Positions 1 to 64,000 of a stretch of DNA of 64,000 bases are shown one piece after another. The notes under the pieces were generated by a model. The model searched no databases. It worked only from the letters and a program-made list of their open reading frames with translations, and was not told where the DNA came from. The stretch lies in NCBI RefSeq assembly GCF_000385215.1, contig NZ_ARQK01000060.1, positions 62,001-126,000 of the forward strand, given 5' to 3'. The DNA comes from Thioalkalivibrio thiocyanoxidans ARh2 (GTDB lineage: Bacteria > Pseudomonadota > Gammaproteobacteria > Ectothiorhodospirales > Ectothiorhodospiraceae). A program made the translations under genes and the position numbers. Position 1 is the stretch's first letter; each line of letters starts with the position of its first letter.

Positions 1-692
1 CACTCCACCGGGCGCACGGCCACGCCCAGTGCGGCCGCCTGCATCGGGCCCCGCGCCAGCACGTTCAGCGTCCGCCCCAGGGGCAGGGCCAGCAGTACGA
101 CCAGCACCAGCACGCCCCAGGCGGGGTAGGGGTTGCGGGCGTGGGAGACATCGCCCATCAGCCAGTACAGCATCCCGGGCAGCTCCGCGGTCGGGCTCAC
201 GGCGAGCAGGAAGCTGATCACCGCCCCCCAGCCGGCCGCCACGACCACGCCGGTCAGCAGCAACCGTGTTGGGGTCCAGCTGCCGGTGCCGTGTGCGAGG
301 CCGAACACGATCACCGTGGACAGCAAGGCACCCGCGAAGGCGGCGACCGAGACCGAAAACATCGACAGGCCGGCGAGCATGGCCAGCAGGGCACCGACGG
401 AGGCACCCCCGGAGAGTCCCAGCACATAGGGATCGGCCAGCGGATTGCGCAGCAACACCTGCATCAAGGCGCCGGCGACGCCCAGCAGCCCGCCGGCGGC
501 GAACGCGGCCAGGGCGCGTGGCAGGCGCAGGTCCAGTATCAGCGTGTTGTGCAGGCGGCTCCCTTCGCCCTGAATCACCGCGAGCAGGTCGCCGGGGGCA
601 ATGGCGACGCTGCCATAGGCCAGCGCGATCAGGATCGTAAGCAGCGACGCCGGGAGCAGGACCCCCGTGGCGAGGAGGAAGGAGCGCGTCAC
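1..692 (-). CDS. btuC: Cobalamin/iron-siderophore ABC transporter permease, BtuC type (3' end outside window)
   Basis: Read on the minus strand from a GTG at 692, the frame stays open to the window edge and gives a very hydrophobic protein with several membrane segments. It contains the FecCD/BtuC signature RLPRALAAFAAGGLLG followed by GALMQ and NPLADPYVLG-SGGAS, the best conserved stretch of this permease family. The family forms the dimeric inner-membrane channel that imports vitamin B12 or Fe-siderophores with an ATPase and a periplasmic binding protein. The gene lies 6 bases behind the btuF-like binding protein gene on the same strand, so the two are surely co-transcribed. That neighbour and the adjacent cob operon argue for B12 as substrate. 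Only about 230 residues are visible. The GTG start is chosen because the conserved N-terminal segment follows it directly. Confidence 0.85.
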   Translation of the reverse strand, partial: MTRSFLLATGVLLPASLLTILIALAYGSVAIAPGDLLAVIQGEGSRLHNTLILDLRLPRALAAFAAGGLLGVAGALMQVLLRNPLADPYVLGLSGGASVGALLAMLAGLSMFSVSVAAFAGALLSTVIVFGLAHGTGSWTPTRLLLTGVVVAAGWGAVISFLLAVSPTAELPGMLYWLMGDVSHARNPYPAWGVLVLVVLLALPLGRTLNVLARGPMQAAALGVAVRPVE

Positions 693-698
693 GGCTGG

Positions 699-1601
699 TC
701 AGTCGTCCCGGCGTGAACGGGCCCGTTCCAGCTCTTCGCACATCAGCCGGGTCCCCTCGGCAATCCGCGGGGTGTGACGCTGGAGCAGCGACGGCGGGAT
801 GAAGAACAGGTTGTCGCGCTGCACCGCGGTCATGTCCTCCCATTGTTCCCAGGCAATCACCCAGTCCGGCCGGTCTTCGCCCATGCCGCCGCCGATGATC
901 ACCTCCGGATCGGCCTCGATCACGGCCTCGCGGTCCATGCGCGGCACCAGGCGGTCCAGGTGGCCGAACACGTTCTTGCCCCCGCACAGGCGGATGGCCT
1001 CGCCGATCAGGTGATCGTCGTTGACCGTCATCAGGGGCTGTTCCCACACCTGGTAGAACAGCGGGACCGCGTCACGGTCGGCATAGTCGCGCCGCAGCGT
1101 CTCGATCTCGTCGAGAAAGGCCTGTATCGCCGCTTCGCCGCGTTCGTCGGTACCGGCGAGCTGGGCCATGCGACGCATGCTGGAGGCGACGCCCTCGAAG
1201 CTGCGCGGTTCTGAGACATAGACGTTCAGCCCCAGGTCGCGCAGGCGCTCGACCTGCGAGCTGGAATTGCCACTGCGCCAGGCGACCACCAGGTCCGGGT
1301 CCATTTCGACCACGCGTTCCAGGTCGACGCGGCTGTAGCCACCAACCCGCGGGATCTCCTCCGCCTCCGGCGGGAAGTCGCTGTGCTGTGTGACACCCAC
1401 CAGCTTGTCTCCGGCACCGACGGCGAACAGGACTTCCGTGATGTGCGGGGCCAGGCTGACGATGCGTTCAGCGGGCCGGTCGAGCGTGACCTCGCGATCG
1501 TCATCGTCGGTCACTGTGATCGTTTCGGCCAGTGCCGGCGCCGCGGACAGGAGCATCGCGACAAGAACTATCAGCTGGCTTTTAGAGACCATTAAAAGCA
1601 T
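699..1601 (-). CDS. btuF: Periplasmic cobalamin-binding protein, BtuF-like
   Basis: About 300 residues. The N-terminus is a clear signal peptide (SQLIVLVAMLLSAAPALA, cleavage before ETITV). The mature protein is a type III (BtuF/FhuD) binding protein: the segment PAERIVSLAPHITEVLFAVG opens lobe 1 and VVEMDPDLVVAW and AVIEADPEVIIGGG are the usual hydrophobic strands. It should deliver cobalamin to the BtuC permease encoded directly downstream. The frame is open further upstream to 1946, but that extension runs through the opposite-strand riboswitch and has no coding character. The ATG at 1601, or the one at 1592 just before the signal peptide, is the likely start; neither has a strong ribosome-binding site. 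It is divergent from the cob operon. Substrate assignment is by family plus context. Confidence 0.85.
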   Translation of the reverse strand: MLLMVSKSQLIVLVAMLLSAAPALAETITVTDDDDREVTLDRPAERIVSLAPHITEVLFAVGAGDKLVGVTQHSDFPPEAEEIPRVGGYSRVDLERVVEMDPDLVVAWRSGNSSSQVERLRDLGLNVYVSEPRSFEGVASSMRRMAQLAGTDERGEAAIQAFLDEIETLRRDYADRDAVPLFYQVWEQPLMTVNDDHLIGEAIRLCGGKNVFGHLDRLVPRMDREAVIEADPEVIIGGGMGEDRPDWVIAWEQWEDMTAVQRDNLFFIPPSLLQRHTPRIAEGTRLMCEELERARSRRDD

Positions 1602-1754
1602 TGAGTATCCGATGGTTGTCGATTGTTCGTAATGTAAAAAGTACGGTGATTCCGGTTCGGGACGCGGCCAGCGAAAGCGTCTCATCATAGCAGCAAGGGC
1701 AAGATGGTTTGGTGCCCAAATTGGTCGGGGGCGCCCTGAGCGCGTATCATGCTC

Positions 1755-1945
1755 CGCTTTCGTCAGGTGCCTGCAGTTGGCAGGTGAAACGGGAAGCCGG
1801 TGCAAGTCCGGTGCTGCCCCCGCAACGGTAAGCGAGCGGTAAATCGCTCGGCAGACTGGCCACTGGGTCCTGTGCCCGGGAAGGCGTCCGCCGATCGGCA
1901 TTGTCCGACGCTCGCGAGCCCGGAGACCGGCCTGGCGGTGATTCA
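1755..1945 (+). ncRNA. Cobalamin riboswitch
   Basis: The leader shows the conserved parts of the B12 aptamer in order: a 5' stem with AGGTGCC, the core GAAACGGGAAGCCGGTGCAA (about 1785-1804), the GCCCCCGCAACGGTAA block, and near 1915-1932 the B12 box GAGCCCGGAGACCGGCC. It lies about 100 bases before bluB in the same orientation. It should lower expression of the bluB-cbiB-cobD-cobQ-cobU run when adenosylcobalamin is plentiful. Expression-platform details cannot be decided by eye. The boundaries are approximate. Confidence 0.93.
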
Positions 1946-2045
1946 TCCTGCGACCGTGCGGCGGGCAACGGTCGAGGGCGCAGGCGTGCTTGCTTGATGC
2001 CTGTTCCTTCGTGTCTTCGCCGTGCCGTCGCCTCGACGGAAGCTC

Positions 2046-2765
2046 ATGACGGCCCCAGACCCCAACCAGTCAGAAGAGAATCCCAACGCGTTCGCCTCGG
2101 CGGAGCGCGCGGCGGTCTATCGCGTGATCGGCGAGCGCCGGGACATGCGGCATTTCCGCCCGGACCCGGTGGACGCCGATACCCTGCGGCGCCTGCTGGA
2201 GGCCGCGCACCAGGCGCCCAGCGTGGGCTACATGCAGCCCTGGCGCTTTCTGCGGGTAACAGACGCGCGGTTGCGCGAATCGCTGCATGGCCATGTAGCG
2301 GCGGAACAGGCGCGCACGGCCGAGGCCTGCGGCGAGCGCGCGGCCGAGGTGCACCGGCTGAAGCTCGAAGGCATCCGCGATGCCGGGGAGTTGCTGGTAG
2401 TCGCGCTGACCGACGGGCGCGAGCGCTACGTGCTGGGCCGGCGCACGATCCCGGAGATGGACCTGTGCTCGGCGGCCTGTGCGATCCAGAACCTGTGGCT
2501 CGCGGCCCGGGCCGAGGGCCTGGGCATGGGCTGGGTCTCCCTGTTCGACCCGGACTGGCTGGCCGGGGAGCTGGGGATGCCGGAAGGGGCCTGGCCGATC
2601 GCGATCCTGTGCCTGGGTCATGTGGATGCGTTCTACGAGCGGCCGATGCTGGAAACCGAGGGCTGGGACCAGCGGCGGCCGCTGGACGAACTGGTGTTCG
2701 AGAATCGCTGGGAACAACGGGATTCGAGTGCGGATGCGCCGCGCGCGGCTCGACGCCGCGCATGA
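2046..2765 (+). CDS. bluB: 5,6-dimethylbenzimidazole synthase BluB
   Basis: The 239-residue protein belongs to the nitroreductase fold. BluB consumes reduced FMN and oxygen to make 5,6-dimethylbenzimidazole, the lower ligand of B12. Visible marks are ERRDMRHFRPDPVD near the start (FMN phosphate binding), HQAPSVGYMQPWRF, the stretch RRTIPEMDLCSAACAIQNLW and GLGMGWVSLFDP. The ATG at 2046 has GGAAG 5 bases ahead and is preferred over an in-frame GTG at 2022. It is the first gene behind the cobalamin riboswitch. The stop overlaps the next start (ATGA), so translation is coupled to cbiB. Presence of bluB means this organism makes its own aerobic DMB. Confidence 0.93.
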   Translation: MTAPDPNQSEENPNAFASAERAAVYRVIGERRDMRHFRPDPVDADTLRRLLEAAHQAPSVGYMQPWRFLRVTDARLRESLHGHVAAEQARTAEACGERAAEVHRLKLEGIRDAGELLVVALTDGRERYVLGRRTIPEMDLCSAACAIQNLWLAARAEGLGMGWVSLFDPDWLAGELGMPEGAWPIAILCLGHVDAFYERPMLETEGWDQRRPLDELVFENRWEQRDSSADAPRAARRRA

Positions 2766-3664
2766 CCACCTTTGCACTGCTGGTCGCCGCGCTGGTGCTG
2801 GATCGGCTGCTGGGGGATCCGCGGCGCGGCCATCCACTGGCCGGCTTCGGGACGCTGGCAGCCGGCGTGGAGCGGTTCGCCCATGCGGACTCGGTCTGGC
2901 GTGGCGGCTTCTGGGTGCTGGCGCTGGTCGTGCCCTTCGGGCTCGCGGCCTGGTGGCTGAGCCGTCTGCCGGCTGGCTGGCTGGTGGAACTGGCCGTGCT
3001 GTGGCTGGCGCTCGGCGGGCGCGGGCTGGAGGAGCACGCCCGTCGGGTGGCCGATGCCCTGCGGGCCGGGGACTTGCCCGGCGCCCGACAGGCGGTCGGC
3101 ATGCTGGTCAGCCGTGATACCTCCGAGCTGGACGCGTCGGGTGTTCGTGCGGCCACGGCGGAGTCGGTGCTGGAGAACGGCAACGACGCAGTGTTCGCGA
3201 CGGTATTCTGGTTCCTGGTGGCCGGCGCGGCGGGTGTCGTGGTCTACCGGCTGGTGAACACGCTGGATGCGATGTGGGGCTACCGCACGCCGCGCCATGC
3301 GCGCTTCGGGCGGGTCGCGGCGCGGCTGGACGATATCCTGAACTGGGTCCCGGCGCGCCTGACCAGCCTGGCCTATGCGCTGGCCGGTCAGACACGCACG
3401 GCGCTGCGCTGCTGGCGCGACCAGGGCAGACGCTGGAAGAGCCCGAACGCGGGGCCGGTGATGGCCGCCGGGGCCGGGGCGCTGGGGGTGACACTGGGCG
3501 GCCCGGCACGCTATGCCGGGGGTATCGAGGAACGGCCGGTTCTCGGTGCCGGGGCCGCCCCCGGCCCGGGCACCATCGACGCCGCGCTGCGGCTGGTGGA
3601 TCGCGCGCTGGCGATCTGGCTAGTGGCCATCGCAACAGGAGTACTGATTCTTGTATTCGTCTAA
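2762..3664 (+). CDS. cbiB: Adenosylcobinamide-phosphate synthase CbiB
   Basis: A 300-residue membrane protein with the CbiB/CobD family marks: DRLLGDPRRGHPLAGFG at the N-terminus, LVSRDTSELDASGVRAATAESVLENGNDAVFAT in the middle and YRLVNTLDAMWGYR plus NAGPVMAAGAGALGVTLGG further on (quoted in short pieces). It attaches the aminopropanol arm (or its phosphate) to adenosylcobyric acid at the inner membrane. It starts with ATG inside the bluB stop (ATGA overlap), and its 3' end overlaps the following gene by 14 bases. Length and motifs are normal for the family. Confidence 0.92.
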   Translation: MTTFALLVAALVLDRLLGDPRRGHPLAGFGTLAAGVERFAHADSVWRGGFWVLALVVPFGLAAWWLSRLPAGWLVELAVLWLALGGRGLEEHARRVADALRAGDLPGARQAVGMLVSRDTSELDASGVRAATAESVLENGNDAVFATVFWFLVAGAAGVVVYRLVNTLDAMWGYRTPRHARFGRVAARLDDILNWVPARLTSLAYALAGQTRTALRCWRDQGRRWKSPNAGPVMAAGAGALGVTLGGPARYAGGIEERPVLGAGAAPGPGTIDAALRLVDRALAIWLVAIATGVLILVFV

Positions 3665-4676
3665 CGCCACAACCGAATCCGCGAGCGGGCCGCTGGAGCA
3701 GGTCCACGGGGGCGGTGTGCGTGCGGCGGCGGCGCATTACGGCATCCCCGCGCCGCAGTGGCTGGACCTGTCCACGGGGATCAACCCGCAGGGTTATCCC
3801 GTCGGGCCGGTGCCCGCCGGGGCCTGGCAGCGCCTGCCGGAGGACGAGGACGGGCTGGAGGCCGCGGCCCGGGCGTACTACGGCGCCGAATCGCTGCTGC
3901 CGGTCGCCGGTTCCCAGGCGGCGATCCAGGCGCTGCCACGGCTGCGCGGGAAGCGTGCGCGTGTCGGGGTGCTGGAGCCGAGCTACAACGAGCACGCCCG
4001 TGCCTGGCGGGCCGCCGGACACGAAGTGGTCGAGCTGACCGAAGACGAGCTCGCCGGGGCAGCGGCCACGCTGGACGTACTGGTGCTCGTCAATCCGAAC
4101 AACCCCACCGCCGTGTATCTCGACCCCGAGACGTTGCTCGACTGGCACCGCATGCTGGCCGCACGCGGCGGCTGGCTGGTGGTCGACGAGGCCTTCATGG
4201 ACACCACGCCCGAGCAGAGCCTGGCCGGCTATACGCCGCGCGAGGGGCTGTTCGTGCTGCGTTCGCTGGGCAAGTTCTTCGGTCTGGCCGGGGCGCGGGT
4301 CGGCTTCGTGCTGGCCCCGGATGGGTGGCTGCGGCGTATCGCCGAGCTGCTGGGGCCGTGGAGCGTGCCGGGCCCCGCGCGGTGGGTGGCGCAGCAGGCA
4401 CTGGAAGACCGGGCGTGGCAGACCCAGACGCGCAGGCGACTGCAGGAGGCCGGGCGCCGGCTCGAGACACTGCTGCGGGACGCCGGCTTGCCGCCGGCGG
4501 GCGGGACGCCGCTGTTCCAGTGGTGCCGGACCGAACGTGCGCAGGTGATCCAGGATGCGCTGGCGCGTCAGGGCATCCTCGTGCGTCGTTTCGACCGCCC
4601 GGCCAGCCTGCGCTTCGGCCTGCCAGGGAGCGAGGCCGAGTGGCAGCGGCTGGAAACGGGGCTGCAGCAGGCATGA
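3651..4676 (+). CDS. cobD: L-threonine-O-3-phosphate decarboxylase, CobD/CobC type (PLP enzyme)
   Basis: 341 residues of the fold-type I aminotransferase family. It makes (R)-1-amino-2-propanol phosphate for the CbiB step. The N-terminus [15 protein letters not shown] followed by [14 protein letters not shown] is typical of Cob[10 protein letters not shown] and VVDEAFMD bind PLP, and [15 protein letters not shown] contains the Schiff-base lysine. The likely start is the TTG at 3651, which has AGGAG 9 bases before it; the gene therefore begins inside the cbiB 3' end. Its TGA overlaps the cobQ ATG. Gene naming differs between species (CobC in Pseudomonas). Confidence 0.9.
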
Positions 4677-6160
4677 CCGGCACAACGCTCATGGTGCAGG
4701 GCACCACATCGGATGCCGGCAAGAGCGTGCTGGTGGCTGGGCTGGCCCGGGTGCTGCATCGCCGTGGGCTGTCGGTGGTGCCGTTCAAGCCGCAGAACAT
4801 GGCGCTGAATAGCGCGGTCACCCTGGACGGCGGCGAGATCGGGCGCGCCCAGGCCCTGCAGGCCGCCGCCTGCGGCCTGGAGCCGCACACCGACATGAAC
4901 CCCGTGCTGCTCAAGCCCAGCTCCGATCAGGGGGCGCAGGTGATCATCCACGGCCGCCCGGCGGCCGAGCTGGATGCCCGTGCCTACCACGACTACAAGC
5001 CCGTCGCTCGCGAGGCCGTGCTGGCCTCGCATCGACGGCTGACCGCGCAGTACGCGCATGTACTGGTGGAAGGCGCGGGCTCGCCGGCGGAGATCAACCT
5101 GCGCGCAGGCGACATCGCCAACATGGGGTTTGCCGAGGCGGTGGACTGTCCGGTGATCCTGGTCGCGGATATCGACCGCGGCGGCGTGTTTGCGCATCTG
5201 GTGGGCACGCTGGCGCTGCTGAGCGAGACCGAACGCGCGCGGGTGCAGGGCTTCGTGATCAACCGCTTTCGTGGCGATGTGGCGCTCCTGCAGCCGGGGC
5301 TGGACTGGCTGGAGGAGGAGACCGGCAAGCCGGTGCTGGGCGTGATCCCGTATCTCCACGGGCTGTACCTGGATGCCGAGGACGCGCTGCCGCGCGAGGC
5401 GGTGCCGGAGAAGCGTGCGGATGCCCTGAAGGTCGTCGTGCCGGCCCTGCCGCGCATCTCCAACCATACCGATTTCGATCCGCTGCGCCTGCACCCGGGT
5501 GTGGATCTTCGCTTCGCCGGCCCGGGCGAGTCGCTGCAGCCGGCGGACCTGGTCATCCTGCCGGGGTCCAAGGCCGTGCGCGACGACCTCGCCTGGTTGC
5601 GCGAGCAGGGCTGGGAAGGCGAGCTGCAGCGGCATGTGCGTTATGGCGGCAAGGTGCTCGGGATCTGTGGTGGCTTCCAGATGCTGGGTCGGGCCGTGCA
5701 CGATCCTGACGGTGTCGAGGGGCGGGCCGGCTCCACGCCGGGGCTCGGCTGGCTGGACATCGAGACGCGCCTCGCACCCGAAAAGCACCTGGAGCGGGTT
5801 CACGGGGCTCGTATGCTGGGGCAGGAGGCCCGGGTGGAGGGCTACGAGATCCATGCGGGTGTGACGACCGGCCCCGGACTGGAGCGGCCGCTGCTGGAGC
5901 TACAGCATGGCCCGGACGGTGCGCGCAGCGAGGACGACGCGGTCGCGGGGACCTATGTTCACGGGGTGTTCGACTCACGTGCCGCGGCCGAGCTGCTGCT
6001 GCGCTGGGCCGGGATGAGCACGGGGACGGAGCACGGCGAAGACCTGACGACCGCGCGCGAGCGCGGCCTGGAACGTCTGGCCGATACTCTGGAGGCGCAT
6101 CTGGACCTGGAGCGCATCCTCGCGCTGCTGCGGGCAGGGAACACGGAGCCTGTGACATGA
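4673..6160 (+). CDS. cobQ: Cobyric acid synthase CobQ/CbiP
   Basis: 495 residues, the usual length. It amidates positions b, d, e and g of adenosylcobyrinic diamide using glutamine and ATP. The N-terminal dethiobiotin-synthetase-like ATPase domain shows [18 protein letters not shown] (P-loop) and [11 protein letters not shown], then [11 protein letters not shown] and [13 protein letters not shown]. The C-terminal class I glutamine amidotransferase domain shows [13 protein letters not shown], the nucleophile region [13 protein letters not shown] and a final GTYVHGVFD histidine. It overlaps both neighbours by ATGA junctions and so is part of one translationally coupled unit. Confidence 0.95.
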
Positions 6161-6678
6161 AGACGCTGGTACTGGGCGGCGTGCGTTCCGGCAAGAGTCG
6201 GCTGGCGGAGCAGCTGGCTGATGCCAGCGGCCTGGACGTGACCTACATCGCCACCGCGCGTGCCGACGACGCCGAGATGGCGCGGCGCATCGAGCGCCAC
6301 CGCGCGGACCGTCCCGGGGACTGGGGCCTGATCGAGGCCGATACCGGCCTGGCCGCCGCGCTGGAAGAGGCCGCAAGGCCGAATGAATGCCTGCTGGTCG
6401 ATTGCCTGACGCTGTGGCTGACCCAGCTCCTGTGCACCGAGGACGAGGCCCTGATCGAACGCGAGCGCGAGGCCCTGATCGCCACCGTGCCGCAGCTGCC
6501 GGGCACGCTGGTGTTCGTCTCCAACGAGACCGGTATGGGGATCACCCCGATGGACCCGCTGTCCCGCCGCTTCGCCGACGAGGCGGGCTGGCTGCACCAG
6601 CGCCTGGCCCCGGCGATGGACCGCGTCGTCCTGACCGTCGCCGGCCTCCCGCATGTGCTTAAGGGTGACTCTCTGTGA
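6157..6678 (+). CDS. cobU: Adenosylcobinamide kinase / adenosylcobinamide-phosphate guanylyltransferase
   Basis: 173 residues, matching CobU/CobP. The enzyme phosphorylates adenosylcobinamide and transfers GMP to give AdoCbi-GDP. The P-loop GGVRSGKSR is at residues 8-16, then [13 protein letters not shown], the histidine-containing ERHRADRP (guanylylation site region), [14 protein letters not shown] and [10 protein letters not shown]. The start codon overlaps the cobQ stop. The gene ends the tightly overlapped part of the operon; a REP-like palindrome follows before cobT. Confidence 0.94.
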
Positions 6679-6714
6679 CCCGGGCGTGCCTTGCCGCGGC
6701 CAGGATGACGGGGA

Positions 6715-6799
6715 TTCGCGGGCAAGCCCGCTCCCACAGGGCTGCCGCACATGCCCTTTTGGGGGAGGATTTGCTTGTGGGAGCGGGCTTGCCCGCGAA
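6715..6799 (+). repeat. REP-like inverted repeat between cobU and cobT
   Basis: Two perfectly complementary 24-base arms (6715-6738 and 6776-6799) read TTCGCGGGCAAGCCCGCTCC-CACA and its reverse complement, separated by 37 bases. The arm carries the GGGCAAGCCCGCTCCCAC core seen in REP elements of several gammaproteobacteria. Just before it (6690-6712) lies a scrap ending CCAGGATGACGGGG that resembles the second repeat family of this window. The hairpin lies inside the operon and could act as an mRNA stabiliser or attenuator. Confidence 0.85.
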
Positions 6800-6822
6800 G
6801 CCTGACCCAATAAGGAGAGCGC

Positions 6823-7884
6823 GTGACCGAAGACTGTGACTGGCTGCAGGTGCCGCCGGCACCCCTGAGCGCCGAGGCGCGCCAGGCGGCCGCCGAGCGG
6901 CAGGCCCAGCTGACCAAGCCGCCGGGCTCGCTCGGGCGGCTGGAGGCAATCGCCGAGCGCCTGGCCGCCATGCAGGGCGTGGGTCAGCCCACGCTGGAGC
7001 GCGTCCATGTCGCGGTGTTCGCGGGCGATCACGGTGTGGTGGCCGAGGGCATTTCGCGTTTCCCGCAGGCGGTGACCGCACAGATGGTCGCGAACTTCGC
7101 GAGCGGCGGCGCCGCGATCTCGGTGCTGGCGCGGCACCTGGGCGCGTCCATCGAGGTGATCAACCTGGGTACCGTGGCCCAGCCACCGGCCGTCAGCGGT
7201 GTGCAGCAGCTGAACCTGGGCCCCGGCACCGCAAACCTGGCCCGCGAACCCGCGATGACGCCGGCGCAGCTGGAACGCGCGCTGAACGCCGGCCGCCAGT
7301 GTGCCGAGCGCGCGCGGCGGAGTGGCACACAACTGTTCATCGGCGGCGAGATGGGCATCGGCAACACGACCGCTGCGGCTGCACTCGCCTGCTCAATGCT
7401 GGACCTGCCGCCGGTCGATCTGGCCGGGCCGGGCACGGGCCTGGACGCGAATGGCGTACGCCACAAGGCCGAGGTGATCGAGCAGGCGCTGCGCACCCAC
7501 GCCGCGGTGCGCGGCGAGGCACTTGGCAGCCTGCGCTGTCTGGGGGGGTTCGAGATCGCGGGGCTGGCCGGCGCCTATATCGCCGCGGCGCAGATCGGGC
7601 TGCCGGTGCTGGTGGATGGTTTCATCAGCACCTCGGCGGCGCTGGTGGCCGAGCGGCTGTGCCCGGGCACGGCGGACTGGTTCTTCTATGCCCACAGCTC
7701 GGCGGAGCCGGGGCACCAGCGACTGCTGGAGGCACTGGCGGCCGAGCCGCTGCTGGATCTCGGCATGCGCCTGGGCGAGGGCAGCGGGGCGGCCACGGCC
7801 GTGCCTCTGCTGCGCCTGGCCTGCGAGCTGCATGCCGGCATGGCGACCTTCGCCGAGGCCGGCGTCTCGGGCGATACCCCATGA
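6823..7884 (+). CDS. cobT: Nicotinate-nucleotide--dimethylbenzimidazole phosphoribosyltransferase
   Basis: 353 residues, standard for CobT. It makes alpha-ribazole 5'-phosphate from NaMN and DMB, using the BluB product. Motifs: [12 protein letters not shown] near residue 27, [52 protein letters not shown] and [16 protein letters not shown], with the catalytic glutamate in the closing [13 protein letters not shown] region. The GTG at 6823 follows AAGGAG by 6 bases. Its last bases overlap the next gene (ATGA). Confidence 0.95.
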
Positions 7885-8453
7885 CCGCTGCAGCCCGGAT
7901 CGGCCTGTTGCGCCACGGCGAGACGATCGGCACCGGCTTTCGCGGGCGCGGCTGCGATGATCCGCTGACCCCGGAAGGCGAGCGGACGATGCATGCGGCC
8001 TTCGAGTCCTCCGGCGAGTGGGATCGTGTCGTGTGCTCGCCGCTGCAGCGCTGCCGGCTCCCGGCTGAAGGCTTTGCCCGCGCGGCCGGGCTCCCCGTGC
8101 AGTGCGATCCACGCCTTCAAGAGCTACATTTTGGGGACTGGGAGGGGCAAACGGCCGAGGCCCTGATGCAGACGGACGCCGAGGCGCTGGGCCGGTTCTG
8201 GGAAGACCCGTTCGGCTGCCCGCCACCCAACGGCGAAGACCTCGGAAGCTTCCGCGACCGGGTGCTGGCCGGATGGGAACAGAGCGTAGTGGCGCCGGGC
8301 GGTCGTGTCCTCGTTGTTACCCACGGCGGCGTCATCCGCCTGCTGCGCGCCCACCTGGAGGGCTGGCCGTTGGAGAAACTATTGTCGATCGAAGTCCCGT
8401 TGGCCTCGCTTCACGTGGTCGAACCGGGCCAGCGTGAAGGGGTCCCCTCGTGA
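7881..8453 (+). CDS. cobC: Alpha-ribazole-5'-phosphate phosphatase, CobC-like histidine phosphatase
   Basis: 190 residues of the phosphoglycerate-mutase-like histidine phosphatase family. The catalytic RHG motif is in [12 protein letters not shown], followed by DDPLTPEGE, the second arginine in [28 protein letters not shown] and the second histidine in [13 protein letters not shown]. In B12 synthesis this enzyme dephosphorylates alpha-ribazole phosphate or AdoCbl-5'-phosphate. It overlaps cobT by ATGA, which supports that role over a general phosphatase. Confidence 0.88.
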
Positions 8454-8467
8454 TCGCTCAGGAGACC

Positions 8468-8539
8468 TGTAGGAGGCCAGCCCCCTGGCCGATTGGAAAT
8501 ATGCCAAAGCCCCATCGGCCAGGGGGCTGGCCTCCTACA
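8468..8539 (+). repeat. REP-like palindrome, family A, copy 1
   Basis: A near-perfect hairpin with arms TGTAGGAGGCCAGCCCCCTG-GCCGAT and its complement around a 20-base centre. It stands 15 bases after the cobC stop. A second, partly eroded copy follows at 8585-8643 and a third at 10786-10889, so this is a dispersed family rather than a simple terminator; no T-run follows. Confidence 0.85.
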
Positions 8540-8584
8540 CGTGGGAATGGCGGAAGGGGGCGTATGAAACTGATATTGGTACCC

Positions 8585-8643
8585 TTCTGGGCGATTGGGA
8601 GTATGCCAACGCCCCATCGGCCAGAGGGCTGGCCTCCTACAGC
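8585..8643 (+). repeat. REP-like palindrome, family A, copy 2 (left arm eroded)
   Basis: The right arm ATCGGCCAGAGGGCTGGCC-TCCTACAG matches copy 1, and the centre (GATTGGGAGTATGCCAACGC) is nearly the same. The left arm is cut to TTCTGGGCGAT. It ends 21 bases before the cobS start and could affect cobS expression. Confidence 0.75.
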
Positions 8644-8664
8644 AAGAATGGACGGAGGGGTGCA

Positions 8665-9435
8665 ATGAACTCGGTATTAGCCCCCTTCTGGCTGGCACTG
8701 CAGTTCTTGACGCGGCTGCCGACGCCGGCACAGGAGCCGCGGCCCGAGGATCTCGGCCGTTCGGTACTGGCCTATCCGCTGGTGGGGCTGATCCTGGGTC
8801 TGGTTCTGGTGCTGGTGGGGATCGGGCTTGCCGCGATCCCCGGGGCGCCGGTGTTGCTGGTCGTGGCGCTGGTGCTGACATTCTGGGTCGCGCTGACCGG
8901 CGCGCTGCACCTGGACGGGCTGGCGGACACGGTGGATGCCTGGGTCGGCGGGCAACGCCATCCGGAGCGGGCCCAGGCCATCATGAAGGACCCGGCCTGC
9001 GGGCCGATGGCGGTCGCGGCACTGGTCCTGATCCTGTTGCTGAAAGGTACGGCGCTGGTGGCGGTGGTCGAGACCGGTGCCTGGGTCGCGCTGCTGCTCG
9101 CGGTGCTGCTGGGGCGCGTGGTGCCGCCGGTACTGTTTCTGACCACCCCCTACGTGAACCCCGTCGGATTGGGCGCGGACATGGCCAAGCACCTTCCACG
9201 CAGCGCCGCCATCGGCGTCGTCGGCGGCTCGGCCGCGGTGGTGCTGGTGCTGGGCCTGCTCTCCGGCCTTTGGGGGGTGATACCGGCCCTGGTCGCCGCC
9301 GGGCTGACGCTGTGGGTTGCAACGCGCGTACTGAGACACTGGCTGGGCGGTTTCACCGGCGATACGGCCGGGGCCACGCTGGAGCTGGTGGAGACCCTGA
9401 CCCTCGTGATTCTGGTGCTGACCCTTAGCCACTAA
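8665..9435 (+). CDS. cobS: Adenosylcobinamide-GDP ribazoletransferase (cobalamin synthase) CobS
   Basis: 256 residues, strongly hydrophobic with about six membrane segments. It joins AdoCbi-GDP to alpha-ribazole (phosphate) at the inner membrane, the last assembly step. Marks: WLALQFLTRLP at the N-terminus, the metal-binding GALHLDGLADTVDAW, AIMKDPACGPMAV and DTAGATLELVE near the end. It is separated from cobC by 211 bases holding two REP-like hairpins. The TAA stop overlaps the TAG stop of the convergent antitoxin gene. No cobO or cobB homologue is visible in the window. Confidence 0.93.
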   Translation: MNSVLAPFWLALQFLTRLPTPAQEPRPEDLGRSVLAYPLVGLILGLVLVLVGIGLAAIPGAPVLLVVALVLTFWVALTGALHLDGLADTVDAWVGGQRHPERAQAIMKDPACGPMAVAALVLILLLKGTALVAVVETGAWVALLLAVLLGRVVPPVLFLTTPYVNPVGLGADMAKHLPRSAAIGVVGGSAAVVLVLGLLSGLWGVIPALVAAGLTLWVATRVLRHWLGGFTGDTAGATLELVETLTLVILVLTLSH

Positions 9436-9662
9436 TGTGGCGAGGGTCCTCCCATCGCCTTGTCCAGCAGCGCCAGCCCTTCCTGTTCCCGGCCTTGTCC
9501 GCGCAGGGCCCGAGCCCGGAAACGGGTTTCCGCGTCGTGTTCGGCAATCATCAGTGTGGCCATCTCGTCCACAAGGCGGTTCACGCTAGTGCCGCGTTCG
9601 CGTGCCAGCGCCTTCAGTCGCTCGTACTTTTCGTCAGGCAAACGTACGGTTAAAGCTGTCAT
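9432..9662 (-). CDS. Ribbon-helix-helix antitoxin
   Basis: 76 residues. The first 45 residues (TALTVRLPDEKYERLKALAR followed by ERGTSVNRLVDEMATLMI) have the beta-strand/two-helix pattern of CopG/Arc-type ribbon-helix-helix DNA-binding proteins. The rest is charged and likely wraps the toxin. The ATG at 9662 overlaps the stop of the PIN gene upstream (ATGA), so the pair is translationally coupled with toxin first. The frame is open further upstream, but that extension is inside the PIN gene. Expected role: neutralise the PIN protein and repress the operon. Confidence 0.8.
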   Translation of the reverse strand: MTALTVRLPDEKYERLKALARERGTSVNRLVDEMATLMIAEHDAETRFRARALRGQGREQEGLALLDKAMGGPSPH

Positions 9663-10060
9663 TTGTGGATTACCTCCAGCAGTTCGGCGGGTTCGAGGAT
9701 ACGAATCTCCGGAAACTGCAGCTCCATCTGGACAAAATCGCGTTGGTTGCGCGTCACAATCATGTGGCAACCGGCTGCTACCGCGAGTTCAATCAGGTGG
9801 TTGTCGCCTTCGTCACGGAGGTTAGGTCGCCATCCAAAGTAGATTCGTGACCATAGGCACCGGGCCGCGAAAATATCCAGCAGGCTCCCTTCAAAAAGCT
9901 CCGAACGACCCAACACATCCTCGTATTCCCGGAACAAGGCGGTGCCCATAACGGGCGTCACGTGCCCTTCGATACATGCACGTATGGTTTGGTTCGCAGG
10001 GCCGATGCCCATGCAGGCGCCGACGAAGACGTTGGTATCGAACACCACCTTCATGAGCAT
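9659..10060 (-). CDS. PIN-domain ribonuclease toxin
   Basis: 133 residues. It opens MLMKVVFDTNVFVGA with the first metal-binding aspartate in DTN, then FREYEDVL with a conserved glutamate, RDEGDNHLIELAVAAGCHMI with the middle acidic pair, and a last aspartate in VTRNQRDF. This is the 'putative toxin component, PIN family' type. PIN toxins cut RNA, often tRNA or rRNA. A second in-frame ATG at 10054 (MKVVF) may be the true start. It precedes its antitoxin, the less common gene order. Confidence 0.82.
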   Translation of the reverse strand: MLMKVVFDTNVFVGACMGIGPANQTIRACIEGHVTPVMGTALFREYEDVLGRSELFEGSLLDIFAARCLWSRIYFGWRPNLRDEGDNHLIELAVAAGCHMIVTRNQRDFVQMELQFPEIRILEPAELLEVIHK

Positions 10061-10137
10061 ATGGTAGCAAAACTGACACCATCAGGCAGGTGCCCGTTTG
10101 TCACGGAACGGTCATGTTTTTGCCACATACTCCAGGC

Positions 10138-10761
10138 ATGACCCTGAGTGTTCGATTGAAGCCAATGCGCTTGACACTGCGCACTCTCATGAACCCGCGG
10201 TGCGCCGTGCGCGATGCGCAGGCGATCGAGCCACCGCCCTGGTGGCAGACCTTTCTGCGCCTGGCGTTCCCGGTGCTGGTGGTCAGCGTGATCGTCAGCC
10301 AGTGGCTGTACCAGATCATCCCGACCGGGCTGCCACCGGAGGCGATGCCGGGCGCATGGGGCTTCGGCGTCTACAGCGTGCTGGCGATGAGCATCGGCGT
10401 GCTGGGCCTGGCCTGGTCGGCGCACTATCTGACCGAACTGTTCCAGGGCTACTCCCATCCGGACCGGGCGATGCTGGCGGTGACCATCGGGCTGCTGCCC
10501 GCCTGGGTGGGCAAGGTCGCCGCCGCCTTTCCCTGGCCCTGGGGCAACACCATCGGGCTTTTGCTGATCCTCTACAGCCTGTGGCTGCTGTACTGGTCGC
10601 TGCGCGGCGTCCTCGGACTGCGCCGCGGCAACCGCATTGGCCTGTTCGTGGCTACCGTCTTCTGCGGCGCCTTCATCGCCCTCATCTTCGGCTGGCTGCT
10701 GATGGACCTGATCCCCGGTGCCACGCCCGAGACCCGCATCGGCACCACCTGGCTGATCTGA
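10138..10761 (+). CDS. Yip1/DUF1282-like inner-membrane protein
   Basis: About 207 residues with five or six membrane helices: a polar N-terminus, a helix at FLRLAFPVLVVSVIVSQWL, then a long amphipathic stretch and helices through GLLPAWVGKV, GLLLILYSLWLLYWSL and FVATVFCGAFIALIFGWLL. The WLLYWSLRG-pattern near residue 160 and the overall spacing resemble Yip1-domain bacterial proteins of unknown function. I chose the ATG at 10138; the frame is open back to 10090 and another ATG lies at 10189. No neighbour suggests a pathway. Confidence 0.6.
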   Translation: MTLSVRLKPMRLTLRTLMNPRCAVRDAQAIEPPPWWQTFLRLAFPVLVVSVIVSQWLYQIIPTGLPPEAMPGAWGFGVYSVLAMSIGVLGLAWSAHYLTELFQGYSHPDRAMLAVTIGLLPAWVGKVAAAFPWPWGNTIGLLLILYSLWLLYWSLRGVLGLRRGNRIGLFVATVFCGAFIALIFGWLLMDLIPGATPETRIGTTWLI

Positions 10762-10785
10762 GATCCCTCGTTCGCCGGATAACAC

Positions 10786-10889
10786 TTGTAGGAGCCCAGC
10801 CCTCTGGGCGATGGGGTGTTGGCCAGCCCTGTGCTGGTCTAATTTTCGTGGACACCTCAATCGGCGAGAGGGCTCGCCTCCTACAGGGG
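10786..10889 (+). repeat. REP-like palindrome, family A, copy 3 (interrupted)
   Basis: The left arm TGTAGGAGCCCAGCCCTCTG-GGCGAT and the right arm ATCGGCGAGAGGGCTCGCCT-CCTACAG match the copies at 8.5 kb. The centre is replaced by about 45 bases that include GGTCTAATTTTCGTGGACAC, which looks like an insertion-sequence end, although this cannot be proved here. It lies in the 0.5-kb gap between the Yip1-like gene and fliC. Confidence 0.7.
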
Positions 10890-11055
10890 GCAATCTGGCA
10901 TTGGCTTCCCACAATGGCTGGGCTGGATTTCGTGCTTGCGTTTCCGTTACGCCGCGCGCCTTCTCTTTTCCGTCCTACCGCGGCCGCCCTGGAAACCGCA
11001 GCGTGACTATCGGGGATGTCGGCGTTGGGAATTGAAGGGGATTCCCGGCGTCGGA

Positions 11056-11092
11056 GATCCCGGTTCTGCGCTTCGCCGCGGCCGGGATGACG
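11056..11092 (+). repeat. Partial copy of dispersed repeat family B
   Basis: GATCCCGGTTCTGCGCTTCG followed by CCGCGGCCGGGATGAC. The same pattern (GATCCCGG...GCCGGGATGACG) ends the two long copies at 16004-16122 and 16504-16625. Confidence 0.7.
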
Positions 11093-11186
11093 ATCTGGGG
11101 GGCGGAATCGGGGTGGCGCCGGAAGGCGGTGCGGTGGGCCGGGTGGCAAGGATTTGCCGGGGGTGAAAAAAATTGAGGCGAAAGGC

Positions 11187-11213
11187 TAAAGGTTCTGTGG
11201 GGGAGGTCGTTAA
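11187..11213 (+). promoter_or_regulatory. Sigma-28 (FliA) promoter of fliC
   Basis: TAAAGGTT, an 11-base spacer, then GTCGTTAA. This matches the FliA consensus TAAAGTTT-N11-GCCGATAA at 13 of 16 positions with exact spacing, and stands 77 bases before the flagellin start. A close variant precedes fliD. Confidence 0.8.
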
Positions 11214-11290
11214 GGGTCCTGAGAGCGGGGATCGGCCCGTTCACCAGAACCGCCCGAGGCGGTGACGAACGACTCTACAGGAGAGCGATC

Positions 11291-12706
11291 ATGTCCCAAG
11301 TAATCAACACCAACGTTCTTTCCCTGAACGCGCAGCGCAACCTGAACAACTCCCAGGGCGCGCTGGCTCAGAGCCTGGAGCGTCTGTCCTCGGGCCTGCG
11401 TATCAACAGCGCCAAGGATGACGCGGCCGGTCTGGCGATTTCCGAGCGCTTCACCTCCCAGATCCGTGGCCTGAACCAGGCAGCGCGCAACGCGAATGAC
11501 GGCATTTCCTTTGCCCAATCTGCAGAAGGTGCGCTGGGTACCGTGAGCGACGCGATGCAGCGTATCCGCGAGCTCGCGGTTCAGGCGGCGAACGACACGA
11601 ACTCCAGTTCGGACCGTGAGGCGCTGAACAACGAGGTGAACCAGCTGGTTGAAGAGATCAACCGGGTAGCCAATTCCACCGAGTTTAACGGTGAAAACAT
11701 CCTGAACGGTGCGCTCGAAACCCTGGTTTTCCAGGTAGGCGCGAACCAGAACCAGACGATCTCGGTGGATGGCGTTGATGCCCGAGGTTCTGAACTTGGG
11801 GCAGACGTGATGGATGGTGTCGCGATTGATGCCGCGGCGCTGTCGAACGGCTCGGACTTCTCCGAACTCACGGATGATCTTACGATTAACGGTGAAGAAA
11901 TCAATCTGAGCGATATCTCCAGCTTCGACGACATCGTTGCAGCGATTAATGCCATGTCCGACGACACCGGTGTAACCGCCGAGCGGAGTAGTGGTCCTGT
12001 TGTGACGGAAGCGCTGGGCTTCACTGGGCCTAATGGCGACCCGGGTGACCATGACGCGACGATCGAAATTAACGGTACCGAGATCGTCATTGACGGAGGC
12101 TCTGATATCGATGATGCAGTCGCCGCTATCAACGCTCAATCGAGCACGACTGGCGTGACGGCTGAGAACGTCGACGGTGATCTGGTCTTTACCTCCGACT
12201 CAGATTTTACCATCGAGATGACCGATACTGGTGGTGATGGTACCGGTCTGGCGATTGGTGACCTTGACGCTGATGAAGACACCGCCGAATTTGTTCAGGG
12301 CATCGACCTGCAAGCCGCGATCGGCACCGGGATTGAAGTGGGCGGCGACGCCGCAGGCGAACTGGGGTTTGACAATGACAATGAAGAAACCCGGACGCTG
12401 AATGATGTGAGCGTTGCGACTCGCGAGGACGCCACGGAGACGATTGGTACGGTCGACCTGGCGTTGCAGCAGATTTCTACGCTGCGTTCCGAGTTGGGTG
12501 CGGTGCAGGTGCGCTTCGAGAACACCATCGCCAACCTGGAGATCTCCTCGGAGAATCTGTCGGCCGCCCGGTCCCGCATCATGGATGCCGACTTTGCCTC
12601 CGAGACCGCCGAGCTGACCCGCGCCCAGGTGCTGCAGCAGGCGGGTACGTCGGTGCTGTCGCAGGCCAACGCCGTTCCGCAGAACGTGCTGGCCCTGCTG
12701 CAGTAA
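11291..12706 (+). CDS. fliC: Flagellin
   Basis: 471 residues. The D0/D1 ends are conserved: MSQVINTNVLSLNAQRNLNN with LSSGLRINSAKDDAAGLAIS at the N-terminus, and ARSRIMDADFASETAELTRA with a C-terminal QNVLALLQ. The central 170-370 region is very acidic and contains two Flagellin_IN-like repeats (INGEEINLSDISSFDDIVAA and INGTEIVIDGGSDIDDAVAA). The acid-rich exposed domain suits a salt-adapted filament. The base composition of this part is lower in GC than the ends, as expected for a fast-evolving surface domain. AGGAG is 7 bases before the ATG, and a FliA promoter is upstream. Confidence 0.96.
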   Translation: MSQVINTNVLSLNAQRNLNNSQGALAQSLERLSSGLRINSAKDDAAGLAISERFTSQIRGLNQAARNANDGISFAQSAEGALGTVSDAMQRIRELAVQAANDTNSSSDREALNNEVNQLVEEINRVANSTEFNGENILNGALETLVFQVGANQNQTISVDGVDARGSELGADVMDGVAIDAAALSNGSDFSELTDDLTINGEEINLSDISSFDDIVAAINAMSDDTGVTAERSSGPVVTEALGFTGPNGDPGDHDATIEINGTEIVIDGGSDIDDAVAAINAQSSTTGVTAENVDGDLVFTSDSDFTIEMTDTGGDGTGLAIGDLDADEDTAEFVQGIDLQAAIGTGIEVGGDAAGELGFDNDNEETRTLNDVSVATREDATETIGTVDLALQQISTLRSELGAVQVRFENTIANLEISSENLSAARSRIMDADFASETAELTRAQVLQQAGTSVLSQANAVPQNVLALLQ

Positions 12707-12780
12707 GCTCGATCACTCGGGCTTCTGGTTGAGGGAGGATGGCGAGAGCGCCATCCTCCCCTTCTGAAGAGGACAGCGAT

Positions 12781-13206
12781 ATGAGTGATGGAATCGGCAG
12801 TATCACATCACCGCTGGTGGCAGTGAACCCGCGCGGGGGCGAGGGGGCCAAGGCCCCGGGTCTCGGTGCGGGTCTTGTTCGTGGCGAGGGGCGGCCGGAG
12901 GCCGTCGCGCGTACGGGCAGTAGCACGGAATCTTCGGCTCCTGGTTCCACCGGACCGGCGATCGAGGCCATGGACATGGCGGAGGTCAACCAGGTGGTGG
13001 AGTCGATCAATTCCTACCTGCAATCCACCAAGCGGGCGCTGGAGTTCAGCGTGGACGACAGCAGCGGCCGCACGGTGATCACGGTGATGGATGGAGAACG
13101 CGAAGAGGTGATCCGCCAGATTCCGCCGGAGGCCGTACTGGCCCTGGTGGAACAGTTCCAGACCGAGCAGGAGCTCGGTGGCACGGGGCTGGCGGACAAG
13201 GCCTGA
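12781..13206 (+). CDS. flaG: FlaG family flagellar protein
   Basis: 141 residues. The first 60 are low-complexity and disordered. The C-terminal half, VNQVVESINSYLQSTKRALE then FSVDDSSGRTVITVMDGERE and EVIRQIPPEAVLALVEQ, is the FlaG domain. FlaG proteins are found between fliC and fliD in polar flagellates and influence filament length. The ATG at 12781 has GAGGA about 8 bases ahead; an upstream in-frame ATG at 12739 lies in leader sequence. A hairpin terminator follows 37 bases after the stop. Confidence 0.88.
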   Translation: MSDGIGSITSPLVAVNPRGGEGAKAPGLGAGLVRGEGRPEAVARTGSSTESSAPGSTGPAIEAMDMAEVNQVVESINSYLQSTKRALEFSVDDSSGRTVITVMDGEREEVIRQIPPEAVLALVEQFQTEQELGGTGLADKA

Positions 13207-13242
13207 CGGCCGTTGTTACATCTGCAAGCGTGATGTGTTGTT

Positions 13243-13274
13243 AAGCCGGGCCCGGCAGCGGGCCCGGCTTTTTT
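13243..13274 (+). terminator. Rho-independent terminator after fliC-flaG
   Basis: AAGCCGGGCCC, loop GGCAGC, GGGCCCGGCTT, then a run of six T overlapping the stem end. It separates the fliC-flaG transcript from fliD, which has its own promoter. Confidence 0.9.
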
Positions 13275-13326
13275 CGTTCCGGCGTCTGGCTTTGACTGCC
13301 TCGCCCCTTCTCGAGCACGCCCTTCA

Positions 13327-13449
13327 TGTCATCCCGGCCGAAGCGCTGGGTAGAGCCAGGATCTTTGGAGGTGGCTTTATCCCGGGCGGCGGGGTTTGCC
13401 ACACGGTGGGAGATCCCGGATACATGCTTTGCAGTTTCCGGGATGACGG
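13327..13449 (+). repeat. Dispersed repeat family B, divergent copy
   Basis: Begins GTCATCCCGGCCGAAGCG and ends CAGTTTCCGGGATGACGGGG, so the terminal parts form an inverted repeat. Inside are ATCCCGG and GGGAGATCCCGGATAC modules as in the copies at 16 kb. A further scrap (GCTTCGCTCGCAATGACGGG) is at 13490-13515. No gene is seen in 13,275-13,578. Confidence 0.65.
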
Positions 13450-13578
13450 GGTTGGGGCTCTGGGATGTTGGTGCCAGATTCTGGAGATTGCTTCGCTTCG
13501 CTCGCAATGACGGGATTTTCCGGGGGATCAAGTCGGGGCGCGGTATGCCGATGTTGAGCCGGTTTTCCTGCGGCGGGC

Positions 13579-13605
13579 TCAAGGTTTGGGCTAGGCTGTC
13601 GTAAT
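13579..13605 (+). promoter_or_regulatory. Sigma-28 (FliA) promoter of fliD operon
   Basis: TCAAGGTT, 11-base spacer, GTCGTAAT. It shares its -10 core GTCGT(T)AA with the fliC promoter and lies 60 bases before the fliD start, which fits late-class control of fliD-fliS-fliT. Confidence 0.65.
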
Positions 13606-13664
13606 AGCGAGTACAAGCACGTGCATGGGGCCCGAGACGTCGGGTGCCGAGGAGCGGAAGGACG

Positions 13665-15014
13665 ATGGCAATCAGTTCACTGGGTGTAGGTTCCGGGCTG
13701 GATCTCAATCAGATCGTCGGGGATCTGGTCAACGCGGAGCGCGCACCGCGCGAGGAGCGTCTGGATCGCCGCGAGCAGAAGGTCGAGGCGCAGATTTCGG
13801 CGTTCGGGGAACTGACCAGCAGCGTTGATCAGGTGGGTTCATCGCTGTCTTCGCTGTCGGGCTTCGAGCCGCAACAGGTGGTGTCGGTGGGCGACGAGAG
13901 TGTCGCCCGCGTCAGCACGGATGGCACGGCCGAGAACCGGAGCTTCTCGCTGGAGGTGGAGCAGCTGGCCCAGGCGGAGATTCGTGCCACCGCATCGGGC
14001 GCGTTCGCCGATGGCGATGAAGAAGTGGGGGCCGGGCAACTCACGATTCAGGTGGGCGATAACGACGTTACGCTGGATATCGAGGAGGGCATGTCCCTTC
14101 GCGATGTACGCGACGCGATCAACGAGTCCGGCGCGGGTGTTGCGGCGTCCATCGTGAACGACGAGAACGGCGCCCGGCTCGTCTTCGAGTCGAACGAGAC
14201 CGGGGCGGCGAACACGATTGATGTTTCGGTAACCGGGGGCACGGCCGAAGGGCTGGGCCGGCTGGAAAACACCGAGGTGGCGCGTGCCGCGCAGGATGCG
14301 CGCGCGTTCATCAACGGTCTGGAGATCAACAGCGCCAGCAATACCCTGGACAACGCGATTGATGGGGTGGAGATCGAGCTGACCGGTACCTCCGGCGGGG
14401 CGCCGACCACGGTTTCGATCGAGGAAGACCGCGACGAACTCCAGGAGTTGCTGGAGGGCTTTGTCGAGAACTACAACGCGTTGGTGGGGCAGACCAGCCA
14501 GCTGACGAGTTTTGATCCGGAATCGGACGAAGACTCTGTACTCACCGGCGACAGCACGGTGCGCAACATCCGCAGCCGCCTCGGCAACGCCTTGATGGGC
14601 ACTGCTCAGGTGCCGGAAGCGACGGCCTCGACCTTCGCCGAGCTGGGCATCGTTTCCAACCGCGACGGCACTCTGAGTTTCGACTCCAGCCGGTTCAACG
14701 AGGCGCTGGATCGTGACGGTTTCGAAACCGTAGCCGACGTGGTGCGCGACATCAGCGGCCAGATGGAAGGGATTGCGAACAGCTTCACGGGGCGTGATGG
14801 CCTGATTGCGGCGCGTACCGATGGGCTGCAGGGCGAACTGAGCCGGATCAGCTCGCAACGCGAGGACCTTGACGCGCGCATGGAGCAGCTGGAACAGCGT
14901 CTTGTCCGCCAGTTTTCGCGAATGGACCAGATGGTGGCAAAGATGCAGAGCACGGGCGATTACCTGACCAACCAGCTGGCGAACATGCCGCTGGCGAACA
15001 ACAACTCTCGTTGA
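13665..15014 (+). CDS. fliD: Flagellar hook-associated protein 2 (filament cap)
   Basis: 449 residues. N-terminal FliD domain: AISSLGVGSGLDLNQIVGDL with a following heptad-rich helix (QKVEAQISAFGELTSSVDQV). The C-terminal coiled-coil FliD domain runs through residues 245-445, with VENYNALVGQTSQLT and a final DQMVAKMQSTGDYLTNQLAN. The cap protein sits at the filament tip and inserts flagellin subunits. The protein is strongly acidic in its middle. The ATG at 13665 has GGAAG 4-8 bases before it; the extra in-frame codons upstream are leader. Confidence 0.95.
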   Translation: MAISSLGVGSGLDLNQIVGDLVNAERAPREERLDRREQKVEAQISAFGELTSSVDQVGSSLSSLSGFEPQQVVSVGDESVARVSTDGTAENRSFSLEVEQLAQAEIRATASGAFADGDEEVGAGQLTIQVGDNDVTLDIEEGMSLRDVRDAINESGAGVAASIVNDENGARLVFESNETGAANTIDVSVTGGTAEGLGRLENTEVARAAQDARAFINGLEINSASNTLDNAIDGVEIELTGTSGGAPTTVSIEEDRDELQELLEGFVENYNALVGQTSQLTSFDPESDEDSVLTGDSTVRNIRSRLGNALMGTAQVPEATASTFAELGIVSNRDGTLSFDSSRFNEALDRDGFETVADVVRDISGQMEGIANSFTGRDGLIAARTDGLQGELSRISSQREDLDARMEQLEQRLVRQFSRMDQMVAKMQSTGDYLTNQLANMPLANNNSR

Positions 15015-15055
15015 TAACTGCCGCCAGGCGGTGAATGGATAACGGAGAAACGCAG

Positions 15056-15469
15056 ATGTACGGACCGGGCATGAATCGAGGGGTGAACCAGTACCGGCAG
15101 TCCGGCGCGCTGGCCGAGGCGCAGGTGGCCGATCCGCACCGATTGATCCAGATGCTTTTCGAGGGTGCACTGGAGCGGATTGCGGTCGCCAAGGGCGCGA
15201 TGCAGCAGGGCAACGTGAGCCTGAAGGGCGAGAAGATCGGCAAGGCGATCGACATCGTCGAGTCACTGCGTTCGGTGCTGGACCACAAGCACAACCCTGA
15301 ACTGTCCGGCAACCTGGATGCGCTGTATCAGTACATGAGCCGTCGTCTGCTGGAAGGTAATGCCCAGAACGATCCGGCGGCGCTGGACGAGGTGGCCAAG
15401 CTGCTGCGCGAGATCAAGGCCGGCTGGGACGAGATTCCGCCCGAGGAACGCCAGCGCAAGGCCGGTTGA
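15056..15469 (+). CDS. fliS: Flagellin chaperone FliS
   Basis: 137 residues, a helical bundle protein: NQYRQSGALAEAQVADPHRL then IQMLFEGALERIAVAKGAMQ, KGEKIGKAIDIVESLRSVLD and LDALYQYMSRRLLEGNAQND are the family's conserved helices. FliS binds the flagellin C-terminus in the cytoplasm and prevents premature polymerisation. GGAG lies 9 bases before the ATG at 15056; an ATG at 15035 is possible but adds only a few residues. Confidence 0.94.
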   Translation: MYGPGMNRGVNQYRQSGALAEAQVADPHRLIQMLFEGALERIAVAKGAMQQGNVSLKGEKIGKAIDIVESLRSVLDHKHNPELSGNLDALYQYMSRRLLEGNAQNDPAALDEVAKLLREIKAGWDEIPPEERQRKAG

Positions 15470-15518
15470 GGCCGCTGCACTTGACCGTGCACCTGCCGCG
15501 TGGTGTCGTGCGCCGATC

Positions 15519-15902
15519 ATGACGACAAACGATGCGGGTACAGAGGACTCCGGTGCAACGCTGGAGGATGCGGTGGAGGCCGTACGCGGCCTGATGGATC
15601 AGGCTATCCGCGAAGAAGACTGGGATCGCCTGGAAGAGCTGGACCTGAAGGCGCGTGTGCTGGTCGAGCGCGCCTTTGGCGAGGAGCCCGTACCGTTGCG
15701 TGATGACACGGGCGATGCCCTGCGCAGCGCCCTGGAGCGCCTGTCGGCGTTCTATGAAGAAACCGTCCCGATCCTGGCCGAACGCCGCGGCGATGCCAGC
15801 CGCCAGTTGCGTGAGCTGCGAGCGGGGCGCAAGGGCACGAACGCCTACGAGAACACCCGCCGTAATTCCATGCGCTCCGGGCCGATGAAGCCCGGCGGCT
15901 GA
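15519..15902 (+). CDS. fliT: FliT-like flagellar export chaperone
   Basis: 127 residues, almost all helix-forming, with LEDAVEAVRGLMDQAIREED followed by WDRLEELDLKARVLVERAF and a second long helix ALRSALERLSAFYEETVPIL. Sequence identity to classical FliT is not obvious by eye. The position directly after fliS (49-base gap), size and helical content are typical of FliT, the FliD chaperone. No strong ribosome-binding site is visible at the ATG, so coupling with fliS is likely. Confidence 0.7.
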   Translation: MTTNDAGTEDSGATLEDAVEAVRGLMDQAIREEDWDRLEELDLKARVLVERAFGEEPVPLRDDTGDALRSALERLSAFYEETVPILAERRGDASRQLRELRAGRKGTNAYENTRRNSMRSGPMKPGG

Positions 15903-16003
15903 ATCGCAGGTTCAATCGGTACCTGATGTCCCGGATGCGGCCGAGGTAGGTCGCTACTTGCTCAGCGTTCGGTTCGAGTCTTTGCCCTCGTGACCCCCCT
16001 CTC

Positions 16004-16122
16004 GTCATCCCGGAAACTGCGAAGCGGTTATCCGGGATCTCATGCGTTGGGCTTGGGCAGACCGTTGGGTTCTGTCTGACGCGGAGATCCCGGCTCTCCG
16101 CTGCGCTGCGGCCGGGATGACG
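16004..16122 (+). repeat. Dispersed repeat family B, long copy 1 (left of GIY-YIG gene)
   Basis: A 119-base unit: GTCATCCCGGAAACTGCGAA, then GCGGTTATCCGGGATCTC, a centre with GGGCAGACCGTTGGG and at the end GAGATCCCGGCTCTCCGCTG followed by GGCCGGGATGACGG. The unit is repeated in the same orientation at 16504-16625 with roughly 85% identity. Its ends are inverted (GTCATCCCGG/CCGGGATGAC). Confidence 0.85.
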
Positions 16123-16149
16123 GTGGGGCGACCGCGGGTCATGGCAGTG

Positions 16150-16440
16150 TTAGAAGAGGCCTTCGTAGAGGTCCTGCCAGGTAGGGTTATCGCGTTCGAT
16201 GAGGTGGATTTTCCAGGGGCGGTGCCAGCGTTTGATCTGCTTTTCGCGGAGGATGGCTTCGTCCATTTGGGCGTGCTGCTCGAACCAGACGAGGAAGTGT
16301 AGGCGGTAGCGTTGAGTGAAGCCGGGTACCAGGTCCTGCCGGTGCTGGGTGATGCGGGCGGGCAGGTTGCTCGTGACGCCGGTGTAGAGCGTGCCGTGGG
16401 GGCGGTTGGTGAGGATATAGACGGCGGGGTGTCTCTCCAT
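16150..16440 (-). CDS. Small GIY-YIG nuclease-domain protein
   Basis: 96 residues consisting only of a GIY-YIG domain. The motif appears as VYILTNRPHGTLYTGVTSNL (GIY is YIL, YIG is YTG), followed by the conserved arginine in PARITQHRQ and a glutamate in AILREKQIKRWHRPWK. Family members are single-strand-nicking or structure-specific nucleases, often annotated as endo/excinuclease-like (YhbQ group); most have no proven role. The ATG at 16440 is chosen because the domain begins there. The gene is bracketed by two directly repeated family-B units (16004-16122 and 16504-16625), which suggests it travelled or was duplicated with them. Confidence 0.85.
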   Translation of the reverse strand: MERHPAVYILTNRPHGTLYTGVTSNLPARITQHRQDLVPGFTQRYRLHFLVWFEQHAQMDEAILREKQIKRWHRPWKIHLIERDNPTWQDLYEGLF

Positions 16441-16503
16441 GGTTCGCGTCCTTGCGAGGCCAGGGTTTGAGTGTGCCATAGATGTTCTCGTCGATGAGGA
16501 CGC

Positions 16504-16625
16504 TGTCATCCCGGAAACCGCGTTGCGGTTATCCGGGATCTCTGGCGCCGGGGTTTGGGCAGACCGTTGGGGTCGGTCTGGCGCTGGAGATCCCGGCTCT
16601 CCGCTTCGCTACGGCCGGGATGACG
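16504..16625 (+). repeat. Dispersed repeat family B, long copy 2 (right of GIY-YIG gene)
   Basis: Same module order as 16004-16122: GTCATCCCGGAAACCGCGTT, CGGTTATCCGGGATCTC, GGGCAGACCGTTGGGGTC, GAGATCCCGGCTCTCCGCTT, GGCCGGGATGACG. Another GGGATGAC scrap follows at 16646-16655. Confidence 0.85.
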
Positions 16626-16729
16626 TGGTTGGGAGGGCCGCGGTCGGGATGACGGGGTTTTGGAGGAATGCGGCAGGGCTGGCTGGGGTTCGGCGGTGTC
16701 GGGCGGGGCGGTTGGGTGTTGTGGGCGCG

Positions 16730-18931
16730 TCAGGATGATGGGTTGGGGACGCGGCGGACGGACAGGACGCTGCTGAGGGATTGCAGGCGGTCGAACAGGG
16801 TGCTGAGTTCGCCGAGGTCGCTGATTTCGGCTTCGAGTTCCATCAGCACGCTGCGGTCGCTTGGGTCGGTGCGGGTGTTCACCCGCAGCAGGTTGATGCC
16901 GCTGTCGGAGAAGGCGTTGCCGACCTCGCCCAGCAGGCCGGCGCGGTCGTGGGCCTCGAGTTCGAGGGTGATGGCTTCGCGTTCGGGTTCGTCGCCCCAG
17001 GAGACGGGGATCAGGCGGCCGCGCTTCTCCTCCGGCATGCGCAGGATGTTGACGCAGTCGCTGCGGTGGACGGAGACGCCGGCGCCGCGCGTGATGAAGC
17101 CGACGATCGGGTCGCCCGGTTGCGGGTTGCAGCAGCGCGCGCGGGAGGTCAGCAGGCCGCCGACGCCGCGGATGCGGATCTCGTCGTCCTGGATGCGTTC
17201 TTCCCGGCGCGGTTCGGTGGGTCGGGATGGAGCCGCCTCTTCGGCCCGGGCCTTTTCCGCCTGACGCTGCTCGCGCAGCTGCTGGGAGATGCGCCCGGCA
17301 ATCTGGTTCGTGGTGATATCCCCAGCGCCGAGCGCGATCAGCAGCTCGTCGAAGGTCTGGAACTTCATGGCCTCGGCGAGGGCGGTGCGGTCCAGATTGG
17401 GGCCGCAGCCGAGGCGCTGGCATTCGCGGTCGAGCAGGTGCTTGCCGGTGGCCAGGTGTTCGTCCTGGTGCTGCTGTCGGAACCAGGTGCGTACCTTGGA
17501 GCGGGCGCGGGCGGTGTTCAGGTAGCCGAGATTGGGGTTGAGCCAGTCGCGGCTGGGGGCGCCCTCGCGGGTGGTCAGCACCTCGACGCGTTCGCCGGAT
17601 TTCAGCTTGTAGGTGAGCGGGACGATGTGCCCGTCCACCTTGGCGCCCCGGCAGCGGTGGCCCACCTCGGTGTGCACGGCGTAGGCGAAGTCGAGCGGGG
17701 TGGCGCCCTGATTCAGGTCGATCACCTCGCCCTGGGGCGTGAGCACGAACACGCGCTGGTGCAGCGGCTCGCTCTGGATCTCGTCGAGCAGGTTCTGGTC
17801 GGAGTTGTCGGCGGCCTCCAGCAGCTGTCGCAGGCTGCTGATCGCACGGTTGAGCGCCTGGTCCTCGCGCCCGCCTTCCTTGTAGCGCCAGTGTGCGGCG
17901 ACCCCCAGTTCGGCGAAGTCGTCCATCTCGCGGGTGCGGATCTGCACCTCCACGACCTTGCCTTCTGGCCCGACCACGGCGGTGTGCAGCGACTGGTAGC
18001 CGTTGTCCTTGGGGTTGGCGATGTAGTCGTCGAACTCGCTGGGCAGGTGGCGCCAGTCGTTGTGCACGATGCCCAGCACGGTATAGCAGGTGGCGAGTTC
18101 GTCGACGATCACGCGGGTGGCGCGCAGGTCGTAGAGCTCGTCCAGCGAGGTCTGCTTGCGCTGCAGTTTTTTCCAGATGCTGTAGATGTGCTTGGGCCGC
18201 CCGAACACGCGCGCCTCGATGCCGTCGGCGGCGAGGCGCTCGCGGAGGCTCCGAGCGAAGCGTTCGACGTAGGCCTCGCGCTCGGTCCGGTTCTCCTCCA
18301 GACCCTTGGCAATCTCGCGGTACGTCTGGGGTTCGAGGATGCGCAGGGACAGGTCCTCCATCTCCCACTTCAGTTGTCCCACACCCAGTCGGTTCGCCAG
18401 TGGCGCGATGACGTCGAGCGTCTCCTGCGCGAGCACGCGGGCGCTGTCGTCCGGTTCCTTGGCGGCCAGGCGCAGGTGCTGCACGCGGTAGCCGAGCTTG
18501 ATCAGCACCGCGCGCACGTCATCGACCATCGCCATCAGCATGCGCCGCAGGCGCTCGGCCTGTTCCGGGCGCCCCACAGGGGCCTCGAAGCGACGGCTGA
18601 CCAGTTCGGCGACGTTGGCGGTCAAGCGCGCGATGGAACTACCGAAGCGTTCCTGGAGCTCGCGTGCGTTGATCTGCCGAGCCAGAAAGGCGCTGACCAG
18701 GAGGGCGGCGGTGATGGTCTGCCGGTCCACATTGAGGTGGCGCAGGGTCTCGGCGACATCCAGGGGGTGCGCCTCGAGACCGGAGTCATCCACCGAGGCG
18801 ATGGCCAGGCCTAGCGCATCGGTCAGTTTGCGGGTCGATGCCGCATCGCCGTTGGGCTCGGCGAAATGCGCGACCAGCTGGGCGCGGTCCAGGCCCTGCA
18901 GGTCGGTGGTGGTGAGCAGTGAGTGACGCAT
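16730..18931 (-). CDS. relA: GTP pyrophosphokinase RelA ((p)ppGpp synthetase)
   Basis: 733 residues with the long RSH architecture: N-terminal pseudo-hydrolase region (1-190), synthetase domain with GRPKHIYSIWKKLQRKQTSL and YDLRATRVIVDELATCYTVL and IANPKDNGYQSLHTAV (residues about 230-350), TGS domain from RVFVLTPQGEVIDLNQGATP, a zinc-finger/helical part around RARCCNPQPGDPIVGF, and a C-terminal ACT domain. The HD metal-binding pair of SpoT-type hydrolases is missing: the corresponding stretch reads LLVSAFLARQINARELQERF. So this is the monofunctional ribosome-associated synthetase. The frame extends to 19021, but the ATG at 18931 begins the conserved protein. It is divergent from the hydrolase gene at 19050. 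Confidence 0.93.
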   Translation of the reverse strand: MRHSLLTTTDLQGLDRAQLVAHFAEPNGDAASTRKLTDALGLAIASVDDSGLEAHPLDVAETLRHLNVDRQTITAALLVSAFLARQINARELQERFGSSIARLTANVAELVSRRFEAPVGRPEQAERLRRMLMAMVDDVRAVLIKLGYRVQHLRLAAKEPDDSARVLAQETLDVIAPLANRLGVGQLKWEMEDLSLRILEPQTYREIAKGLEENRTEREAYVERFARSLRERLAADGIEARVFGRPKHIYSIWKKLQRKQTSLDELYDLRATRVIVDELATCYTVLGIVHNDWRHLPSEFDDYIANPKDNGYQSLHTAVVGPEGKVVEVQIRTREMDDFAELGVAAHWRYKEGGREDQALNRAISSLRQLLEAADNSDQNLLDEIQSEPLHQRVFVLTPQGEVIDLNQGATPLDFAYAVHTEVGHRCRGAKVDGHIVPLTYKLKSGERVEVLTTREGAPSRDWLNPNLGYLNTARARSKVRTWFRQQHQDEHLATGKHLLDRECQRLGCGPNLDRTALAEAMKFQTFDELLIALGAGDITTNQIAGRISQQLREQRQAEKARAEEAAPSRPTEPRREERIQDDEIRIRGVGGLLTSRARCCNPQPGDPIVGFITRGAGVSVHRSDCVNILRMPEEKRGRLIPVSWGDEPEREAITLELEAHDRAGLLGEVGNAFSDSGINLLRVNTRTDPSDRSVLMELEAEISDLGELSTLFDRLQSLSSVLSVRRVPNPSS

Positions 18932-19049
18932 GATGGCTGCGTATTGTACGCCAGGCTTTGGCGGGGCAAAGCGCAGGCGCGAGGGCAAGTTGTGTGACCG
19001 GTGTCCGGTTTGGCTTGCCAATGCCCGCGTGCCCGGTCACGATCGGGGC

Positions 19050-19907
19050 ATGATGAACCTGTTGAAGTTGGTGCTGATCCTGCTGGTCGGATATGCCCTG
19101 GTGGTGGGTCTGATCTACTTGACGCAGGATCGGCTGATCTACATGCCGAGCAGCAATGTGGTCGGCAATCCGGCCAATGTTGGTCTGGACTACGAGGATG
19201 TAGCGCTGGACACCGAGGATGGCGTCCGGCTGCACGGATGGTACCTCCCGGGCCCCGAAGACGATGCACCGGTGTTGCTCTTCTTGCATGGCAACGCGGG
19301 GAATATCGGCCACCGCCTGGAGTCGCTGGAGCAGTTCCATCACCTGGGGCTGGCGGTACTGATCATCGACTACCGGGGCTACGGCAAGAGCCAGGGGCGC
19401 CCCGACGAGGAGGGGACCCATCAGGACGCCCGCGCGGCCTGGCACTGGCTGCGCGATCACCTGGAATACGAGCCGGATGAGATCGTGCTGTTCGGGCGAT
19501 CGCTGGGGGCAGCCGTGGCGGCGCGCCTGGCGGAAACGAAGAATCCCGCGGCGGTGATTCTGGAGGCGGCCTTTACCTCGGCGGCCGATCTCGGCGCGGA
19601 GGTGTACCCGTGGCTGCCCGTGCGTGCGCTGATCCGGCATGAATACGATGTGCTGGGCCGGGTCGGGGCGATCGAGGCGCCGCTGCTGTTCAGCCATGCG
19701 CGCGAGGACGAGATCGTGCCGTTTGCGCATGCCGAGCGTCTGCTGGATGCGAGTGGCGAGGGGGCGCGGTTGATGGCGCTGGAAGGCGGCCATAACGACG
19801 CCTACCGCGCGACCGGCGAGCGGTACATGGAAGGTTTGCGCGAATTCCTGGAGGACGCCGGGCTGGAGCTGCGCCCGTCGGAGCGCACGGAAGGGGACGA
19901 GGAGTAG
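19050..19907 (+). CDS. Membrane-anchored alpha/beta hydrolase (YfhR/BEM46-like)
   Basis: 285 residues. One N-terminal membrane segment (LLKLVLILLVGYALVVGLIY) is followed by a cytosolic or periplasmic alpha/beta hydrolase fold: LFLHGNAGNIGHRLESLEQF (oxyanion loop HGNAGN), IIDYRGYGKSQG, the nucleophile elbow LFGRSLGAAVAARLAE (GRSLG), aspartate in FSHAREDEIVPFAHAERL and histidine in LEGGHNDAY. This is the serine hydrolase group of YfhR/BEM46; the substrate is unknown. The start is the ATG pair at 19050/19053 just before the membrane segment. Confidence 0.85.
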   Translation: MMNLLKLVLILLVGYALVVGLIYLTQDRLIYMPSSNVVGNPANVGLDYEDVALDTEDGVRLHGWYLPGPEDDAPVLLFLHGNAGNIGHRLESLEQFHHLGLAVLIIDYRGYGKSQGRPDEEGTHQDARAAWHWLRDHLEYEPDEIVLFGRSLGAAVAARLAETKNPAAVILEAAFTSAADLGAEVYPWLPVRALIRHEYDVLGRVGAIEAPLLFSHAREDEIVPFAHAERLLDASGEGARLMALEGGHNDAYRATGERYMEGLREFLEDAGLELRPSERTEGDEE

Positions 19908-19963
19908 GCGTAGTGCTAGAATCCTCGGCTTTTGTGCCCGTCTCCAACGGCATGGACGCGTGA

Positions 19964-20965
19964 ATGCCTCAGCTTGAACTGGGCCCGCCAGGGCTCGCCA
20001 TCAGTCGGCAGGAAGGCCCGGGTGCCTCGCCGGTGCTCGCGCTGCGCTTCGGTGGTGTCACCGGTGCCACCTTGCGCCCCGACGGGATCGATATCGCTCT
20101 GGGGCTCGAGCCGATGGAGATCCCGGAGGGCACCGAGGTGGCCCCCGAGCTGTGGTATGCGGCGGGCGCGGTACGCACCGAGCAGGTGGACGAGCTGATG
20201 CTGGCGCAGGCCGGCGATCGGCTGGTCGGTTGCTGGTATCGTCCGCATGGCGCCGACGAGGACCCCGAGGCCATTACCGAGGAGGCCTATCGCGCCATTC
20301 TCGAGGCCTGCCGGGACCGGGGGTTCGGTCACCTTGTGCGCGCCTGGAACTACTTCCCCGCGATCAACCAGTCAGTTGACGGGCAAGAGCGCTATCGAAG
20401 TTTCTGCGCCGGGCGCGCTCGGGTGTTCGAGGCCCTGCCGGACTTCGAACGCGACCTGCCGGCGGCGACCGCCATCGGCACGCACGTCGACGGCATGCTG
20501 ATCTACTTCATCGCGACGCGGGAGACCACGCTGCGCATCGAGAACCCGCGCCAGGTCAGCGCGTTTCGCTATCCGCGACAATACGGCCCGCGCAGTCCGT
20601 CGTTTGCGAGGGCGCGGATGAGCCAGGACGAGGGCGGGGCCGCGGAGCTGTTTATCTCCGGGACCGCCAGTATCGTGGGCCACGAGAGTCGGCATCCCGG
20701 CGACCTCGAGGCGCAGATCGACGAGAGTCTGCGCAACATCGGGGTGTTGCTGGAGGCCGCCTCCGAGGAGGGTTCCGTGGCCCTGCGTGACCCGGGCGAC
20801 CTCTCCATGCTGAAGGTCTATCTGCGCCATCGCGCCGACGGCGCGCGCGCGTGGGGCCACTTGCGGCAGTGCCTGGGCGAAGACGTCGATATTCTGATGC
20901 TGCATGGCGATATCTGCCGTAGCGAGCTGCTAGTGGAGATCGAGGGGCTGTACCGCCAGGGGTAA
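19964..20965 (+). CDS. Chorismatase (FkbO/Hyg5/XanB2 family), probable hydroxybenzoate former
   Basis: 333 residues of the chorismatase family with a RidA-like fold. Visible family marks: VRAWNYFPAINQ, ERYRSFCAGRARVFE, SAFRYPRQYGPRSPSFARA, SGTASIVGHESRHPGDLEAQ and the C-terminal MLHGDICRSELLVEIEG, which holds the catalytic glutamate in FkbO/Hyg5. Members turn chorismate into 3- or 4-hydroxybenzoate or a dihydroxy diene. In Xanthomonas the relative XanB2 supplies hydroxybenzoate for both pigment and ubiquinone. Here the next gene encodes a UbiE-type methyltransferase, so a role as the UbiC replacement for ubiquinone is likely but unproven. The exact product type cannot be told without structural comparison. 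Confidence 0.75.
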   Translation: MPQLELGPPGLAISRQEGPGASPVLALRFGGVTGATLRPDGIDIALGLEPMEIPEGTEVAPELWYAAGAVRTEQVDELMLAQAGDRLVGCWYRPHGADEDPEAITEEAYRAILEACRDRGFGHLVRAWNYFPAINQSVDGQERYRSFCAGRARVFEALPDFERDLPAATAIGTHVDGMLIYFIATRETTLRIENPRQVSAFRYPRQYGPRSPSFARARMSQDEGGAAELFISGTASIVGHESRHPGDLEAQIDESLRNIGVLLEAASEEGSVALRDPGDLSMLKVYLRHRADGARAWGHLRQCLGEDVDILMLHGDICRSELLVEIEGLYRQG

Positions 20966-21037
20966 TTCGCAGGACCCGCCTCGCGCGGGCAGGGAAGAAC
21001 AACAGGCGCGCGGCGCGCGCATTTGGGGGGTATATCG

Positions 21038-21784
21038 ATGAGTGAGCCGGGCTACGAGCCGCATCCGGTACTGAAGGACTATTACGGCGACGAGTCGGAG
21101 AAACGGGCTTTTGTTGATGACCTGTTCGATCGTACCGCGCCGCATTACGATCGCATCCTGCGCTGGGGGTTTCTCGGTACCGGGCAGGCCTATCGCCGCT
21201 ACGCACTGAAGCAATCAGGTCTGCAACCGGGCATGGATATCCTCGACGTGGCCACGGGGACGGGTCCGGTGGCGCGCGAGGTGCGCAAGGTGGTCGGGGA
21301 CGAGAACATCACCTGCGTTGACCCGAGCCGCGGCATGATTGATGTGGCCCGACGCTCGATCAAGGCGCGCTTTATCGAGGGCCTGGGCGAGCAGCTGCCG
21401 CTGCCGGACAAGCAGTTCGACCGCGTGTACATGGGCTACGGCCTACGCCACGTGCGCGACCTGCACGAGCTGTTCGGCGAGTACTTTCGAGTGCTCAAGC
21501 CGGGTGGGCGCTGCATGATTCTGGAGGTTTCGCGGCCGAGCACGGAGCGCCAGTTCAAGATGGCCCGATTCTACTTTCGGGACTTCATCCCCTTCCTCAG
21601 TCGCATGCTGACGCGTGATCCGGACGGGCATCTTCTGATGCGCTATTTCTGGGATACCATCAATGAGTGTGTCCCGCCGGAAAGGATTATGGGCGTGCTG
21701 GAGGACGTGGGCTTTATGGATGTCCAGCGCGAGGTGCAGCTGGGTGTGTTCAGCGCCTACCTGGCGACGCGCCCGGAGGATTAA
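21038..21784 (+). CDS. ubiE: UbiE/COQ5-type C-methyltransferase
   Basis: 248 residues of the class I SAM methyltransferase fold: VDDLFDRTAPHYDRI at the front (UbiE family FD-VA--YD), the SAM-binding ILDVATGTGPVAREVRK, DPSRGMIDVAR, YMGYGLRHVRDLHE and RVLKPGGRCMILEVSRPS. UbiE methylates the benzoquinol ring in ubiquinone and menaquinone synthesis. Some divergence from textbook UbiE (GYGLRHV in place of GFGLRNV) means a related quinone or pigment methyltransferase is possible. The ATG at 21038 sits behind a G-rich patch; the gene follows the chorismatase by 72 bases that include a GC hairpin. Confidence 0.75.
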   Translation: MSEPGYEPHPVLKDYYGDESEKRAFVDDLFDRTAPHYDRILRWGFLGTGQAYRRYALKQSGLQPGMDILDVATGTGPVAREVRKVVGDENITCVDPSRGMIDVARRSIKARFIEGLGEQLPLPDKQFDRVYMGYGLRHVRDLHELFGEYFRVLKPGGRCMILEVSRPSTERQFKMARFYFRDFIPFLSRMLTRDPDGHLLMRYFWDTINECVPPERIMGVLEDVGFMDVQREVQLGVFSAYLATRPED

Positions 21785-21789
21785 GGCGG

Positions 21790-22059
21790 GTGGCGCGTCT
21801 GCGGGTCAAGGTTGCCCCGGGCAGCAAGCGCAACTCGATCGGCCCGTGGATGGGCGACACCCTCAAGCTGCAGGTCCAGGCCCCGCCCGAGAAGGGGCGA
21901 GCCAACCAGGCCGTTTGCGCCTTGCTGGCGAAGCAGCTGGGCTGTACCGCCCGGGACGTACGCGTGGTGGCGGGCGCCGCCGCGCGCGACAAGACCGTGG
22001 CGATCGAGGGTTACAGCGAGGCGGAACTGCGCCGCGCGTTACCATCCCATTCACCGTAA
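21790..22059 (+). CDS. DUF167/YggU family protein
   Basis: 89 residues: [20 protein letters not shown] then [40 protein letters not shown] and KTVAIEG. This matches the YggU/DUF167 family, a small conserved protein of unknown function. The GTG at 21790 is 5 bases after the ubiE stop and begins the domain; a longer frame inside ubiE is ignored. Confidence 0.85.
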
Positions 22060-22111
22060 CAAGCGCCCTCGCCGGTGGCTGGCAGCGGCGCCTCGAGACG
22101 AGTCCGACCCG

Positions 22112-23149
22112 ATGAATCGACTGACGATTACCCGACCCGACGACTGGCACCTGCACCTGCGCGACGGCGATGTGCTCGCCAGTGTGCTGCCGGATACTGC
22201 CCGGCGGTTCTGCCGCGCGATCATCATGCCGAACCTCAAGCCGCCGGTGACGACGGTGGAGGCGGCTGCCGAGTATCGCGAGCGTATCCTCGCGGCCTTG
22301 CCCGAAGGGGCGGATTTCGAGCCTCTGATGACGCTTTATCTGACCGAGGCGACCACGCCCGGAATGATTGAGGCCGCCAAGGCCAGCGGGTTTATCCACG
22401 GTGTGAAGCTGTATCCGGCCGGGGCGACGACCAATGCGGCCAGTGGCGTGACCGACATCCAGCGTTGCTACCCGGTGTTCGAGGCGATGCAGCGGGTGGA
22501 TCTGCCGCTGCTGGTGCATGGCGAGGTGACCGACCCGGAGGTGGACATCTTCGACCGCGAGGCCGCGTTCATCGACCGCCATCTGCAGCCGCTCACCCGC
22601 GAATTTCCGGAGCTGCGAGTGGTCCTGGAACACACCACGACCGAGGCCGGTGTGGCATTCGTGGAGTCGGGGCCGGCTAACATCGCGGCGACCATCACGC
22701 CACAGCACATGCTGTACAACCGCAATGCCCTGTTCGCCGGAGGGATCCGCCCGCACTACTACTGCCTGCCAATCCTGAAGCGCGAGCGCCATCGTCAGGC
22801 GCTGTTGCGCGCGGCTACCAGCGGGAATCCTCGTTTTTTCCTGGGCACGGATAGCGCCCCGCATCCTCGGCATGCGAAGGAATCGGCCTGCGGTTGCGCC
22901 GGTATCTACTCGGCCCATGCCGCGATCGAGTTCTATGCCGAGGCGTTCGCCTCGGTGGATGCGCTCGACCGGCTGGAGGGGTTTGCCAGCTTCCACGGGC
23001 CGGATTTCTACGGGCTGCCCCGCAACACCGACACGATCACGCTGGAGCGGGTGGACTGGACCGTTCCGGAGGCTGTGCTGTTCGGCCATGACCCTGGCGT
23101 GCCGCTGCGTGCGGGCGAGTCGGTCGCCTGGCAGCTGGCACGGCACTGA
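22112..23149 (+). CDS. pyrC: Dihydroorotase, class II (E. coli type)
   Basis: 345 residues. The first zinc motif is [11 protein letters not shown], followed by [13 protein letters not shown], the carboxylated lysine in [34 protein letters not shown] and the catalytic aspartate in FLGTDSAPH. It closes the ring to dihydroorotate in pyrimidine synthesis. The substrate-binding arginine/asparagine pair and flexible-loop region are present. Start at ATG 22112; the upstream open frame runs through the DUF167 gene in another frame. Confidence 0.95.
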
Positions 23150-23273
23150 TTGCGCCACAGGGTCGCACCGGTGCGCATGGGTGCCGGGGCGAACCTCCAG
23201 GACTGGCTGTGGTCCCCCGTAGTACAGAAACCGATTGATGCCTGCCTCGCGCGGCGACTCCCAAGGAGGGTAC

Positions 23274-23738
23274 ATGACCGAGCCGGATGTACAACGCGGA
23301 ACCCTGTGGTTCTGGCTGCTGATCAGCGTGGGTGTGGCCCTGCTGATCATTGCACTGGGTGTGAACCTGGAACCGCATGGTGCCGCGATCCTGCGCGCGC
23401 CGCTGGCGTCGCCGGCCGCAGGCGCACTGGGGTTTGGCATGGTGATGGTCTGGGCCGCCTACGGCTACGCACTGACCGCAGGGCGTGCCGCCGGGTCGCA
23501 GGAGCTGGGCGTGGTCTTCCTGAACCTGGCGTTGCCAGTGGCGCTGATCGTGCTGTGGAGCACCGAGGTCTTTGCGCTGGCGTTTTTCGTCGCGTTCGGC
23601 TGGGCCCTGACGCTTGTGGGGATGGCGTTCCGCCTGTTCCGGCGCGAGGCGCTTGCGGGGGTCATGATGCTTCCGATCATTGGTCTGAGCATGACGGCCA
23701 TCCTGCTGTCGCTGACGCTCTGGATGGTGCCGGCATAG
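23274..23738 (+). CDS. Small integral membrane protein of unknown function
   Basis: 154 residues with four to five predicted membrane helices ([98 protein letters not shown]). I do not recognise the family; it lacks the tryptophan/proline pattern of TspO. AGGAGGG 4 bases before the ATG gives a strong start. A macrodomain gene follows 7 bases later. Confidence 0.7.
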
Positions 23739-23745
23739 GGCAGCC

Positions 23746-24237
23746 ATGATCTCGGTCGTACAGGGCGACATCACCACCCTGGAGGTGGATGCGATCGTCA
23801 ACGCCGCCAACGAGAGCCTGCTGGGCGGTGGCGGGGTCGACGGGGCCATTCATCGCGCGGCCGGGCCCGAGCTGCTGGAGGCCACCCGGGCCATTGGCGG
23901 GTGCCCCACCGGCGAGGCGCGCATTACCCCCGGGTTCCGCCTCCCGGCGGAATACGTGATCCACACCGTCGGTCCGGTGTGGCAGGGCGGCCAGGCGGGC
24001 GAGGACCGCCTGCTCGCCTCCTGTTACCGCTCAAGCCTGGAACTGGCGATCGAATATGGTCTGCGCGAGGTGGCCTTTCCGCTGATCAGTACGGGCGTCT
24101 ACCGGTTTCCCAAGGACCGCGCGGCCGATATCGCGCTGGAACAGCTGCGGGAGCGGGAGGACCGGTTTCGTCGCCTGTTGGTCTGCGCGTTCAGTGCGGC
24201 CGATGCGGATGTCTACCTCGATCGGCTAGGGCGTTGA
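23746..24237 (+). CDS. Macrodomain protein, YmdB-like O-acetyl-ADP-ribose deacetylase
   Basis: 163 residues, a single macrodomain. [40 protein letters not shown] and [20 protein letters not shown] are the ADP-ribose binding loops; the catalytic DAIVNAAN asparagine/aspartate set is intact. Relatives remove ADP-ribose or O-acetyl groups, and YmdB also tunes RNase III. It sits within a run of short housekeeping genes with gaps of 3-7 bases. Confidence 0.92.
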
Positions 24238-24240
24238 CGG

Positions 24241-24603
24241 ATGCTGCTCTCCGAGGCGCAAGTCGAGGCGAAGCTCGCCGATGCGGCACGGCGGGGCGAG
24301 TTCGATGACCTGCCCGGGGCGGGGCGGCCACTGGAACTCGACGATGACCGCGATGTGCCGGAGGAGCTGCGCATGGCGTTCCGGGTGATGAAGAACGCGG
24401 GGTATGTGCCGGAGGCCGTGCGCCTGCGCGGCGAGATCGCTTCGGCCGAGGCCCTGCTGCAAGCGGCCGACGATGCCGCCGCGCGTGACCGGGCCGCCCG
24501 GCGGCTGCGCGTACTGCTGGATCGGCTGAACCAGTCGGGCGAGGGGCGCGGCCTGATCTCCGAGTCTGGCTACTTTCGCCAGCTCTGCGAGCGGCTACGA
24601 TGA
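24241..24603 (+). CDS. DUF1992 (DnaJ-homologue, conserved domain) protein
   Basis: 120 residues: EAQVEAKLADAARRGEFDDL then PGAGRPLELDDD, VPEELRMAFRVMKNAGYVPE and two helical stretches. This is the DUF1992 pattern (eukaryotic 'DnaJ homologue subfamily C member 28' region). Function unknown. The stop overlaps the next start (ATGA). Confidence 0.88.
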   Translation: MLLSEAQVEAKLADAARRGEFDDLPGAGRPLELDDDRDVPEELRMAFRVMKNAGYVPEAVRLRGEIASAEALLQAADDAAARDRAARRLRVLLDRLNQSGEGRGLISESGYFRQLCERLR

Positions 24604-25685
24604 ATGAGCGCGATGGAGCGGTTCGTGGCCGCGGCGCGACGATCCAGCCCCTTGCGCGCTTCGAGACCACGCACCGCGAACCGTTCGACGATGGCTGGGT
24701 GGGCGATGACGAAGAGCCCCGGCCGCTGCGCACCGAGGTCACGCCGGAACACCCGCGCAAGGTGCTGTCCTGGAACCAGTCGCCGGATGTTCCGTTCGAG
24801 CTGTCCCTGAATCCCTACCGAGGCTGTGAGCACGGCTGCGCGTACTGTTTCGCGCGGCCGGCACATGCCTATGTCGGGCTGTCGCCGGGGCTCGACTTCG
24901 AGAGCCGGCTGTTTGCCAAGGTGGGCGCGGCCGACTGCCTGCGCCGCGAACTGGCACGGCCCGCACATCGCGTGACGCCCCTGGCGCTGGGCATCAACAC
25001 GGATGCCTACCAGCCGGTGGAGCGCGAGTGGCGCATCACGCGGGAGGTCCTCGAGGTGCTGGCCGAGGCGCGACATCCGGTCTCCATCGTGACCAAGTCC
25101 GCGCTGGTGGAGCGCGACCTGGACCTGCTCGGACCCATGGCGGAGCGGGGCCTGGTGCAGGTGGCGATCTCCGTGACCACGCTGGATCGGGCGCTTTCGC
25201 GCCATTTGGAGCCACGCGCGGCGGCCCCCCAGCGACGTCTGGAGACCATGCGCAGACTGAGCGAGGCCGGGGTGCCGGTGGCGGTGCTGGTGGCACCCCT
25301 GATCCCGGTACTCACCGACGGCGAGCTGGAGTCGTTGCTGGATGCGGCGCGCGAGGCCGGGGCAACCAGCGCCGGCTACGTGCTGCTGCGCCTGCCGCGG
25401 GAGGTGGCGCCGTTGTTCGAGGACTGGCTGCGCACCCATCACCCGCTGAAGGCGGATCATGTGCTGCAGCGCCTGCGCGAAGCGCACGGCGGCCAGTTGT
25501 ACGATTCGAGCTTTGGTCACCGGATGGTCGGGGCGGGCCCCTATGCAACGCTGCTTCGCCAGCGCTTTCGCCTCGCCCGACGCCGGGCCGGTCTCGCCGG
25601 CCGCCTGGCGGAATTGGATACCACGCACTTTCGCCCGCCAGCGGCACCGGAGGCCGACCGTGGTCCGCAGATGGATCTGTTTTAG
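24600..25685 (+). CDS. PA0069-family radical SAM protein
   Basis: 361 residues. The radical SAM cluster motif is CEHGCAYC in NPYRGCEHGCAYCFARP. Surrounding sequence (PLRTEVTPEHPRKVLSWNQS, YVGLSPGLDFESRLFAK, LALGINTDAYQPVEREWRIT, VSIVTKSALVERD) matches the PA0069 group, related to spore photoproduct lyase in its core. The reaction is unknown. It overlaps the DUF1992 gene by 4 bases. Confidence 0.88.
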   Translation: MNERDGAVRGRGATIQPLARFETTHREPFDDGWVGDDEEPRPLRTEVTPEHPRKVLSWNQSPDVPFELSLNPYRGCEHGCAYCFARPAHAYVGLSPGLDFESRLFAKVGAADCLRRELARPAHRVTPLALGINTDAYQPVEREWRITREVLEVLAEARHPVSIVTKSALVERDLDLLGPMAERGLVQVAISVTTLDRALSRHLEPRAAAPQRRLETMRRLSEAGVPVAVLVAPLIPVLTDGELESLLDAAREAGATSAGYVLLRLPREVAPLFEDWLRTHHPLKADHVLQRLREAHGGQLYDSSFGHRMVGAGPYATLLRQRFRLARRRAGLAGRLAELDTTHFRPPAAPEADRGPQMDLF

Positions 25686-25742
25686 GAGTGCGCTACAGTG
25701 GTCGCGGAGAACATCGGTAGCGGACACAGGACATCACCAGGG

Positions 25743-26549
25743 ATGACCGACAAGGACCAGACAGGGAAGCGGCCGACCTGGTGGGGGCGCTGGTCGTTGC
25801 CACAGGGGCGGATCGGGCGCTGGTCCGTCGGGCCGCTGGATATCTGGCTTGAGCATACCCCGGCGGAATGGCGCCTGGGGCTGGACCGGCCGCGCGACGC
25901 CGCCGATTCCACCCTGGACATTCAGGTGCCGACCGATGCCGAGTGGCCCGAGTCATTGTCCGAGCGGCTGCGCTTTGCCGGGGCCACCGGCGACACACAG
26001 CCGGAATTGCGGATCGCGCTGGCCGACCGTCCGATGGTCAGTCGACCGGAAAACCCGTTCTATGTGCCGGCCCAGGGCCGGGTTACGCTGTTCCTCAGTT
26101 CGCCTGCCTGGGTCCAGTTCTACCTGGGCGATGCGCGGGCGCACGAATTCCCGGTCTATGTGCCTTCGGATACCTGGTTCGGCCCCAATACGGTCGAAGG
26201 AGAGTTGTGCTATGCCACGCGCACTCAGGCGCGGCTCGCACTGGAGGATGTCCCGGAGCGCCCGCATCGCGTGGTCACGCCACTGACGATCCATAACAAG
26301 GCACTGGATGCGCTGTTCCTGGAGCGGGTGAACCTGCCGGTGCCGCGTCTCCCGGTCTATGCCGATCGGCACAACCGCCTGTGGACCCCGGCGGTACGCA
26401 TGGAGCGCGAGGAAGACCAGGACATGGCGGCGATGAAGATCGACGCCGGGCCGCCCGCCGAGGCCGAGGGGGCGGAGCGGATCGCCGAGCCGCGCGAGGT
26501 GGGCGGGCGGCATGTGATGGTGCGGGCGTTCAGCGCCCTGTTCCAGTAG
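25743..26549 (+). CDS. DUF432 family protein
   Basis: 268 residues, mostly beta-rich: WWGRWSLPQGRIGRWSVGPL, then LRIALADRPMVSRPENPFYV, FLSSPAWVQFYLG, LPVYVPSDTWFGPNTVEGEL-like stretch and PLTIHNKALDALFLERVNLP. DUF432 genes are commonly found just ahead of mscS-type channels, as here, so a regulatory or accessory role is likely. Two starts are possible: ATG 25743, or GTG 25698 with AGGAG 9 bases ahead. Confidence 0.78.
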   Translation: MTDKDQTGKRPTWWGRWSLPQGRIGRWSVGPLDIWLEHTPAEWRLGLDRPRDAADSTLDIQVPTDAEWPESLSERLRFAGATGDTQPELRIALADRPMVSRPENPFYVPAQGRVTLFLSSPAWVQFYLGDARAHEFPVYVPSDTWFGPNTVEGELCYATRTQARLALEDVPERPHRVVTPLTIHNKALDALFLERVNLPVPRLPVYADRHNRLWTPAVRMEREEDQDMAAMKIDAGPPAEAEGAERIAEPREVGGRHVMVRAFSALFQ

Positions 26550-26558
26550 GAGAGCAGG

Positions 26559-27503
26559 ATGGACGGCTGGATGCAAGGCACCATGGACTTCCTGACCAGC
26601 GATGGCTTTCTCGCTGCGCTGCGGGCCTCGCTGTACATCATTGTTGGTTTGATCCTGGCGCGACTGGTCTCGCGCAGCCTGACGCGGGCCTTCGGCCGGC
26701 ACATGGATGCCCAGCAGATCATGCTGATGCGCCGCATCAGCTTCTACGTGATCCTGGTCCTGGCGGTGGTCTCCGGGCTGCGCGAGCTGGGCTTCGATCT
26801 CACCGTGCTGCTGGGGGCGGCCGGCATCCTGACGGTGGCCCTGGGCTTTGCCTCGCAGACCTCGGCGTCCAACCTGATCTCGGGGTTGTTCCTGATCGGG
26901 GAGCGGCCCTTCTCGGTCGGCGACTTCATCAAGGTGGGGGACGCAACGGGGGAGGTGCTGTCCATCGACCTGCTGTCGGTGAAGCTGCGTACGTTCGACA
27001 ACCTGCTGGTGCGAGTACCCAACGAGAGCCTGGTGAAGTCGCAGATCACCAACCTGACGCGCTTCCCGATTCGTCGTCTGGACATGCAGATCGGGGTGGC
27101 CTACCGCACTGACCTCAAGGTACTGCGCGACATCCTGATGGATGTGGCGGACCGCAACCCGGTCTGCCTGGAGGAGCCCAAGCCGCTGTTCATCTTCCTC
27201 GAGTACGGGGATTCCGCGCTGAAGATTCAGCTGTCCGTATGGGCGCGGCGGGAGAATTTCCTGGATCTGCGCAACAGCATGCACATGCAGGTGAAGGCCG
27301 CGCTCGACGAGGCAGGCATCGAGATCCCGTTCCCGCAGCGCACGCTGAGCCATATCGATGGCGGGCCGATCCCCGTGCGGGTGATCCGGGACAACCTGAG
27401 CGACGAGGAGACCGAGGCCGCCGAGAAGATGGACGAGAAGGCCGGCGAGGCGGAGACCGACGCGGGAGCGTCAGAGGCCGAGCGGCACTCGACGCGCGAC
27501 TAG
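26559..27503 (+). CDS. MscS-type mechanosensitive ion channel
   Basis: 314 residues. Three N-terminal membrane helices, the pore helix TM3 region VLLGAAGILTVALGFASQTSAS-like stretch with ASNLISGLFLIGERPFSVGD, the beta domain (VGDATGEVLSIDLLSVKLRT) and a cytoplasmic alpha-beta part ending in an acidic tail of about 50 residues. It opens under membrane tension and protects from hypo-osmotic shock. The gene is 9 bases after DUF432 and is convergent with the nuclease gene; the two stop codons share a CTAG. Confidence 0.92.
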   Translation: MDGWMQGTMDFLTSDGFLAALRASLYIIVGLILARLVSRSLTRAFGRHMDAQQIMLMRRISFYVILVLAVVSGLRELGFDLTVLLGAAGILTVALGFASQTSASNLISGLFLIGERPFSVGDFIKVGDATGEVLSIDLLSVKLRTFDNLLVRVPNESLVKSQITNLTRFPIRRLDMQIGVAYRTDLKVLRDILMDVADRNPVCLEEPKPLFIFLEYGDSALKIQLSVWARRENFLDLRNSMHMQVKAALDEAGIEIPFPQRTLSHIDGGPIPVRVIRDNLSDEETEAAEKMDEKAGEAETDAGASEAERHSTRD

Positions 27504-29173
27504 TCGACCCGCAGGTTCATCCAGACCGGGTCGTGGTCCGAGGCGCGCCATGGCCCCTCGGCGGGCTGGCTCCCGTCGAAGCCGAGAAAGGCCGGTTCGT
27601 CGGCGTTGATCGCCCAGGAGCCGGCTTCACCGACGCGTTCGGCGATCCCCTCCGGGCCGAGGAGGTAGTCCAGTTGCCCGGACTGGCCGCGAAAGACATA
27701 GCTGTAGGCCCGGTCGGGCTCGGCATGTACCAGATCCCGTTTCCCCGCCTCGCGTAGTACACGGATCGGGTCTTCCTTGGCGTAGGCGTTCAGGTCGCCG
27801 GCGACGATCACGGGCAGCTCGTCGCGACGTTCCTGTTCGATCCACTGCGCCAGGCGTTGGGCCTGGGCCGTTCGCCGCTCGTTCCAGCAGCCCTGTCCAC
27901 GATCCACGTCGCCGCTGGAAGGACATCCGGACTTGGCCTTGAAGTGCACCGCCACGACCCCGAACAGGGCTTCGCCTTCCGGTGTGCCGAACCATGCGAG
28001 CAGTGGCGGACGATGATGCACGCGGTCTTGATCGGCGACGGCATCCAGCAGTTCCAGACGATCGGCACGGTAGGTAATGCCGACCTTGATCGCGTCCGTC
28101 CCCGGCGCGGGATGGCGGACGGCCTGGTAGGTGGTGTCGCCTTGCTGGCTCAGGCGTTCGATCAGGCGTTCGCGCGCGGCGGGCCGGTTTTCCAGCTCGA
28201 TGGCCGTGATCAAGTCGGCCTTCAACGGGAGCAGGGCGGCATTCAGCTTGGCCTCCTGCCGCTGGCGTTCGGCGCGACTGGCCGCGCCGCGTTCGCCCAG
28301 CGTGATGAAGTCGTTCTCCATGTTAGCGGTGACGATGCGCAGTGCGCCGTCTGTCGCCGGATCGGGCGGGTCGGGACGGCTACCACCCTCCCACTGTGGC
28401 GTTTCGGTCGGGTGCAGGCGGTGGGCATCGAAGGCATGCGTCAGGATGCCGGTCAGGCCGGTGACCTGGCTGCCGACGCGGCGTGTGCCCCGGTCGTCGA
28501 GGTAGGGGACCGGCTCCGGGCGGGCGCGGTAGCTGCCATCGTCCAGCACGATGCGGCGTTCGGCATGGTCGTGGTCGTCGAACTGGCCGGTCTGGCCCGG
28601 GTGCCACAGGCGTCCTTCGGCGGAGAGCGTCAGGCTGCCGTAGCGCTCAAGCTCATGGTGTCCCGTGACGGTCAGGGTCTGACCGAAGCGCACGCGTACG
28701 TCTTCGAAGTCCTGCAGGCGCTGGGCGTCGCGCGGGAGCTCGAGCGCCACCGGCTCGGGCAGCCGCCCGCTGCCGCAGGTCTCGATGTCGTCGATGCGGG
28801 CGAGCTGGGGGCGGCCGTGGTGATGGCCAAAGCGGCCCTCGACACGCAGTCGATCGCCGGGTTTTACCGGCTCCTGGCGGGGGGCGTAGACGAACACCCC
28901 GGTCGGCGTGTCGGCCACGTCGTTCTGCAGGTAGAAGCCGCCCAGTTCATCGGCGCCCATGAAGACGCCGGTGACGATGCCCTCCAGCACGACGGATGTA
29001 GCGTCCGCCGGTGGTTCGGCCAGCAACTCGTCCGTCGTGAGGCTGGTGCGGTCGGGGGGACACGCGGGCGCCAGCGCATGCGCGGATGGCACGGCCAGTG
29101 CGAAAGCTACGACCAATACCCGCGGGACCACGCTGGCGAGTGTGCGGCGAATGGAGGTCACGTGCCGGTCCAT
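27500..29173 (-). CDS. Secreted ExeM/NucH-type endonuclease/exonuclease/phosphatase
   Basis: 557 residues with an N-terminal signal peptide (PRVLVVAFALAVPSAHALA). Residues about 45-130 form an OB-fold-like domain (VLEGIVTGVFMGADELGGFY), and from about 285 an EEP nuclease domain: LRIVTANMENDF, AIELENRP, VVAVHFKAKSGCPS, VIVAGDLNAY and ASDHDPVW supply the metal and catalytic residues. Relatives (ExeM, NucH) degrade extracellular DNA, for nutrient use or biofilm release. The paired cysteines in the secreted part fit periplasmic or external location. Confidence 0.88.
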   Translation of the reverse strand: MDRHVTSIRRTLASVVPRVLVVAFALAVPSAHALAPACPPDRTSLTTDELLAEPPADATSVVLEGIVTGVFMGADELGGFYLQNDVADTPTGVFVYAPRQEPVKPGDRLRVEGRFGHHHGRPQLARIDDIETCGSGRLPEPVALELPRDAQRLQDFEDVRVRFGQTLTVTGHHELERYGSLTLSAEGRLWHPGQTGQFDDHDHAERRIVLDDGSYRARPEPVPYLDDRGTRRVGSQVTGLTGILTHAFDAHRLHPTETPQWEGGSRPDPPDPATDGALRIVTANMENDFITLGERGAASRAERQRQEAKLNAALLPLKADLITAIELENRPAARERLIERLSQQGDTTYQAVRHPAPGTDAIKVGITYRADRLELLDAVADQDRVHHRPPLLAWFGTPEGEALFGVVAVHFKAKSGCPSSGDVDRGQGCWNERRTAQAQRLAQWIEQERRDELPVIVAGDLNAYAKEDPIRVLREAGKRDLVHAEPDRAYSYVFRGQSGQLDYLLGPEGIAERVGEAGSWAINADEPAFLGFDGSQPAEGPWRASDHDPVWMNLRVD

Positions 29174-29196
29174 GGCGGCGTCCTCAATATTGCGGG

Positions 29197-29628
29197 TCAG
29201 GCGCTAAAGCGTAGCAGGGACCGCAGGTGGTCGGGTGACTGGGTAACGTCCCGAATGCTGTATTGGTCGAGCACGGCGAGAAAGGCGTCCCGGGCGTCGT
29301 CCAGCACCCCGCGCAGCTGGCAGCCGGGCAGGATCGGGCACATCGGGTTCTCGCAGTCGACCACATTGAGGTTGGGTTCCATGTCGCGGACGACGGCCCC
29401 GATATTGATCGATTCGGGGTCGCGCGCAAGCGAGATGCCGCCTCCCTTGCCGCGGCGGGTAACCAGGTAGCCCTTCTGGCCGAGCTGATGGACGATCTTG
29501 ACCAGGTGGTTGCGCGGGATGCCGAAGCGTTCGGAGATCTCGGTGACGGTGACGCGCTGGTCGCTGGGCTGGACCGTCAGGTACATCAGGACGCGCAGGG
29601 AAAAGTCGGTGAAGCGGGTTAGTTGCAT
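29197..29628 (-). CDS. nsrR: Nitric-oxide-sensing Rrf2 repressor NsrR
   Basis: 143 residues. The start MQLTRFTDFSLRVLMYLTVQ is typical of NsrR, followed by a winged helix (VTEISERFGIPRNHLVKIVH, KGYLVTRRGKGGGISLAR). Three cysteines in DCENPMCPILPGC have the 5/6 spacing of the Fe-S ligands of NsrR. It represses NO-detoxification genes until NO destroys the cluster. The longer frame upstream lacks coding character; ATG 29628 is the usual start. The 257-base gap to uppP is AT-richer than average and contains both promoters; no clear NsrR palindrome is seen. Confidence 0.92.
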   Translation of the reverse strand: MQLTRFTDFSLRVLMYLTVQPSDQRVTVTEISERFGIPRNHLVKIVHQLGQKGYLVTRRGKGGGISLARDPESINIGAVVRDMEPNLNVVDCENPMCPILPGCQLRGVLDDARDAFLAVLDQYSIRDVTQSPDHLRSLLRFSA

Positions 29629-29885
29629 GGGTGACTCGTTGGCGGTTTGCAGGCCTTGTCGGCGCTCGCCAGGTCCCGTGGGTTCTCGTGTGCAACACGG
29701 GTTCGGTTGGTCGGCTGCCAGATATACGGTTATGTGAACGGATAAAGGGACAATAAGGCCGGCGTAGTGCAAAAACAAGCAAGGCCCCGGTATGCAGTGG
29801 AGTGGCGCACCGCGAACCCGGTAACAACGTTTGGCAGGCCTTTTCCGTATACTGCGCCCGCCTTGGGGATGAAAGCGGAATTGGA

Positions 29886-30767
29886 ATGACAGTCTGGGTC
29901 GCCGCCCTGCTCGGGGTCGTGCAGGGAATATTCATGTTCTTGCCGGTCAGTTCGACCGCGCACCTGGTGCTTACCCAGCACTGGCTGATCCTCAGTGGCG
30001 AGCCGCTGCCACCGCCGGAAAGCCCGGAGATGATCCTGTTCGATCTGGTCGTGCATGTCGGCACGCTGGTGTCGATCATCTATGTGTTCCGCCAGAGTCT
30101 TTGGCGCCTGAGCGGCGGGATCGCCCGCGAGAGCTGGCAATGGGCCTCGGCGGGCGGCAGCGCGGGCCGCGAGATGCTGTTCCTGCGCCTGGCGCTGCTT
30201 TGTGGCTTGTCGGTGTTCGCCACCGCCGTGATCGGCTTAACGCTGAAGGCGAGCTTCGAGCACGTGTTCGCCAATCCGACGCTGATCGCCGGTACCCTTA
30301 CCTTGACCGGCATCCTGCTGTGGTGGACCGATCGGTTGAGCCGCCGCCCGCTGGGGCTGCGCAAGCTGGGGCCGAAGATCGCCACGATCATTGGTGTGGC
30401 CCAGGGCTTCGCGCTGGTACCGGGCCTCAGCCGCAGCGGCATGACCATCACCTTTGCGCTGTTCTCGGGCCTCAAGCGGCGCTGGGCTGCGGAATACAGC
30501 TTTTTCCTTGCCATCCCGACGATCCTGGCCGCGACTGCCGTTCAGTCGCTGGATGTGTGGAACAGCGGTAATGGACTGGGGGATCTGAGCTGGACCCCGC
30601 TGATCGTGGGTTTCGTGGTCTCCGCGGTGGTCGGCGTGATCTCCCTGAAGATGGTCCTGTTCTTCCTCTATCGCGCACGGCTGAAGGTCTTTTCCTTTTA
30701 TGTCTGGGCGCTGGCGGCCCTGGTGCTGTTCGGCTTCCTCGACGTGGACATCATGTACGGCCACTGA
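29886..30767 (+). CDS. uppP: Undecaprenyl-diphosphatase UppP (BacA)
   Basis: 293 residues, about eight membrane helices. Conserved elements: LLGVVQGIFMFLPVSSTAHL (family Q-GxxEFLPVSSTAH; here F-M replaces the usual glutamate position E-F) and the second site GVAQGFALVPGLSRSGMTIT with PGxSRSG. It recycles the lipid carrier by removing a phosphate from undecaprenyl pyrophosphate. The M in IFMFLPVSS instead of the common TEFLPVSS is noteworthy since that glutamate is important in the E. coli enzyme. ATG 29886 is preferred over upstream in-frame codons. Convergent with the ABC permease gene. Confidence 0.9.
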   Translation: MTVWVAALLGVVQGIFMFLPVSSTAHLVLTQHWLILSGEPLPPPESPEMILFDLVVHVGTLVSIIYVFRQSLWRLSGGIARESWQWASAGGSAGREMLFLRLALLCGLSVFATAVIGLTLKASFEHVFANPTLIAGTLTLTGILLWWTDRLSRRPLGLRKLGPKIATIIGVAQGFALVPGLSRSGMTITFALFSGLKRRWAAEYSFFLAIPTILAATAVQSLDVWNSGNGLGDLSWTPLIVGFVVSAVVGVISLKMVLFFLYRARLKVFSFYVWALAALVLFGFLDVDIMYGH

Positions 30768-30792
30768 TGGATTGTCCGGGTCGGCTGGCGCA

Positions 30793-33315
30793 TCACTCGG
30801 GGCCGCGCAGGACCCCGAGTGGCGCCTGGCGCAGTACGCTGCGTGTGCCCAGCCAGCCGGCCAGCGCGATGCCCAGGGTCCCCCCGACGATCCCGAAGAC
30901 GAACGTCATGGGGTTGATGCGGTAGTCGAACTCGAACACCTGCCAGGCCAGCAGGGCCCCGACGGCGGTGGCGATGATGGCGGCCAGCAACCCGGCCAGA
31001 AAGCCCAGGCTGCCGAACTCGGCCAGCAACGCCCGGCGGATGTGGTGGCGTCGGGCCCCCAGTGCACGTAACAGGGCGGTCTCGCGACGGCGGACGTCGC
31101 GGGTGGCCTGCACGGCCGCGAGCAGTACGGTGAGCCCCGCGAGCAGCGTGAACAGGAAGACATACTCGACCGCGCGTGTGGCCTGATCCATCACATCGCG
31201 GACCTGCTCGATGATCGCGCTGACGTCGATCGCCGAGACGGCCGGGAATTCGCGCAGCCAGCGGTTCTGCTCCGCCCCCATGCCCTCCGGCACATGCAGC
31301 GCGGTGATGTAGGTGCGCGGCTGGTCGCCCAGCAGGGCGGGTGGCCCGATCACAAAGAAATTGACCCGGAAGCTGTCCCAGTCGACCTCGCGGACATTGG
31401 CGATGACCCCGCGCACGGGCTGCCCGCCCACCCGGAAGGTGAGGCTGTCGCCGGTCTCCAGGCCAAAGCGCTCCATCAGTCCGGCCTCGACCGACCACAC
31501 ATCGTCGGCCGCCTCGCCGGTCGGGCCGTGATGGAACCAGTGGCCTTCGATCACGCGGTTGTGCGCCGGCGGCTCCTCCGCGTAGGAGAGGTTGAACTCG
31601 CGATCGACCAGGCGCCGGGTCTGGTCGTCGTCAAAGTCATCGGGCTGGACCGGCTGGTCGTTGATCGCGATCAGGCGCCCGCGAATCATCGGGTCCATTT
31701 GTGGACGTTCGAGCCCGGAGGCCTCGATCCGGTCGGCGAAAGCCTCTTCCTGTCCGGGCTGGATATTGACGAAGAACTGGTTCGGGGCGTCCTCGGGGAT
31801 GCTCGCATCCCAGGCGGAGAGCAGATCCACGCGCACGATTGCCAGCAGCAGCAGCGCGAGGATGCCGATGCTGAAGGCCACGAGTTGCACGGCGCTCAGT
31901 CCGCCCCGCCGGGAGAGGTTGGCAAGCCCGAAACGCAGTGCCATGCCCCCGTGGTCGCGCAGCGGGCGCAGGGCCAGCACCATCAGCAGCCCCAGCGCCC
32001 CGAGTACGAGCAAGGCGCCTGCGGTCCCGAGCAGGACCCACGCGGCCAGCTGCGGGTCGGCCGCTTGCCAGTACAGCAGCGCGCCGAAGGTCAGCAGGGC
32101 GAGGAGTCCGGACAGCCAGACGGAAGCGGGCGGGAGCCCCAGGTCGCGGCGCAGTACCCGCAGGGGCGGCACGCGGCCAATGCGCAGCAACGCGGGCAGG
32201 GCGAAGCCGATGGCGGTGATCAGACCGACACCGAAGCCAGCCGCGACCGGCCGCGCCCCCGGGGGTGGCAGGTCCCCCGCAAGCCATTCCCCAAGCAGTG
32301 CGGACAGGACAAATTGCGCCCCGAACCCGATGATCAGCCCTACGCTGCTCGCGACCAGGGCAATGAGCAGGACATGGCCGAAGTAGAGTCGGAGGATCCT
32401 TCGTCCGCTGGCCCCCAGCGCGCGCATGACAGCGGCGGGGTCGGCCCGGCGTTGGGCAAAATGGTGGGCCGCGACCGCGATCGCGGCCCCTGCCAGGAGG
32501 ACGGCCATCAACGAGGCCAGGCCGAGGAAGCGTTCCGCCCGTTCGATCGCGACCTGCAACTCCGGGCTGGCGTCATCAAGGCCGCGCAGGCGCTGGCCCG
32601 GCTCCAGGCGTTCCTCGATCCAGTCACGGTAGCGCTCAAGCTGGGTTGCCGGCCCGGTCACAAAGAGTTCGTAGCGCACCCGGCTACCAGGCGCGATCAG
32701 CCCGCTGATCTCGAGATCGTCAAAGGCGAGCATCAGCCGAGGGGCAATATCCAGCAGGTAACTCCCGCGATCCGGCTCACGCACGATCTCGCCGGCTATC
32801 TCCAGTTCCAGTTCGCCAACCTCGACGGTATCGCCGACCTCAAGCTCCAGGGCCTGCAGGAGGGCACCCTCGAGCCATGCGGTGCCGGGTTCCGGCCCCC
32901 GCGTGTACGGCTCGGGATCCCGGTCTGCGGTGCTGCGTACGAGGGCCTCGCCCAGCAGGGGCCAGTCCCGATCCACCGCGCGCAGGGCGGACAGGCGGGA
33001 GTCATCATCGGGCGTGAACAGGACGCTGGGAAGCGCAGCGGTACGGGCGGTCTGAAGGCCTTGACGCTCGGCCTCGGCCAGCCATTCCTCGGGTATCGGG
33101 TCATTGCCGACCACGGCCATGTCACCCCCCAGCAGCAGGGTGGCCTGCTGCGCCATGCCCCGGTCCACGCGGTCGGTAAAGAAGCCGACCGCTGCCACGG
33201 CGGCCACGGCGACGACCAGGGCTGTCGCGAGCACACGCAGCTCGGCACTGCGCCATTCGCGCCAGACGCCACGAACCCATGTGCGCATTCCGCCTCGCCC
33301 GAACAGACCTGTCAT
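30793..33315 (-). CDS. FtsX-like ABC transporter permease, YbbP type
   Basis: 840 residues. An N-terminal membrane segment (LRVLATALVVAVAAVAAVGF), a large periplasmic MacB-PCD-like domain, then eight or so further helices with two FtsX domains (about 260-390 and 720-830; LASLMAVLLAGAAIAVAAHH and VFLFTLLAGLTVLLAAVQAT). This is the YbbP organisation: ten helices, two periplasmic domains. With the YbbA-like ATPase directly upstream and divergently placed TesA, the set equals the E. coli ybbAP-tesA locus. The start overlaps the ATPase stop (ATGA). Confidence 0.88.
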   Translation of the reverse strand: MTGLFGRGGMRTWVRGVWREWRSAELRVLATALVVAVAAVAAVGFFTDRVDRGMAQQATLLLGGDMAVVGNDPIPEEWLAEAERQGLQTARTAALPSVLFTPDDDSRLSALRAVDRDWPLLGEALVRSTADRDPEPYTRGPEPGTAWLEGALLQALELEVGDTVEVGELELEIAGEIVREPDRGSYLLDIAPRLMLAFDDLEISGLIAPGSRVRYELFVTGPATQLERYRDWIEERLEPGQRLRGLDDASPELQVAIERAERFLGLASLMAVLLAGAAIAVAAHHFAQRRADPAAVMRALGASGRRILRLYFGHVLLIALVASSVGLIIGFGAQFVLSALLGEWLAGDLPPPGARPVAAGFGVGLITAIGFALPALLRIGRVPPLRVLRRDLGLPPASVWLSGLLALLTFGALLYWQAADPQLAAWVLLGTAGALLVLGALGLLMVLALRPLRDHGGMALRFGLANLSRRGGLSAVQLVAFSIGILALLLLAIVRVDLLSAWDASIPEDAPNQFFVNIQPGQEEAFADRIEASGLERPQMDPMIRGRLIAINDQPVQPDDFDDDQTRRLVDREFNLSYAEEPPAHNRVIEGHWFHHGPTGEAADDVWSVEAGLMERFGLETGDSLTFRVGGQPVRGVIANVREVDWDSFRVNFFVIGPPALLGDQPRTYITALHVPEGMGAEQNRWLREFPAVSAIDVSAIIEQVRDVMDQATRAVEYVFLFTLLAGLTVLLAAVQATRDVRRRETALLRALGARRHHIRRALLAEFGSLGFLAGLLAAIIATAVGALLAWQVFEFDYRINPMTFVFGIVGGTLGIALAGWLGTRSVLRQAPLGVLRGPE

Positions 33316-34022
33316 GCGAGCATGCCGTCCTGGATGTGGAGGATACGATCGCATTGCTGCGCGAGATCGGCGTCATGCGTCACCAGGATCAGCGCCGTGC
33401 GCCGGTCCTCGTGGTCGGGGTCCCGCGCGAGGCTGAACAAGAGGTCGATAATGCGTCCACCGGTCTGGCCGTCGAGGTTGCCTGTGGGCTCGTCGGCAAA
33501 CAGCACGGCGGGTCGGTCGACGATGGCGCGGGCGATGGCGACGCGCTGCTGTTCGCCTCCCGAGAGCTGGTGCGGGTAATGGGCTTCTCGCTCGCTCAGT
33601 CCCACGCGTTTCAGCGCATCCCGGGCCCACGCCGAGATCTCGACTTGCGAGCGCCCTTCGTGCTCGGGGTTCAACTCCAGCGGCAGGAGCACATTCTCGA
33701 AGGCGGTCAGCGCCGGGAGCAGCTGGAAGGACTGGAATACAAAGCCGACACGGCCGGCGCGCAAGGCCGCGCGGCCATCCTCGTCCAGTTCGCTGATCGT
33801 TTGCCCCAGCAGGCGAACTTCTCCGGCGCTTGGAGCGTCCAGACCTGCAAGAAGTCCGAGCAGCGTGGATTTGCCGGACCCGGATGCACCCAGGATCGCG
33901 ACGGTCTCGCCGGCCTGAACCGACAGCGAGATCCCGCGCAGGATATCGAGTACACCGCTGGGCCCGGCGATCCGCTGTTGCAGGTCACGGGCTTCCAGAA
34001 CCGAAGATGAGGATGCATCCAT
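33312..34022 (-). CDS. ABC transporter ATP-binding protein, YbbA/LolD type
   Basis: 236 residues. Walker A ILGASGSGKSTLL, Q-loop VFQSFQLLPALTAFENV, signature LSGGEQQRVAIARAI, Walker B VLFADEPTGNLD, H-loop LVTHD. The NxD and QLLP pattern places it in the MacB/LolD/YbbA cluster that works with FtsX-like permeases. Its ATG shares two bases (CATG) with the ATG of the divergent tesA gene, so each promoter must lie inside the other gene. Confidence 0.93.
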   Translation of the reverse strand: MDASSSSVLEARDLQQRIAGPSGVLDILRGISLSVQAGETVAILGASGSGKSTLLGLLAGLDAPSAGEVRLLGQTISELDEDGRAALRAGRVGFVFQSFQLLPALTAFENVLLPLELNPEHEGRSQVEISAWARDALKRVGLSEREAHYPHQLSGGEQQRVAIARAIVDRPAVLFADEPTGNLDGQTGGRIIDLLFSLARDPDHEDRRTALILVTHDADLAQQCDRILHIQDGMLA

Positions 34023-34788
34023 GTGGCGTTATTCCCTGGTCATTATTGCGTGGCTCGCGTTGCTATGGAGTCCGCTTGGCCTTGCGAATTCCATCAGTGC
34101 GGAAAATTCGGGGGAAGAACCCGCGAAGGTGCTGGTGTTCGGCGATTCCCTGAGCGCGGCCTACGGCATGAGTGACACCGAAAGCTGGGTGGGGCTCCTG
34201 GAGGAGCGTCTGAGCGAGCGCAACCATCCCTGGCGCGTCGCGAATGCCTCGATCAGTGGCGAGACGACGGCCGGGGGACGCGAACGCCTGCCGGAGGTCC
34301 TGGAACGGGAGAATCCCGATCTCGTGATTCTGGCGCTGGGGGGCAACGACGGCCTGCGCGGGCTCTCGCCACGTGCCATGCGCGACAACCTGGAGGCGAT
34401 GCTGGAGGTGATCGACACGGCGGGCGCCCAGGCCCTGCTGCTCGGGATCCGCATCCCGCCCAATTACGGCCCGCAGTACACCCAGCGCTTCGAGGCCGTC
34501 TTCACCGATCTGGCTCGGGAACGCGGGCTGGTGTTCGAGCCGTTCTTCCTGCACGAAATCGCCTTGCGCGACGGGATGATTATGGATGACGGGATTCACC
34601 CGACGCCCGAGGCGCAGCCCTACATGCTGGAGGCCGTATGGCCCCATCTGGAGCCCATGATGCGCGGGATAGAGGCCTGTCTGGACGACGCGGTTTCAGT
34701 CTCCGAGCGCCCGGCGCAGATCCGTCAGGACGTCCTCGGGGAGGAGCTGACGCAGTACCGGATGAACATCGCGCTCGACCTCGGATAG
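34021..34788 (+). CDS. tesA: Periplasmic SGNH esterase TesA (multifunctional acyl-CoA thioesterase/lysophospholipase)
   Basis: 255 residues. Signal peptide (YSLVIIAWLALLWSPLGLA), block I VLVFGDSLSAAYGM with the nucleophile serine, block II VANASISGETTAGGRERLPE (glycine), block III ILALGGNDGLRG (asparagine), block V DGIHPTPEAQP (aspartate and histidine). The enzyme hydrolyses thioesters and lysophospholipids. The last 35 residues go beyond the usual end and overlap an opposite-strand gene. Start codon overlaps the start of the ybbA-like gene. Confidence 0.92.
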   Translation: MWRYSLVIIAWLALLWSPLGLANSISAENSGEEPAKVLVFGDSLSAAYGMSDTESWVGLLEERLSERNHPWRVANASISGETTAGGRERLPEVLERENPDLVILALGGNDGLRGLSPRAMRDNLEAMLEVIDTAGAQALLLGIRIPPNYGPQYTQRFEAVFTDLARERGLVFEPFFLHEIALRDGMIMDDGIHPTPEAQPYMLEAVWPHLEPMMRGIEACLDDAVSVSERPAQIRQDVLGEELTQYRMNIALDLG

Positions 34789-35022
34789 CAGCGGCAGGGT
34801 GCGAACAAGCGAGTGCCGTGACAGCGGGTCGCCGTACTGGTTGGTCTGAATCGGGCGGTCCAGGCCGGTCTCCATCAGCGCAACACCGGGCTCGCCGCGG
34901 GGGCCTTCGTCGAGGACCTCGACCAGTTCCACCATGCGGCCGTCCACTTCCCCCTGCACCCCGATCAGCGGAGCCAGGAGATGGACCAGCTGCTCGGTCT
35001 GTTCCATGGTCAGTGTCGCCAT
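34696..35022 (-). CDS. Conserved hypothetical protein, antisense to the tesA 3' end
   Basis: 108 residues, acidic and helix-rich: TLTMEQTEQLVHLLAPLIGV, VELVEVLDEGPRGEPGVALM and LLPEDVLTDLRRALG. I do not recognise it. Both amino-acid composition and an AAGG 8 bases before the ATG support a real gene. About 93 bases overlap the end of tesA in antisense. It is the last chromosomal gene before the integrated element. Confidence 0.55.
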   Translation of the reverse strand: MATLTMEQTEQLVHLLAPLIGVQGEVDGRMVELVEVLDEGPRGEPGVALMETGLDRPIQTNQYGDPLSRHSLVRTLPLLSEVERDVHPVLRQLLPEDVLTDLRRALGD

Positions 35023-35097
35023 TGGACTACCTTACGGCGGATTCCCTGCCGACACCAGCCCGCTCGGCCTGGCCACAGAGAGGCGTAGAGAGAAGGG

Positions 35098-35146
35098 TGG
35101 TGTCCCCGGCAGGATTCGAACCTGCGACCTGCCCCTTAGGAGGGGG
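35098..35146 (-). repeat. attL: 49-bp copy of the tRNA-Arg(CCU) 3' half
   Basis: This stretch is identical to 54637-54685, running from the CCA end through the T-arm into the anticodon stem (contains GGATTCGAACCTGCGACC). The rest of the tRNA is absent here. It is the left junction of an element that integrated into tRNA-Arg and left the complete tRNA at the right end. Confidence 0.95.
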
Positions 35147-35194
35147 GAGGGGTGTCTAGCAATAGCAGGGTATATCGGGCAATCTGTAGGCTCT

Positions 35195-35212
35195 TGCCAC
35201 AATCCTGCCACA
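35195..35212 (+). repeat. Integrase arm-type sites, left end
   Basis: Two TGCCACA heptamers, 11 bases apart (35195-35201 and 35206-35212), in front of int. The same pair with the same 11-base pitch occurs near the right end at 54537 and 54548, plus a single copy at 54448. Position between attL and int fits arm-binding sites for the integrase. Confidence 0.6.
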
Positions 35213-35225
35213 GTGAGGCCGAAAA

Positions 35226-36254
35226 ATGGCCACCATCCGACGACGCTCGACCGGCAAATGGGAGGCCCAGATACGCCGTCTGGGTCAGCCCTCGATCACG
35301 AAGACCTTCAGCGCCCGCGAGGACGCCGCGAAGTGGGCGAGGGCGACCGAGCGTGAGATGGATACCGGCCAGTTCCTGCCGCGCACCGACGGGGAACGGA
35401 CCACGGTGGCCGATGCGTGCGAGCGCTACGCGCGCGAGATCCTCCCCACGAAAAAGTCCCGTCGGCAGATCGCCTCCGACCTCACGCGCCTGATCGACGA
35501 GTGGGGGCCGCACTCGCTCATCGCGCTCACGCCCGACCGGATCGCGGCGTACCGGGACCGTCGGCTACAGACCGTCTCTGGCGACCAAGTGAGAAAGGAG
35601 CTGGGGCTGCTGGGGCGTATTTATCGGGTGGCGATGACCGACTGGGGCATCCATATACCCCATGGCGCACCGATGGATCGTGTGCGTCTTCCCCCGGCGG
35701 GGCGCGGTCGCGAGCGCAGGGTGTCGGACGCCGAACTGGATGCGATCCTGGCCGTTACCGGGTCACGGGAGCTGCCGAGCCTCTGCCGCGTGGCCGTCGA
35801 GACGGCCATGCGGCGCGGCGAGCTGACCGGCCTGACCTGGGAGCGCGTTGATCTTCGCCGACGGGTGGTCCACCTGCCGGACACCAAAAACGGCCAAGCC
35901 CGCGATGTCCCCCTCTCGACGAGAGCGCGGGATGAGCTCGCTGCGATACCGCGCAGACTGTCAGGGCGGGTCTGGGGCCTGACACCTGACGCGGCCAGCC
36001 GGGCGTTCGCCCGCGCGGTGCAGACGGCACGGGCGCGCCATGTCGAGACGCAGGAGGCGGCTGGAGCCACCCCCGAGGCGGATTGGCTCGTAGGTGTGCG
36101 CTTCCACGACCTCCGCCACGAGGCGACCTCACGCCTGTTCGAGCGGGGCCTGTCGATCGTTGAGGTCTCTGCAATCACCGGACACACTGACCTCGCGATG
36201 CTGCGCCGCTACACGCACCTGCGGGCTGACGACTTGGTGGAGCGGCTTGGCTAG
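35226..36254 (+). CDS. int: Tyrosine recombinase/integrase of the element
   Basis: 342 residues. N-terminal AP2-like/arm-binding part (TIRRRSTGKWEAQIRRLGQP), a core-binding SAM-like domain (about 60-150), and a catalytic domain with the first arginine in ETAMRRGELTGLTW, HDLRHEATSRLFE (H-x-x-R), GHTDLAMLRRYTHL (H and nucleophile tyrosine). It lies 80 bases inside attL and is transcribed into the element. It should catalyse integration at and excision from tRNA-Arg. Confidence 0.95.
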   Translation: MATIRRRSTGKWEAQIRRLGQPSITKTFSAREDAAKWARATEREMDTGQFLPRTDGERTTVADACERYAREILPTKKSRRQIASDLTRLIDEWGPHSLIALTPDRIAAYRDRRLQTVSGDQVRKELGLLGRIYRVAMTDWGIHIPHGAPMDRVRLPPAGRGRERRVSDAELDAILAVTGSRELPSLCRVAVETAMRRGELTGLTWERVDLRRRVVHLPDTKNGQARDVPLSTRARDELAAIPRRLSGRVWGLTPDAASRAFARAVQTARARHVETQEAAGATPEADWLVGVRFHDLRHEATSRLFERGLSIVEVSAITGHTDLAMLRRYTHLRADDLVERLG

Positions 36255-36273
36255 GCGGGCAGGGAGGTTTGCC

Positions 36274-36384
36274 ATGTCACCATTATCGATCGCCATCATA
36301 TGGACCACGCTGGCCGTAGTGGCTGCGTACGGGGTGTTCATGGTGGTGGGATGGGTGGCCGAGAGGCTGGTTGGCAGCAAGTGA
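36274..36384 (+). CDS. 36-residue single-pass membrane peptide
   Basis: The frame MSPLSIAIIWTTLAVVAAYG followed by VFMVVGWVAERLVGSK is almost entirely one hydrophobic helix with a short charged tail. AGGGAGG lies 6 bases before the ATG, an excellent ribosome-binding site, and it starts 17 bases after int. Unknown function; small membrane peptides in such positions include toxins and phage-like accessory proteins. Confidence 0.55.
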   Translation: MSPLSIAIIWTTLAVVAAYGVFMVVGWVAERLVGSK

Positions 36385-36448
36385 AGACTTGATTTGTGTG
36401 CCCCGGGGCGTGGGAGGCTCCGCAGGGATTGAGGTGGAGGATAGGGCG

Positions 36449-36703
36449 GTGCCATTCAGATACGGGCTGTTCAGGTCGGGGAAGGAAGTAATGGACGCCG
36501 TGGATCGCGGTGAGTGGGTTTTCTGGCAAACACTCTCCTACCCAGTCCACAAGGATCACCTGGGGCAATACTTCATTGGTCAGGGGCCGGGCCAGGTTGG
36601 TCTGACGTGGGCGGATGGCATCACGCTCAATGGCAGGATTGAGGATTTCTTCGTTCTGAGCGAAGACGAGCGGGCGACTTTGTTTCAGGGTACCCGGCAC
36701 TGA
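36449..36703 (+). CDS. Hypothetical 84-residue protein
   Basis: VPFRYGLFRSGKEVMDAVDR then GEWVFWQTLSYPVHKDHLGQ and DFFVLSEDERATLFQGTRH. The GTG at 36449 has GGAGG 8 bases ahead; the frame is open back to a TTG at 36371. I do not recognise the family. Aromatic content and codon use look like a real coding region. It ends 130 bases before the methyltransferase; that gap has only a palindromic GCCCGGTTACCG-type stretch. Confidence 0.5.
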   Translation: MPFRYGLFRSGKEVMDAVDRGEWVFWQTLSYPVHKDHLGQYFIGQGPGQVGLTWADGITLNGRIEDFFVLSEDERATLFQGTRH

Positions 36704-36832
36704 AGCCAGTGCCCTGATCTCGAGCGGTGCTCGAAGCTGCGGGATTCAGCTCCGCTTGCAGGTGTAATCCCGCTAGACAGGCGGGACGGTAACCGGGCAT
36801 GATGTCCGGAATGATTCCCAGAGAGGCCCGCC

Positions 36833-38143
36833 ATGCACTCCTCCGATACCCCAACAAACCTGCTCCGCTCTGCGCTTGACCTGACCACGCGGGCGGATGT
36901 GGCCCGTGAACTCGGGGTAGATGAGCGGACCGTTCGTCGTTGGGAAAGGGGAGAGGTTCCCATGCCGGCCCATTGGGAACCGGCTCTGAGTCAGGTTCTC
37001 AGACAGCGGGCCCCATTACGCGCTTCTTCCGGTGGGCAGTTCACCTTCATCGATCTGTTTGCTGGCATCGGCGGCATCCGTCAAGGATTCGAAGGGGCCG
37101 GTGGCCACTGTGTCTTCTCCAGTGAATGGGACAAATTCGCACTGCAGACCTACCGGGCCAATTTCGGAAATGAGGACGAGAAGATCCAGACCGATATCCG
37201 GGAGATTACTGCGGTATCCGACGACGCGGAGCAGAACAGTCGGTCAATTGGGGAGCAGATTCCGGAACATGACGTTCTGCTCGCCGGTTTTCCCTGTCAG
37301 CCGTTCTCGCTCGCGGGCGTCTCCAAGAAGAACAGTCTCGGTCGGGATCATGGTTTCCTGTGCGAGGCGCAGGGGACACTGTTCTTCGACGTTGCGCGGA
37401 TTATCGAGGTCAAGCGGCCCCGAGCCTTTCTGCTCGAGAACGTGAAGAACCTGCGCAGTCACGATGGTGGGCGGACCTATGAAGTAATCCGCAAGGTGCT
37501 GGACGAGCTGGGCTATCAGGTCCACGACCGGATCATTGATGGCAAGGGGTTCGTTCCGCAGCATCGTGAGCGGATCTATATGGTCGGTTTCCGGAAGGAC
37601 ACTCCCTTTACTTGGAACCAGCTGGATTTCCCTCGGCCTGATGCCAGGACGCTCCGGGAGATCCTGCATCCGGAGGATGGGTCGGAAGCTGCGGAACCAC
37701 CCTATACGGAGGGCCCGAAGGCGAAGGTCGGCTCCAAATACACGCTCAGCGAGAAGCTTTGGAAGTATCTGCAGGATTACCGCGCCAAGCATGAACGCGC
37801 CGGCAACGGTTTTGGTTACAGCAAGGTCGGTCCGGGCGACACCGCGCGCACGCTCTCCGCTCGCTATCACAAGGACGGGTCCGAGATTCTGGTGGACCGG
37901 GGGCGCAAAGCCCGACCGCGCCGTCTCACACCACGGGAGTGCGCGCGCCTGATGGGCTTCGGGGACGACTTCCAGATCCCGGTCAGTGACACCCAGGCGT
38001 ACCGTCAGTTCGGGAACTCCGTGGTGGTGCCCGTCATCCGCGAGATCGCCTCCGCGATGGTTCCCCATATCCTTGCGGACATCCGTTCCGAAGAGGAGAG
38101 CGAGCAGGCCGAATTGCCCATGGAGTTCCGGGATACGGCGTGA
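36833..38143 (+). CDS. dcm: DNA cytosine-5 methyltransferase, Dcm/M.EcoRII type
   Basis: 436 residues. Residues 15-45 are a helix-turn-helix (TRADVARELGVDERTVRRWE) as in Dcm and M.EcoRII. Motif I FIDLFAGIGG at 72-81, motif IV GFPCQPFS with the catalytic cysteine near 155, motif VI ENVKNL near 202, VIII QHRERIYMVGF, and motif X QFGNSVVVPVI. The variable region and the GDTARTLSARYHKDGSEILV stretch match enzymes that recognise CCWGG, the target also of the neighbouring EcoRII-type nuclease. The stop overlaps the vsr start. Confidence 0.92.
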   Translation: MHSSDTPTNLLRSALDLTTRADVARELGVDERTVRRWERGEVPMPAHWEPALSQVLRQRAPLRASSGGQFTFIDLFAGIGGIRQGFEGAGGHCVFSSEWDKFALQTYRANFGNEDEKIQTDIREITAVSDDAEQNSRSIGEQIPEHDVLLAGFPCQPFSLAGVSKKNSLGRDHGFLCEAQGTLFFDVARIIEVKRPRAFLLENVKNLRSHDGGRTYEVIRKVLDELGYQVHDRIIDGKGFVPQHRERIYMVGFRKDTPFTWNQLDFPRPDARTLREILHPEDGSEAAEPPYTEGPKAKVGSKYTLSEKLWKYLQDYRAKHERAGNGFGYSKVGPGDTARTLSARYHKDGSEILVDRGRKARPRRLTPRECARLMGFGDDFQIPVSDTQAYRQFGNSVVVPVIREIASAMVPHILADIRSEEESEQAELPMEFRDTA

Positions 38144-38646
38144 CCGACCGGCTCACGACGGAGGCACGCAGCCGGCTGATGAGCCGGGTGCGGGGGAGCG
38201 ACACCAAGCCGGAACTTTGGCTACGGCGTGCGCTGCATGCGAAGGGTTTTCGTTACCGGCTGCACGCTAAAGAGCTTCCGGGCCGCCCCGACCTGGTTTT
38301 CCCTCGATATTCAGCGGTCATATTCGTTCATGGCTGCTTCTGGCATGGCCACGACTGTCACCTCTTCCAGATGCCGTCAACGCGCGAGGAGTTCTGGCGA
38401 GAGAAAATCGCAAAGAACCGAGAGCGGGACCGGAGAAACAGGACCACGCTTCTCGACATGGGGTGGCGCGTGCTCGAGGTCTGGGAATGTGCGATGCGGG
38501 GCCGCGACCGGCTCGCGGCGGAAGACCTGCTGCAGCAGGTGACGGAATGGCTGAATGGGAGATCCGGCCGACACGAGATCCGAGGGCTTTCGCGCTTAAC
38601 GGAACGCGGTACAGGAAGTGATGCCCGCAGGGAGGACGCAGGGTGA
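38140..38646 (+). CDS. vsr: Very-short-patch repair endonuclease Vsr
   Basis: 168 residues. RSRLMSRVRGSDTKPELWLR, LPGRPDLVFPRYSAVIFVHG with the active-site aspartate, and the zinc ligands in CFWHGHDCHLFQMP are family marks. Vsr nicks at T:G mismatches left by deamination of 5-methylcytosine at Dcm sites and so accompanies Dcm genes. GTG start inside the dcm stop; the stop in turn overlaps the next GTG. Confidence 0.94.
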   Translation: MTDRLTTEARSRLMSRVRGSDTKPELWLRRALHAKGFRYRLHAKELPGRPDLVFPRYSAVIFVHGCFWHGHDCHLFQMPSTREEFWREKIAKNRERDRRNRTTLLDMGWRVLEVWECAMRGRDRLAAEDLLQQVTEWLNGRSGRHEIRGLSRLTERGTGSDARREDAG

Positions 38647-39887
38647 TCGATTCGATATCGGAGCTTTTCGAGGGGGCCGCGGCCAAATGGCTGAGTGCCG
38701 TGGACGCCGAGCCGGACAAATCGAACCAGCATGAGATCGGAGGCCTGCCGAGCGCTGGCTTCAGGCGCTATCTGGGCGAGCCGGCGAAGGATGAGGTGCT
38801 CCGGTTCGATACGGTCATGGCCTATCTCGAGGACGATGAAGACACGCCCCCCGAGATCGTGGAGGACACGGTATCCTGGTACGACTGCCGATGGAAGAAC
38901 CCCAGTCGCACCCCCGAATACCGGCTCTATTACCGGAGCAATGCCGTTACGGACCGGATCGCCGAGGGCGACCTCATGGTCATTGCCAAGGCGCGTGATG
39001 GGTCCCTGCTGATCGTATTCGCGCCCGGTGAGTCGGAAGTCGAATCGCAGATCCGGCACGTGTTCGGATTCGGGGACTTGGGCGAGCGGTTCCAGGCCGC
39101 ATCGATGCCGGCGTCAGCGCTGACCCTGCCGCTTAAGCTACTCCTCGAGGAGATCGGCGTCGCCTCGATCCAACCGGACGACGCCACTGGGGATCTAGAA
39201 ATCGTCCTCGAGCGTTTTCCCGACCGGTTCCCCTCGACGGCGGAATTCTCATCGCTGGCTAGGGAGCTCAGTCGTGGCGACCCACTGGGACAGCCTGATG
39301 ACACGCTCCTCGCGTGGATGGAGCGCGAAGAAGCCCTCTTTCGGGCCTATGAGCGCGAGGTTGTTCTGGAGCGGTTGGAGCAGGGTTTCCACGGGGACGT
39401 TGACGAATTCGTCAGGTTCTCCCTAAGTGTCCATAACCGCCGAAAGTCACGAATGGGGCATGCGTTCGAGAACCATCTCTCGGCACTCTTCACGGCACAC
39501 TGCCTGCGGTTCGAGAAGGGCGGCGCCAAGCGGGTTACTGAGAATAAGTCCCGGCCGGATTTCCTCTTTCCGGGGTTTTCCGAATACCACGACCCTGCTT
39601 TTCCGGCGTCCCGGCTTTTCCTGCTTGGAGCGAAGACCACCTGCAAGGAACGTTGGCGGCAGGTCTTGGCGGAGGGGAAACGACTGAGGACAAAGTACCT
39701 TGCCACCCTTGAACCGGGGATCACCAAGACGCATACGGATGAGATGCTGGCTCACAACCTGCAGCTCGTGGTTCCAGAAGCTGTCCACTCGTCTTATTCG
39801 GTAGCCCAGCGAGATCAGATTATTGAGCTGCGGGAGTTTATCGATCGCGTCAAGTCTGCTGGTGAGCGCGGCGGGACTATAGGGTGA
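38643..39887 (+). CDS. Type II restriction endonuclease, EcoRII family
   Basis: 414 residues. The N-terminal half (to about 170) resembles the EcoRII-N effector DNA-binding domain. The C-terminal EcoRII-C domain shows MGHAFENHLSALF, RPDFLFPGFSEYHD (304-317), LGAKTTCKERWRQVLAEG (PD..D/EXK lysines at 331 and 335) and LATLEPGITKTHTDEM. EcoRII cuts before CCWGG and needs two sites. Gene order methylase-Vsr-nuclease with 4-base overlaps on both sides means one transcript with coupled translation. GTG start. Confidence 0.88.
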   Translation: MIDSISELFEGAAAKWLSAVDAEPDKSNQHEIGGLPSAGFRRYLGEPAKDEVLRFDTVMAYLEDDEDTPPEIVEDTVSWYDCRWKNPSRTPEYRLYYRSNAVTDRIAEGDLMVIAKARDGSLLIVFAPGESEVESQIRHVFGFGDLGERFQAASMPASALTLPLKLLLEEIGVASIQPDDATGDLEIVLERFPDRFPSTAEFSSLARELSRGDPLGQPDDTLLAWMEREEALFRAYEREVVLERLEQGFHGDVDEFVRFSLSVHNRRKSRMGHAFENHLSALFTAHCLRFEKGGAKRVTENKSRPDFLFPGFSEYHDPAFPASRLFLLGAKTTCKERWRQVLAEGKRLRTKYLATLEPGITKTHTDEMLAHNLQLVVPEAVHSSYSVAQRDQIIELREFIDRVKSAGERGGTIG

Positions 39888-40252
39888 TGTGGCGAGCTGT
39901 TGACGAGATCGTGTTTCCATGCGACGGAAATCGAGCCGGGCATGGATATCACTGCTGTCACCGCTCAGACGCGCATCAACGACCGCATCCTTTCCTAGGT
40001 CGATAGAAAACCGCGAGCGAGTGGTAGGGGACGGTTTCCTTAAGCGGATCGCCGAAAACGGCCCCTCAACCCCTTGAGTGGCCAAGCAGCGCCCGCACGC
40101 CACTATTCGTAGATGCAACTGTGCCTCGCTAACGGCCCGCGCATGCGGGCTACGAACTCTACCGACACGTAGCGGGAGCTGGGGCTCAGTGGCGATTTGG
40201 GGCCAGTATCGATCTCTGTCTTCCGGTTTTGTATAGATTTGAGGGGGTATGG
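39888..40252. other. Non-coding gap between the R-M unit and the OLD/UvrD pair
   Basis: 365 bases. No convincing open frame on either strand. Only short GC-rich repeats such as GCCCGCGCATGCGGGC (40134-40149) stand out. GAGGGGG ahead of the OLD gene start is its ribosome-binding site; promoters for the defence pair must lie here. Confidence 0.6.
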
Positions 40253-42241
40253 ATGAAAATTGAAGAAATCTGGATACACAATTTCCGGTGTTTTGGTCCT
40301 TCAGGCACAAAGATAGCTCTGGAGGGTTGCGCCACTGCATTTGTCGGTGGCAATGGTTCCGGCAAGACAGCCGCCTTCCAAGCAATCTCACGTCTTTTTG
40401 GTGTTACGAACGCAGGTCGAAGGGTTCGGAGGGAGGATTTTCATATTACCGAAGATCAGCAGGAGCTCCAGTCGGGAGCAACCCTGTCGATTGACGTATT
40501 GTTAGCGTTCCCCGAGCTGGAGGGTCTGGACGATGGCGATGTTGAGGACGCCGTTCCAGAGTTCTTCCTGCAAATGGCGGCTTCCGGACCAAGTGCTCCT
40601 CTCAAGGCGAGGATGAGGCTTCATGCGACATGGACGGACGACGGCACGCCGGAGGGCAGCATAGACGAGGACCTTCGTTGGATCACTGCGCTCGATGACC
40701 AATTTGAATGGGATGAATGCAAGCGAGTGCAGGCTGTGGAGCGGAGCTCGATCCAGCTCATCTATGTCCCGGCTGTCCGGGATGCGGAGACGCAGGTGAC
40801 GGCATTGCTAAAGGGGCGGTTGTGGCAGGCCGCAAGATGGTCTGGGGAATTCCGCAACCGCAGCGCAGAAAGCGTCCAAGCGATTCAGGAGCGGTTCGAG
40901 CGCGAGGAGCCCGCACGCGCTGTCCTAGATAAGCTCACAAAACGTTGGCGGCAGGTGCATGAGGCGGATACCGACACTCAACCGACCCTGCGCTTAGTCG
41001 AGAGCCGGTTCGAGGAACTGGTTCGCAAAGCGGAGTTTGCGCTTGCTCCCGACGAGTCCGGACAGGAGCGCGCCCTCAGTGAACTCAGTGACGGGCAGCG
41101 TTCGCTTTTTCATATCGCTCTTACCGCGGCGACTCTGGAAGTCGAGAAGGACCTTTTCGCGTCAACTGCCGGCGAAGGCGCGTTCCATCAGGATAAGCTC
41201 AGGCGGACGAGTCTTACCTTCCTTGCGATCGAAGAGCCAGAGAACAGCCTGTCTCCGTTCTTTCTCTCACGCATCGTCACGCTGGCTCGGGAGATCGGCG
41301 TGCTCCCGTCCGCCCAAGTAGCCCTGTCTAGCCATTCGCCAGCCATTCTCAGCCGCATTGAACCGGAGGAGGTACGCTATTTCCGCTTAAACCGGCTGCG
41401 CCGATCGTCCAATGTCCGTCGGCTCACGATGCCGGGAGGCGAGGACGAAGCAAGGCAGTATGTCCGGCTTGCCATCAGGGCCTATCCGGAGCTTTACTTC
41501 GCCCGCTTCGTCATCCTTGGCGAAGGAGATTCCGAGCGCCTTGTGATCCCGCGCGTTGCGGATGCCATGGGTGTTCAGCTCGACCCCTCATTTGTGCCGA
41601 TCGTCCCCCTAGGCGGGCGTTATGTCAGCCACTTCTGGCGGCTTCTCAATGATCTCGACATCCCCCATGCGACCCTGCTGGACCTCGATAGTGGCCGTTC
41701 ACACGGCGGTGCTCGCCTTTTGGCTGATATTGTTGAAAAGCTGAAGGGACTCGGCAACGACCTTATCTCGAATTCGCTGGCCGAGGCTGGAAATATCGAT
41801 CCTGATGAGTTGGATAATGTGGCGGACGGCGATTTGCTGGACGAGGGCGGGGGGCACGCCTGGCTTCAGGCCCTAAGAGAAGAGGGCGTATTCCTTTCGT
41901 TTCCGCTGGATATCGATTTTGCGATGCTTAGTGCGTTCCCGGAAGCCTATCAGCACCCGCATCCTGGAGGCTGCGGGCCGCGCAGCGGCCGCGCTGCTAC
42001 TAGTGACAAGAAGGCCGTGACGCTCAAGACTGGCGGCAATCCTGATCTTTACGATGAGACATATGATGATAGGTTCAAATGGTACCCCTACCTATTCCTG
42101 AGCAGGAGCAAGCCCGAGACCCATATTGCGGCCCTTGCTCGGATCGAGCCAGACGAACTTTCCAAGGATGCACCCGCCGAGCTCAAGGCACTCATCGAGC
42201 ATGTGAAGGAAAGGCTCGGGCTTGAGGGCAATGATACATGA
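40253..42241 (+). CDS. OLD-family ATPase/TOPRIM endonuclease, Gabija GajA-like (class 2 OLD)
   Basis: 662 residues. ABC-type ATPase: Walker A GGNGSGKT at 32-39, signature-like LSDGQRSLFHIAL near 278-290, Walker B LTFLAIEEPENSLSP at 321-335, H-loop SSHSP at 359-363. TOPRIM domain: LGEGDSE at 422-428 and LDLDSGRSHGG from 476. Class 2 OLD proteins are defined by an adjacent UvrD-like helicase gene, which is what follows here with a 4-base overlap. The pair resembles Gabija (GajA-GajB), in which GajA nicks DNA when phage infection depletes nucleotides. Whether this pair is Gabija proper needs a tree. Confidence 0.85.
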   Translation: MKIEEIWIHNFRCFGPSGTKIALEGCATAFVGGNGSGKTAAFQAISRLFGVTNAGRRVRREDFHITEDQQELQSGATLSIDVLLAFPELEGLDDGDVEDAVPEFFLQMAASGPSAPLKARMRLHATWTDDGTPEGSIDEDLRWITALDDQFEWDECKRVQAVERSSIQLIYVPAVRDAETQVTALLKGRLWQAARWSGEFRNRSAESVQAIQERFEREEPARAVLDKLTKRWRQVHEADTDTQPTLRLVESRFEELVRKAEFALAPDESGQERALSELSDGQRSLFHIALTAATLEVEKDLFASTAGEGAFHQDKLRRTSLTFLAIEEPENSLSPFFLSRIVTLAREIGVLPSAQVALSSHSPAILSRIEPEEVRYFRLNRLRRSSNVRRLTMPGGEDEARQYVRLAIRAYPELYFARFVILGEGDSERLVIPRVADAMGVQLDPSFVPIVPLGGRYVSHFWRLLNDLDIPHATLLDLDSGRSHGGARLLADIVEKLKGLGNDLISNSLAEAGNIDPDELDNVADGDLLDEGGGHAWLQALREEGVFLSFPLDIDFAMLSAFPEAYQHPHPGGCGPRSGRAATSDKKAVTLKTGGNPDLYDETYDDRFKWYPYLFLSRSKPETHIAALARIEPDELSKDAPAELKALIEHVKERLGLEGNDT

Positions 42242-44079
42242 GTGGAGTGCGCCCCGGAGACTGGAGTGCGCAAGGCGTTGAGTACCTCGAGCCGCGCGCA
42301 TGGGAAGCGTTGCGGGAGACCGAGAGGAGCGTGCTGGTAACGGCAGGCGCGGGCGCGGGGAAGACAGAGTTTCTCGCGCAGAAAGCAACTTACCTTCTCC
42401 AGACAGGGCTCTGCCCTGCGCCCAAACGCATACTTGCGATCAGCTTCAAGCGTGATGCGGCAGGCAATCTCGCGGAGAGGGTAGCCACGCGATGTCCACC
42501 TGAACAGGCGCGGCGCTTCAACTCCTACACCTTCGACGCATTCGCGAAGAGCCTTTTGGACCGGTTTCGTGCGGCGGTTCCCGATGCGTATCGTCCTCCT
42601 TCGGACTACCGAATTGTGATGCCATACGGGCGGGATTACAGCGATTTTCTGACTTCGCATGGGTTCCATGGCGTGAGGACTGACAAGTTCGAGCATGCGA
42701 TAGCTAGGGAGCGACTGCCGATCGCCAATGAAGGCTCTCAGTTGCAACGAGCTGTCGCAACCTACTGGCAGGCTCAGTATGATGAACAGAACGGTGTTCG
42801 GCTCTCGTTTCCGATGATCAACCGCCTTGTGGAATTGTTGCTCCGGAAGAACCACTCGATACTGAAGGCGCTACAGCTCACCTATCCCGTCATTTTTCTT
42901 GATGAGTTTCAGGACACCACCTTCGCGCAGTTTGAACTCCTGTACACAGCATTTGGTGGTAGCGAAGCCGTCTTCACGGCGGTTGGCGACGACAAGCAGC
43001 GGATTATGGGTTGGGCCGGAGCGATGCCAGAAGCCTTCGCGAAGTTCGAAGAGGGCTTTGCGGCGCAGCGCATATCTCTGATCTGCAACTGGCGATCGCA
43101 CGCGGACCTCGTTCAGATTCAACATCTCGTCGCGAGCAGGATTGATCCGACTGTTGAGGAGCCGGAAGCACGAGGCAACCGGCGGGTGGATGGCGACGTT
43201 TGCGCCATCTGGGAATTTGCGACGAAGGAGCAAGAAAGCGATTACCTCGCACATTGGGTCGAACGCGAGGTGCAGGCAGGCCATGTCGAGGCCCACGATG
43301 TCGCCATTCTTGTCCGCATGCGCGCCGACCAAGTTGAGGGCGAGCTTTCCCAAGCATTTGCGAACCGGGGGCTAAGGTTGCGGAATGTCGCTCGCAACGT
43401 TGGCGATATCGCCATTCAGGACCTGCTTGGCGAGGATATGACGCAAATCCTCCTGCGGCTTATACGCCTTGGCGCTAGTGGGCGGAGCCCCGAAAGCTGG
43501 AACGCTTCGCTGCTGGACTTGCAACATCTCGAAGCGGTCGACCACGGCGATGAAGCGGGACAGCAACTCCTTCAAGAGCGTCTACAGACATTCGTACGCG
43601 AGATGCGGCGAACCCTGAGAGGCCGTGATCCTGTCCCTGGCGCCGCAGGTGAGGTCGCGCAGTCGGCTCTTGATTTCGTTGGGGCCGAGGTCCTGCGGCG
43701 GGCCTTTCCCTCTTATAAGAGGCAACCCGATTTCTATCGCGTCTGGAATGGGTTTAGGCTGCTCCTAGAGGATTCCCTGCAGCACGCCGAGACGTGGTCA
43801 GGCGCTCTTGATGAATTCGAGGGTTTCGGTCAAATCTCCCTGATGACGATCCACAAGAGCAAGGGCCTCGAGTTCCACACGATCATCTTCTACGGCCTTG
43901 ACAACCGGACGTGGTGGAGCCTTACGCCTGATCGCCCTGAAGAGCTAAAATCGTTCTTTGTGGCCTTCACGCGCGCGAAGCAAAGGGCATTCTTTACTCT
44001 GTGCGCTGAGCGTGGCCAACCCATTGGGTGGTTGGAGAGAATCCTCCTCCCCGGTGGAGTTCGGAGAGTGCGCTTTTGA
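42238..44079 (+). CDS. UvrD/Rep-like superfamily 1 helicase, Gabija GajB-like
   Basis: 613 residues. Walker A TAGAGAGKT at 35-43, motif Ia LAISFKRDAAGNLAERV, motif II FLDEFQDTT (DEFQD at 222-226), motif III GDDKQRIMGWAGA, motif V TIHKSKGLEFHTIIF, motif VI FFVAFTRAKQRAFF. It is shorter than housekeeping UvrD. The ATGA overlap with the OLD gene ties the two functions. GajB-type helicases sense DNA termini and activate the system. Confidence 0.87.
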   Translation: MSGVRPGDWSAQGVEYLEPRAWEALRETERSVLVTAGAGAGKTEFLAQKATYLLQTGLCPAPKRILAISFKRDAAGNLAERVATRCPPEQARRFNSYTFDAFAKSLLDRFRAAVPDAYRPPSDYRIVMPYGRDYSDFLTSHGFHGVRTDKFEHAIARERLPIANEGSQLQRAVATYWQAQYDEQNGVRLSFPMINRLVELLLRKNHSILKALQLTYPVIFLDEFQDTTFAQFELLYTAFGGSEAVFTAVGDDKQRIMGWAGAMPEAFAKFEEGFAAQRISLICNWRSHADLVQIQHLVASRIDPTVEEPEARGNRRVDGDVCAIWEFATKEQESDYLAHWVEREVQAGHVEAHDVAILVRMRADQVEGELSQAFANRGLRLRNVARNVGDIAIQDLLGEDMTQILLRLIRLGASGRSPESWNASLLDLQHLEAVDHGDEAGQQLLQERLQTFVREMRRTLRGRDPVPGAAGEVAQSALDFVGAEVLRRAFPSYKRQPDFYRVWNGFRLLLEDSLQHAETWSGALDEFEGFGQISLMTIHKSKGLEFHTIIFYGLDNRTWWSLTPDRPEELKSFFVAFTRAKQRAFFTLCAERGQPIGWLERILLPGGVRRVRF

Positions 44080-44291
44080 TCCGGCGGCCGTTAATTCGAG
44101 TTAGGGGAATGCAGATCTATCGGCGTTTGGCGGCGGTGCATCTATGTGCTGTTGGAACCGGCCACCGTCGGTAGTGGACTCCGAAGCAATCTGGGAACCT
44201 CGCCAGTTGCTACGCCGGCGTTAAGTAAGCCTAGATGATTTCATTCAGGCCTTCCTTAGATGCTGGAATGTCCCTTGGACCCTAGCGTCCC

Positions 44292-44966
44292 TCACACGTC
44301 TGTCGTGCGGAATCGCCCAAAACACGGCAGGTCCTCTGGTGTATGGCAGGGCCAGGGCACAGCGCCAGAGTGCTTTGCCCATACCTTCCGCGCACGCCTC
44401 AGCATCTTAGCTGCCTGCGTTCGTACGCCTGAGTGCATTGGGCGGCGGAGTAGGGTGTCCACGTAGGCACGTAGACGCTTGGGGTCGCCGTTGCGCCCAG
44501 CGGCTTGGGCAAGCTCGGCCAGGTAGTTAGCGCAGTCACGTTCGGCCTGTGGCGTGAGGCACCACGTCCAGCGGGCTCCGCCGCCATGCTGTCGGGGCCG
44601 GGTCAGGTACATGCACACATAATCGCCCCACGTCAGACGCTCTGAGCGAGCGTCACACAGTGTTTCTTCGTCCTTCACCCGGCCGGTTCCGGCCTCGGTG
44701 ACCAGCAGCACCCAGCGGATCATCTCGCCCCGATCATCCGGCGGCAGCCCAGCTCCGATCAGGAGTGCGGCGCATCGGCCTCGTCGTTTGCGGTGCTGAC
44801 GGGCAGCAGGGGATATATCGACCTCGTAGAGGCGCCGGAACTTCGCGACTAGTCGATCCCATTTGTCCTCGCGCACCACGCCCGTGGTGTACAGCGGATA
44901 CCCCCTGCCGATGGATCGCAGGATGGCCCGCTGGGCCTCGGCCTGAGATGGATATAGGTGACGCAT
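44292..44966 (-). CDS. Unknown 224-residue protein of plasmid-like elements
   Basis: Basic, mainly helical: MRHLYPSQAEAQRAILRSIG, VREDKWDRLVAKFRRLYEVD, a cysteine- and tryptophan-containing middle (ERLTWGDYVCMYLTRP) and C-terminal LRAYVDTLLRRPMHSGVRTQ. I do not recognise it. GGAGG lies 4 bases before the ATG at 44966; an ATG immediately before it is at 44969. The promoter region on its 5' side holds the hexanucleotide tandem repeats at 45112. It is the leftmost gene of the plasmid-like half. Composition suggests nucleic-acid binding. Confidence 0.55.
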   Translation of the reverse strand: MRHLYPSQAEAQRAILRSIGRGYPLYTTGVVREDKWDRLVAKFRRLYEVDISPAARQHRKRRGRCAALLIGAGLPPDDRGEMIRWVLLVTEAGTGRVKDEETLCDARSERLTWGDYVCMYLTRPRQHGGGARWTWCLTPQAERDCANYLAELAQAAGRNGDPKRLRAYVDTLLRRPMHSGVRTQAAKMLRRARKVWAKHSGAVPWPCHTPEDLPCFGRFRTTDV

Positions 44967-45354
44967 CATGCCTCCGGCTGTTCGGGTGTGTTTCTAGGAT
45001 TCTATCAGCGTTATTGGCGGATTCATCACCTAGTTTATTACCTAACTAATTACATTGTATTTCAGTGGTCGATCGCTTGCGCTGCCGGTCATTGAGGCGG
45101 TCACAGTTTATGTAACGGTAACTGTAACTGTAACTGTAACTGTAACTTTAACAGTTACTTCGACTGTCGTTGGAGGAGTGACTTGCGTAGTTCCTCTAGG
45201 GTCTTGGCCGATGGTCTGACTACTGTTTCCGTTTTCATTGGGAGAGGAAGTGCGTTGTGCATTGTAATTCACCGATGGTTGGATTGGATCGGGCTAAGGT
45301 ATTGATGCAAAAACAATGTAGCACGGCAACAGCATTATGCAGTTAATGTTCCTA
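44967..45354. other. AT-rich intergenic block with tandem hexamers
   Basis: No gene seen. GC content is clearly lower than in flanking DNA. The block holds the 45112-45147 hexamer array, then promoter-like AT-rich sequence before the structured RNA region. It probably contains the divergent promoters of the unknown gene on the left and the RNA on the right. Confidence 0.5.
45112..45147. repeat. Hexanucleotide tandem array GTAAC(G/T)
   Basis: Six head-to-tail hexamers: GTAACG once, then GTAACT five times. Directly after it comes TTAACAGTTAC, a partial inverted copy that can fold back on the array. It lies about 145 bases before the gene at 44966 and about 200 before the structured RNA. The regular 6-base pitch may be a binding array for a protein or slipped-strand product. 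Confidence 0.9.
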
Positions 45355-46680
45355 TGTACGACGGTTGGCGGGTTCTTTTTGTCCGCCAACACCAAGTACA
45401 CGGAGGCTGCGCATTCGCCGCAGCCAGAGTCGGCCACCGGGACTCGGTGGGCGACCGCGATATTGGCAAGGCACCGCGCGGCTGGCAGAGCGTTGGCGGT
45501 CTCCTCGGCGGCTCCCATAGGGAGCGGTGGAGGAGGCCGCCAACCTCACCACGCCAGCCACGCCACACATACATCACGGGCCGTATGGCCCCCGGGGACT
45601 GCCAATCCCCAGGACGTCGGCCGCCAACCGGTGTCCAGTGCTACTTAGCGCCCGTTTGCCCGTAATTGGGCTCGCCGGGTGCGAGGGAGGCCCAGTGGAC
45701 TAATCCCGGCCTGCCAGCCGGAGTAACCCCACTGGTCTATCCCATCCGTGACATCGATGTACCGATGTTGGGCGACCGGGACACGGGCGCGCGGAGGAAA
45801 TGCCGCGTGACCCTGCCCGGGGCGAAAAGAGGTAATCAGTCCTCTCCTCGGGGTGCGGGAAACCGCGCAACGAGTGCCACACACGTGGGCCGTCCACGCC
45901 AGTAGTGATGCTGGCGTCGCCGCCATACGACGAGTGTCGTAGGGGCGGCGGTGTACCTCAATGTGATCCGGGTCGCTCCGGGGAGCATTGGGGGCAGGCG
46001 GGAGCGTAAACGTGTAACTGCGCCGTACAGGCGCTGTGTGGAGCTGTCACAGCCGACTAGGGTAGTGACCTGCGGCGATTCAAAGTCTGATGTACGTACC
46101 TGAGCCGTTGTGGAGCATTGGGCCAGGGAAATCCGGGGGATGCGCCCGGAGATGGTAGACATCAGATGACGAGGATCTAGGCGGTGGCAGTACTGACGCC
46201 CCGGGATAACCGGGCAAAGGGCCGAGGGGGTCGGTGTAGTGGCATACACCGGCGCGGAGCTTACGACTCCGAAAATCCCCGACGCCCCGAGAGCGTTCCG
46301 CGATCAGGCAATGAACCGCGTTCCCGAAAGGAGCGTGGGAGTTTTACTTTCCCGAGAGGAAAGTAAAACACTCCGGGTTGGCACCCGGAGGCCGAAAGCG
46401 AGAGGTAGCACGATGGTGTAGTACCCCATCCTGGCGGATGGGTGTCACGTTCCGTATTCGAGCGTGACGTGTGGTGAGCATTGGGATCGGGTTGGCCCCC
46501 GATCTCAACAAGAGTGTAGTGAGGCTTGGCGGCCTTATTTTTTCCAATGTGACCGATATGGAGGATATACCATGATGTACGACGTCGATACGACATAGAT
46601 GTGCGATTGCACATGACGACCACGCCCGTAGCCATTGACTGCGGGCCGTTCTCCCACTCCAGGCATTGCCTGGAGTGGGA
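45355..46680 (+). ncRNA. Candidate giant ornate structured RNA (about 1.3 kb)
   Basis: No credible protein frame covers this region, but perfect stem-loops follow one another. Examples by arm positions: 45364-45371/45383-45390 (closed by 45355-45359/45396-45400), 45405-45411/45419-45425, 45434-45439/45445-45450, 45492-45499 plus 45501-45505 with 45531-45535 plus 45537-45544, 45751-45756/45763-45768, 45790-45794/45803-45807, 45896-45902/45911-45917, 45918-45924/45944-45950, 46033-46038/46048-46053, 46132-46137/46145-46150, 46232-46238/46245-46251, 46255-46259/46267-46271, 46341-46352/46358-46369, 46371-46378/46383-46390, 46425-46431/46436-46442, 46485-46491/46498-46504, 46624-46631/46639-46646 and 46652-46664/46668-46680. 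GAGCATTGGG recurs three times (45983, 46113, 46476). Several loops present GGA. Strand is inferred, mainly from a T-run at 46538 and the convergent csrA-like gene. It does not match tmRNA, RNase P or intron signatures that I know. Confidence 0.65.
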
Positions 46681-46751
46681 TATATCGAATTCTTAACGCG
46701 CAGGCCGAGTCATGGATAAAATCGAGGGATGGCCTGCGTTTCCGTTATGCA

Positions 46752-46785
46752 AGAAAAGACCCCAACCGGAAAAGGCTGGGGCCTT
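46752..46785 (-). terminator. Terminator of the tandem-CsrA gene (minus strand)
   Basis: On the minus strand GGCCCCAGCC, loop, GGTTGGGG, then TCTTTTCTT. Stem bases 46760-46767 with 46774-46781 pair with one G-U. It lies 19 bases after the stop of the csrA-like gene. Confidence 0.75.
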
Positions 46786-46803
46786 CTTCTGGCTGCGGTG
46801 GGG

Positions 46804-47238
46804 CTATGCAGCCCTGTCGTCGACCAGCTCATCGCGCAGGATCGTCACTTCCGCCGGCGCAGTGACCGTGATCCGTGCTGTGCCGCCCGAGACCCGAAGG
46901 ACGCTCACGTCGTAGTCGAGTCCAGGCCGACCGATCACAGCGGACTCACCACGCGACATACCCAGCACGAGATACCCGGCACAATCGGTGTAGCAGGGCG
47001 GCCCGGCCTGGGCCTCGCCGCCGGCGATGGCCTCCCCATCCTGGTCGGATTGCGACAGGATCGAGGCGCGGACGATCGGCATATCGCGCGGCGCTTCGAT
47101 TCCGAGGCGGGGAGAGGAGCCGACTGGGGCATAGGTCACGTGCACGTCCGGGCCGATCCAAAAGCCTTCGCCTGCGCGGCGGGTCAAGGTGAGGGTGGTG
47201 CGGCCGTCAGTACGGCCGGATTGCTGGTTAGCCGTCAT
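46804..47238 (-). CDS. Tandem CsrA-domain protein (two CsrA units in one chain)
   Basis: 144 residues. Unit 1 (about 15-62): TLTLTRRAGEGFWIG, RLGIEAPRDMPIVRASI, like CsrA LTRRVGE...IGVNAPKEVAVHREEI. Unit 2 (about 89-141): YLVLGMSRGESAVIGRPGLD, ARITVTAPAEVTILRDEL. CsrA is normally a 60-residue domain-swapped dimer whose two RNA sites each combine strand 1 of one chain with strand 5 of the other. In unit 1 the strand-1 arginines (20, 21) and a strand-5 arginine (57) remain. In unit 2 the strand-1 pair is M94-S95 but R135 remains. So one RNA face (strand 1 of unit 1, strand 5 of unit 2) could be intact and the other degenerate. GGAGA precedes the ATG by 7 bases. It is convergent with the structured RNA. 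Confidence 0.8.
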   Translation of the reverse strand: MTANQQSGRTDGRTTLTLTRRAGEGFWIGPDVHVTYAPVGSSPRLGIEAPRDMPIVRASILSQSDQDGEAIAGGEAQAGPPCYTDCAGYLVLGMSRGESAVIGRPGLDYDVSVLRVSGGTARITVTAPAEVTILRDELVDDRAA

Positions 47239-47348
47239 GTCACTATCTCCGTGTGATCATCTGTCGTGGGCTACTGCATCCACGGCACTACGCTATCGTC
47301 TGCGGGCGCGGGCATCAAGGTACAGATTTAGTATAAATATCGGATTCT

Positions 47349-47366
47349 AGGATGAAGTTTCATCCT
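47349..47366. promoter_or_regulatory. Perfect 18-bp palindrome (operator candidate)
   Basis: AGGATGAAGTTTCATCCT: 8-base arms with a 2-base centre. It lies between the divergent tandem-CsrA gene (starts 47238) and the HicB-like gene (starts 47427), next to AT-rich AGTATAAATATC. It is a likely repressor or activator site for one or both. Confidence 0.6.
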
Positions 47367-47426
47367 TGTCGCGCCGATCCGTCGCGAGTGGTTCGGTGAT
47401 GGCCGAGACAGCGGGGAGGACACCAC

Positions 47427-47663
47427 ATGCGCTACATGAGCTACGGCGTACGCCTAAGCCGCGACGAGGCGGGGCGCTACCTAGTGACCTGCCGGGACGT
47501 GCCGGAGGCCCTGACGGACGGAGAATCCCAAGAGGAGGCGCTGCGCGAGATGGGGGATGCCCTCCGCGTGGCCCTCGCGGGCTACGTCACGGAGGGTCGT
47601 CCGATCCCTACACCCAGCCTCACACGCGATGGCGAGACCATCGTGGAGGTGGACGTGGACTGA
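47427..47663 (+). CDS. HicB-like protein (orphan, no HicA beside it)
   Basis: 78 residues with the HicB partial RNase-H fold: YGVRLSRDEAGRYLVTCRDV, PEALTDGESQEEALREMGDA, LRVALAGYVTEGRPIPTPS. HicB usually neutralises the HicA mRNA interferase encoded next to it and carries a C-terminal DNA-binding domain; here both HicA and that domain are absent. GGAGG precedes the ATG by 7 bases. It may act as a solitary antitoxin or repressor. Confidence 0.75.
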   Translation: MRYMSYGVRLSRDEAGRYLVTCRDVPEALTDGESQEEALREMGDALRVALAGYVTEGRPIPTPSLTRDGETIVEVDVD

Positions 47664-47941
47664 CACCGTGCGATCCGAGCCATCTCCACCCACTCCCCCC
47701 GCCCTCGCCGCAGGGCGAGGGAGCCGCTCGCCGCGAGGCAGGGGTGCGGGCCAAGTCCCGCACCCCACTGGGTAGCGTAAGGTCGCTGCGTGCCAGTACA
47801 GGGTCCGCTGCGCCCTCCGGGCAGCCCGTGTCCTCGCTGCGCTGCGGCCCTGGACAGCCGCTCCGCTTGTGGTAGGCAGATACACCGTCGATAGGTGGAC
47901 AAAAACACCCTCCGTACGCCGGATGATGTGGAGCGAGAGCG
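47664..47941. other. Hairpin-rich GC gap before the Rep_3 origin
   Basis: No gene seen. Strong inverted repeats: GCCCTCGCCGCAGGGCGAGG at 47701-47720 and a perfect 10-bp stem GGGGTGCGGG/CCCGCACCCC at 47741-47766. The remainder (TCCGCTGCGCCCTCCGGGCA and similar) also folds. The stems may be replication-associated single-strand signals or further structured RNA. Confidence 0.45.
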
Positions 47942-48094
47942 CGCATTAACGCTTTATGTCCTTTTCCCTTTTTAATGCGTATAGGTATTTGAATTAACGG
48001 GTATTGCCAGTTAAGTAGGGGAGAAAAAGGTGGTTAAAGGGGAGGGAACGGTGGTGAAGATAGGGAGGGATGGGTGGTATAAAGGGAGGAGGAA
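47942..48094 (+). other. Candidate origin of the Rep_3 replicon: AT-rich inverted repeat and three iterons
   Basis: CGCATTAA at 47942-47949 is repeated inverted as TTAATGCG at 47972-47979 in AT-rich DNA. Then three imperfect direct repeats beginning GGTGGT follow with 21-23-base pitch: 48029-48049 (GGTGGTTAAAGGGGAGGGAA), 48050-48071 (GGTGGTGAAGATAGGGAGGG), 48073-48094 (GGTGGTATAAAGGGAGGAGG). They lie directly before rep, where iterons bound by Rep_3 initiators are expected. Confidence 0.6.
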
Positions 48095-48120
48095 TAATTG
48101 CTCCCTAAATACGAGGCCGC

Positions 48121-49227
48121 ATGGACGAAAGACTGGTCTATAAAAGCAACGCCCTGGTGGAGGCGTCCTACCGCCTGAGCGTATACGAGCAGCGCATCAT
48201 CCTCGGGTGTATCGCTCAGGTGCGGCGGGACGAGCCGCTGACTGATGAGCGGCTCTACACGATCAGCGCCCAGCAAGTCGCCCAGGATGCCGGAGTGAGC
48301 GTTGGCCGCGCCTATCAGCACCTCCGAGCCGCGTCAGGACGGCTGTACCGCCGGGAGGTCACCCTGCACGACGCTCCCAACGGAGGGGGCGCCGCGAAGG
48401 TGCGTCTGACCCGCTGGGTCCAGGAAGTGGTCTATCAGGAGGCTCAAGGCACCGTATCGCTGCGCTTCAGCAGGCCGATCCTGCCCTACTTGACGCAGCT
48501 CACTGAGCAGTTCACCCGCTACGCCCTTGGCGATGTCGCGAAGCTGAACAGTGCCTACGCGATCCGGCTGTACGAGTTGCTGTGTCAGTGGCGGACTGCG
48601 GGCAAACGCGAGGTCTCCATCGACTGGCTACGCGAGGCCTTCCAGCTGGAGGGCAGGTACCCAGCGACCAAGGACCTCAAACGATGGGTGATCCAGCCAG
48701 CCGTCGACCAAATCAACGAGCACTCGCCGCTGTGGGTTTGCTGGGATCAGCGGAAGTCGGGACGTCGGATCACCCATTTCCTGTTCGAGTTCCGCAGGAA
48801 GGAATCGAAATCCGACAGCAGAGTCTCCTCGCCGTCTCTCTTGCCAGCGGCAACCTACCTGCCGGACGACTGGGTGCTGCCCGCTGAGTGGCGGGAGTGG
48901 GCAGCCGAGCAGGGCAAGGCCAAACGAATCCGCCTGAGTGACGCCGACATTGAGGAGATGGGTGAGATGTTCGCGGATCACTGGCGCAGCGAAGCGGGTG
49001 AGGAGGCGCGGAAAGTGGATTGGCTCGCAACCTGGCGGAACTGGGTTCGCCGTGAGCTGCAATGGAAGAAGGAGCGAGCCGGCCGATTCGGAGGTGCGGG
49101 ATCGCAGAAACCGGAAGGCCGGGTGAGTGCGGTCAGGACGGCTAATCAGATGGCGGAGCAGCGAGAAAACGAGCCCGAAGACCTGCGTGCGGCTGTTTTT
49201 GGCCACCGATCCCGCCCGGAGCAATGA
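48121..49227 (+). CDS. rep: Plasmid replication initiator, Rep_3/RepB family
   Basis: 368 residues. Two winged-helix units are characteristic: YKSNALVEASYRLSVYEQRI, ISAQQVAQDAGVSVGRAYQH, LRRAASGRLYRREVTLHD-like stretch, then ALGDVAKLNSAYAIRLYELL, CQWRTAGKREVSIDWLREAF and KRWVIQPAVDQINEHSPLWV. The C-terminal 140 residues are variable and charged. Rep_3 proteins bind iterons and open the origin of theta plasmids. GAGG 5 bases before the ATG. The iterons and AT-rich block precede it. Confidence 0.9.
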   Translation: MDERLVYKSNALVEASYRLSVYEQRIILGCIAQVRRDEPLTDERLYTISAQQVAQDAGVSVGRAYQHLRAASGRLYRREVTLHDAPNGGGAAKVRLTRWVQEVVYQEAQGTVSLRFSRPILPYLTQLTEQFTRYALGDVAKLNSAYAIRLYELLCQWRTAGKREVSIDWLREAFQLEGRYPATKDLKRWVIQPAVDQINEHSPLWVCWDQRKSGRRITHFLFEFRRKESKSDSRVSSPSLLPAATYLPDDWVLPAEWREWAAEQGKAKRIRLSDADIEEMGEMFADHWRSEAGEEARKVDWLATWRNWVRRELQWKKERAGRFGGAGSQKPEGRVSAVRTANQMAEQRENEPEDLRAAVFGHRSRPEQ

Positions 49228-49242
49228 GTGGAGGACACAGCC

Positions 49243-49714
49243 ATGAAGCTGCAATACACCGAAACCCTGGCGGGCCATCAAGGCCGCCGCATCCCGGTCA
49301 GCATCCAAGTTGACCGCACCCGTCGCCCGCCGCTGTTGGGCGTCGTGGCATTCACCCGTGGCCGCCTGGTGCCGATGGGGTACTACGCCTTGCGAGGACG
49401 GCCGTGTAGAGACGCACGCCAGCCCGGATGAGCTACCCCTGCGCCAACGGATCGTTCTAGCCGCAGGGGCTGCCCTGGGCCTCCTGTACGTCCCGGATCG
49501 TTACGAGGTGCTGGACGGTCTGCGCCAGGCGCACCAGGCATTGGACCTGACCCAGCGCAGCCCGGACATCGACGACTTTACGGATACTCCGGGGCATGGT
49601 ATCCCCGTTGAGAGCGCGGCCGACGCCTCCTACATCCACGAGTTAATCGAATACGACCTGGCCGCCGCCGCGCGGATGGATCCAAGGGCCCTCAGGCTCG
49701 GGAGCTTGGCTTAG
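49243..49714 (+). pseudogene. Frameshifted small gene after rep (single extra T)
   Basis: The frame from ATG 49243 (GAGGA 8 bases ahead) reads MKLQYTETLAGHQGRRIPVS then FTRGRLVPMGYYA and stops at 49431. The +1 frame continues naturally from the same place as CEDGRVETHASPDELPLRQR, IVLAAGAALGLLYVPDRYEV to a stop at 49714. Removing one T from the pair at 49390-49391 joins both. Either a mutation, programmed shift or sequencing error. A decayed copy lies at 51756-51945. Family unknown. Confidence 0.7.
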
Positions 49715-49726
49715 GCACAAACGTAG

Positions 49727-49897
49727 AATGCCAAGGATCAGAAGCAACCGAAATCTCGCCCCCCTGATGCCGGACACCCCCCGCCCTACGATCTCGCAGA
49801 AAATCCGGGTCCGCCGTACAACGCCTTCGATCGCGGGCTGATGCACCACGGCTTCCACGACTATCCCAGCGTGAATGGGGGTGACCGCTTCATTTGA
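49727..49897 (+). pseudogene. Possible gene remnant without start
   Basis: An open stretch without start codon encodes PPDAGHPPPYDLAENPGPPY then NAFDRGLMHHGFHDYPSVNG, whose N-P---A-D-G--H-G pattern resembles the short C-terminal motifs of small accessory proteins. The opposite strand also has an open frame at 49643-49924, without any coding character. I treat the segment as a fragment. Confidence 0.25.
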
Positions 49898-49993
49898 GGA
49901 GGAGATTGTCGGCTCTTCTTGCACCTACTTCCTCGAATCCACGCGCAAAGACTATCGACAATTCAGCTAGCGTGAAACATGGTCTAATCGCGC

Positions 49994-51451
49994 TCAGCAA
50001 CTTCCCGAATCCCATTCCCACTGCCTGGTCATCGCGTTATAGCGACGTTCAGCCTGGAATCGAACTTGCCGACCATCATCGTAAGTACGAAAGCAATCTC
50101 CATTGTTGCAGCGTGTGTTGCATACCGTTCTGCCTGGTTGCGAGGCAGGTCTGGGTGGAAAATTCGGAGATTGTGAGGTTTGCCGAGGCTGTGAGCGTGG
50201 CAGGGCTTCGAGCACTGAAGGAGAGACCCACCCAATCGTGTGCCCGCTTCTCAGGTAAACTTCATGCCACCCGTCAACTGTATCCAGTATACGTACCTTG
50301 GTTCCTCTGGCCGCTTGGGCTATCACTTCATAAGACGTGGATCCCCCCGCTCGTATGTTGGCTGCGGATGGTGAGATCTGTCTAACAGCGAGATTTTCAT
50401 CAAAAGACCGTAGATGTCGTTCGATATTTGTCTCTGCATTTTGATTTCCAGCTTGCGCCGCCAAGGCGAACCAATATAAGGCCCAAGCCGAATTCTGTTC
50501 GACTCCGACCCCATTTAAATATGCCACTCCAAGATTGTTTTTCGCTTCCGGTTGGCCCTCTTTGGCTGCGAGGTTATACCAGCGAGCGGCCTCTTCGGGA
50601 TCCTCGCGGACGCCGATGCCACGGCTGTACATGACACCAAGGTTATATTGTGAGGCGGTGTTCCCTTTGTTAGCTGAACTAAGGAACCAGCGAGCTGCTT
50701 CGGAGTGATTTTCTTCGACGCCGCGGCCGAAAAAATAGGCCTCGCCAAGCTTGTTCTGGGCAGAAGGGTCGCCCTGCTCAGCAGCTTTCAGATACCAAGT
50801 CGCAGCGCGCGCGTAATGGTCTTCGAGGTGGTCATTGTTGTCGTATAAAATGCCTAAGTTCAGTTGTGAGCTCGTGTGCCCGCGTTCTGCGGCTTTTTCG
50901 TACCAGTAGATGGCCCTAGACAGGTCTTGGGTCACGCCTTTTCCGTGTTGATAGCCGTGCGCGAGGTTGTATTTTGCGTCGACGAACCTATTCTCCGCGG
51001 AGCGTCGATACCAGTTCATGGCCTCGGAAGCGTCTTCATCAACTCCAAACCCCAAGTCGTACGCGAGCCCGAGGTGAAACTGAGCATCTGCAAGCCCTTC
51101 GTTTGCAGCCTTCCTAAACCAATGCACGGCAGTCTGATCATTTCTATCCACTCCATCACCGCGAGCGTATAGGAGGCCCAGTTGATATTGAGCTTGCGTG
51201 CTGCCCTGTTCAGCCGCATTGGTGAACCAATAGGCCGCACGCGAGTAATTACGCTCGACGCCTTTCCCGTCTCGGTATAGTTCTGCGAGTTTTCGTTGAG
51301 GCGATACGATACCTTGTTCGGCACCTTCCTTGTAAAGTGCGTAGGCAGACTCGTAATCCCCTTGGTTGTAGGCGGCGAGTGCTTGGAAGTAGGTGGAGTG
51401 GCCGACTCCTGGGAGCAGAAGCGCAATTGTGAGGATGTAAAGTCGTTTCAT
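49994..51451 (-). CDS. Secreted Sel1-repeat protein with SH3-like domain
   Basis: 485 residues with signal peptide (KRLYILTIALLLPGVGHS). Residues 25-350 are Sel1/TPR-like repeats, about nine of them, each 36 long (for example AQYQLGLLYARGDGVDRNDQ, AVHWFRKAANEGLADAQFHL). Residues 365-420 form a bacterial SH3 domain (ANIRAGGSTSYEVIAQAARG, GWHEVYLRSGHTIGWVSPS), and a cysteine-containing tail ends the chain (CNTRCNNGDCFRTYDDG). Sel1 proteins act as scaffolds; an SH3 domain points to cell-wall or envelope contact. GC content is clearly lower than that of the chromosome, which suggests separate acquisition as cargo. Confidence 0.85.
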   Translation of the reverse strand: MKRLYILTIALLLPGVGHSTYFQALAAYNQGDYESAYALYKEGAEQGIVSPQRKLAELYRDGKGVERNYSRAAYWFTNAAEQGSTQAQYQLGLLYARGDGVDRNDQTAVHWFRKAANEGLADAQFHLGLAYDLGFGVDEDASEAMNWYRRSAENRFVDAKYNLAHGYQHGKGVTQDLSRAIYWYEKAAERGHTSSQLNLGILYDNNDHLEDHYARAATWYLKAAEQGDPSAQNKLGEAYFFGRGVEENHSEAARWFLSSANKGNTASQYNLGVMYSRGIGVREDPEEAARWYNLAAKEGQPEAKNNLGVAYLNGVGVEQNSAWALYWFALAAQAGNQNAETNIERHLRSFDENLAVRQISPSAANIRAGGSTSYEVIAQAARGTKVRILDTVDGWHEVYLRSGHTIGWVSPSVLEALPRSQPRQTSQSPNFPPRPASQPGRTVCNTRCNNGDCFRTYDDGRQVRFQAERRYNAMTRQWEWDSGSC

Positions 51452-51755
51452 TGGTTTCGTCCGTGAGATAGGTTTAGACGGGCATCCGCGCCCCTGAGTG
51501 CAAGAGACTGTCTGGCTTGGGAAGGCAGTCCGCGCTAAAGGCTTTAGAGGTTGGTGAGCAGGACGAGATTGTGTGTCTGGTCCTGAGTCGGGTCCCCGTC
51601 GGTCGTTTTTGAGAACCCGTTAGCGGTTGGGTCAGGGGGTATTGTTCCAAAGGAGGGTGTGGGTCGCAAGACGGAGGATGCGCCGAGCGGGGGTGCGTCG
51701 CGGATTGGGTCTGCGGTCCTTGAGTGCTGGCTTTGCGTTGGGTTGTGACGGTTGA

Positions 51756-51945
51756 GGCCATTAGGGCCGCCTCATTCCGGTCAGCATCTAGGTTGACCGT
51801 GCTCTCCGCCCGCCGCTCGCTCGCCGGGCCTAAGCGTCCTGGGGGTCGCACGCGGCTGCTCGGTGCCGAGATAGGGAGCTACACGGAGTGGAACCGGTGT
51901 GTAGATTCGCAAACGAGCTCGCATGAGCTACCGCGAAATGAGTGG
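51756..51945 (+). pseudogene. Decayed copy of the gene at 49243
   Basis: Aligns by eye with 49273-49445: GGCCATTAGGGCCGCCTCAT matches GGCCATCAAGGCCGCCGCAT, GGTCAGCATCTAGGTTGACC matches GGTCAGCATCCAAGTTGACC, and near 51898 TGTGTAGATTCGC then GCATGAGCTACC matches CGTGTAGAGACGC and GGATGAGCTACC. Stops and gaps disrupt the frame. The two copies bracket the Sel1 gene. Confidence 0.75.
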
Positions 51946-52559
51946 TGTTAATCGTGGGAGCGGCCCCGGGGCTTCTAGTACGGGGTTCCGGTACGTATGG
52001 AGATGGTGAGTCTGGCGGCCAGCAGGGCGGTGGGCAGGATGCGGATGATTTGAGTTATATCGTTAGTCCTGTGCCGGTTTGGCTGCGTGTGGTGGCCTAT
52101 ACGCTGCGATCACGGGCAGAGCGTGGGGGTATAGGGTGGGTTGGGGAACGCGCGGCCTTGTGCGCCCGTCGGGCGCGCACGGCGTGGCGATACCCGGGCG
52201 GATGGACGGCGACCGGCGGCCACGATGGCCGTGAGGTCGTGATGTCCTGCGGCGGATTGCTGCCTCTCGACCCCGCTCCTGTCCCCACGGAGACGCCTTT
52301 CGCGTCCCTGGGCGCCGGGTTGCGCGCGATCCGTGCGCGTCCCCCAGTCGTGGGCATGGCCCCTAGGTACTTCCGGCCGCTATGCGGCCCCAGGCCGCCG
52401 CCGCAGGCGGCGGGGCGGAGCGAGCGAAGCGCGCGATCGAGGCGCGATAGCGCCTCCGGGCCACCCCGGGATTAAGTATGTATTAGATACGGTATTAGGG
52501 CCGCGGTGCGGGTGTCGAGAAGTTACGAAAAATAAAGAGAAACCGGCCCACTCTTGGGC
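51946..52559. other. Gap with GC-rich hairpins next to oriV
   Basis: A frame of 177 codons (51942-52475) exists but its composition is poor and it runs through hairpins, so I do not call it. Stem-loops include GGCCGCTATGCGGCC (52377-52391), CCGCCGCCGCAGGCGGCGG (52396-52414) and GGCGCGATAGCGCC (52441-52454). An AT-rich tract TTAAGTATGTATTAGATACG at 52472-52491 may be the melting element of the iteron origin. Confidence 0.45.
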
Positions 52560-52691
52560 TGTGGATAGGCGCAGCCATCCCACCCTCGCGTAACAGCCAT
52601 CCCACCCCTGCGTAACCGCTATCCCACCTAGTGCGTAACAGCTATCCCTCCCTCGCGTAACCGCTATCCCGTCCTGCGTAACCGCTATCCC
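52560..52691. other. Candidate oriV: DnaA box and five iterons beside trfA
   Basis: Five 16-base direct repeats GCGTAAC(A/C)GC(C/T)ATCCC begin at 52588, 52610, 52633, 52655 and 52676 (21-23 base pitch, about two helical turns); a degenerate sixth unit (GCGCAGCCATCCC) begins at 52569. TGTGGATAG at 52560-52568 is a one-mismatch DnaA box. This is the layout of a theta-type iteron origin as in RK2, where TrfA binds 17-bp repeats. Confidence 0.82.
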
Positions 52692-52718
52692 ACCCGGTCC
52701 ACGTCCAGCGCACGGCAG

Positions 52719-53612
52719 TCATGCCCATACCCCCGGGGTACGGCTGACCTGGATGAGCCCGCCCTCCATCCGCCACGACCACCCGGTCACGCCGCATACC
52801 CGATCGAGCGCACCAGGGAGTCGCTGGCGCCATACGCGCGGGCTGATCGCCGCGCCGGACAGATCGCGCAGGTACTCGGGGCGGACGGGATGTGGCTCGC
52901 GATGAGATGCGTAGTGGCGGAACAGCCAGTGCGCCGTCGGATGCCGCCGCACGGCGGCTATTTGGTCGGCATCGAGGCGTGTGTACTGATTCCTCCCATA
53001 CAGGGCGATCAGGTCAGGGTGCATATCGACGGTGTACTCCCGCGAGACCCGATCGATCCCGCTCGGCCCGATGAGCTGACCCCGGTAGATAGTCGTACCG
53101 TCACCGCCGATGACATGCACCATCGTCGGCGTGAGCCGGTCGAGGACGCGATCGAGCCATCGGCGGTCGGATGTGCCGGTACTCCTGCCGATTTCGCGCA
53201 GCAGGCGACCAGGCCGGAACTGGATGCGGTCGGGCATCTCGCGTTCTGTCGCGGCCTCGCGCGCCCAGTAGTGGATGCACTGATCCCAAACCTCCGAGTC
53301 AGCCATGTCGAGTCGCTCGCCCGTATAGACAATGCGGTTACTGCCCTGGCTGGCTAGCACCTCCTCGTGCATGTAAGTGCGACAGCCCCGCCGGACGATG
53401 CCGAACAGCGACGACCGGATGAGCCAGTTGGACACGCCACGCTGGCTGTCCGCCCACGTTGCGGGCTGAGCCGGTGGCTCCGAGGCTCCGGCGGTGGCGT
53501 GGTTGTGTTGGGCGTCTATGTCTTGGGCTGGACGACGGGAGCCCGCCATCTGCTGGAGTCTCTGGAGCCGCCCCGTCAAGGCGTCGTCCGCGGCATGTCG
53601 CATACCACCCAT
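52719..53612 (-). CDS. trfA: Plasmid replication initiator, TrfA family
   Basis: 297 residues. After a disordered 60-residue start comes the TrfA core: SNWLIRSSLFGIVRRGCRTY, EVLASQGSNRIVYTGERLDM, ADSEVWDQCIHYWAREAATE, then GRSTGTSDRRWLDRVLDRLT and LIALYGRNQYTRLDADQIAA. The initiator should bind the iterons that follow the gene 28 bases after its stop. The ATG at 53612 shares an A with the stop of the gene before it (TGATG) and has GGAGG 8-12 bases upstream, so coupling is likely. A longer frame to 53804 would overlap that gene. Confidence 0.85.
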   Translation of the reverse strand: MGGMRHAADDALTGRLQRLQQMAGSRRPAQDIDAQHNHATAGASEPPAQPATWADSQRGVSNWLIRSSLFGIVRRGCRTYMHEEVLASQGSNRIVYTGERLDMADSEVWDQCIHYWAREAATEREMPDRIQFRPGRLLREIGRSTGTSDRRWLDRVLDRLTPTMVHVIGGDGTTIYRGQLIGPSGIDRVSREYTVDMHPDLIALYGRNQYTRLDADQIAAVRRHPTAHWLFRHYASHREPHPVRPEYLRDLSGAAISPRVWRQRLPGALDRVCGVTGWSWRMEGGLIQVSRTPGVWA

Positions 53613-53929
53613 CACGCCCCCCTCCCGGCCGTGCGTACGGCCTCGATTGCGGCCTCGATGTGCGCGGGGCGCTTGCGGTTTCTCGGGCGGCGGCTCCGGT
53701 GCTCCTGAGAGGCTGGGAGCACCTTCGGCTCCACGTTCGGCGTCATCATCCACACCCGGAGCGCACCCGGTGTTGTGAAGGTCTTGCCGCCGATCTGGCG
53801 ACACGGCAACTCGTGCTTGTGTCGCAGCACCCAGTCCACGGAAACGCCGAGTACGTCGGCGATGGTGGGCAGGCCACTGATGATCTCGTCGTCCGCGTAC
53901 TGGCGCGGACCCTCGGTATGGTCGGACAT
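53612..53929 (-). CDS. Small helix-turn-helix DNA-binding protein
   Basis: 105 residues. ISGLPTIADVLGVSVDWVLR and HKHELPCRQIGGKTFTTPGA then LRVWM look like a winged helix-turn-helix of the excisionase/MerR type (helix, turn, recognition helix, wing with a basic loop). It ends in a basic tail. It precedes and is coupled to trfA, so a copy-number or excision regulator is plausible. Confidence 0.6.
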   Translation of the reverse strand: MSDHTEGPRQYADDEIISGLPTIADVLGVSVDWVLRHKHELPCRQIGGKTFTTPGALRVWMMTPNVEPKVLPASQEHRSRRPRNRKRPAHIEAAIEAVRTAGRGA

Positions 53930-54055
53930 ACGGTCACCTGTGATTCAGGTGGCCGGGGACCCGTGCGTGTCTACGTGTGGTGGTGTGGCGCCGGGTGACC
54001 CCGGCCTGGCGATACGGATGCCGCGCACGTGGCGCGGCGCGTCGTCAGGCTGGGG

Positions 54056-54436
54056 TCACGCGCGGGGAGGCTGGTCGGAGTCGTCGTGGCGATCCGGTGG
54101 GGTGGGGGTGCTGTCATGTGTCCCGGGGGACGGGATGCCGCCGATGGATGGCGGTCGGGTGGGACGCAGGGTGCGGGCCATTGCGGCATAGCCGCGCCCG
54201 CCGTGCATCGCACCCGCTACGCCGCCGCTAATCAGGATCATCGATGCGGCGACGGCGAGATCGAGGACATCCGCACCGGTCGCTGCGACGCCGACCAGCA
54301 GGCCGATGGCGACGACAGCGAGTGCTCCGGATACGACCCACTGCCACGCCGGGAGGGCGCGGGCGCGCGCTGCTGCGCGATCGCACCATTCCGCGACGGC
54401 GCGGCGGCGGGCGTATGTAGCCGGTGTGGTCGTCAT
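54056..54436 (-). CDS. Small two-helix membrane protein of the element
   Basis: 126 residues: an N-terminal basic helix (ATYARRRAVAEWCDRAAARA), two membrane segments (WVVSGALAVVAIGLLVGVAA, VLDLAVAASMILISGGVAGA), and a proline-rich charged tail. No family recognised. The ATG at 54436 lacks a strong ribosome-binding site; the frame is open to 54544. Confidence 0.4.
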   Translation of the reverse strand: MTTTPATYARRRAVAEWCDRAAARARALPAWQWVVSGALAVVAIGLLVGVAATGADVLDLAVAASMILISGGVAGAMHGGRGYAAMARTLRPTRPPSIGGIPSPGTHDSTPTPPDRHDDSDQPPRA

Positions 54437-54447
54437 GGATGGCAATT

Positions 54448-54554
54448 TGCCACAGTGCGCCTGTGAGTGCAAAGCCATACCGATTCGTAACTCCCTGTTC
54501 CTCATGAGAATCTGGAGCATTGTGGCGAATGGTGTCTGCCACACTCATGCCACA
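54448..54554 (+). repeat. Integrase arm-type sites, right end
   Basis: TGCCACA at 54448-54454, 54537-54543 and 54548-54554. The last two are 11 bases apart, exactly as at the left end, and both pairs continue AGT-AGG. They lie within 190 bases of attR. Confidence 0.6.
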
Positions 54555-54636
54555 GTAAGGGGGCCAATTTGTGCGGATTTCTGCGGATTGGCCCGATGGG
54601 CGGGGCTATATAAGTATCGGAAATAGAGGGAAAAGA

Positions 54637-54713
54637 TGGTGTCCCCGGCAGGATTCGAACCTGCGACCTGCCCCTTAGGAGGGGGCTGCTCTATCCAGCT
54701 GAGCTACGGAGAC
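54637..54713 (-). tRNA. tRNA-Arg(CCU), integration target (attR in its 3' half)
   Basis: Minus strand, 77 bases with encoded CCA. Acceptor GTCTCCG pairs with CGGGGAC; D-arm AGCTCAGCTGGATAGAGC-type; anticodon loop CTCCTAA gives CCU; T-arm GCAGGTTCGAATCCTGC. Bases 54637-54685 are identical to attL at 35098-35146, so the element joined here and restored the gene. Confidence 0.96.
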
Positions 54714-54788
54714 AGCCGCGCCGCGAGTATAAGCGCGCGGCGGGGTTCTCGCCAAAGGGCCGCGGCTGCCGCCAGGTTACCGGGAAGC

Positions 54789-55712
54789 TCACCCTCGAGC
54801 ATCCAGGCGGTGGTGCGCCCAGGCGACAAAGTCCGTGACAGGGCAGTGGCCTTCCTCGGGCACGCCAGCGCCGCTGATTACGCGATAGGTGATCAGGTCG
54901 CCATCTCGCGCCAGGACCTTGCGCACGCTCCAGGCATGGTCCTGAGCGCCGTTGCTGTAGCACTGTCCGGGGCGAACGTCCGCGGGATCGATCGTGTCCG
55001 GATGCTCATGGTGTCGACGCGCCAGCAGGTACAGGCGGGCCAGATCGTCCTCGCTCATGTCGAGGTACAGATTGAGATCGCGCATCGCGTGTTCCAGGTC
55101 GGCCTGGGTCAGTCCCGAGCGTTCCAGTGCACCGGATGGGCCAGCGGGCGAGGGTTCGTCCAGGCGGGCCAGGGCGGCCGGGTAGCGGCGCCATGGAAAC
55201 GGGTAGTTGATCACGATCGCGACCATCAGCATGACGGTCACACTGGAGAGCACCGGGTGCAGGATGAACAGCAGGCCGAGGTCCTCGACCGAGGCGCCGC
55301 CGACGACCGCGTACAACGCTGTGGCTCCCCCGGGGGGATGCAGGCAGCGCAGGTAGTACATCGCATAGACGGTGAGCCCGACAGCGAGCGCGGCCGCCAC
55401 CAGCGGGTGGTCCACCGCGTGCCGAACGGCGACCCCGACAATGGCTGCAATCGCATGGCCGCCGAGGACGTTCCATGGCTGGGACAGGGCGGCCCGAGGG
55501 GCGGCGAAGAGCAGGACGGCGGTCGCCCCCAGAGAGGCAAGGATGAGCCCGTTGATGCCGCTTTCGGTGACCGAGGCCGCGACCTCCAGTGACAGATAAA
55601 GCCCGATCACGGCCCCGATCAGGGCGATCAGCTTGTCCTTGTGATTGGTGGTGTCGAGGAAGTCGCCGAGTAAGAGTCTGCGGCCAGTGCGCATGTCTGC
55701 TCGTTCGCTCAT
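54789..55712 (-). CDS. HPP-family integral membrane protein
   Basis: 307 residues. Four to five membrane helices in the first 190 residues with family motifs LGATAVLLFAAPRAALSQPW, NVLGGHAIAAIVGV and CLHPPGGATALYAV (HPP motif). The C-terminal 110 residues are soluble and may sense a signal. HPP proteins have been linked to nitrite transport in plants and cyanobacteria; the role in this organism is unknown. Confidence 0.88.
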   Translation of the reverse strand: MSERADMRTGRRLLLGDFLDTTNHKDKLIALIGAVIGLYLSLEVAASVTESGINGLILASLGATAVLLFAAPRAALSQPWNVLGGHAIAAIVGVAVRHAVDHPLVAAALAVGLTVYAMYYLRCLHPPGGATALYAVVGGASVEDLGLLFILHPVLSSVTVMLMVAIVINYPFPWRRYPAALARLDEPSPAGPSGALERSGLTQADLEHAMRDLNLYLDMSEDDLARLYLLARRHHEHPDTIDPADVRPGQCYSNGAQDHAWSVRKVLARDGDLITYRVISGAGVPEEGHCPVTDFVAWAHHRLDARG

Positions 55713-55805
55713 AAGCTGGAGAAGCGGTACAGCTTTGGGGCCGCAGGCACGGCAGTCAAGTCGGGGTGGCAGTCCGCTGGCCTCCCGGGGCCGTAAAAGG
55801 AGCCC

Positions 55806-56624
55806 TTACGGATCCGCGGGCGTCGAGGACTCGAGGATCAGCGCGACACGGCGGTTTTCGGCGCGTCCGCGCTCGGTGTCGTTGCTGGCCACGGGCTGGG
55901 TGTCGGCGCGGCCCACAGCGCGCAGTCGCCCGGGTTCGAGCCCCTGGTCCAGCAGGTAGCGGACTACGCCGCTGGCGCGGGCGGAGGAGAGCTCCCAGTT
56001 GGATGGAAAGTGCTCCGTCGCGATCGGGATGTTGTCGGTGTGTCCCTCGACGGTGATCAGCCCTTCGTGCTCGTCCAGCAGGGGTTCCAGCTGCGTCAGC
56101 AGCGCCCGACCTTCCGGCTGCAGATCGGCCTGCCCGCTGGCGAACAGGATCTCGTCCTGGATGCGCAGCTCGGTACGGCCGGGGTGCTCCACGACCTCAA
56201 CGCCCTGCGGCGCCTGTTCGCGCATCCTGGACGCGGTCGCGGCTGTGCCCTCCGGGTCGGGCGCGTCCGCCTCCGGCTGCGGTTCATACAGCCGCTCCTC
56301 GAGATCACCCAGGTCCCCCATCAGCGGCGCGATCAACGGGTCCTGGATGGCCTGAAGGTCGGGGTGGGCGAGCTGGATGGGCTGCGCTGCGCTGGCCAGG
56401 GGGCGGTCGTCGCGCGGGTCCATGAAGGTCAGCATTATCACGAAGATGACGATGACCAGGGTGAGCACATCGAGGTAGGTGAGGATCCAGGCGTGTTCGT
56501 CATCGCGCTGGCGTTCGCCGGGGTATGAGCCCAGAAACGCCTGCTCCGGACGCGTGGCCGCCTGGGCATCCATCTCGGCCTGCATGGCCGCACGGTCGGA
56601 GGTGGAGTAACCAGGGCTGGGCAT
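55806..56624 (-). CDS. motB: Flagellar motor stator protein MotB/PomB type
   Basis: 272 residues. One membrane helix (AWILTYLDVLTLVIVIFVIM) holds the ion-binding aspartate in YLD-LTL. A linker follows, then the OmpA-like peptidoglycan-binding domain: ILFASGQADLQPEGRALLTQ, ITVEGHTDNIPI, NWELSSARASGVVRYLLDQG, DTERGRAENRRVALILE. Two bases behind motA. Whether the ion is sodium or proton cannot be told; haloalkaliphiles usually use sodium. Confidence 0.92.
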   Translation of the reverse strand: MPSPGYSTSDRAAMQAEMDAQAATRPEQAFLGSYPGERQRDDEHAWILTYLDVLTLVIVIFVIMLTFMDPRDDRPLASAAQPIQLAHPDLQAIQDPLIAPLMGDLGDLEERLYEPQPEADAPDPEGTAATASRMREQAPQGVEVVEHPGRTELRIQDEILFASGQADLQPEGRALLTQLEPLLDEHEGLITVEGHTDNIPIATEHFPSNWELSSARASGVVRYLLDQGLEPGRLRAVGRADTQPVASNDTERGRAENRRVALILESSTPADP

Positions 56625-56626
56625 AC

Positions 56627-57451
56627 TCAGGTGCGTTCCTGGCTTTCGGCTTCATCCGCCTCGGCTACACCGTTCGGCTCGGTCTGGCGGATCTCGTCGC
56701 GGTGGTTCTCCATGAACGAGCGCAGGGTCTCGCGGATATATCCCGGGGTGCGGCCCTTGCGCATCAGCATGATGCCTTCGAGCACCATGGTCATCAGCAC
56801 GACGCGGCCCTCGGTACGCCGTTCCAGCTTGATCGCGATCGGGCGGAACACGAGATTCGCGAGCAGGATGCCGTAGAACGTGGTGATCAGGGCGATCCCC
56901 AGATTGACCGCGATGATGGTGAAGTCGTCGGTCTCGGTGGTCAGCAACAGGTTGATCAGGCCGATCAGCGTGCCCAGCATGCCGAAGGCCGGGGCATAGG
57001 TGGCCATGGTGCGAAACATCTGCGCATCGGCCTGTTCGCGGGCACGCAGGCGGGCCATGCGCCAGTTGAGCAGGTCCTGGATGTCGTCCATCGGGGTGTC
57101 GTCGATCACCAGCTGGATGCCGGTGCGCAGGAACGGATTCTGGATCTGCTCCAGGCGCTGCTGCACGCCGCGCAGATTCTGCGAATACCAGTAGCGCGAG
57201 ACCTGGACGATCTCCTCCAGGTCGCGGGCGATGTCGTAGCGTTCCTCGCGAATGGCATGCGCCCCCGCACGAAAGACCCGCAGGACCTCGTGAAAGGGGT
57301 AGCTCATCAGGGTCGCGGCGATTGTGCCGCCGAGCACGATCCCCAGCCCTGGCAGGTTCAGGAAGGCGTGCAGGTCCTGCGAGGAAAAGGCGATCACGCT
57401 GCCGAAGACCAGCAGGCTGCCGATGATGCCGAGAAGGGTCGAGAGGTTCAT
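56627..57451 (-). CDS. motA: Flagellar motor stator protein MotA/PomA type
   Basis: 274 residues, four membrane helices. GLGIVLGGTIAATLMSYPFH, then cytoplasmic loop with charged residues (ARDLEEIVQVSRYWYSQNLR), and TM3-TM4 APAFGMLGTLIGLINLL and TFYGILLANLVFRPIAIKLE. The order is PomA-like rather than enteric MotA. A C-terminal acidic tail of about 30 residues is present. Confidence 0.93.
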   Translation of the reverse strand: MNLSTLLGIIGSLLVFGSVIAFSSQDLHAFLNLPGLGIVLGGTIAATLMSYPFHEVLRVFRAGAHAIREERYDIARDLEEIVQVSRYWYSQNLRGVQQRLEQIQNPFLRTGIQLVIDDTPMDDIQDLLNWRMARLRAREQADAQMFRTMATYAPAFGMLGTLIGLINLLLTTETDDFTIIAVNLGIALITTFYGILLANLVFRPIAIKLERRTEGRVVLMTMVLEGIMLMRKGRTPGYIRETLRSFMENHRDEIRQTEPNGVAEADEAESQERT

Positions 57452-57594
57452 TCAGGAATCCGTTCCGTAACGCGTCTGGTTAATGGGGGTCAGGGTATAG
57501 CACGTCCGCGCCGGGTTCACGCAGGCCCCGGCGTTCGCCGGCGGCGTCGTTCCTGCGTACACTCGGGGCTTTGTTTGCTGAGGGAGAGGCCGGC

Positions 57595-58179
57595 ATGGAA
57601 TGGGTGCTGATCGCGATTGTGGTGCTGCTCGTGGTCTGGGGGGTCTGGACCTACAACCGCCTGGTGACGGCGCGCAACCGTTACAAGAACGCGTTTGCCC
57701 AGATCGACGTCCAGCTGACCCGGCGCTACGACCTGATCCCCAACCTGGTGAAGGTCGCGGAACGCTACATGAGCCATGAGCGCGATACGCTGGAGGCGGT
57801 GATCCAGGCGCGCAACCAGGCGATGGACCGGCTGAAGCAGGTCGGTGGGGACCCCACCAACACCGAGGCCGTGCGCCAGCTGTCCGGCGCCGAGCAGGGG
57901 CTGTCCGGCGCGCTGGGGCGGCTGTTCGCGCTGTCCGAGAACTATCCGGACCTGAAGGCGAACGAGAACATGATGCAGCTCTCCGAGGAGCTGACCAGCA
58001 CGGAGAACCGGGTGGCCTTCGCCCGTCAGGGCTACAACGACGCGGTGATGCAGTACAACATCCTGCGCGAGATGTTCCCGAACACCCTGATCGCGAACAA
58101 CTTTGGCTTCCGCCCGGCGCAGTTGCTGGAGATCGAGGACCCGCAGAAGCGCGAGCCGGTCGAGGTCAACTTTTCCTAG
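57595..58179 (+). CDS. lemA: LemA family protein
   Basis: 194 residues. One N-terminal membrane helix (VLIAIVVLLVVWGVWTYNRL) and a helical cytoplasmic part with QIDVQLTRRYDLIPNLVKVA, ENMMQLSEELTSTENRVAFA and YNDAVMQYNILREMFPNTLI, all typical. Function not settled; the M48 protease gene downstream is a common partner. AGGGAGAGG precedes the ATG at 57595. Confidence 0.94.
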   Translation: MEWVLIAIVVLLVVWGVWTYNRLVTARNRYKNAFAQIDVQLTRRYDLIPNLVKVAERYMSHERDTLEAVIQARNQAMDRLKQVGGDPTNTEAVRQLSGAEQGLSGALGRLFALSENYPDLKANENMMQLSEELTSTENRVAFARQGYNDAVMQYNILREMFPNTLIANNFGFRPAQLLEIEDPQKREPVEVNFS

Positions 58180-58187
58180 GAATCGCC

Positions 58188-60161
58188 GTGAACTTCTTCG
58201 AACATCAGGACCGTGCCCAGCGGCGCACGCGGATGCTGCTGGGCCTGTTCATGCTGGCCGTGCTGGCCATTGTGGTGGTGATGAACCTGATCGCACTGGT
58301 GCTGTTCGGCCAGACGCAGGCAACCGCACCGGGGGAACCCTGGCTGACACGGGAGTTTCTGCGCGACAACCTGGACGTGGTCGGCTGGACCAGCGCGTTC
58401 ACCGTGGGCCTGATCGGGCTGGGCAGTCTCTATCGCATGCTGAGCCTGCGCGATGGCGGTGGCGCGGTCGCGCGCGAGCTCGGGGGCACGCGAATCGAGG
58501 GCGATACCCGGGACCCGTTGCGTCGACGCCTTATGAACGTGGTGGAAGAGGTCGCGATCGCCTCGGGCGTGCCGGTGCCCGAGGTCTATGTGCTGGAGCA
58601 GGAGCCCGGGATCAATGCCTTTGCGGCCGGGTATTCGCCGTCCGATGCCGCGGTCGCGGTGACGCGCGGCGCGCTGGAACACCTGAATCGGGACGAGCTG
58701 CAGGGCGTGGTCGCCCACGAGTTCGGGCATATCCTCAATGGCGACATGCGCATGAACATCCGCCTGGTCGGGATGCTGTTCGGGATCCTGGTGATGGCCC
58801 TGATCGGGCAGCGCGTGCTGTTTGCGATGCGCTATTCCCGCAACAACCGTAACGCCGGCGGGGTCGTGGTCGCGGGCCTGGTGCTGATGATCGTCGGCTA
58901 TATCGGCCTGTTCTTTGGCCGCTGGATCCGGGCCTCGGTGTCGCGCCAGCGCGAGTACCTGGCGGATGCCTCGGCGGTGCAGTTCACGCGCCAGCCCGAG
59001 GGCATTGCCGGGGCACTGAAGAAGATCGGGGCCAGCTACTCCGGACTCAACGCGGACAGCGAAGAGGTTGGCCACATGCTGTTCGTCAACGGCGGCCTGG
59101 GCCGGATGTTTGCGACCCATCCGCCGCTGGAAGATCGTATCCGCAAGATCGAGCCGAGTTTTGATCCCTCGGAGCTGGAGGCCGTACAAAAGCGCATGCA
59201 GGACGATGCGCGGCGCCGGCGCGAGGAGCAGGAGGCCGAGGCCGCCCGCGAACAGGCCGAGCCGAAGGCCGGGGGTGGGCTGGGGCTGCACCCCGAGGCC
59301 CTGCTCGACGCGATCGGCGATCCCGGCCTTGCGCATATCCTCGGGGCCGGGTTCCTGGTCGCCGCGGTGCCGAATGCACTGGAACGTTCAGTGCACTCTG
59401 ATCGCTGGGCCGCCGAGGCCGTGCTGTACCTGCTGATTTCACCAGATTCGGAGGTGCGGGATGCCCAGCTGATGCGCATCCTCGAGACGCGCGGCGAAGA
59501 CAGCGAGAAGCGCGTACGCGAACTGCTGCAGGAAGTGCCCGAACTCAGCCCGGATCTGCGCATCCCGTTGCTGGAGATGGCCTTCCCCGTGCTGCGCCGG
59601 CACCCGCCACAGGAGCGTGAAGTCCTGTCGCGGCTGGTGGACGCACTGATTCAGGCCGATGGGCGGGTGTCCGCCTTCGAATATGCGCTCGGGCGGCTTG
59701 TGCGGCGTCAGCTGCGGGATATCGAAAGACCCTCTCAGGCGCGTTCGGGGGGCCGGCGTCGGCTGGCCGACAACAGCGGCCAGGCGCGCTACGTGCTGGC
59801 GGTCCTGGCCCACCATGGACACCCGGACGACCCGGAAGCGGCGGTTACCGCCTTCAATGCCGGCGTGGCGGCGCTCACGGGCATCATGCCGCTGGAGTCG
59901 GAGGCCCCGCCGGAGCTCGAGCAGGCTACCGCCGGTACTGCCTGGGCGTCCGTGCTGGACAAGGCCCTGGAGCGGCTCGACGAGTTGCGGGTCAAGGACA
60001 AGCGGACGCTGGTCGAGGCCATGCTGGCAACCGTTCAGCGCGGCGGTGGCGTCCAGGTGGCCGAGATCGAGCTGCTGCGCGCCATGGCCGCTGCACTGCA
60101 CATCCCGCTCCCCATCGCCGAGATGGCGGATGTCTCACAGGGGGACGGGCCGTCCGACTGA
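58188..60161 (+). CDS. M48 family membrane metalloprotease with long C-terminal extension
   Basis: 657 residues. Two helices at the start, then the HtpX-like catalytic domain: ELQGVVAHEFGHILNGDMRM (HEFGH zinc motif), a further pair of helices, and the third ligand in SRQREYLADASAVQFTRQPE. From about 350 a helical domain of 300 residues follows, not present in E. coli HtpX (about 290 residues), possibly for substrate selection. GTG start 8 bases after lemA, so the two are one unit. Confidence 0.88.
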   Translation: MNFFEHQDRAQRRTRMLLGLFMLAVLAIVVVMNLIALVLFGQTQATAPGEPWLTREFLRDNLDVVGWTSAFTVGLIGLGSLYRMLSLRDGGGAVARELGGTRIEGDTRDPLRRRLMNVVEEVAIASGVPVPEVYVLEQEPGINAFAAGYSPSDAAVAVTRGALEHLNRDELQGVVAHEFGHILNGDMRMNIRLVGMLFGILVMALIGQRVLFAMRYSRNNRNAGGVVVAGLVLMIVGYIGLFFGRWIRASVSRQREYLADASAVQFTRQPEGIAGALKKIGASYSGLNADSEEVGHMLFVNGGLGRMFATHPPLEDRIRKIEPSFDPSELEAVQKRMQDDARRRREEQEAEAAREQAEPKAGGGLGLHPEALLDAIGDPGLAHILGAGFLVAAVPNALERSVHSDRWAAEAVLYLLISPDSEVRDAQLMRILETRGEDSEKRVRELLQEVPELSPDLRIPLLEMAFPVLRRHPPQEREVLSRLVDALIQADGRVSAFEYALGRLVRRQLRDIERPSQARSGGRRRLADNSGQARYVLAVLAHHGHPDDPEAAVTAFNAGVAALTGIMPLESEAPPELEQATAGTAWASVLDKALERLDELRVKDKRTLVEAMLATVQRGGGVQVAEIELLRAMAAALHIPLPIAEMADVSQGDGPSD

Positions 60162-60204
60162 GACTCCACACCCGGCCGGCGTAGCCGGTATGATGCGAGA
60201 CCCC

Positions 60205-60291
60205 GGGGGCGTGGCGGAACGGGTAGACGCAAGGCACTTAAAATGCCTCGGCCGCAAGGCTGTGCCGGTTCGAGTCCGGCCGCCCCCACCA
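60205..60291 (+). tRNA. tRNA-Leu(UAA)
   Basis: 87 bases including CCA. Acceptor GGGGGCG pairs with CGCCCCC; D-arm GCGGAACGGGTAGACGC; anticodon loop CTTAAAA gives UAA; long variable arm TCGGCCGCAAGGCTGTG-type and T-arm CCGGTTCGAGTCCGG. A class II tRNA as expected for leucine. Confidence 0.96.
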
Positions 60292-60460
60292 AATCTTTTC
60301 CCGACGTATGACGTTTCCGGCCTCAGCGCATGAGGTTTCTGGCGTAGTCCCCCGGTCCAGCGGGATTTTTCTGTGCCTGGTGTGAGCAGTGATCTCATCG
60401 TTCCCAGTAGCAGCGATCAGGCGCATAGTGGGAGTCCGGCAGGTAGTGACAGGCCTGGAC

Positions 60461-62737
60461 ATGGATGACAGCACACTCCCGCGTAGTCCCGAACCGAAAC
60501 AGTCCCGCCTGCAAGAGGAGCGGAACTGGCGGTCCAGGATGGGGCCATGGCTCGCCGCGCTGGTGGCAGCCGTCCTGTTCGCCGGGCTGTTTTTACTGAT
60601 CGATCGTGCTTGGAAGGCCCAGCTGACCGAACGCAAGGGTGCCGCCGTCACCACCGAACTGGCCAGTCTGGGCGCTCAAGTAGAAAGCCAGATCAATGGA
60701 CTGGTGCATTCGACCATTGGTCTTGCCGCCTATGCCTACGTGCACCCCGATCTCGGGGACACCGAGTTCGAGCGCGTTGCCGAACGCTTACATCGTGGGC
60801 ACGAAGACCTGATGATCTCCCTGACGCTGGCACGGGGGTCGGTGATCGAGCTCGTCTATCCCCTTGAGGGCAACGAGGCCGTGGTAGGGTTCGACATCGG
60901 CGCGCACCCGGAACAGGCGGACTCGTATCACCGGGTCCTGCAGGAACGCGAACCCGTAGTGGCGGGCCCCTGGCCATTGGTGCAGGGCGGGCAGGGGATT
61001 GTGATTCGCGCGCCGGTATATACCGGACCGGACCTGGATAACCGCCCGGAGCAGTCGGCCAGCGATGCAGGCGAACATTTTACAATCACTAGCATCGCGC
61101 TGGATCTTGAGGCGTTTTTGGAGCATGTCGGGCTCCATGATCGCTCGGAGCATCTGCATCTTGCGCTGCGCGGCCAGGATGGTGCGGGCGAGGTCGGTCC
61201 GTTCTTCCACAACCCCGACGCGCTTGATGCGACCGCCCCATACGCCCATCGGATTCGCTTTCCCGGCGGCGAATGGCAACTCCTGGCCGATGTAGGTCCG
61301 ACGCATCCGGGCACGGATCGGCCGGTGGCCTGGTGGGCCCTGGGAATCGTGGGCGCGCTCGCGGTCGGTGGGTATACCTATCGTGTAGGTACGGGTTTGC
61401 GGCAACGGCGCCGCGAACTCGATCGCTATCGCGGGCTGGTCAATCGGCTCGCGGACCCGACACTTGTGGTGTCAGGCCGGCGCATCCTTTGGGCCAATCC
61501 GGCGTTTACCCGAATGCTGGGTTATCAACGGTCGATCGACATGGATCTGGATCACCTGAATATGGTGCACCCGGATGATCTGGATCAGCTTCCCCCTCAT
61601 CTGGATTTTACGGAGATGAATCCGGATACGCTTGGCCGCGAGGTCCGTATTCGCCAGGCCGACGGGGACTATCGGTACTTTCTGTTGCGCTGGGTTCCGG
61701 TGGAGTGGGAGCAGGGCCACGCCTTGCTGGTCACATTCCTCGATGTACACGAGAACCGTCTGCTCTTCGAGGCCCTTGCCGCCGCCCGGGATCTTCAGGA
61801 TGCCATGTTCGAGGCGGTCCCGGGCGATGCCCTGGTGATCGATTCGGAGGGCACGATTCGACGGGTATTTGGCGATACCTGCCGTCGCTTCGCGTCCTGC
61901 GAGCCCCTGATCGGGAAAAGGCTGGACCAGCTAATGCCGTCGAGCCTGGCGGCTCGGTTTCTCGCGGTGGTGCACCGCGCGCTCGAGGAGGACACGTTTC
62001 AGACGCATGACTACTACCTCGAGACTGACGTGCTGAAAAACTTTGGCGTCCCCGTTCACGATGGGCGGGCGCGGTGGTACGAAGGGCGGATTCGCCCGCT
62101 GGCGTGTTCGGTCAGTGGGCGCCCCGCAGTGGTCTGGCACGCCCTGGATGTTACCGAACGGCGCGAGCTGGAGCTGCGGCTCAAGACCATGGCCTGGGAG
62201 GACCCGCTGACCGGGATGGCGAACCGTGCGGCGCTGGACCGGGCGTTTCCGCGGCTGGCAGCCCGCGCCGACCGCCAGCGGGGGCGCCTCGCGCTTCTGT
62301 TCATCGACCTGGATCGTTTCAAGCCCGTGAACGATCGCTTTGGGCATGCGGTGGGCGATCAGCTCTTGCGGCAGATTGCAGGGCGGTTGAAGTCGCACCT
62401 GCGCCCCGATGATGTCCTGGTGCGTCTGGGTGGAGACGAGTTCATCGTCTTGACGGCGCCGCTGGACGAGCGCGACGAGGGTCAGCACCTCGCGGAGCGG
62501 TTGCGGCAGGACCTCGACAAGCCCTTCCACGTTCAGATCGGGGATACCGAGGTTGCGGAGTTGCAAATCAGCTCCAGCATTGGCGTCGCGTTTTACCCGG
62601 ATGCGGGCCAGCAACTGCCGGAGGTCATGGTCGCCGCCGATCGCGCGATGTATCAAGTGAAGACCCGGGGGCGCAATGGCGTGGCTTTGGCGGACGAGGT
62701 GCCCCCTGCCGGCGCGAGGCCTGCAAACCACGGGTAA
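60461..62737 (+). CDS. CHASE-PAS-GGDEF diguanylate cyclase
   Basis: 758 residues. A membrane helix (PWLAALVAAVLFAGLFLLID), a periplasmic CHASE-like sensor domain (about 60-290), a second helix (ALGIVGALAVGGYTY), two PAS domains (about 340-450 and 460-590) and a C-terminal GGDEF domain with DPLTGMANRAALDRAF, FIDLDRFKPVNDRFGHAVGD and the intact active site RLGGDEFIVLTAP. It should make c-di-GMP in response to an external ligand. No EAL domain. ATG 60461 has only a weak ribosome-binding site; a GTG at 60446 is possible. Confidence 0.9.
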   Translation: MDDSTLPRSPEPKQSRLQEERNWRSRMGPWLAALVAAVLFAGLFLLIDRAWKAQLTERKGAAVTTELASLGAQVESQINGLVHSTIGLAAYAYVHPDLGDTEFERVAERLHRGHEDLMISLTLARGSVIELVYPLEGNEAVVGFDIGAHPEQADSYHRVLQEREPVVAGPWPLVQGGQGIVIRAPVYTGPDLDNRPEQSASDAGEHFTITSIALDLEAFLEHVGLHDRSEHLHLALRGQDGAGEVGPFFHNPDALDATAPYAHRIRFPGGEWQLLADVGPTHPGTDRPVAWWALGIVGALAVGGYTYRVGTGLRQRRRELDRYRGLVNRLADPTLVVSGRRILWANPAFTRMLGYQRSIDMDLDHLNMVHPDDLDQLPPHLDFTEMNPDTLGREVRIRQADGDYRYFLLRWVPVEWEQGHALLVTFLDVHENRLLFEALAAARDLQDAMFEAVPGDALVIDSEGTIRRVFGDTCRRFASCEPLIGKRLDQLMPSSLAARFLAVVHRALEEDTFQTHDYYLETDVLKNFGVPVHDGRARWYEGRIRPLACSVSGRPAVVWHALDVTERRELELRLKTMAWEDPLTGMANRAALDRAFPRLAARADRQRGRLALLFIDLDRFKPVNDRFGHAVGDQLLRQIAGRLKSHLRPDDVLVRLGGDEFIVLTAPLDERDEGQHLAERLRQDLDKPFHVQIGDTEVAELQISSSIGVAFYPDAGQQLPEVMVAADRAMYQVKTRGRNGVALADEVPPAGARPANHG

Positions 62738-62746
62738 AAATCGGCT

Positions 62747-62778
62747 GGCACGGAGGGGCGGCGCGCCTCCCGCGTGCC
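62747..62778. terminator. Hairpin between the convergent GGDEF and mnmC genes
   Basis: GGCACG plus GAGG pairs with CCTC and CGTGCC around GGCGGCGCG. No clear T-run follows on either strand, so terminator function is only a suggestion. Confidence 0.35.
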
Positions 62779-62814
62779 GGTCCCCGGATCCCGGCGGACC
62801 CCCCGTGAGACGGA

Positions 62815-64000
62815 CTAGGCCAGGGGGCGTTGCGGGTCGAGGCGGGCTGCGGTGCTGTCCAGCAGCGGCTCCGGCAAGCCCAGCAGACGATCGGCGAGAA
62901 GTTCCGCCGCCACGGGTGCGTACAGCAGCCCGCGCGAGCCGTGGGCCACATTCAGCCAGACGCGGTTCCCGCCGTCCCGGCGACTGGGGCCGAGGAGCGG
63001 CAAGCGATCACGCACCACGGCCCGTATGCCGGTCCAGCGTTCCAGGATCTCGATCCGGCTCGGGTCATGCAGCCCCGGGACCCATGCAAGGTGTTCGAGG
63101 TTGAGCTGGTCGTCTTGCGTCTGTGGCGTCGTGTCGGGGGGAGGGTTCGAGGATGGCGCCGGTTGTGTATGCCGATATGTGGCCCCAATCCATGCCTCGC
63201 CAGGGCCCAGAGGGATGCAGTAACCCCGACCTGTGGCGACCTCTCCGCCCCAGTCCGGTAGCGGGGCGCGAATCCGGGTCATCTGGCCCACCACGGTGGA
63301 GACCTGTTCCAGTTCGGGGCACAGGGGGCGCCCACCAGGTGCCGCCGTTGCGAGGATCACGTGATCCCATACCTCGGGCGGCTCGGTTGGGCCCGCCTCC
63401 AGGTGCAGGCCCGCGTCGGTAGCACTCAGGCCGGTGACTCTGCTTGTCGCTATTGCAGGGAGCAGCTGAGCGATGCCGGAGCAAAACCGGGCCAGATTGA
63501 GGCCGCAGCCCTGGGGGTAGTAGAGGCGTGGTTCCGGACCCGAGTCAGGCCCTCCCCTGCGCTCGAACAAGAATCCGGTGTGTTCCGGGCCCGCGTGCTG
63601 AAGCCGCTGGACTCGCTTGCGGGCATGTGCGCTGACCCCATGAAAGGAGACCCCTTCCGCGAGCACAGGGTCGATCTGTGTTTGGCGGGTGACCTCGGCG
63701 AGCAGTGCACGAGTCGAGCGCGTGCCGGCCAGCGCCAGGTGGTTCAGTTCGGTATCGGTGGGGTGGGGGTTCGGCAACAGGACGGCCGCGGGGTTTCCCG
63801 ATGCGCCGCCCCCGGCCCCGGCGGGGTCGAATACCCGCACGTTGCAGCCTCGATGTTGCAGTGCAAATGCGGTGGCGAGGCCCGCGACACCTGCACCGAC
63901 CACCGCAATGCGGGGGGCGTTGTCCGTGCGGGGCGATGTCCCGGCCAAATGCCCGATCAGGCGTTCCCGCTTGTGGCCATGCCCTGGGGCGCGCTCGACC
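62815..64000 (-). CDS. mnmC: Bifunctional tRNA-modification enzyme MnmC (5' end outside window)
   Basis: The FAD-dependent C-terminal domain is complete: dinucleotide fold IAVVGAGVAGLATAFALQHR, NPAAVLLPNPHP, GVSFHGVSAHARKRVQRL, and the closing GSRGLLYAPVAAELLADRLL. A TTG at 63948 could start a separate oxidoreductase, but the frame stays open to the edge and reads VERAPGHGHKRERLIGHLAG, the usual end of the MnmC methyltransferase domain (R-PGxGxKRE-L-G). So this is fused MnmC, which finishes mnm5U34 formation in tRNA. Confidence 0.88.
   Translation of the reverse strand, partial: VERAPGHGHKRERLIGHLAGTSPRTDNAPRIAVVGAGVAGLATAFALQHRGCNVRVFDPAGAGGGASGNPAAVLLPNPHPTDTELNHLALAGTRSTRALLAEVTRQTQIDPVLAEGVSFHGVSAHARKRVQRLQHAGPEHTGFLFERRGGPDSGPEPRLYYPQGCGLNLARFCSGIAQLLPAIATSRVTGLSATDAGLHLEAGPTEPPEVWDHVILATAAPGGRPLCPELEQVSTVVGQMTRIRAPLPDWGGEVATGRGYCIPLGPGEAWIGATYRHTQPAPSSNPPPDTTPQTQDDQLNLEHLAWVPGLHDPSRIEILERWTGIRAVVRDRLPLLGPSRRDGGNRVWLNVAHGSRGLLYAPVAAELLADRLLGLPEPLLDSTAARLDPQRPLA

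What the first reader, a model, noticed from the sequence alone, without database searches (positions are those of the whole stretch)
45355..46680. Giant ornate non-coding RNA candidate on a tRNA-integrated element
1.3 kb without a credible gene carries more than 25 stems of 5-13 bp, most perfect, placed one after another, including nested and multi-part ones (45492-45544; 45918-45950). Random or decaying DNA does not look like this. Size and density recall the giant bacterial RNAs of the GOLLD, ROOL and OLE type, which also live on phages, plasmids and tRNA-linked elements, but I see no motif that identifies it as one of them. It may be a new class.
Basis: partly seen in the sequence, partly recalled or inferred. 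Interest (0 to 1): 0.88.

Follow-up and report, generated by a model that had tools for sequence, protein, structure and literature searches.

The report
Giant plasmid RNA with protein partner
A kilobase-long folded RNA, not found in the RNA family library, is carried by many bacterial plasmids and islands beside an undescribed protein, in the place where related plasmids keep the gene that starts DNA transfer between cells, so it may be an RNA-protein machine for plasmid transfer.

Summary
Window 45350-46680 (+) encodes a structured RNA of about 1.0-1.3 kb that matches no Rfam family. It is not a singleton: 89 of 111 pattern-selected genome loci and 25 plasmid records carry relatives, in alpha-, beta- and gammaproteobacteria. 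In 76 non-redundant copies, 117 of 168 consensus pairs have double-sided changes; the 33 pairs above every tree-based null all lie in that fold. Models built without the window still find it.

It has a partner: an undescribed protein, median about 260 aa, in 76 of 103 RNA loci, usually divergently transcribed (window 44292-44969, -). Its AlphaFold model resembles the palm-thumb part of group II intron reverse transcriptases (Z 10.0), with no near-invariant Asp. Beside type IV secretion genes the pair lies between VirB11 and the coupling protein, where related plasmids carry a MobC-family protein. All 25 RNA plasmids are typed non-mobilizable, against 134 of 1306 with that coupling protein.

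Best reading: an RNA-protein module in place of relaxase/oriT. RNA and pairing are shown; function is inferred; no transcript was measured.

The parts
45350..46680 (+). Giant structured RNA; ends inferred (5' end from the start of the profile match, 3' end from a strong terminal hairpin)
   Evidence: profile match 45344-46712 with the window in the training set; without the window in training, 45511-45890 at E 1.9e-26 and 46007-46209 at E 3e-4; no promoter or intrinsic terminator better than chance
45636..46410 (+). Conserved core closed by helix 45636-45641 : 46405-46410
   Evidence: RNAalifold consensus of 76 copies; closing helix 95% paired, 5 of 6 pairs with double-sided changes
45645..45682 (+). 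Hairpin with the conserved GAAGCC-TGC-TAAT-GC motif, 14 pairs
   Evidence: 97% paired, 10 pairs double-sided, 3 above the null
45713..45787 (+). Most conserved sequence block, including TTGGGCGACNNGGAMACGGG
   Evidence: 42-nt match that led to the family; conserved in the 14-sequence alignment
45875..46043 (+). Multibranch domain (helix 45877-45881 : 46037-46041), basis of covariance model R1
   Evidence: R1, built from 56 other loci, matches the window over its full length at 43.1 bits, E 4.5e-7 in the whole host genome, and nothing else there; 32 of 40 pairs with double-sided changes
46343..46403 (+). 3' hairpin domain of the core
   Evidence: helix 646-651:730-735 of the consensus, 93% paired, 5 of 6 pairs double-sided
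46653..46679 (+). 11-bp perfect terminal hairpin
   Evidence: sequence; only weak sub-threshold Rfam matches to a microRNA hairpin, read as chance
44292..44969 (-). Partner protein, 225 aa, divergently transcribed; palm-thumb reverse-transcriptase-like fold, no family assigned
   Evidence: member of the protein cluster present in 76 of 103 RNA loci; no convincing Pfam, NCBIfam, PHROG, PADLOC or PDB sequence match; AlphaFold pLDDT 93.4; VIA-align Z 10.0 to 8t2r_D
44970..45349 (.). Divergent intergenic region between protein gene and RNA, with a tandem TAACTG array near 45118-45157
   Evidence: sequence; function not tested
35098..35146 (+). Left attachment repeat (49 bp, copy of the tRNA-Arg 3' part)
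   Evidence: 100% identity to 54637-54685
54637..54685 (+). Right attachment site inside tRNA-Arg (gene on the - strand)
35226..36254 (+). Tyrosine integrase of the element
   Evidence: Phage_integrase E 1.6e-22
48121..49227 (+). Rep_3 plasmid replication initiator in the element
   Evidence: Rep3_N E 4.4e-37

Best explanation
The stretch is the gene of a giant structured RNA that belongs to a widespread, undescribed RNA family of plasmids and integrated elements. It works with a small protein encoded next to it, usually on the other strand, as a ribonucleoprotein. The most likely job is to prepare and hand over the element's DNA for conjugative transfer, in place of (or as the core of a complex with) a relaxase and oriT: the RNP would recognise the element, present it to the type IV coupling protein of its own or a co-resident conjugation system, and so mobilise it. 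Shown here: the RNA family, its fold, its strand, the protein partnership, and the position beside VirB11 and coupling-protein genes. Inferred: that RNA and protein bind each other, that the pair acts in transfer, and how.
For: RNA: 89 of 111 pattern-selected loci at E < 1e-5; 117 of 168 pairs double-sided, G-U 1651 against A-C 214 cells, which fixes the + strand; 33 of 33 pairs above the highest of 20 tree-based null alignments lie in the consensus; hold-out hits. Partnership: protein cluster in 76 of 103 RNA loci, 70 of them on the minus strand upstream; 84 of 103 with a profile; searching by protein first, 14 of 24 assessable loci have the RNA, and 24 of 28 plasmids with the protein have the RNA. 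Transfer context: T4SS-type genes beside 24 of 103 loci, whose flanks are mostly 8 kb or less; at the 14 loci with the coupling protein the order protein(-) RNA(+) holds in 14 of 14 and the coupling protein is + on the RNA side in 12 of 14. In pKPC_UVA01 and two relatives the same place between coupling protein and VirB11 holds a MobC-family protein, and none of 6639 ORFs of 60 codons or more from the RNA loci plus these three controls matches it except the controls themselves. MOB-suite types all 25 RNA plasmids, and three more, as non-mobilizable, against 134 of 1306 plasmids with this coupling-protein family, although some carry typed mating-pair genes (MPF_F, MPF_T). Spread as a cargo: 3-kb E. 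coli plasmids carry the RNA without the protein, and strain FHI_NMBU_11 holds such a plasmid and a 34-kb T4SS plasmid that has both. Independence from replication: in pMtBL the RNA (3102-3873) lies outside the published OriR (1918-2759), on which vectors replicate (passages of PMC10033558). Precedent: SGI1 needs a self-encoded small RNA for mobilisation, with an atypical relaxase (PMC9299015, abstract).
Against: No transfer, binding or transcription was measured. Most RNA loci (79 of 103) show no T4SS gene in the short flanks seen. 'Non-mobilizable' is a typing result and can miss relaxases: two plasmids with a MobC-family protein are also typed so; 12 of the 25 plasmids are E. coli and partly near-identical, and 806 of the 1306 controls are Klebsiella. 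The MobC model match is below its curated cut-off (57.7 against 200 bits). The relaxase search of the E. coli T4SS plasmid showed only the best 25 of 30 Pfam and 25 of 90 NCBIfam families. Ten full-length protein loci lack the RNA, and some RNA loci lack the protein, one in a whole genome. Only 1 of 6 genomes with the 3-kb plasmid listed at full coverage also shows the T4SS plasmid.
Confidence: 0.42

Rival explanations
1. Fertility or gene-expression control: the RNA and an RNA-binding protein regulate the conjugation operon or plasmid genes, as FinP and FinO do (recalled), and do not touch DNA.
For: Divergent arrangement with the protein as first gene of the T4SS operon in several loci; RNA-regulated plasmid systems are common (recalled).
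Against: A ~700-nt conserved core with many covarying helices is far larger than known control RNAs; it also sits on plasmids and islands with no T4SS gene in view, including 3-kb plasmids.
Confidence: 0.2
2. Plasmid maintenance: the RNP acts in partition, copy control or incompatibility.
For: Found on small plasmids next to many kinds of Rep genes (Rep_3, TrfA, RepL, RepA); whole pMtBL is stable where an OriR-only vector is lost (PMC6848147, passages).
Against: pMtBL stability is credited in that paper to a ParAB-type pair; OriR vectors replicate without the RNA region; it also lives on long contigs and integrated elements (window) that need no partition.
Confidence: 0.14
3. A domesticated group II-intron or retron-like RNP whose reverse-transcriptase-like protein and RNA serve defence or another function unrelated to transfer.
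For: Fold match to group II intron RTs with two different family members (Z 10.0 and 8.7, 179 residues aligned), also weaker matches to Prp8, DRT2 and retrons; in the window it lies beside defence genes.
Against: No PADLOC family match for six members; no group II or retron Rfam hit; no near-invariant Asp; the T4SS placement is not explained.
Confidence: 0.12
4. Not an RNA: the region is a coding or DNA-level element whose conservation mimics RNA structure.
For: Annotated antisense CDS in one plasmid (L022 1006-1830 -); in 7 of 76 copies the longest minus-strand stop-free run covers 80% or more of the core.
Against: Stop-free runs equal shuffles on - (median 123 against mean 125 codons) and are shorter on + (77 against 93); only 20% of pairwise gaps are multiples of 3; strong covariation and a G-U excess on one strand.
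Confidence: 0.02

Closest known systems
GOLLD, ROOL and OLE giant ornate RNAs
   Same: Size, multi-domain fold, mobile-element habitat (as described in PMC12286853, seen as search listing; habitat partly recalled)
   Different: No Rfam match; different phylogenetic range; tied to a specific protein gene and to conjugation genes
Group II intron RNPs (RNA plus maturase/reverse transcriptase)
   Same: Large RNA plus a protein whose model matches the palm-thumb part of group II intron RTs
   Different: RNA matches no group II model; protein is short, separate from the RNA gene, with no near-invariant Asp; no intron arrangement seen
SGI1 mobilisation module with sgm-sRNA (PMC9299015, abstract)
   Same: An RNA encoded beside oriT and an atypical relaxase is essential for mobilising an element
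   Different: That RNA is small and comes from an mRNA 3' end; homology to this family was not tested; SGI1's relaxase is a tyrosine recombinase
MobC-type relaxase modules of T4SS plasmids such as pKPC_UVA01
   Same: Same gene order: coupling protein, ~1 kb non-coding stretch, ~230-aa protein, VirB11
   Different: Protein unrelated by profile; non-coding stretch not matched by the RNA profile or R1
pMtBL of Pseudoalteromonas TAC125
   Same: A member: carries both the RNA and the protein
   Different: Its literature seen here describes OriR and ParAB, with orf1 hypothetical and no structured RNA named in the passages seen

Membership tests
Known Rfam families incl. GOLLD, ROOL, OLE, HEARO, introns | covariance-model score at or above gathering | tested here: not met
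   no match over 45350-46680 at gathering and none credible at E <= 10; none in L017; none at gathering inside the RNA in 27 further loci (PK-repBA in L110 lies outside the RNA). That these four named families are in the library is recalled
Group II intron | intron RNA domains (Rfam models) | tested here: not met
Group II intron | protein with RT palm-thumb fold | tested here: inconclusive
   VIA-align Z 10.0, rmsd 3.3, 179 aligned and Z 8.7 below five ~80-residue helical designs at 9.2-9.8; Foldseek no match at E <= 0.001
Group II intron | catalytic Asp of the RT active site conserved | tested here: not met
   no Asp among invariant or 90%-conserved columns of 61 or 73 members
Relaxase families (MOB) | relaxase profile match of the partner protein | tested here: not met
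   no Pfam or NCBIfam relaxase for 5 and 6 members tested
Relaxase families (MOB) | nicks oriT and pilots DNA | not testable with these tools
   needs an experiment
This RNA family (defined here) | profile and fold match without the window in training | tested here: met
   nhmmer E 1.9e-26 scaled to genome size, none in the reversed window; R1 43.1 bits, E 4.5e-7; no R1 match in 22 pattern-only genome loci and 2 viral contigs
This RNA family (defined here) | partner protein gene next to the RNA | tested here: met
   window 44292-44969 (-), 375 nt from the RNA match, in the protein cluster
Integrative mobilizable element | integrase, attachment repeats | tested here: met
Integrative mobilizable element | relaxase gene | tested here: inconclusive
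   none among the 10 element proteins scanned; smaller ORFs of the element were not scanned

The most novel reading that the evidence does not exclude
The RNP is an RNA-based relaxase: the giant RNA, perhaps of group II-intron descent and held by a catalytically silent RT-like protein, itself cuts or covalently joins the plasmid strand and guides it into the type IV secretion channel. Conjugation would then have an RNA-centred form alongside protein relaxases.
Probability: 0.08. Interest if true: 1.

Novelty: categorically new. Interest (0 to 1): 0.92.

Why it matters
Few bacterial RNAs of this size are known and most lack a function. This one comes with a strict protein partner, a gene context that points to conjugation, and members on small plasmids of laboratory-friendly hosts (E. 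coli 3-kb and 30-kb plasmids, pMtBL of Pseudoalteromonas TAC125), so function can be tested at once. If the pair does replace a relaxase, plasmids now typed as non-mobilizable are being misjudged, and DNA transfer has an unknown RNA-dependent route. The RT-like fold raises the further question of a link to group II introns and Prp8.

Tried and rejected
Direct blastn of the window RNA: nothing in phages; in 46 other genomes of the family only short hits of 19-44 nt at E 0.0056 or worse, read as chance; one 42-nt plasmid hit that turned out to be the key. The B. glumae copy also found nothing in phages; the protein nothing in phages. Viral contigs: 2 pattern hits, neither confirmed by profile or R1.

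Rfam at E <= 10 gave only sub-threshold matches (hya, mir-3155, 6C and others) below gathering. A tRNA association in homologues was looked for and not found. A group II D5 motif was looked for only by eye and by Rfam; none seen. Foldseek against PDB and BFVD gave no match at E <= 0.001, so the fold claim rests on VIA-align and the two AlphaFold models. The replication-origin idea for pMtBL was rejected by published OriR coordinates. The sister non-coding regions of L150-L152 are not members by profile or R1. Coding was rejected. Counting stems is a poor test: shuffles have nearly as many. Papers: searches listed nothing that I recognised as this RNA-protein pair; I saw passages of PMC10033558 and PMC6848147, the abstract and section list of PMC9299015, and listings of the rest. 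Subscription journals and preprints are not held.

Weak points of the counts: the genome loci were selected by a short sequence motif, so the 89 of 111 are not a census; the protein is rare (2 of 398 genomes of the phylum sample including the host; 4 of 275; 22 of 398). Some protein-first loci are the same places as RNA-first ones (L160 lies in the genome of L033; L158 has the coordinates of L139), so the 14 of 24 are not independent. Five protein-first loci were set aside before that count (L155 and L168 end at the contig edge; L177-L179 are fragments; the three fragments show no RNA), and the window's own locus was left out. In L163 and L164 the RNA match is partial. The alignment for covariation kept 76 of 91 rows (below 90% identity, at least 400 columns). 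The covariation test is a home-made version of the substitution-permutation null, with 20 null alignments, not R-scape.

Full report
Observation. Between a 225-aa gene on the minus strand (44292-44969) and a CsrA-like gene (46804-47238, -) lies 1.8 kb without a credible gene. Its + strand folds far more stably than shuffles. The number of stems alone would not have been convincing: 48 helices of 5 bp or more against 38-42 in six shuffles. No Rfam family matches.

Finding the family. The window RNA hits nothing in phages and only itself in its own genome, apart from its own terminal hairpin. A 42-nt match to Burkholderia glumae plasmid p28s4p led to a non-coding kilobase there with more shared motifs. 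That copy as query found 25 plasmid records: Paraburkholderia, Polaromonas, Thiothrix, Azotobacter, Komagataeibacter, Novacetimonas, Gluconacetobacter, Halomonas, Pandoraea, E. coli plasmids of about 3 kb and of about 28-35 kb, and others. Fourteen copies align colinearly. A pattern from the best block found 111 stretches in species genomes; a profile confirms 89 at E < 1e-5. Of the weakest of these, six were also tested with a covariance model and all six matched. The 22 loci without profile match and the two viral contigs also gave no model match.

It is an RNA. In 76 non-redundant copies (mean identity 57%) the consensus has 168 pairs, 90% of cells paired, 117 pairs with double-sided Watson-Crick changes, and G-U 1651 against A-C 214, which says that the + strand is the RNA. 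With substitutions permuted along the tree in 20 null alignments, 33 column pairs exceed every null value; all 33 are consensus pairs. One domain (window 45875-46043) was aligned separately from 56 other loci: 32 of 40 pairs double-sided. Coding is not supported. The window copy is divergent, but holds: with the window removed from training, the profile finds 45511-45890 at E 1.9e-26 and the domain model finds 45875-46043 as its only match in the host genome, E 4.5e-7, and nothing in 57 other genomes of the relatives search.

The partner protein. Of 103 RNA loci (89 genome loci, 13 plasmids, the window), 76 carry one protein cluster, 70 of them on the minus strand upstream of the RNA; a profile raises this to 84. 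The window's is 44292-44969 (-). No convincing family match was found for the members tested and no PDB sequence match for the family profile. The pair can be split: Novacetimonas hansenii C110 has RNA on one plasmid and protein on another, Thiothrix has both about 16 kb apart, the 3-kb E. coli plasmid has only the RNA, and one genome has the RNA and no detected protein.

Fold of the protein. AlphaFold gives pLDDT 93.4 for the window protein and 88.0 for a relative. VIA-align ranks group II intron reverse transcriptases first for the window protein (8t2r_D, Z 10.0, 3.3 A, 179 of 224 residues, palm and thumb). For the relative they are the best matches over most of the chain (Z 8.7), with Prp8 at 8.3, below five short helical designs at 9.2-9.8. 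Foldseek gave no match at E <= 0.001. No Asp is near-invariant, so polymerase activity is unlikely (inference). An RNA-scaffolding, maturase-like protein is a natural partner for a giant RNA (inference).

Where the pair sits. Type IV secretion clusters lie beside 24 of 103 RNA loci. In the 14 loci with the coupling protein the order is protein(-), RNA(+), with the coupling protein + beyond the RNA in 12, and VirB11(-) beyond the protein in several. The E. coli plasmid L019 has VirB4, VirB6, VirB8, VirB9, VirB11 matches, a VirB10-like frame across the record start (by eye) and the coupling protein, and no relaxase among the families shown. In pKPC_UVA01 and two relatives the same place between coupling protein and VirB11 holds a 237-aa MobC-family protein (NF041423, E 1e-15 and 2.9e-9 for two of them, below cut-off), which none of the RNA loci encodes. 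All 25 plasmids are typed non-mobilizable; of 1306 plasmids with this coupling-protein family 1172 are mobilizable or conjugative. The typing can miss MobC proteins, and many records are near-copies, so this is support and not proof. Sixteen RNA loci have an integrase cluster, the window among them.

The window's element. A 19.6-kb element bounded by a 49-bp tRNA-Arg repeat carries an integrase, a C5 methylase with EcoRII-like nuclease, an OLD-type ATPase and UvrD-like helicase pair, the RNA-protein pair, CsrA, Rep_3, a Sel1 protein and a TrfA-like protein; no relaxase among the ten proteins scanned. It looks like an integrated plasmid.

How it may work. The pair replaces a relaxase gene in gene order, travels on plasmids that lack a typed relaxase, is found on 3-kb plasmids, and in pMtBL lies outside the replication origin. 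The simplest reading is a DNA-mobilising RNP: the RNA is the element's tag or processing scaffold, the protein holds it, the coupling protein receives it. Whether a strand is cut by the protein, by the RNA or by a host enzyme is open. SGI1, where a small RNA is essential for mobilisation, shows that RNA can be a transfer factor (PMC9299015, abstract). Rivals are regulation, maintenance and defence.

Novelty. The RNA matches no Rfam 15 family, the protein no family searched, and eight paper searches listed nothing that I recognised as describing it; subscription journals and preprints were not searchable. I call it categorically new because an RNA-protein pair in the relaxase position fits no kind I know; as a bare RNA it would be a new family of the giant ornate kind.

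Noticed in passing
L150 5568-6425, L151 14840-15741, L152 7462-8538: The ~0.9-1.1 kb non-coding stretch between coupling protein and MobC-family gene in pKPC_UVA01-like plasmids is itself extremely hairpin-rich (z about -14 to -27 against mononucleotide shuffles, both strands), with 58 or 62 double-sided pairs among three sequences; unrelated by profile. A second structured RNA, or cruciform DNA, in the same place.
   Followed up: partly
window 36833-44079: Defence cluster in the element: C5 methylase, EcoRII-like nuclease, and an OLD-type ATPase/TOPRIM plus UvrD-like helicase pair that recalls Gabija (name recalled).
   Followed up: partly
window 45118-45157: Tandem TAACTG repeats between the protein gene and the RNA, a possible control site.
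   Followed up: no
window 46804-47238 (-): Element-borne CsrA-like RNA-binding regulator just downstream of the RNA.
   Followed up: no
L170-L176, L180-L182: Full-length relatives of the partner protein without detectable RNA within 1.5 kb upstream: a sub-group that lost, moved or replaced the RNA.
   Followed up: partly
L042, L070, L086, L060: RNA copies on contigs labelled Oscillospiraceae, Thermaceae, Caryophanon (metagenome bins) and Mycobacterium; either wider range or mislabelled contigs.
   Followed up: no
L143 (pMtBL): The cryptic Pseudoalteromonas plasmid behind cold-expression vectors carries the RNA and the protein (orf1-like position 110-817), which the passages seen do not explain.
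   Followed up: partly
window 1748-1949 (+): Cobalamin riboswitch, ordinary.
   Followed up: no
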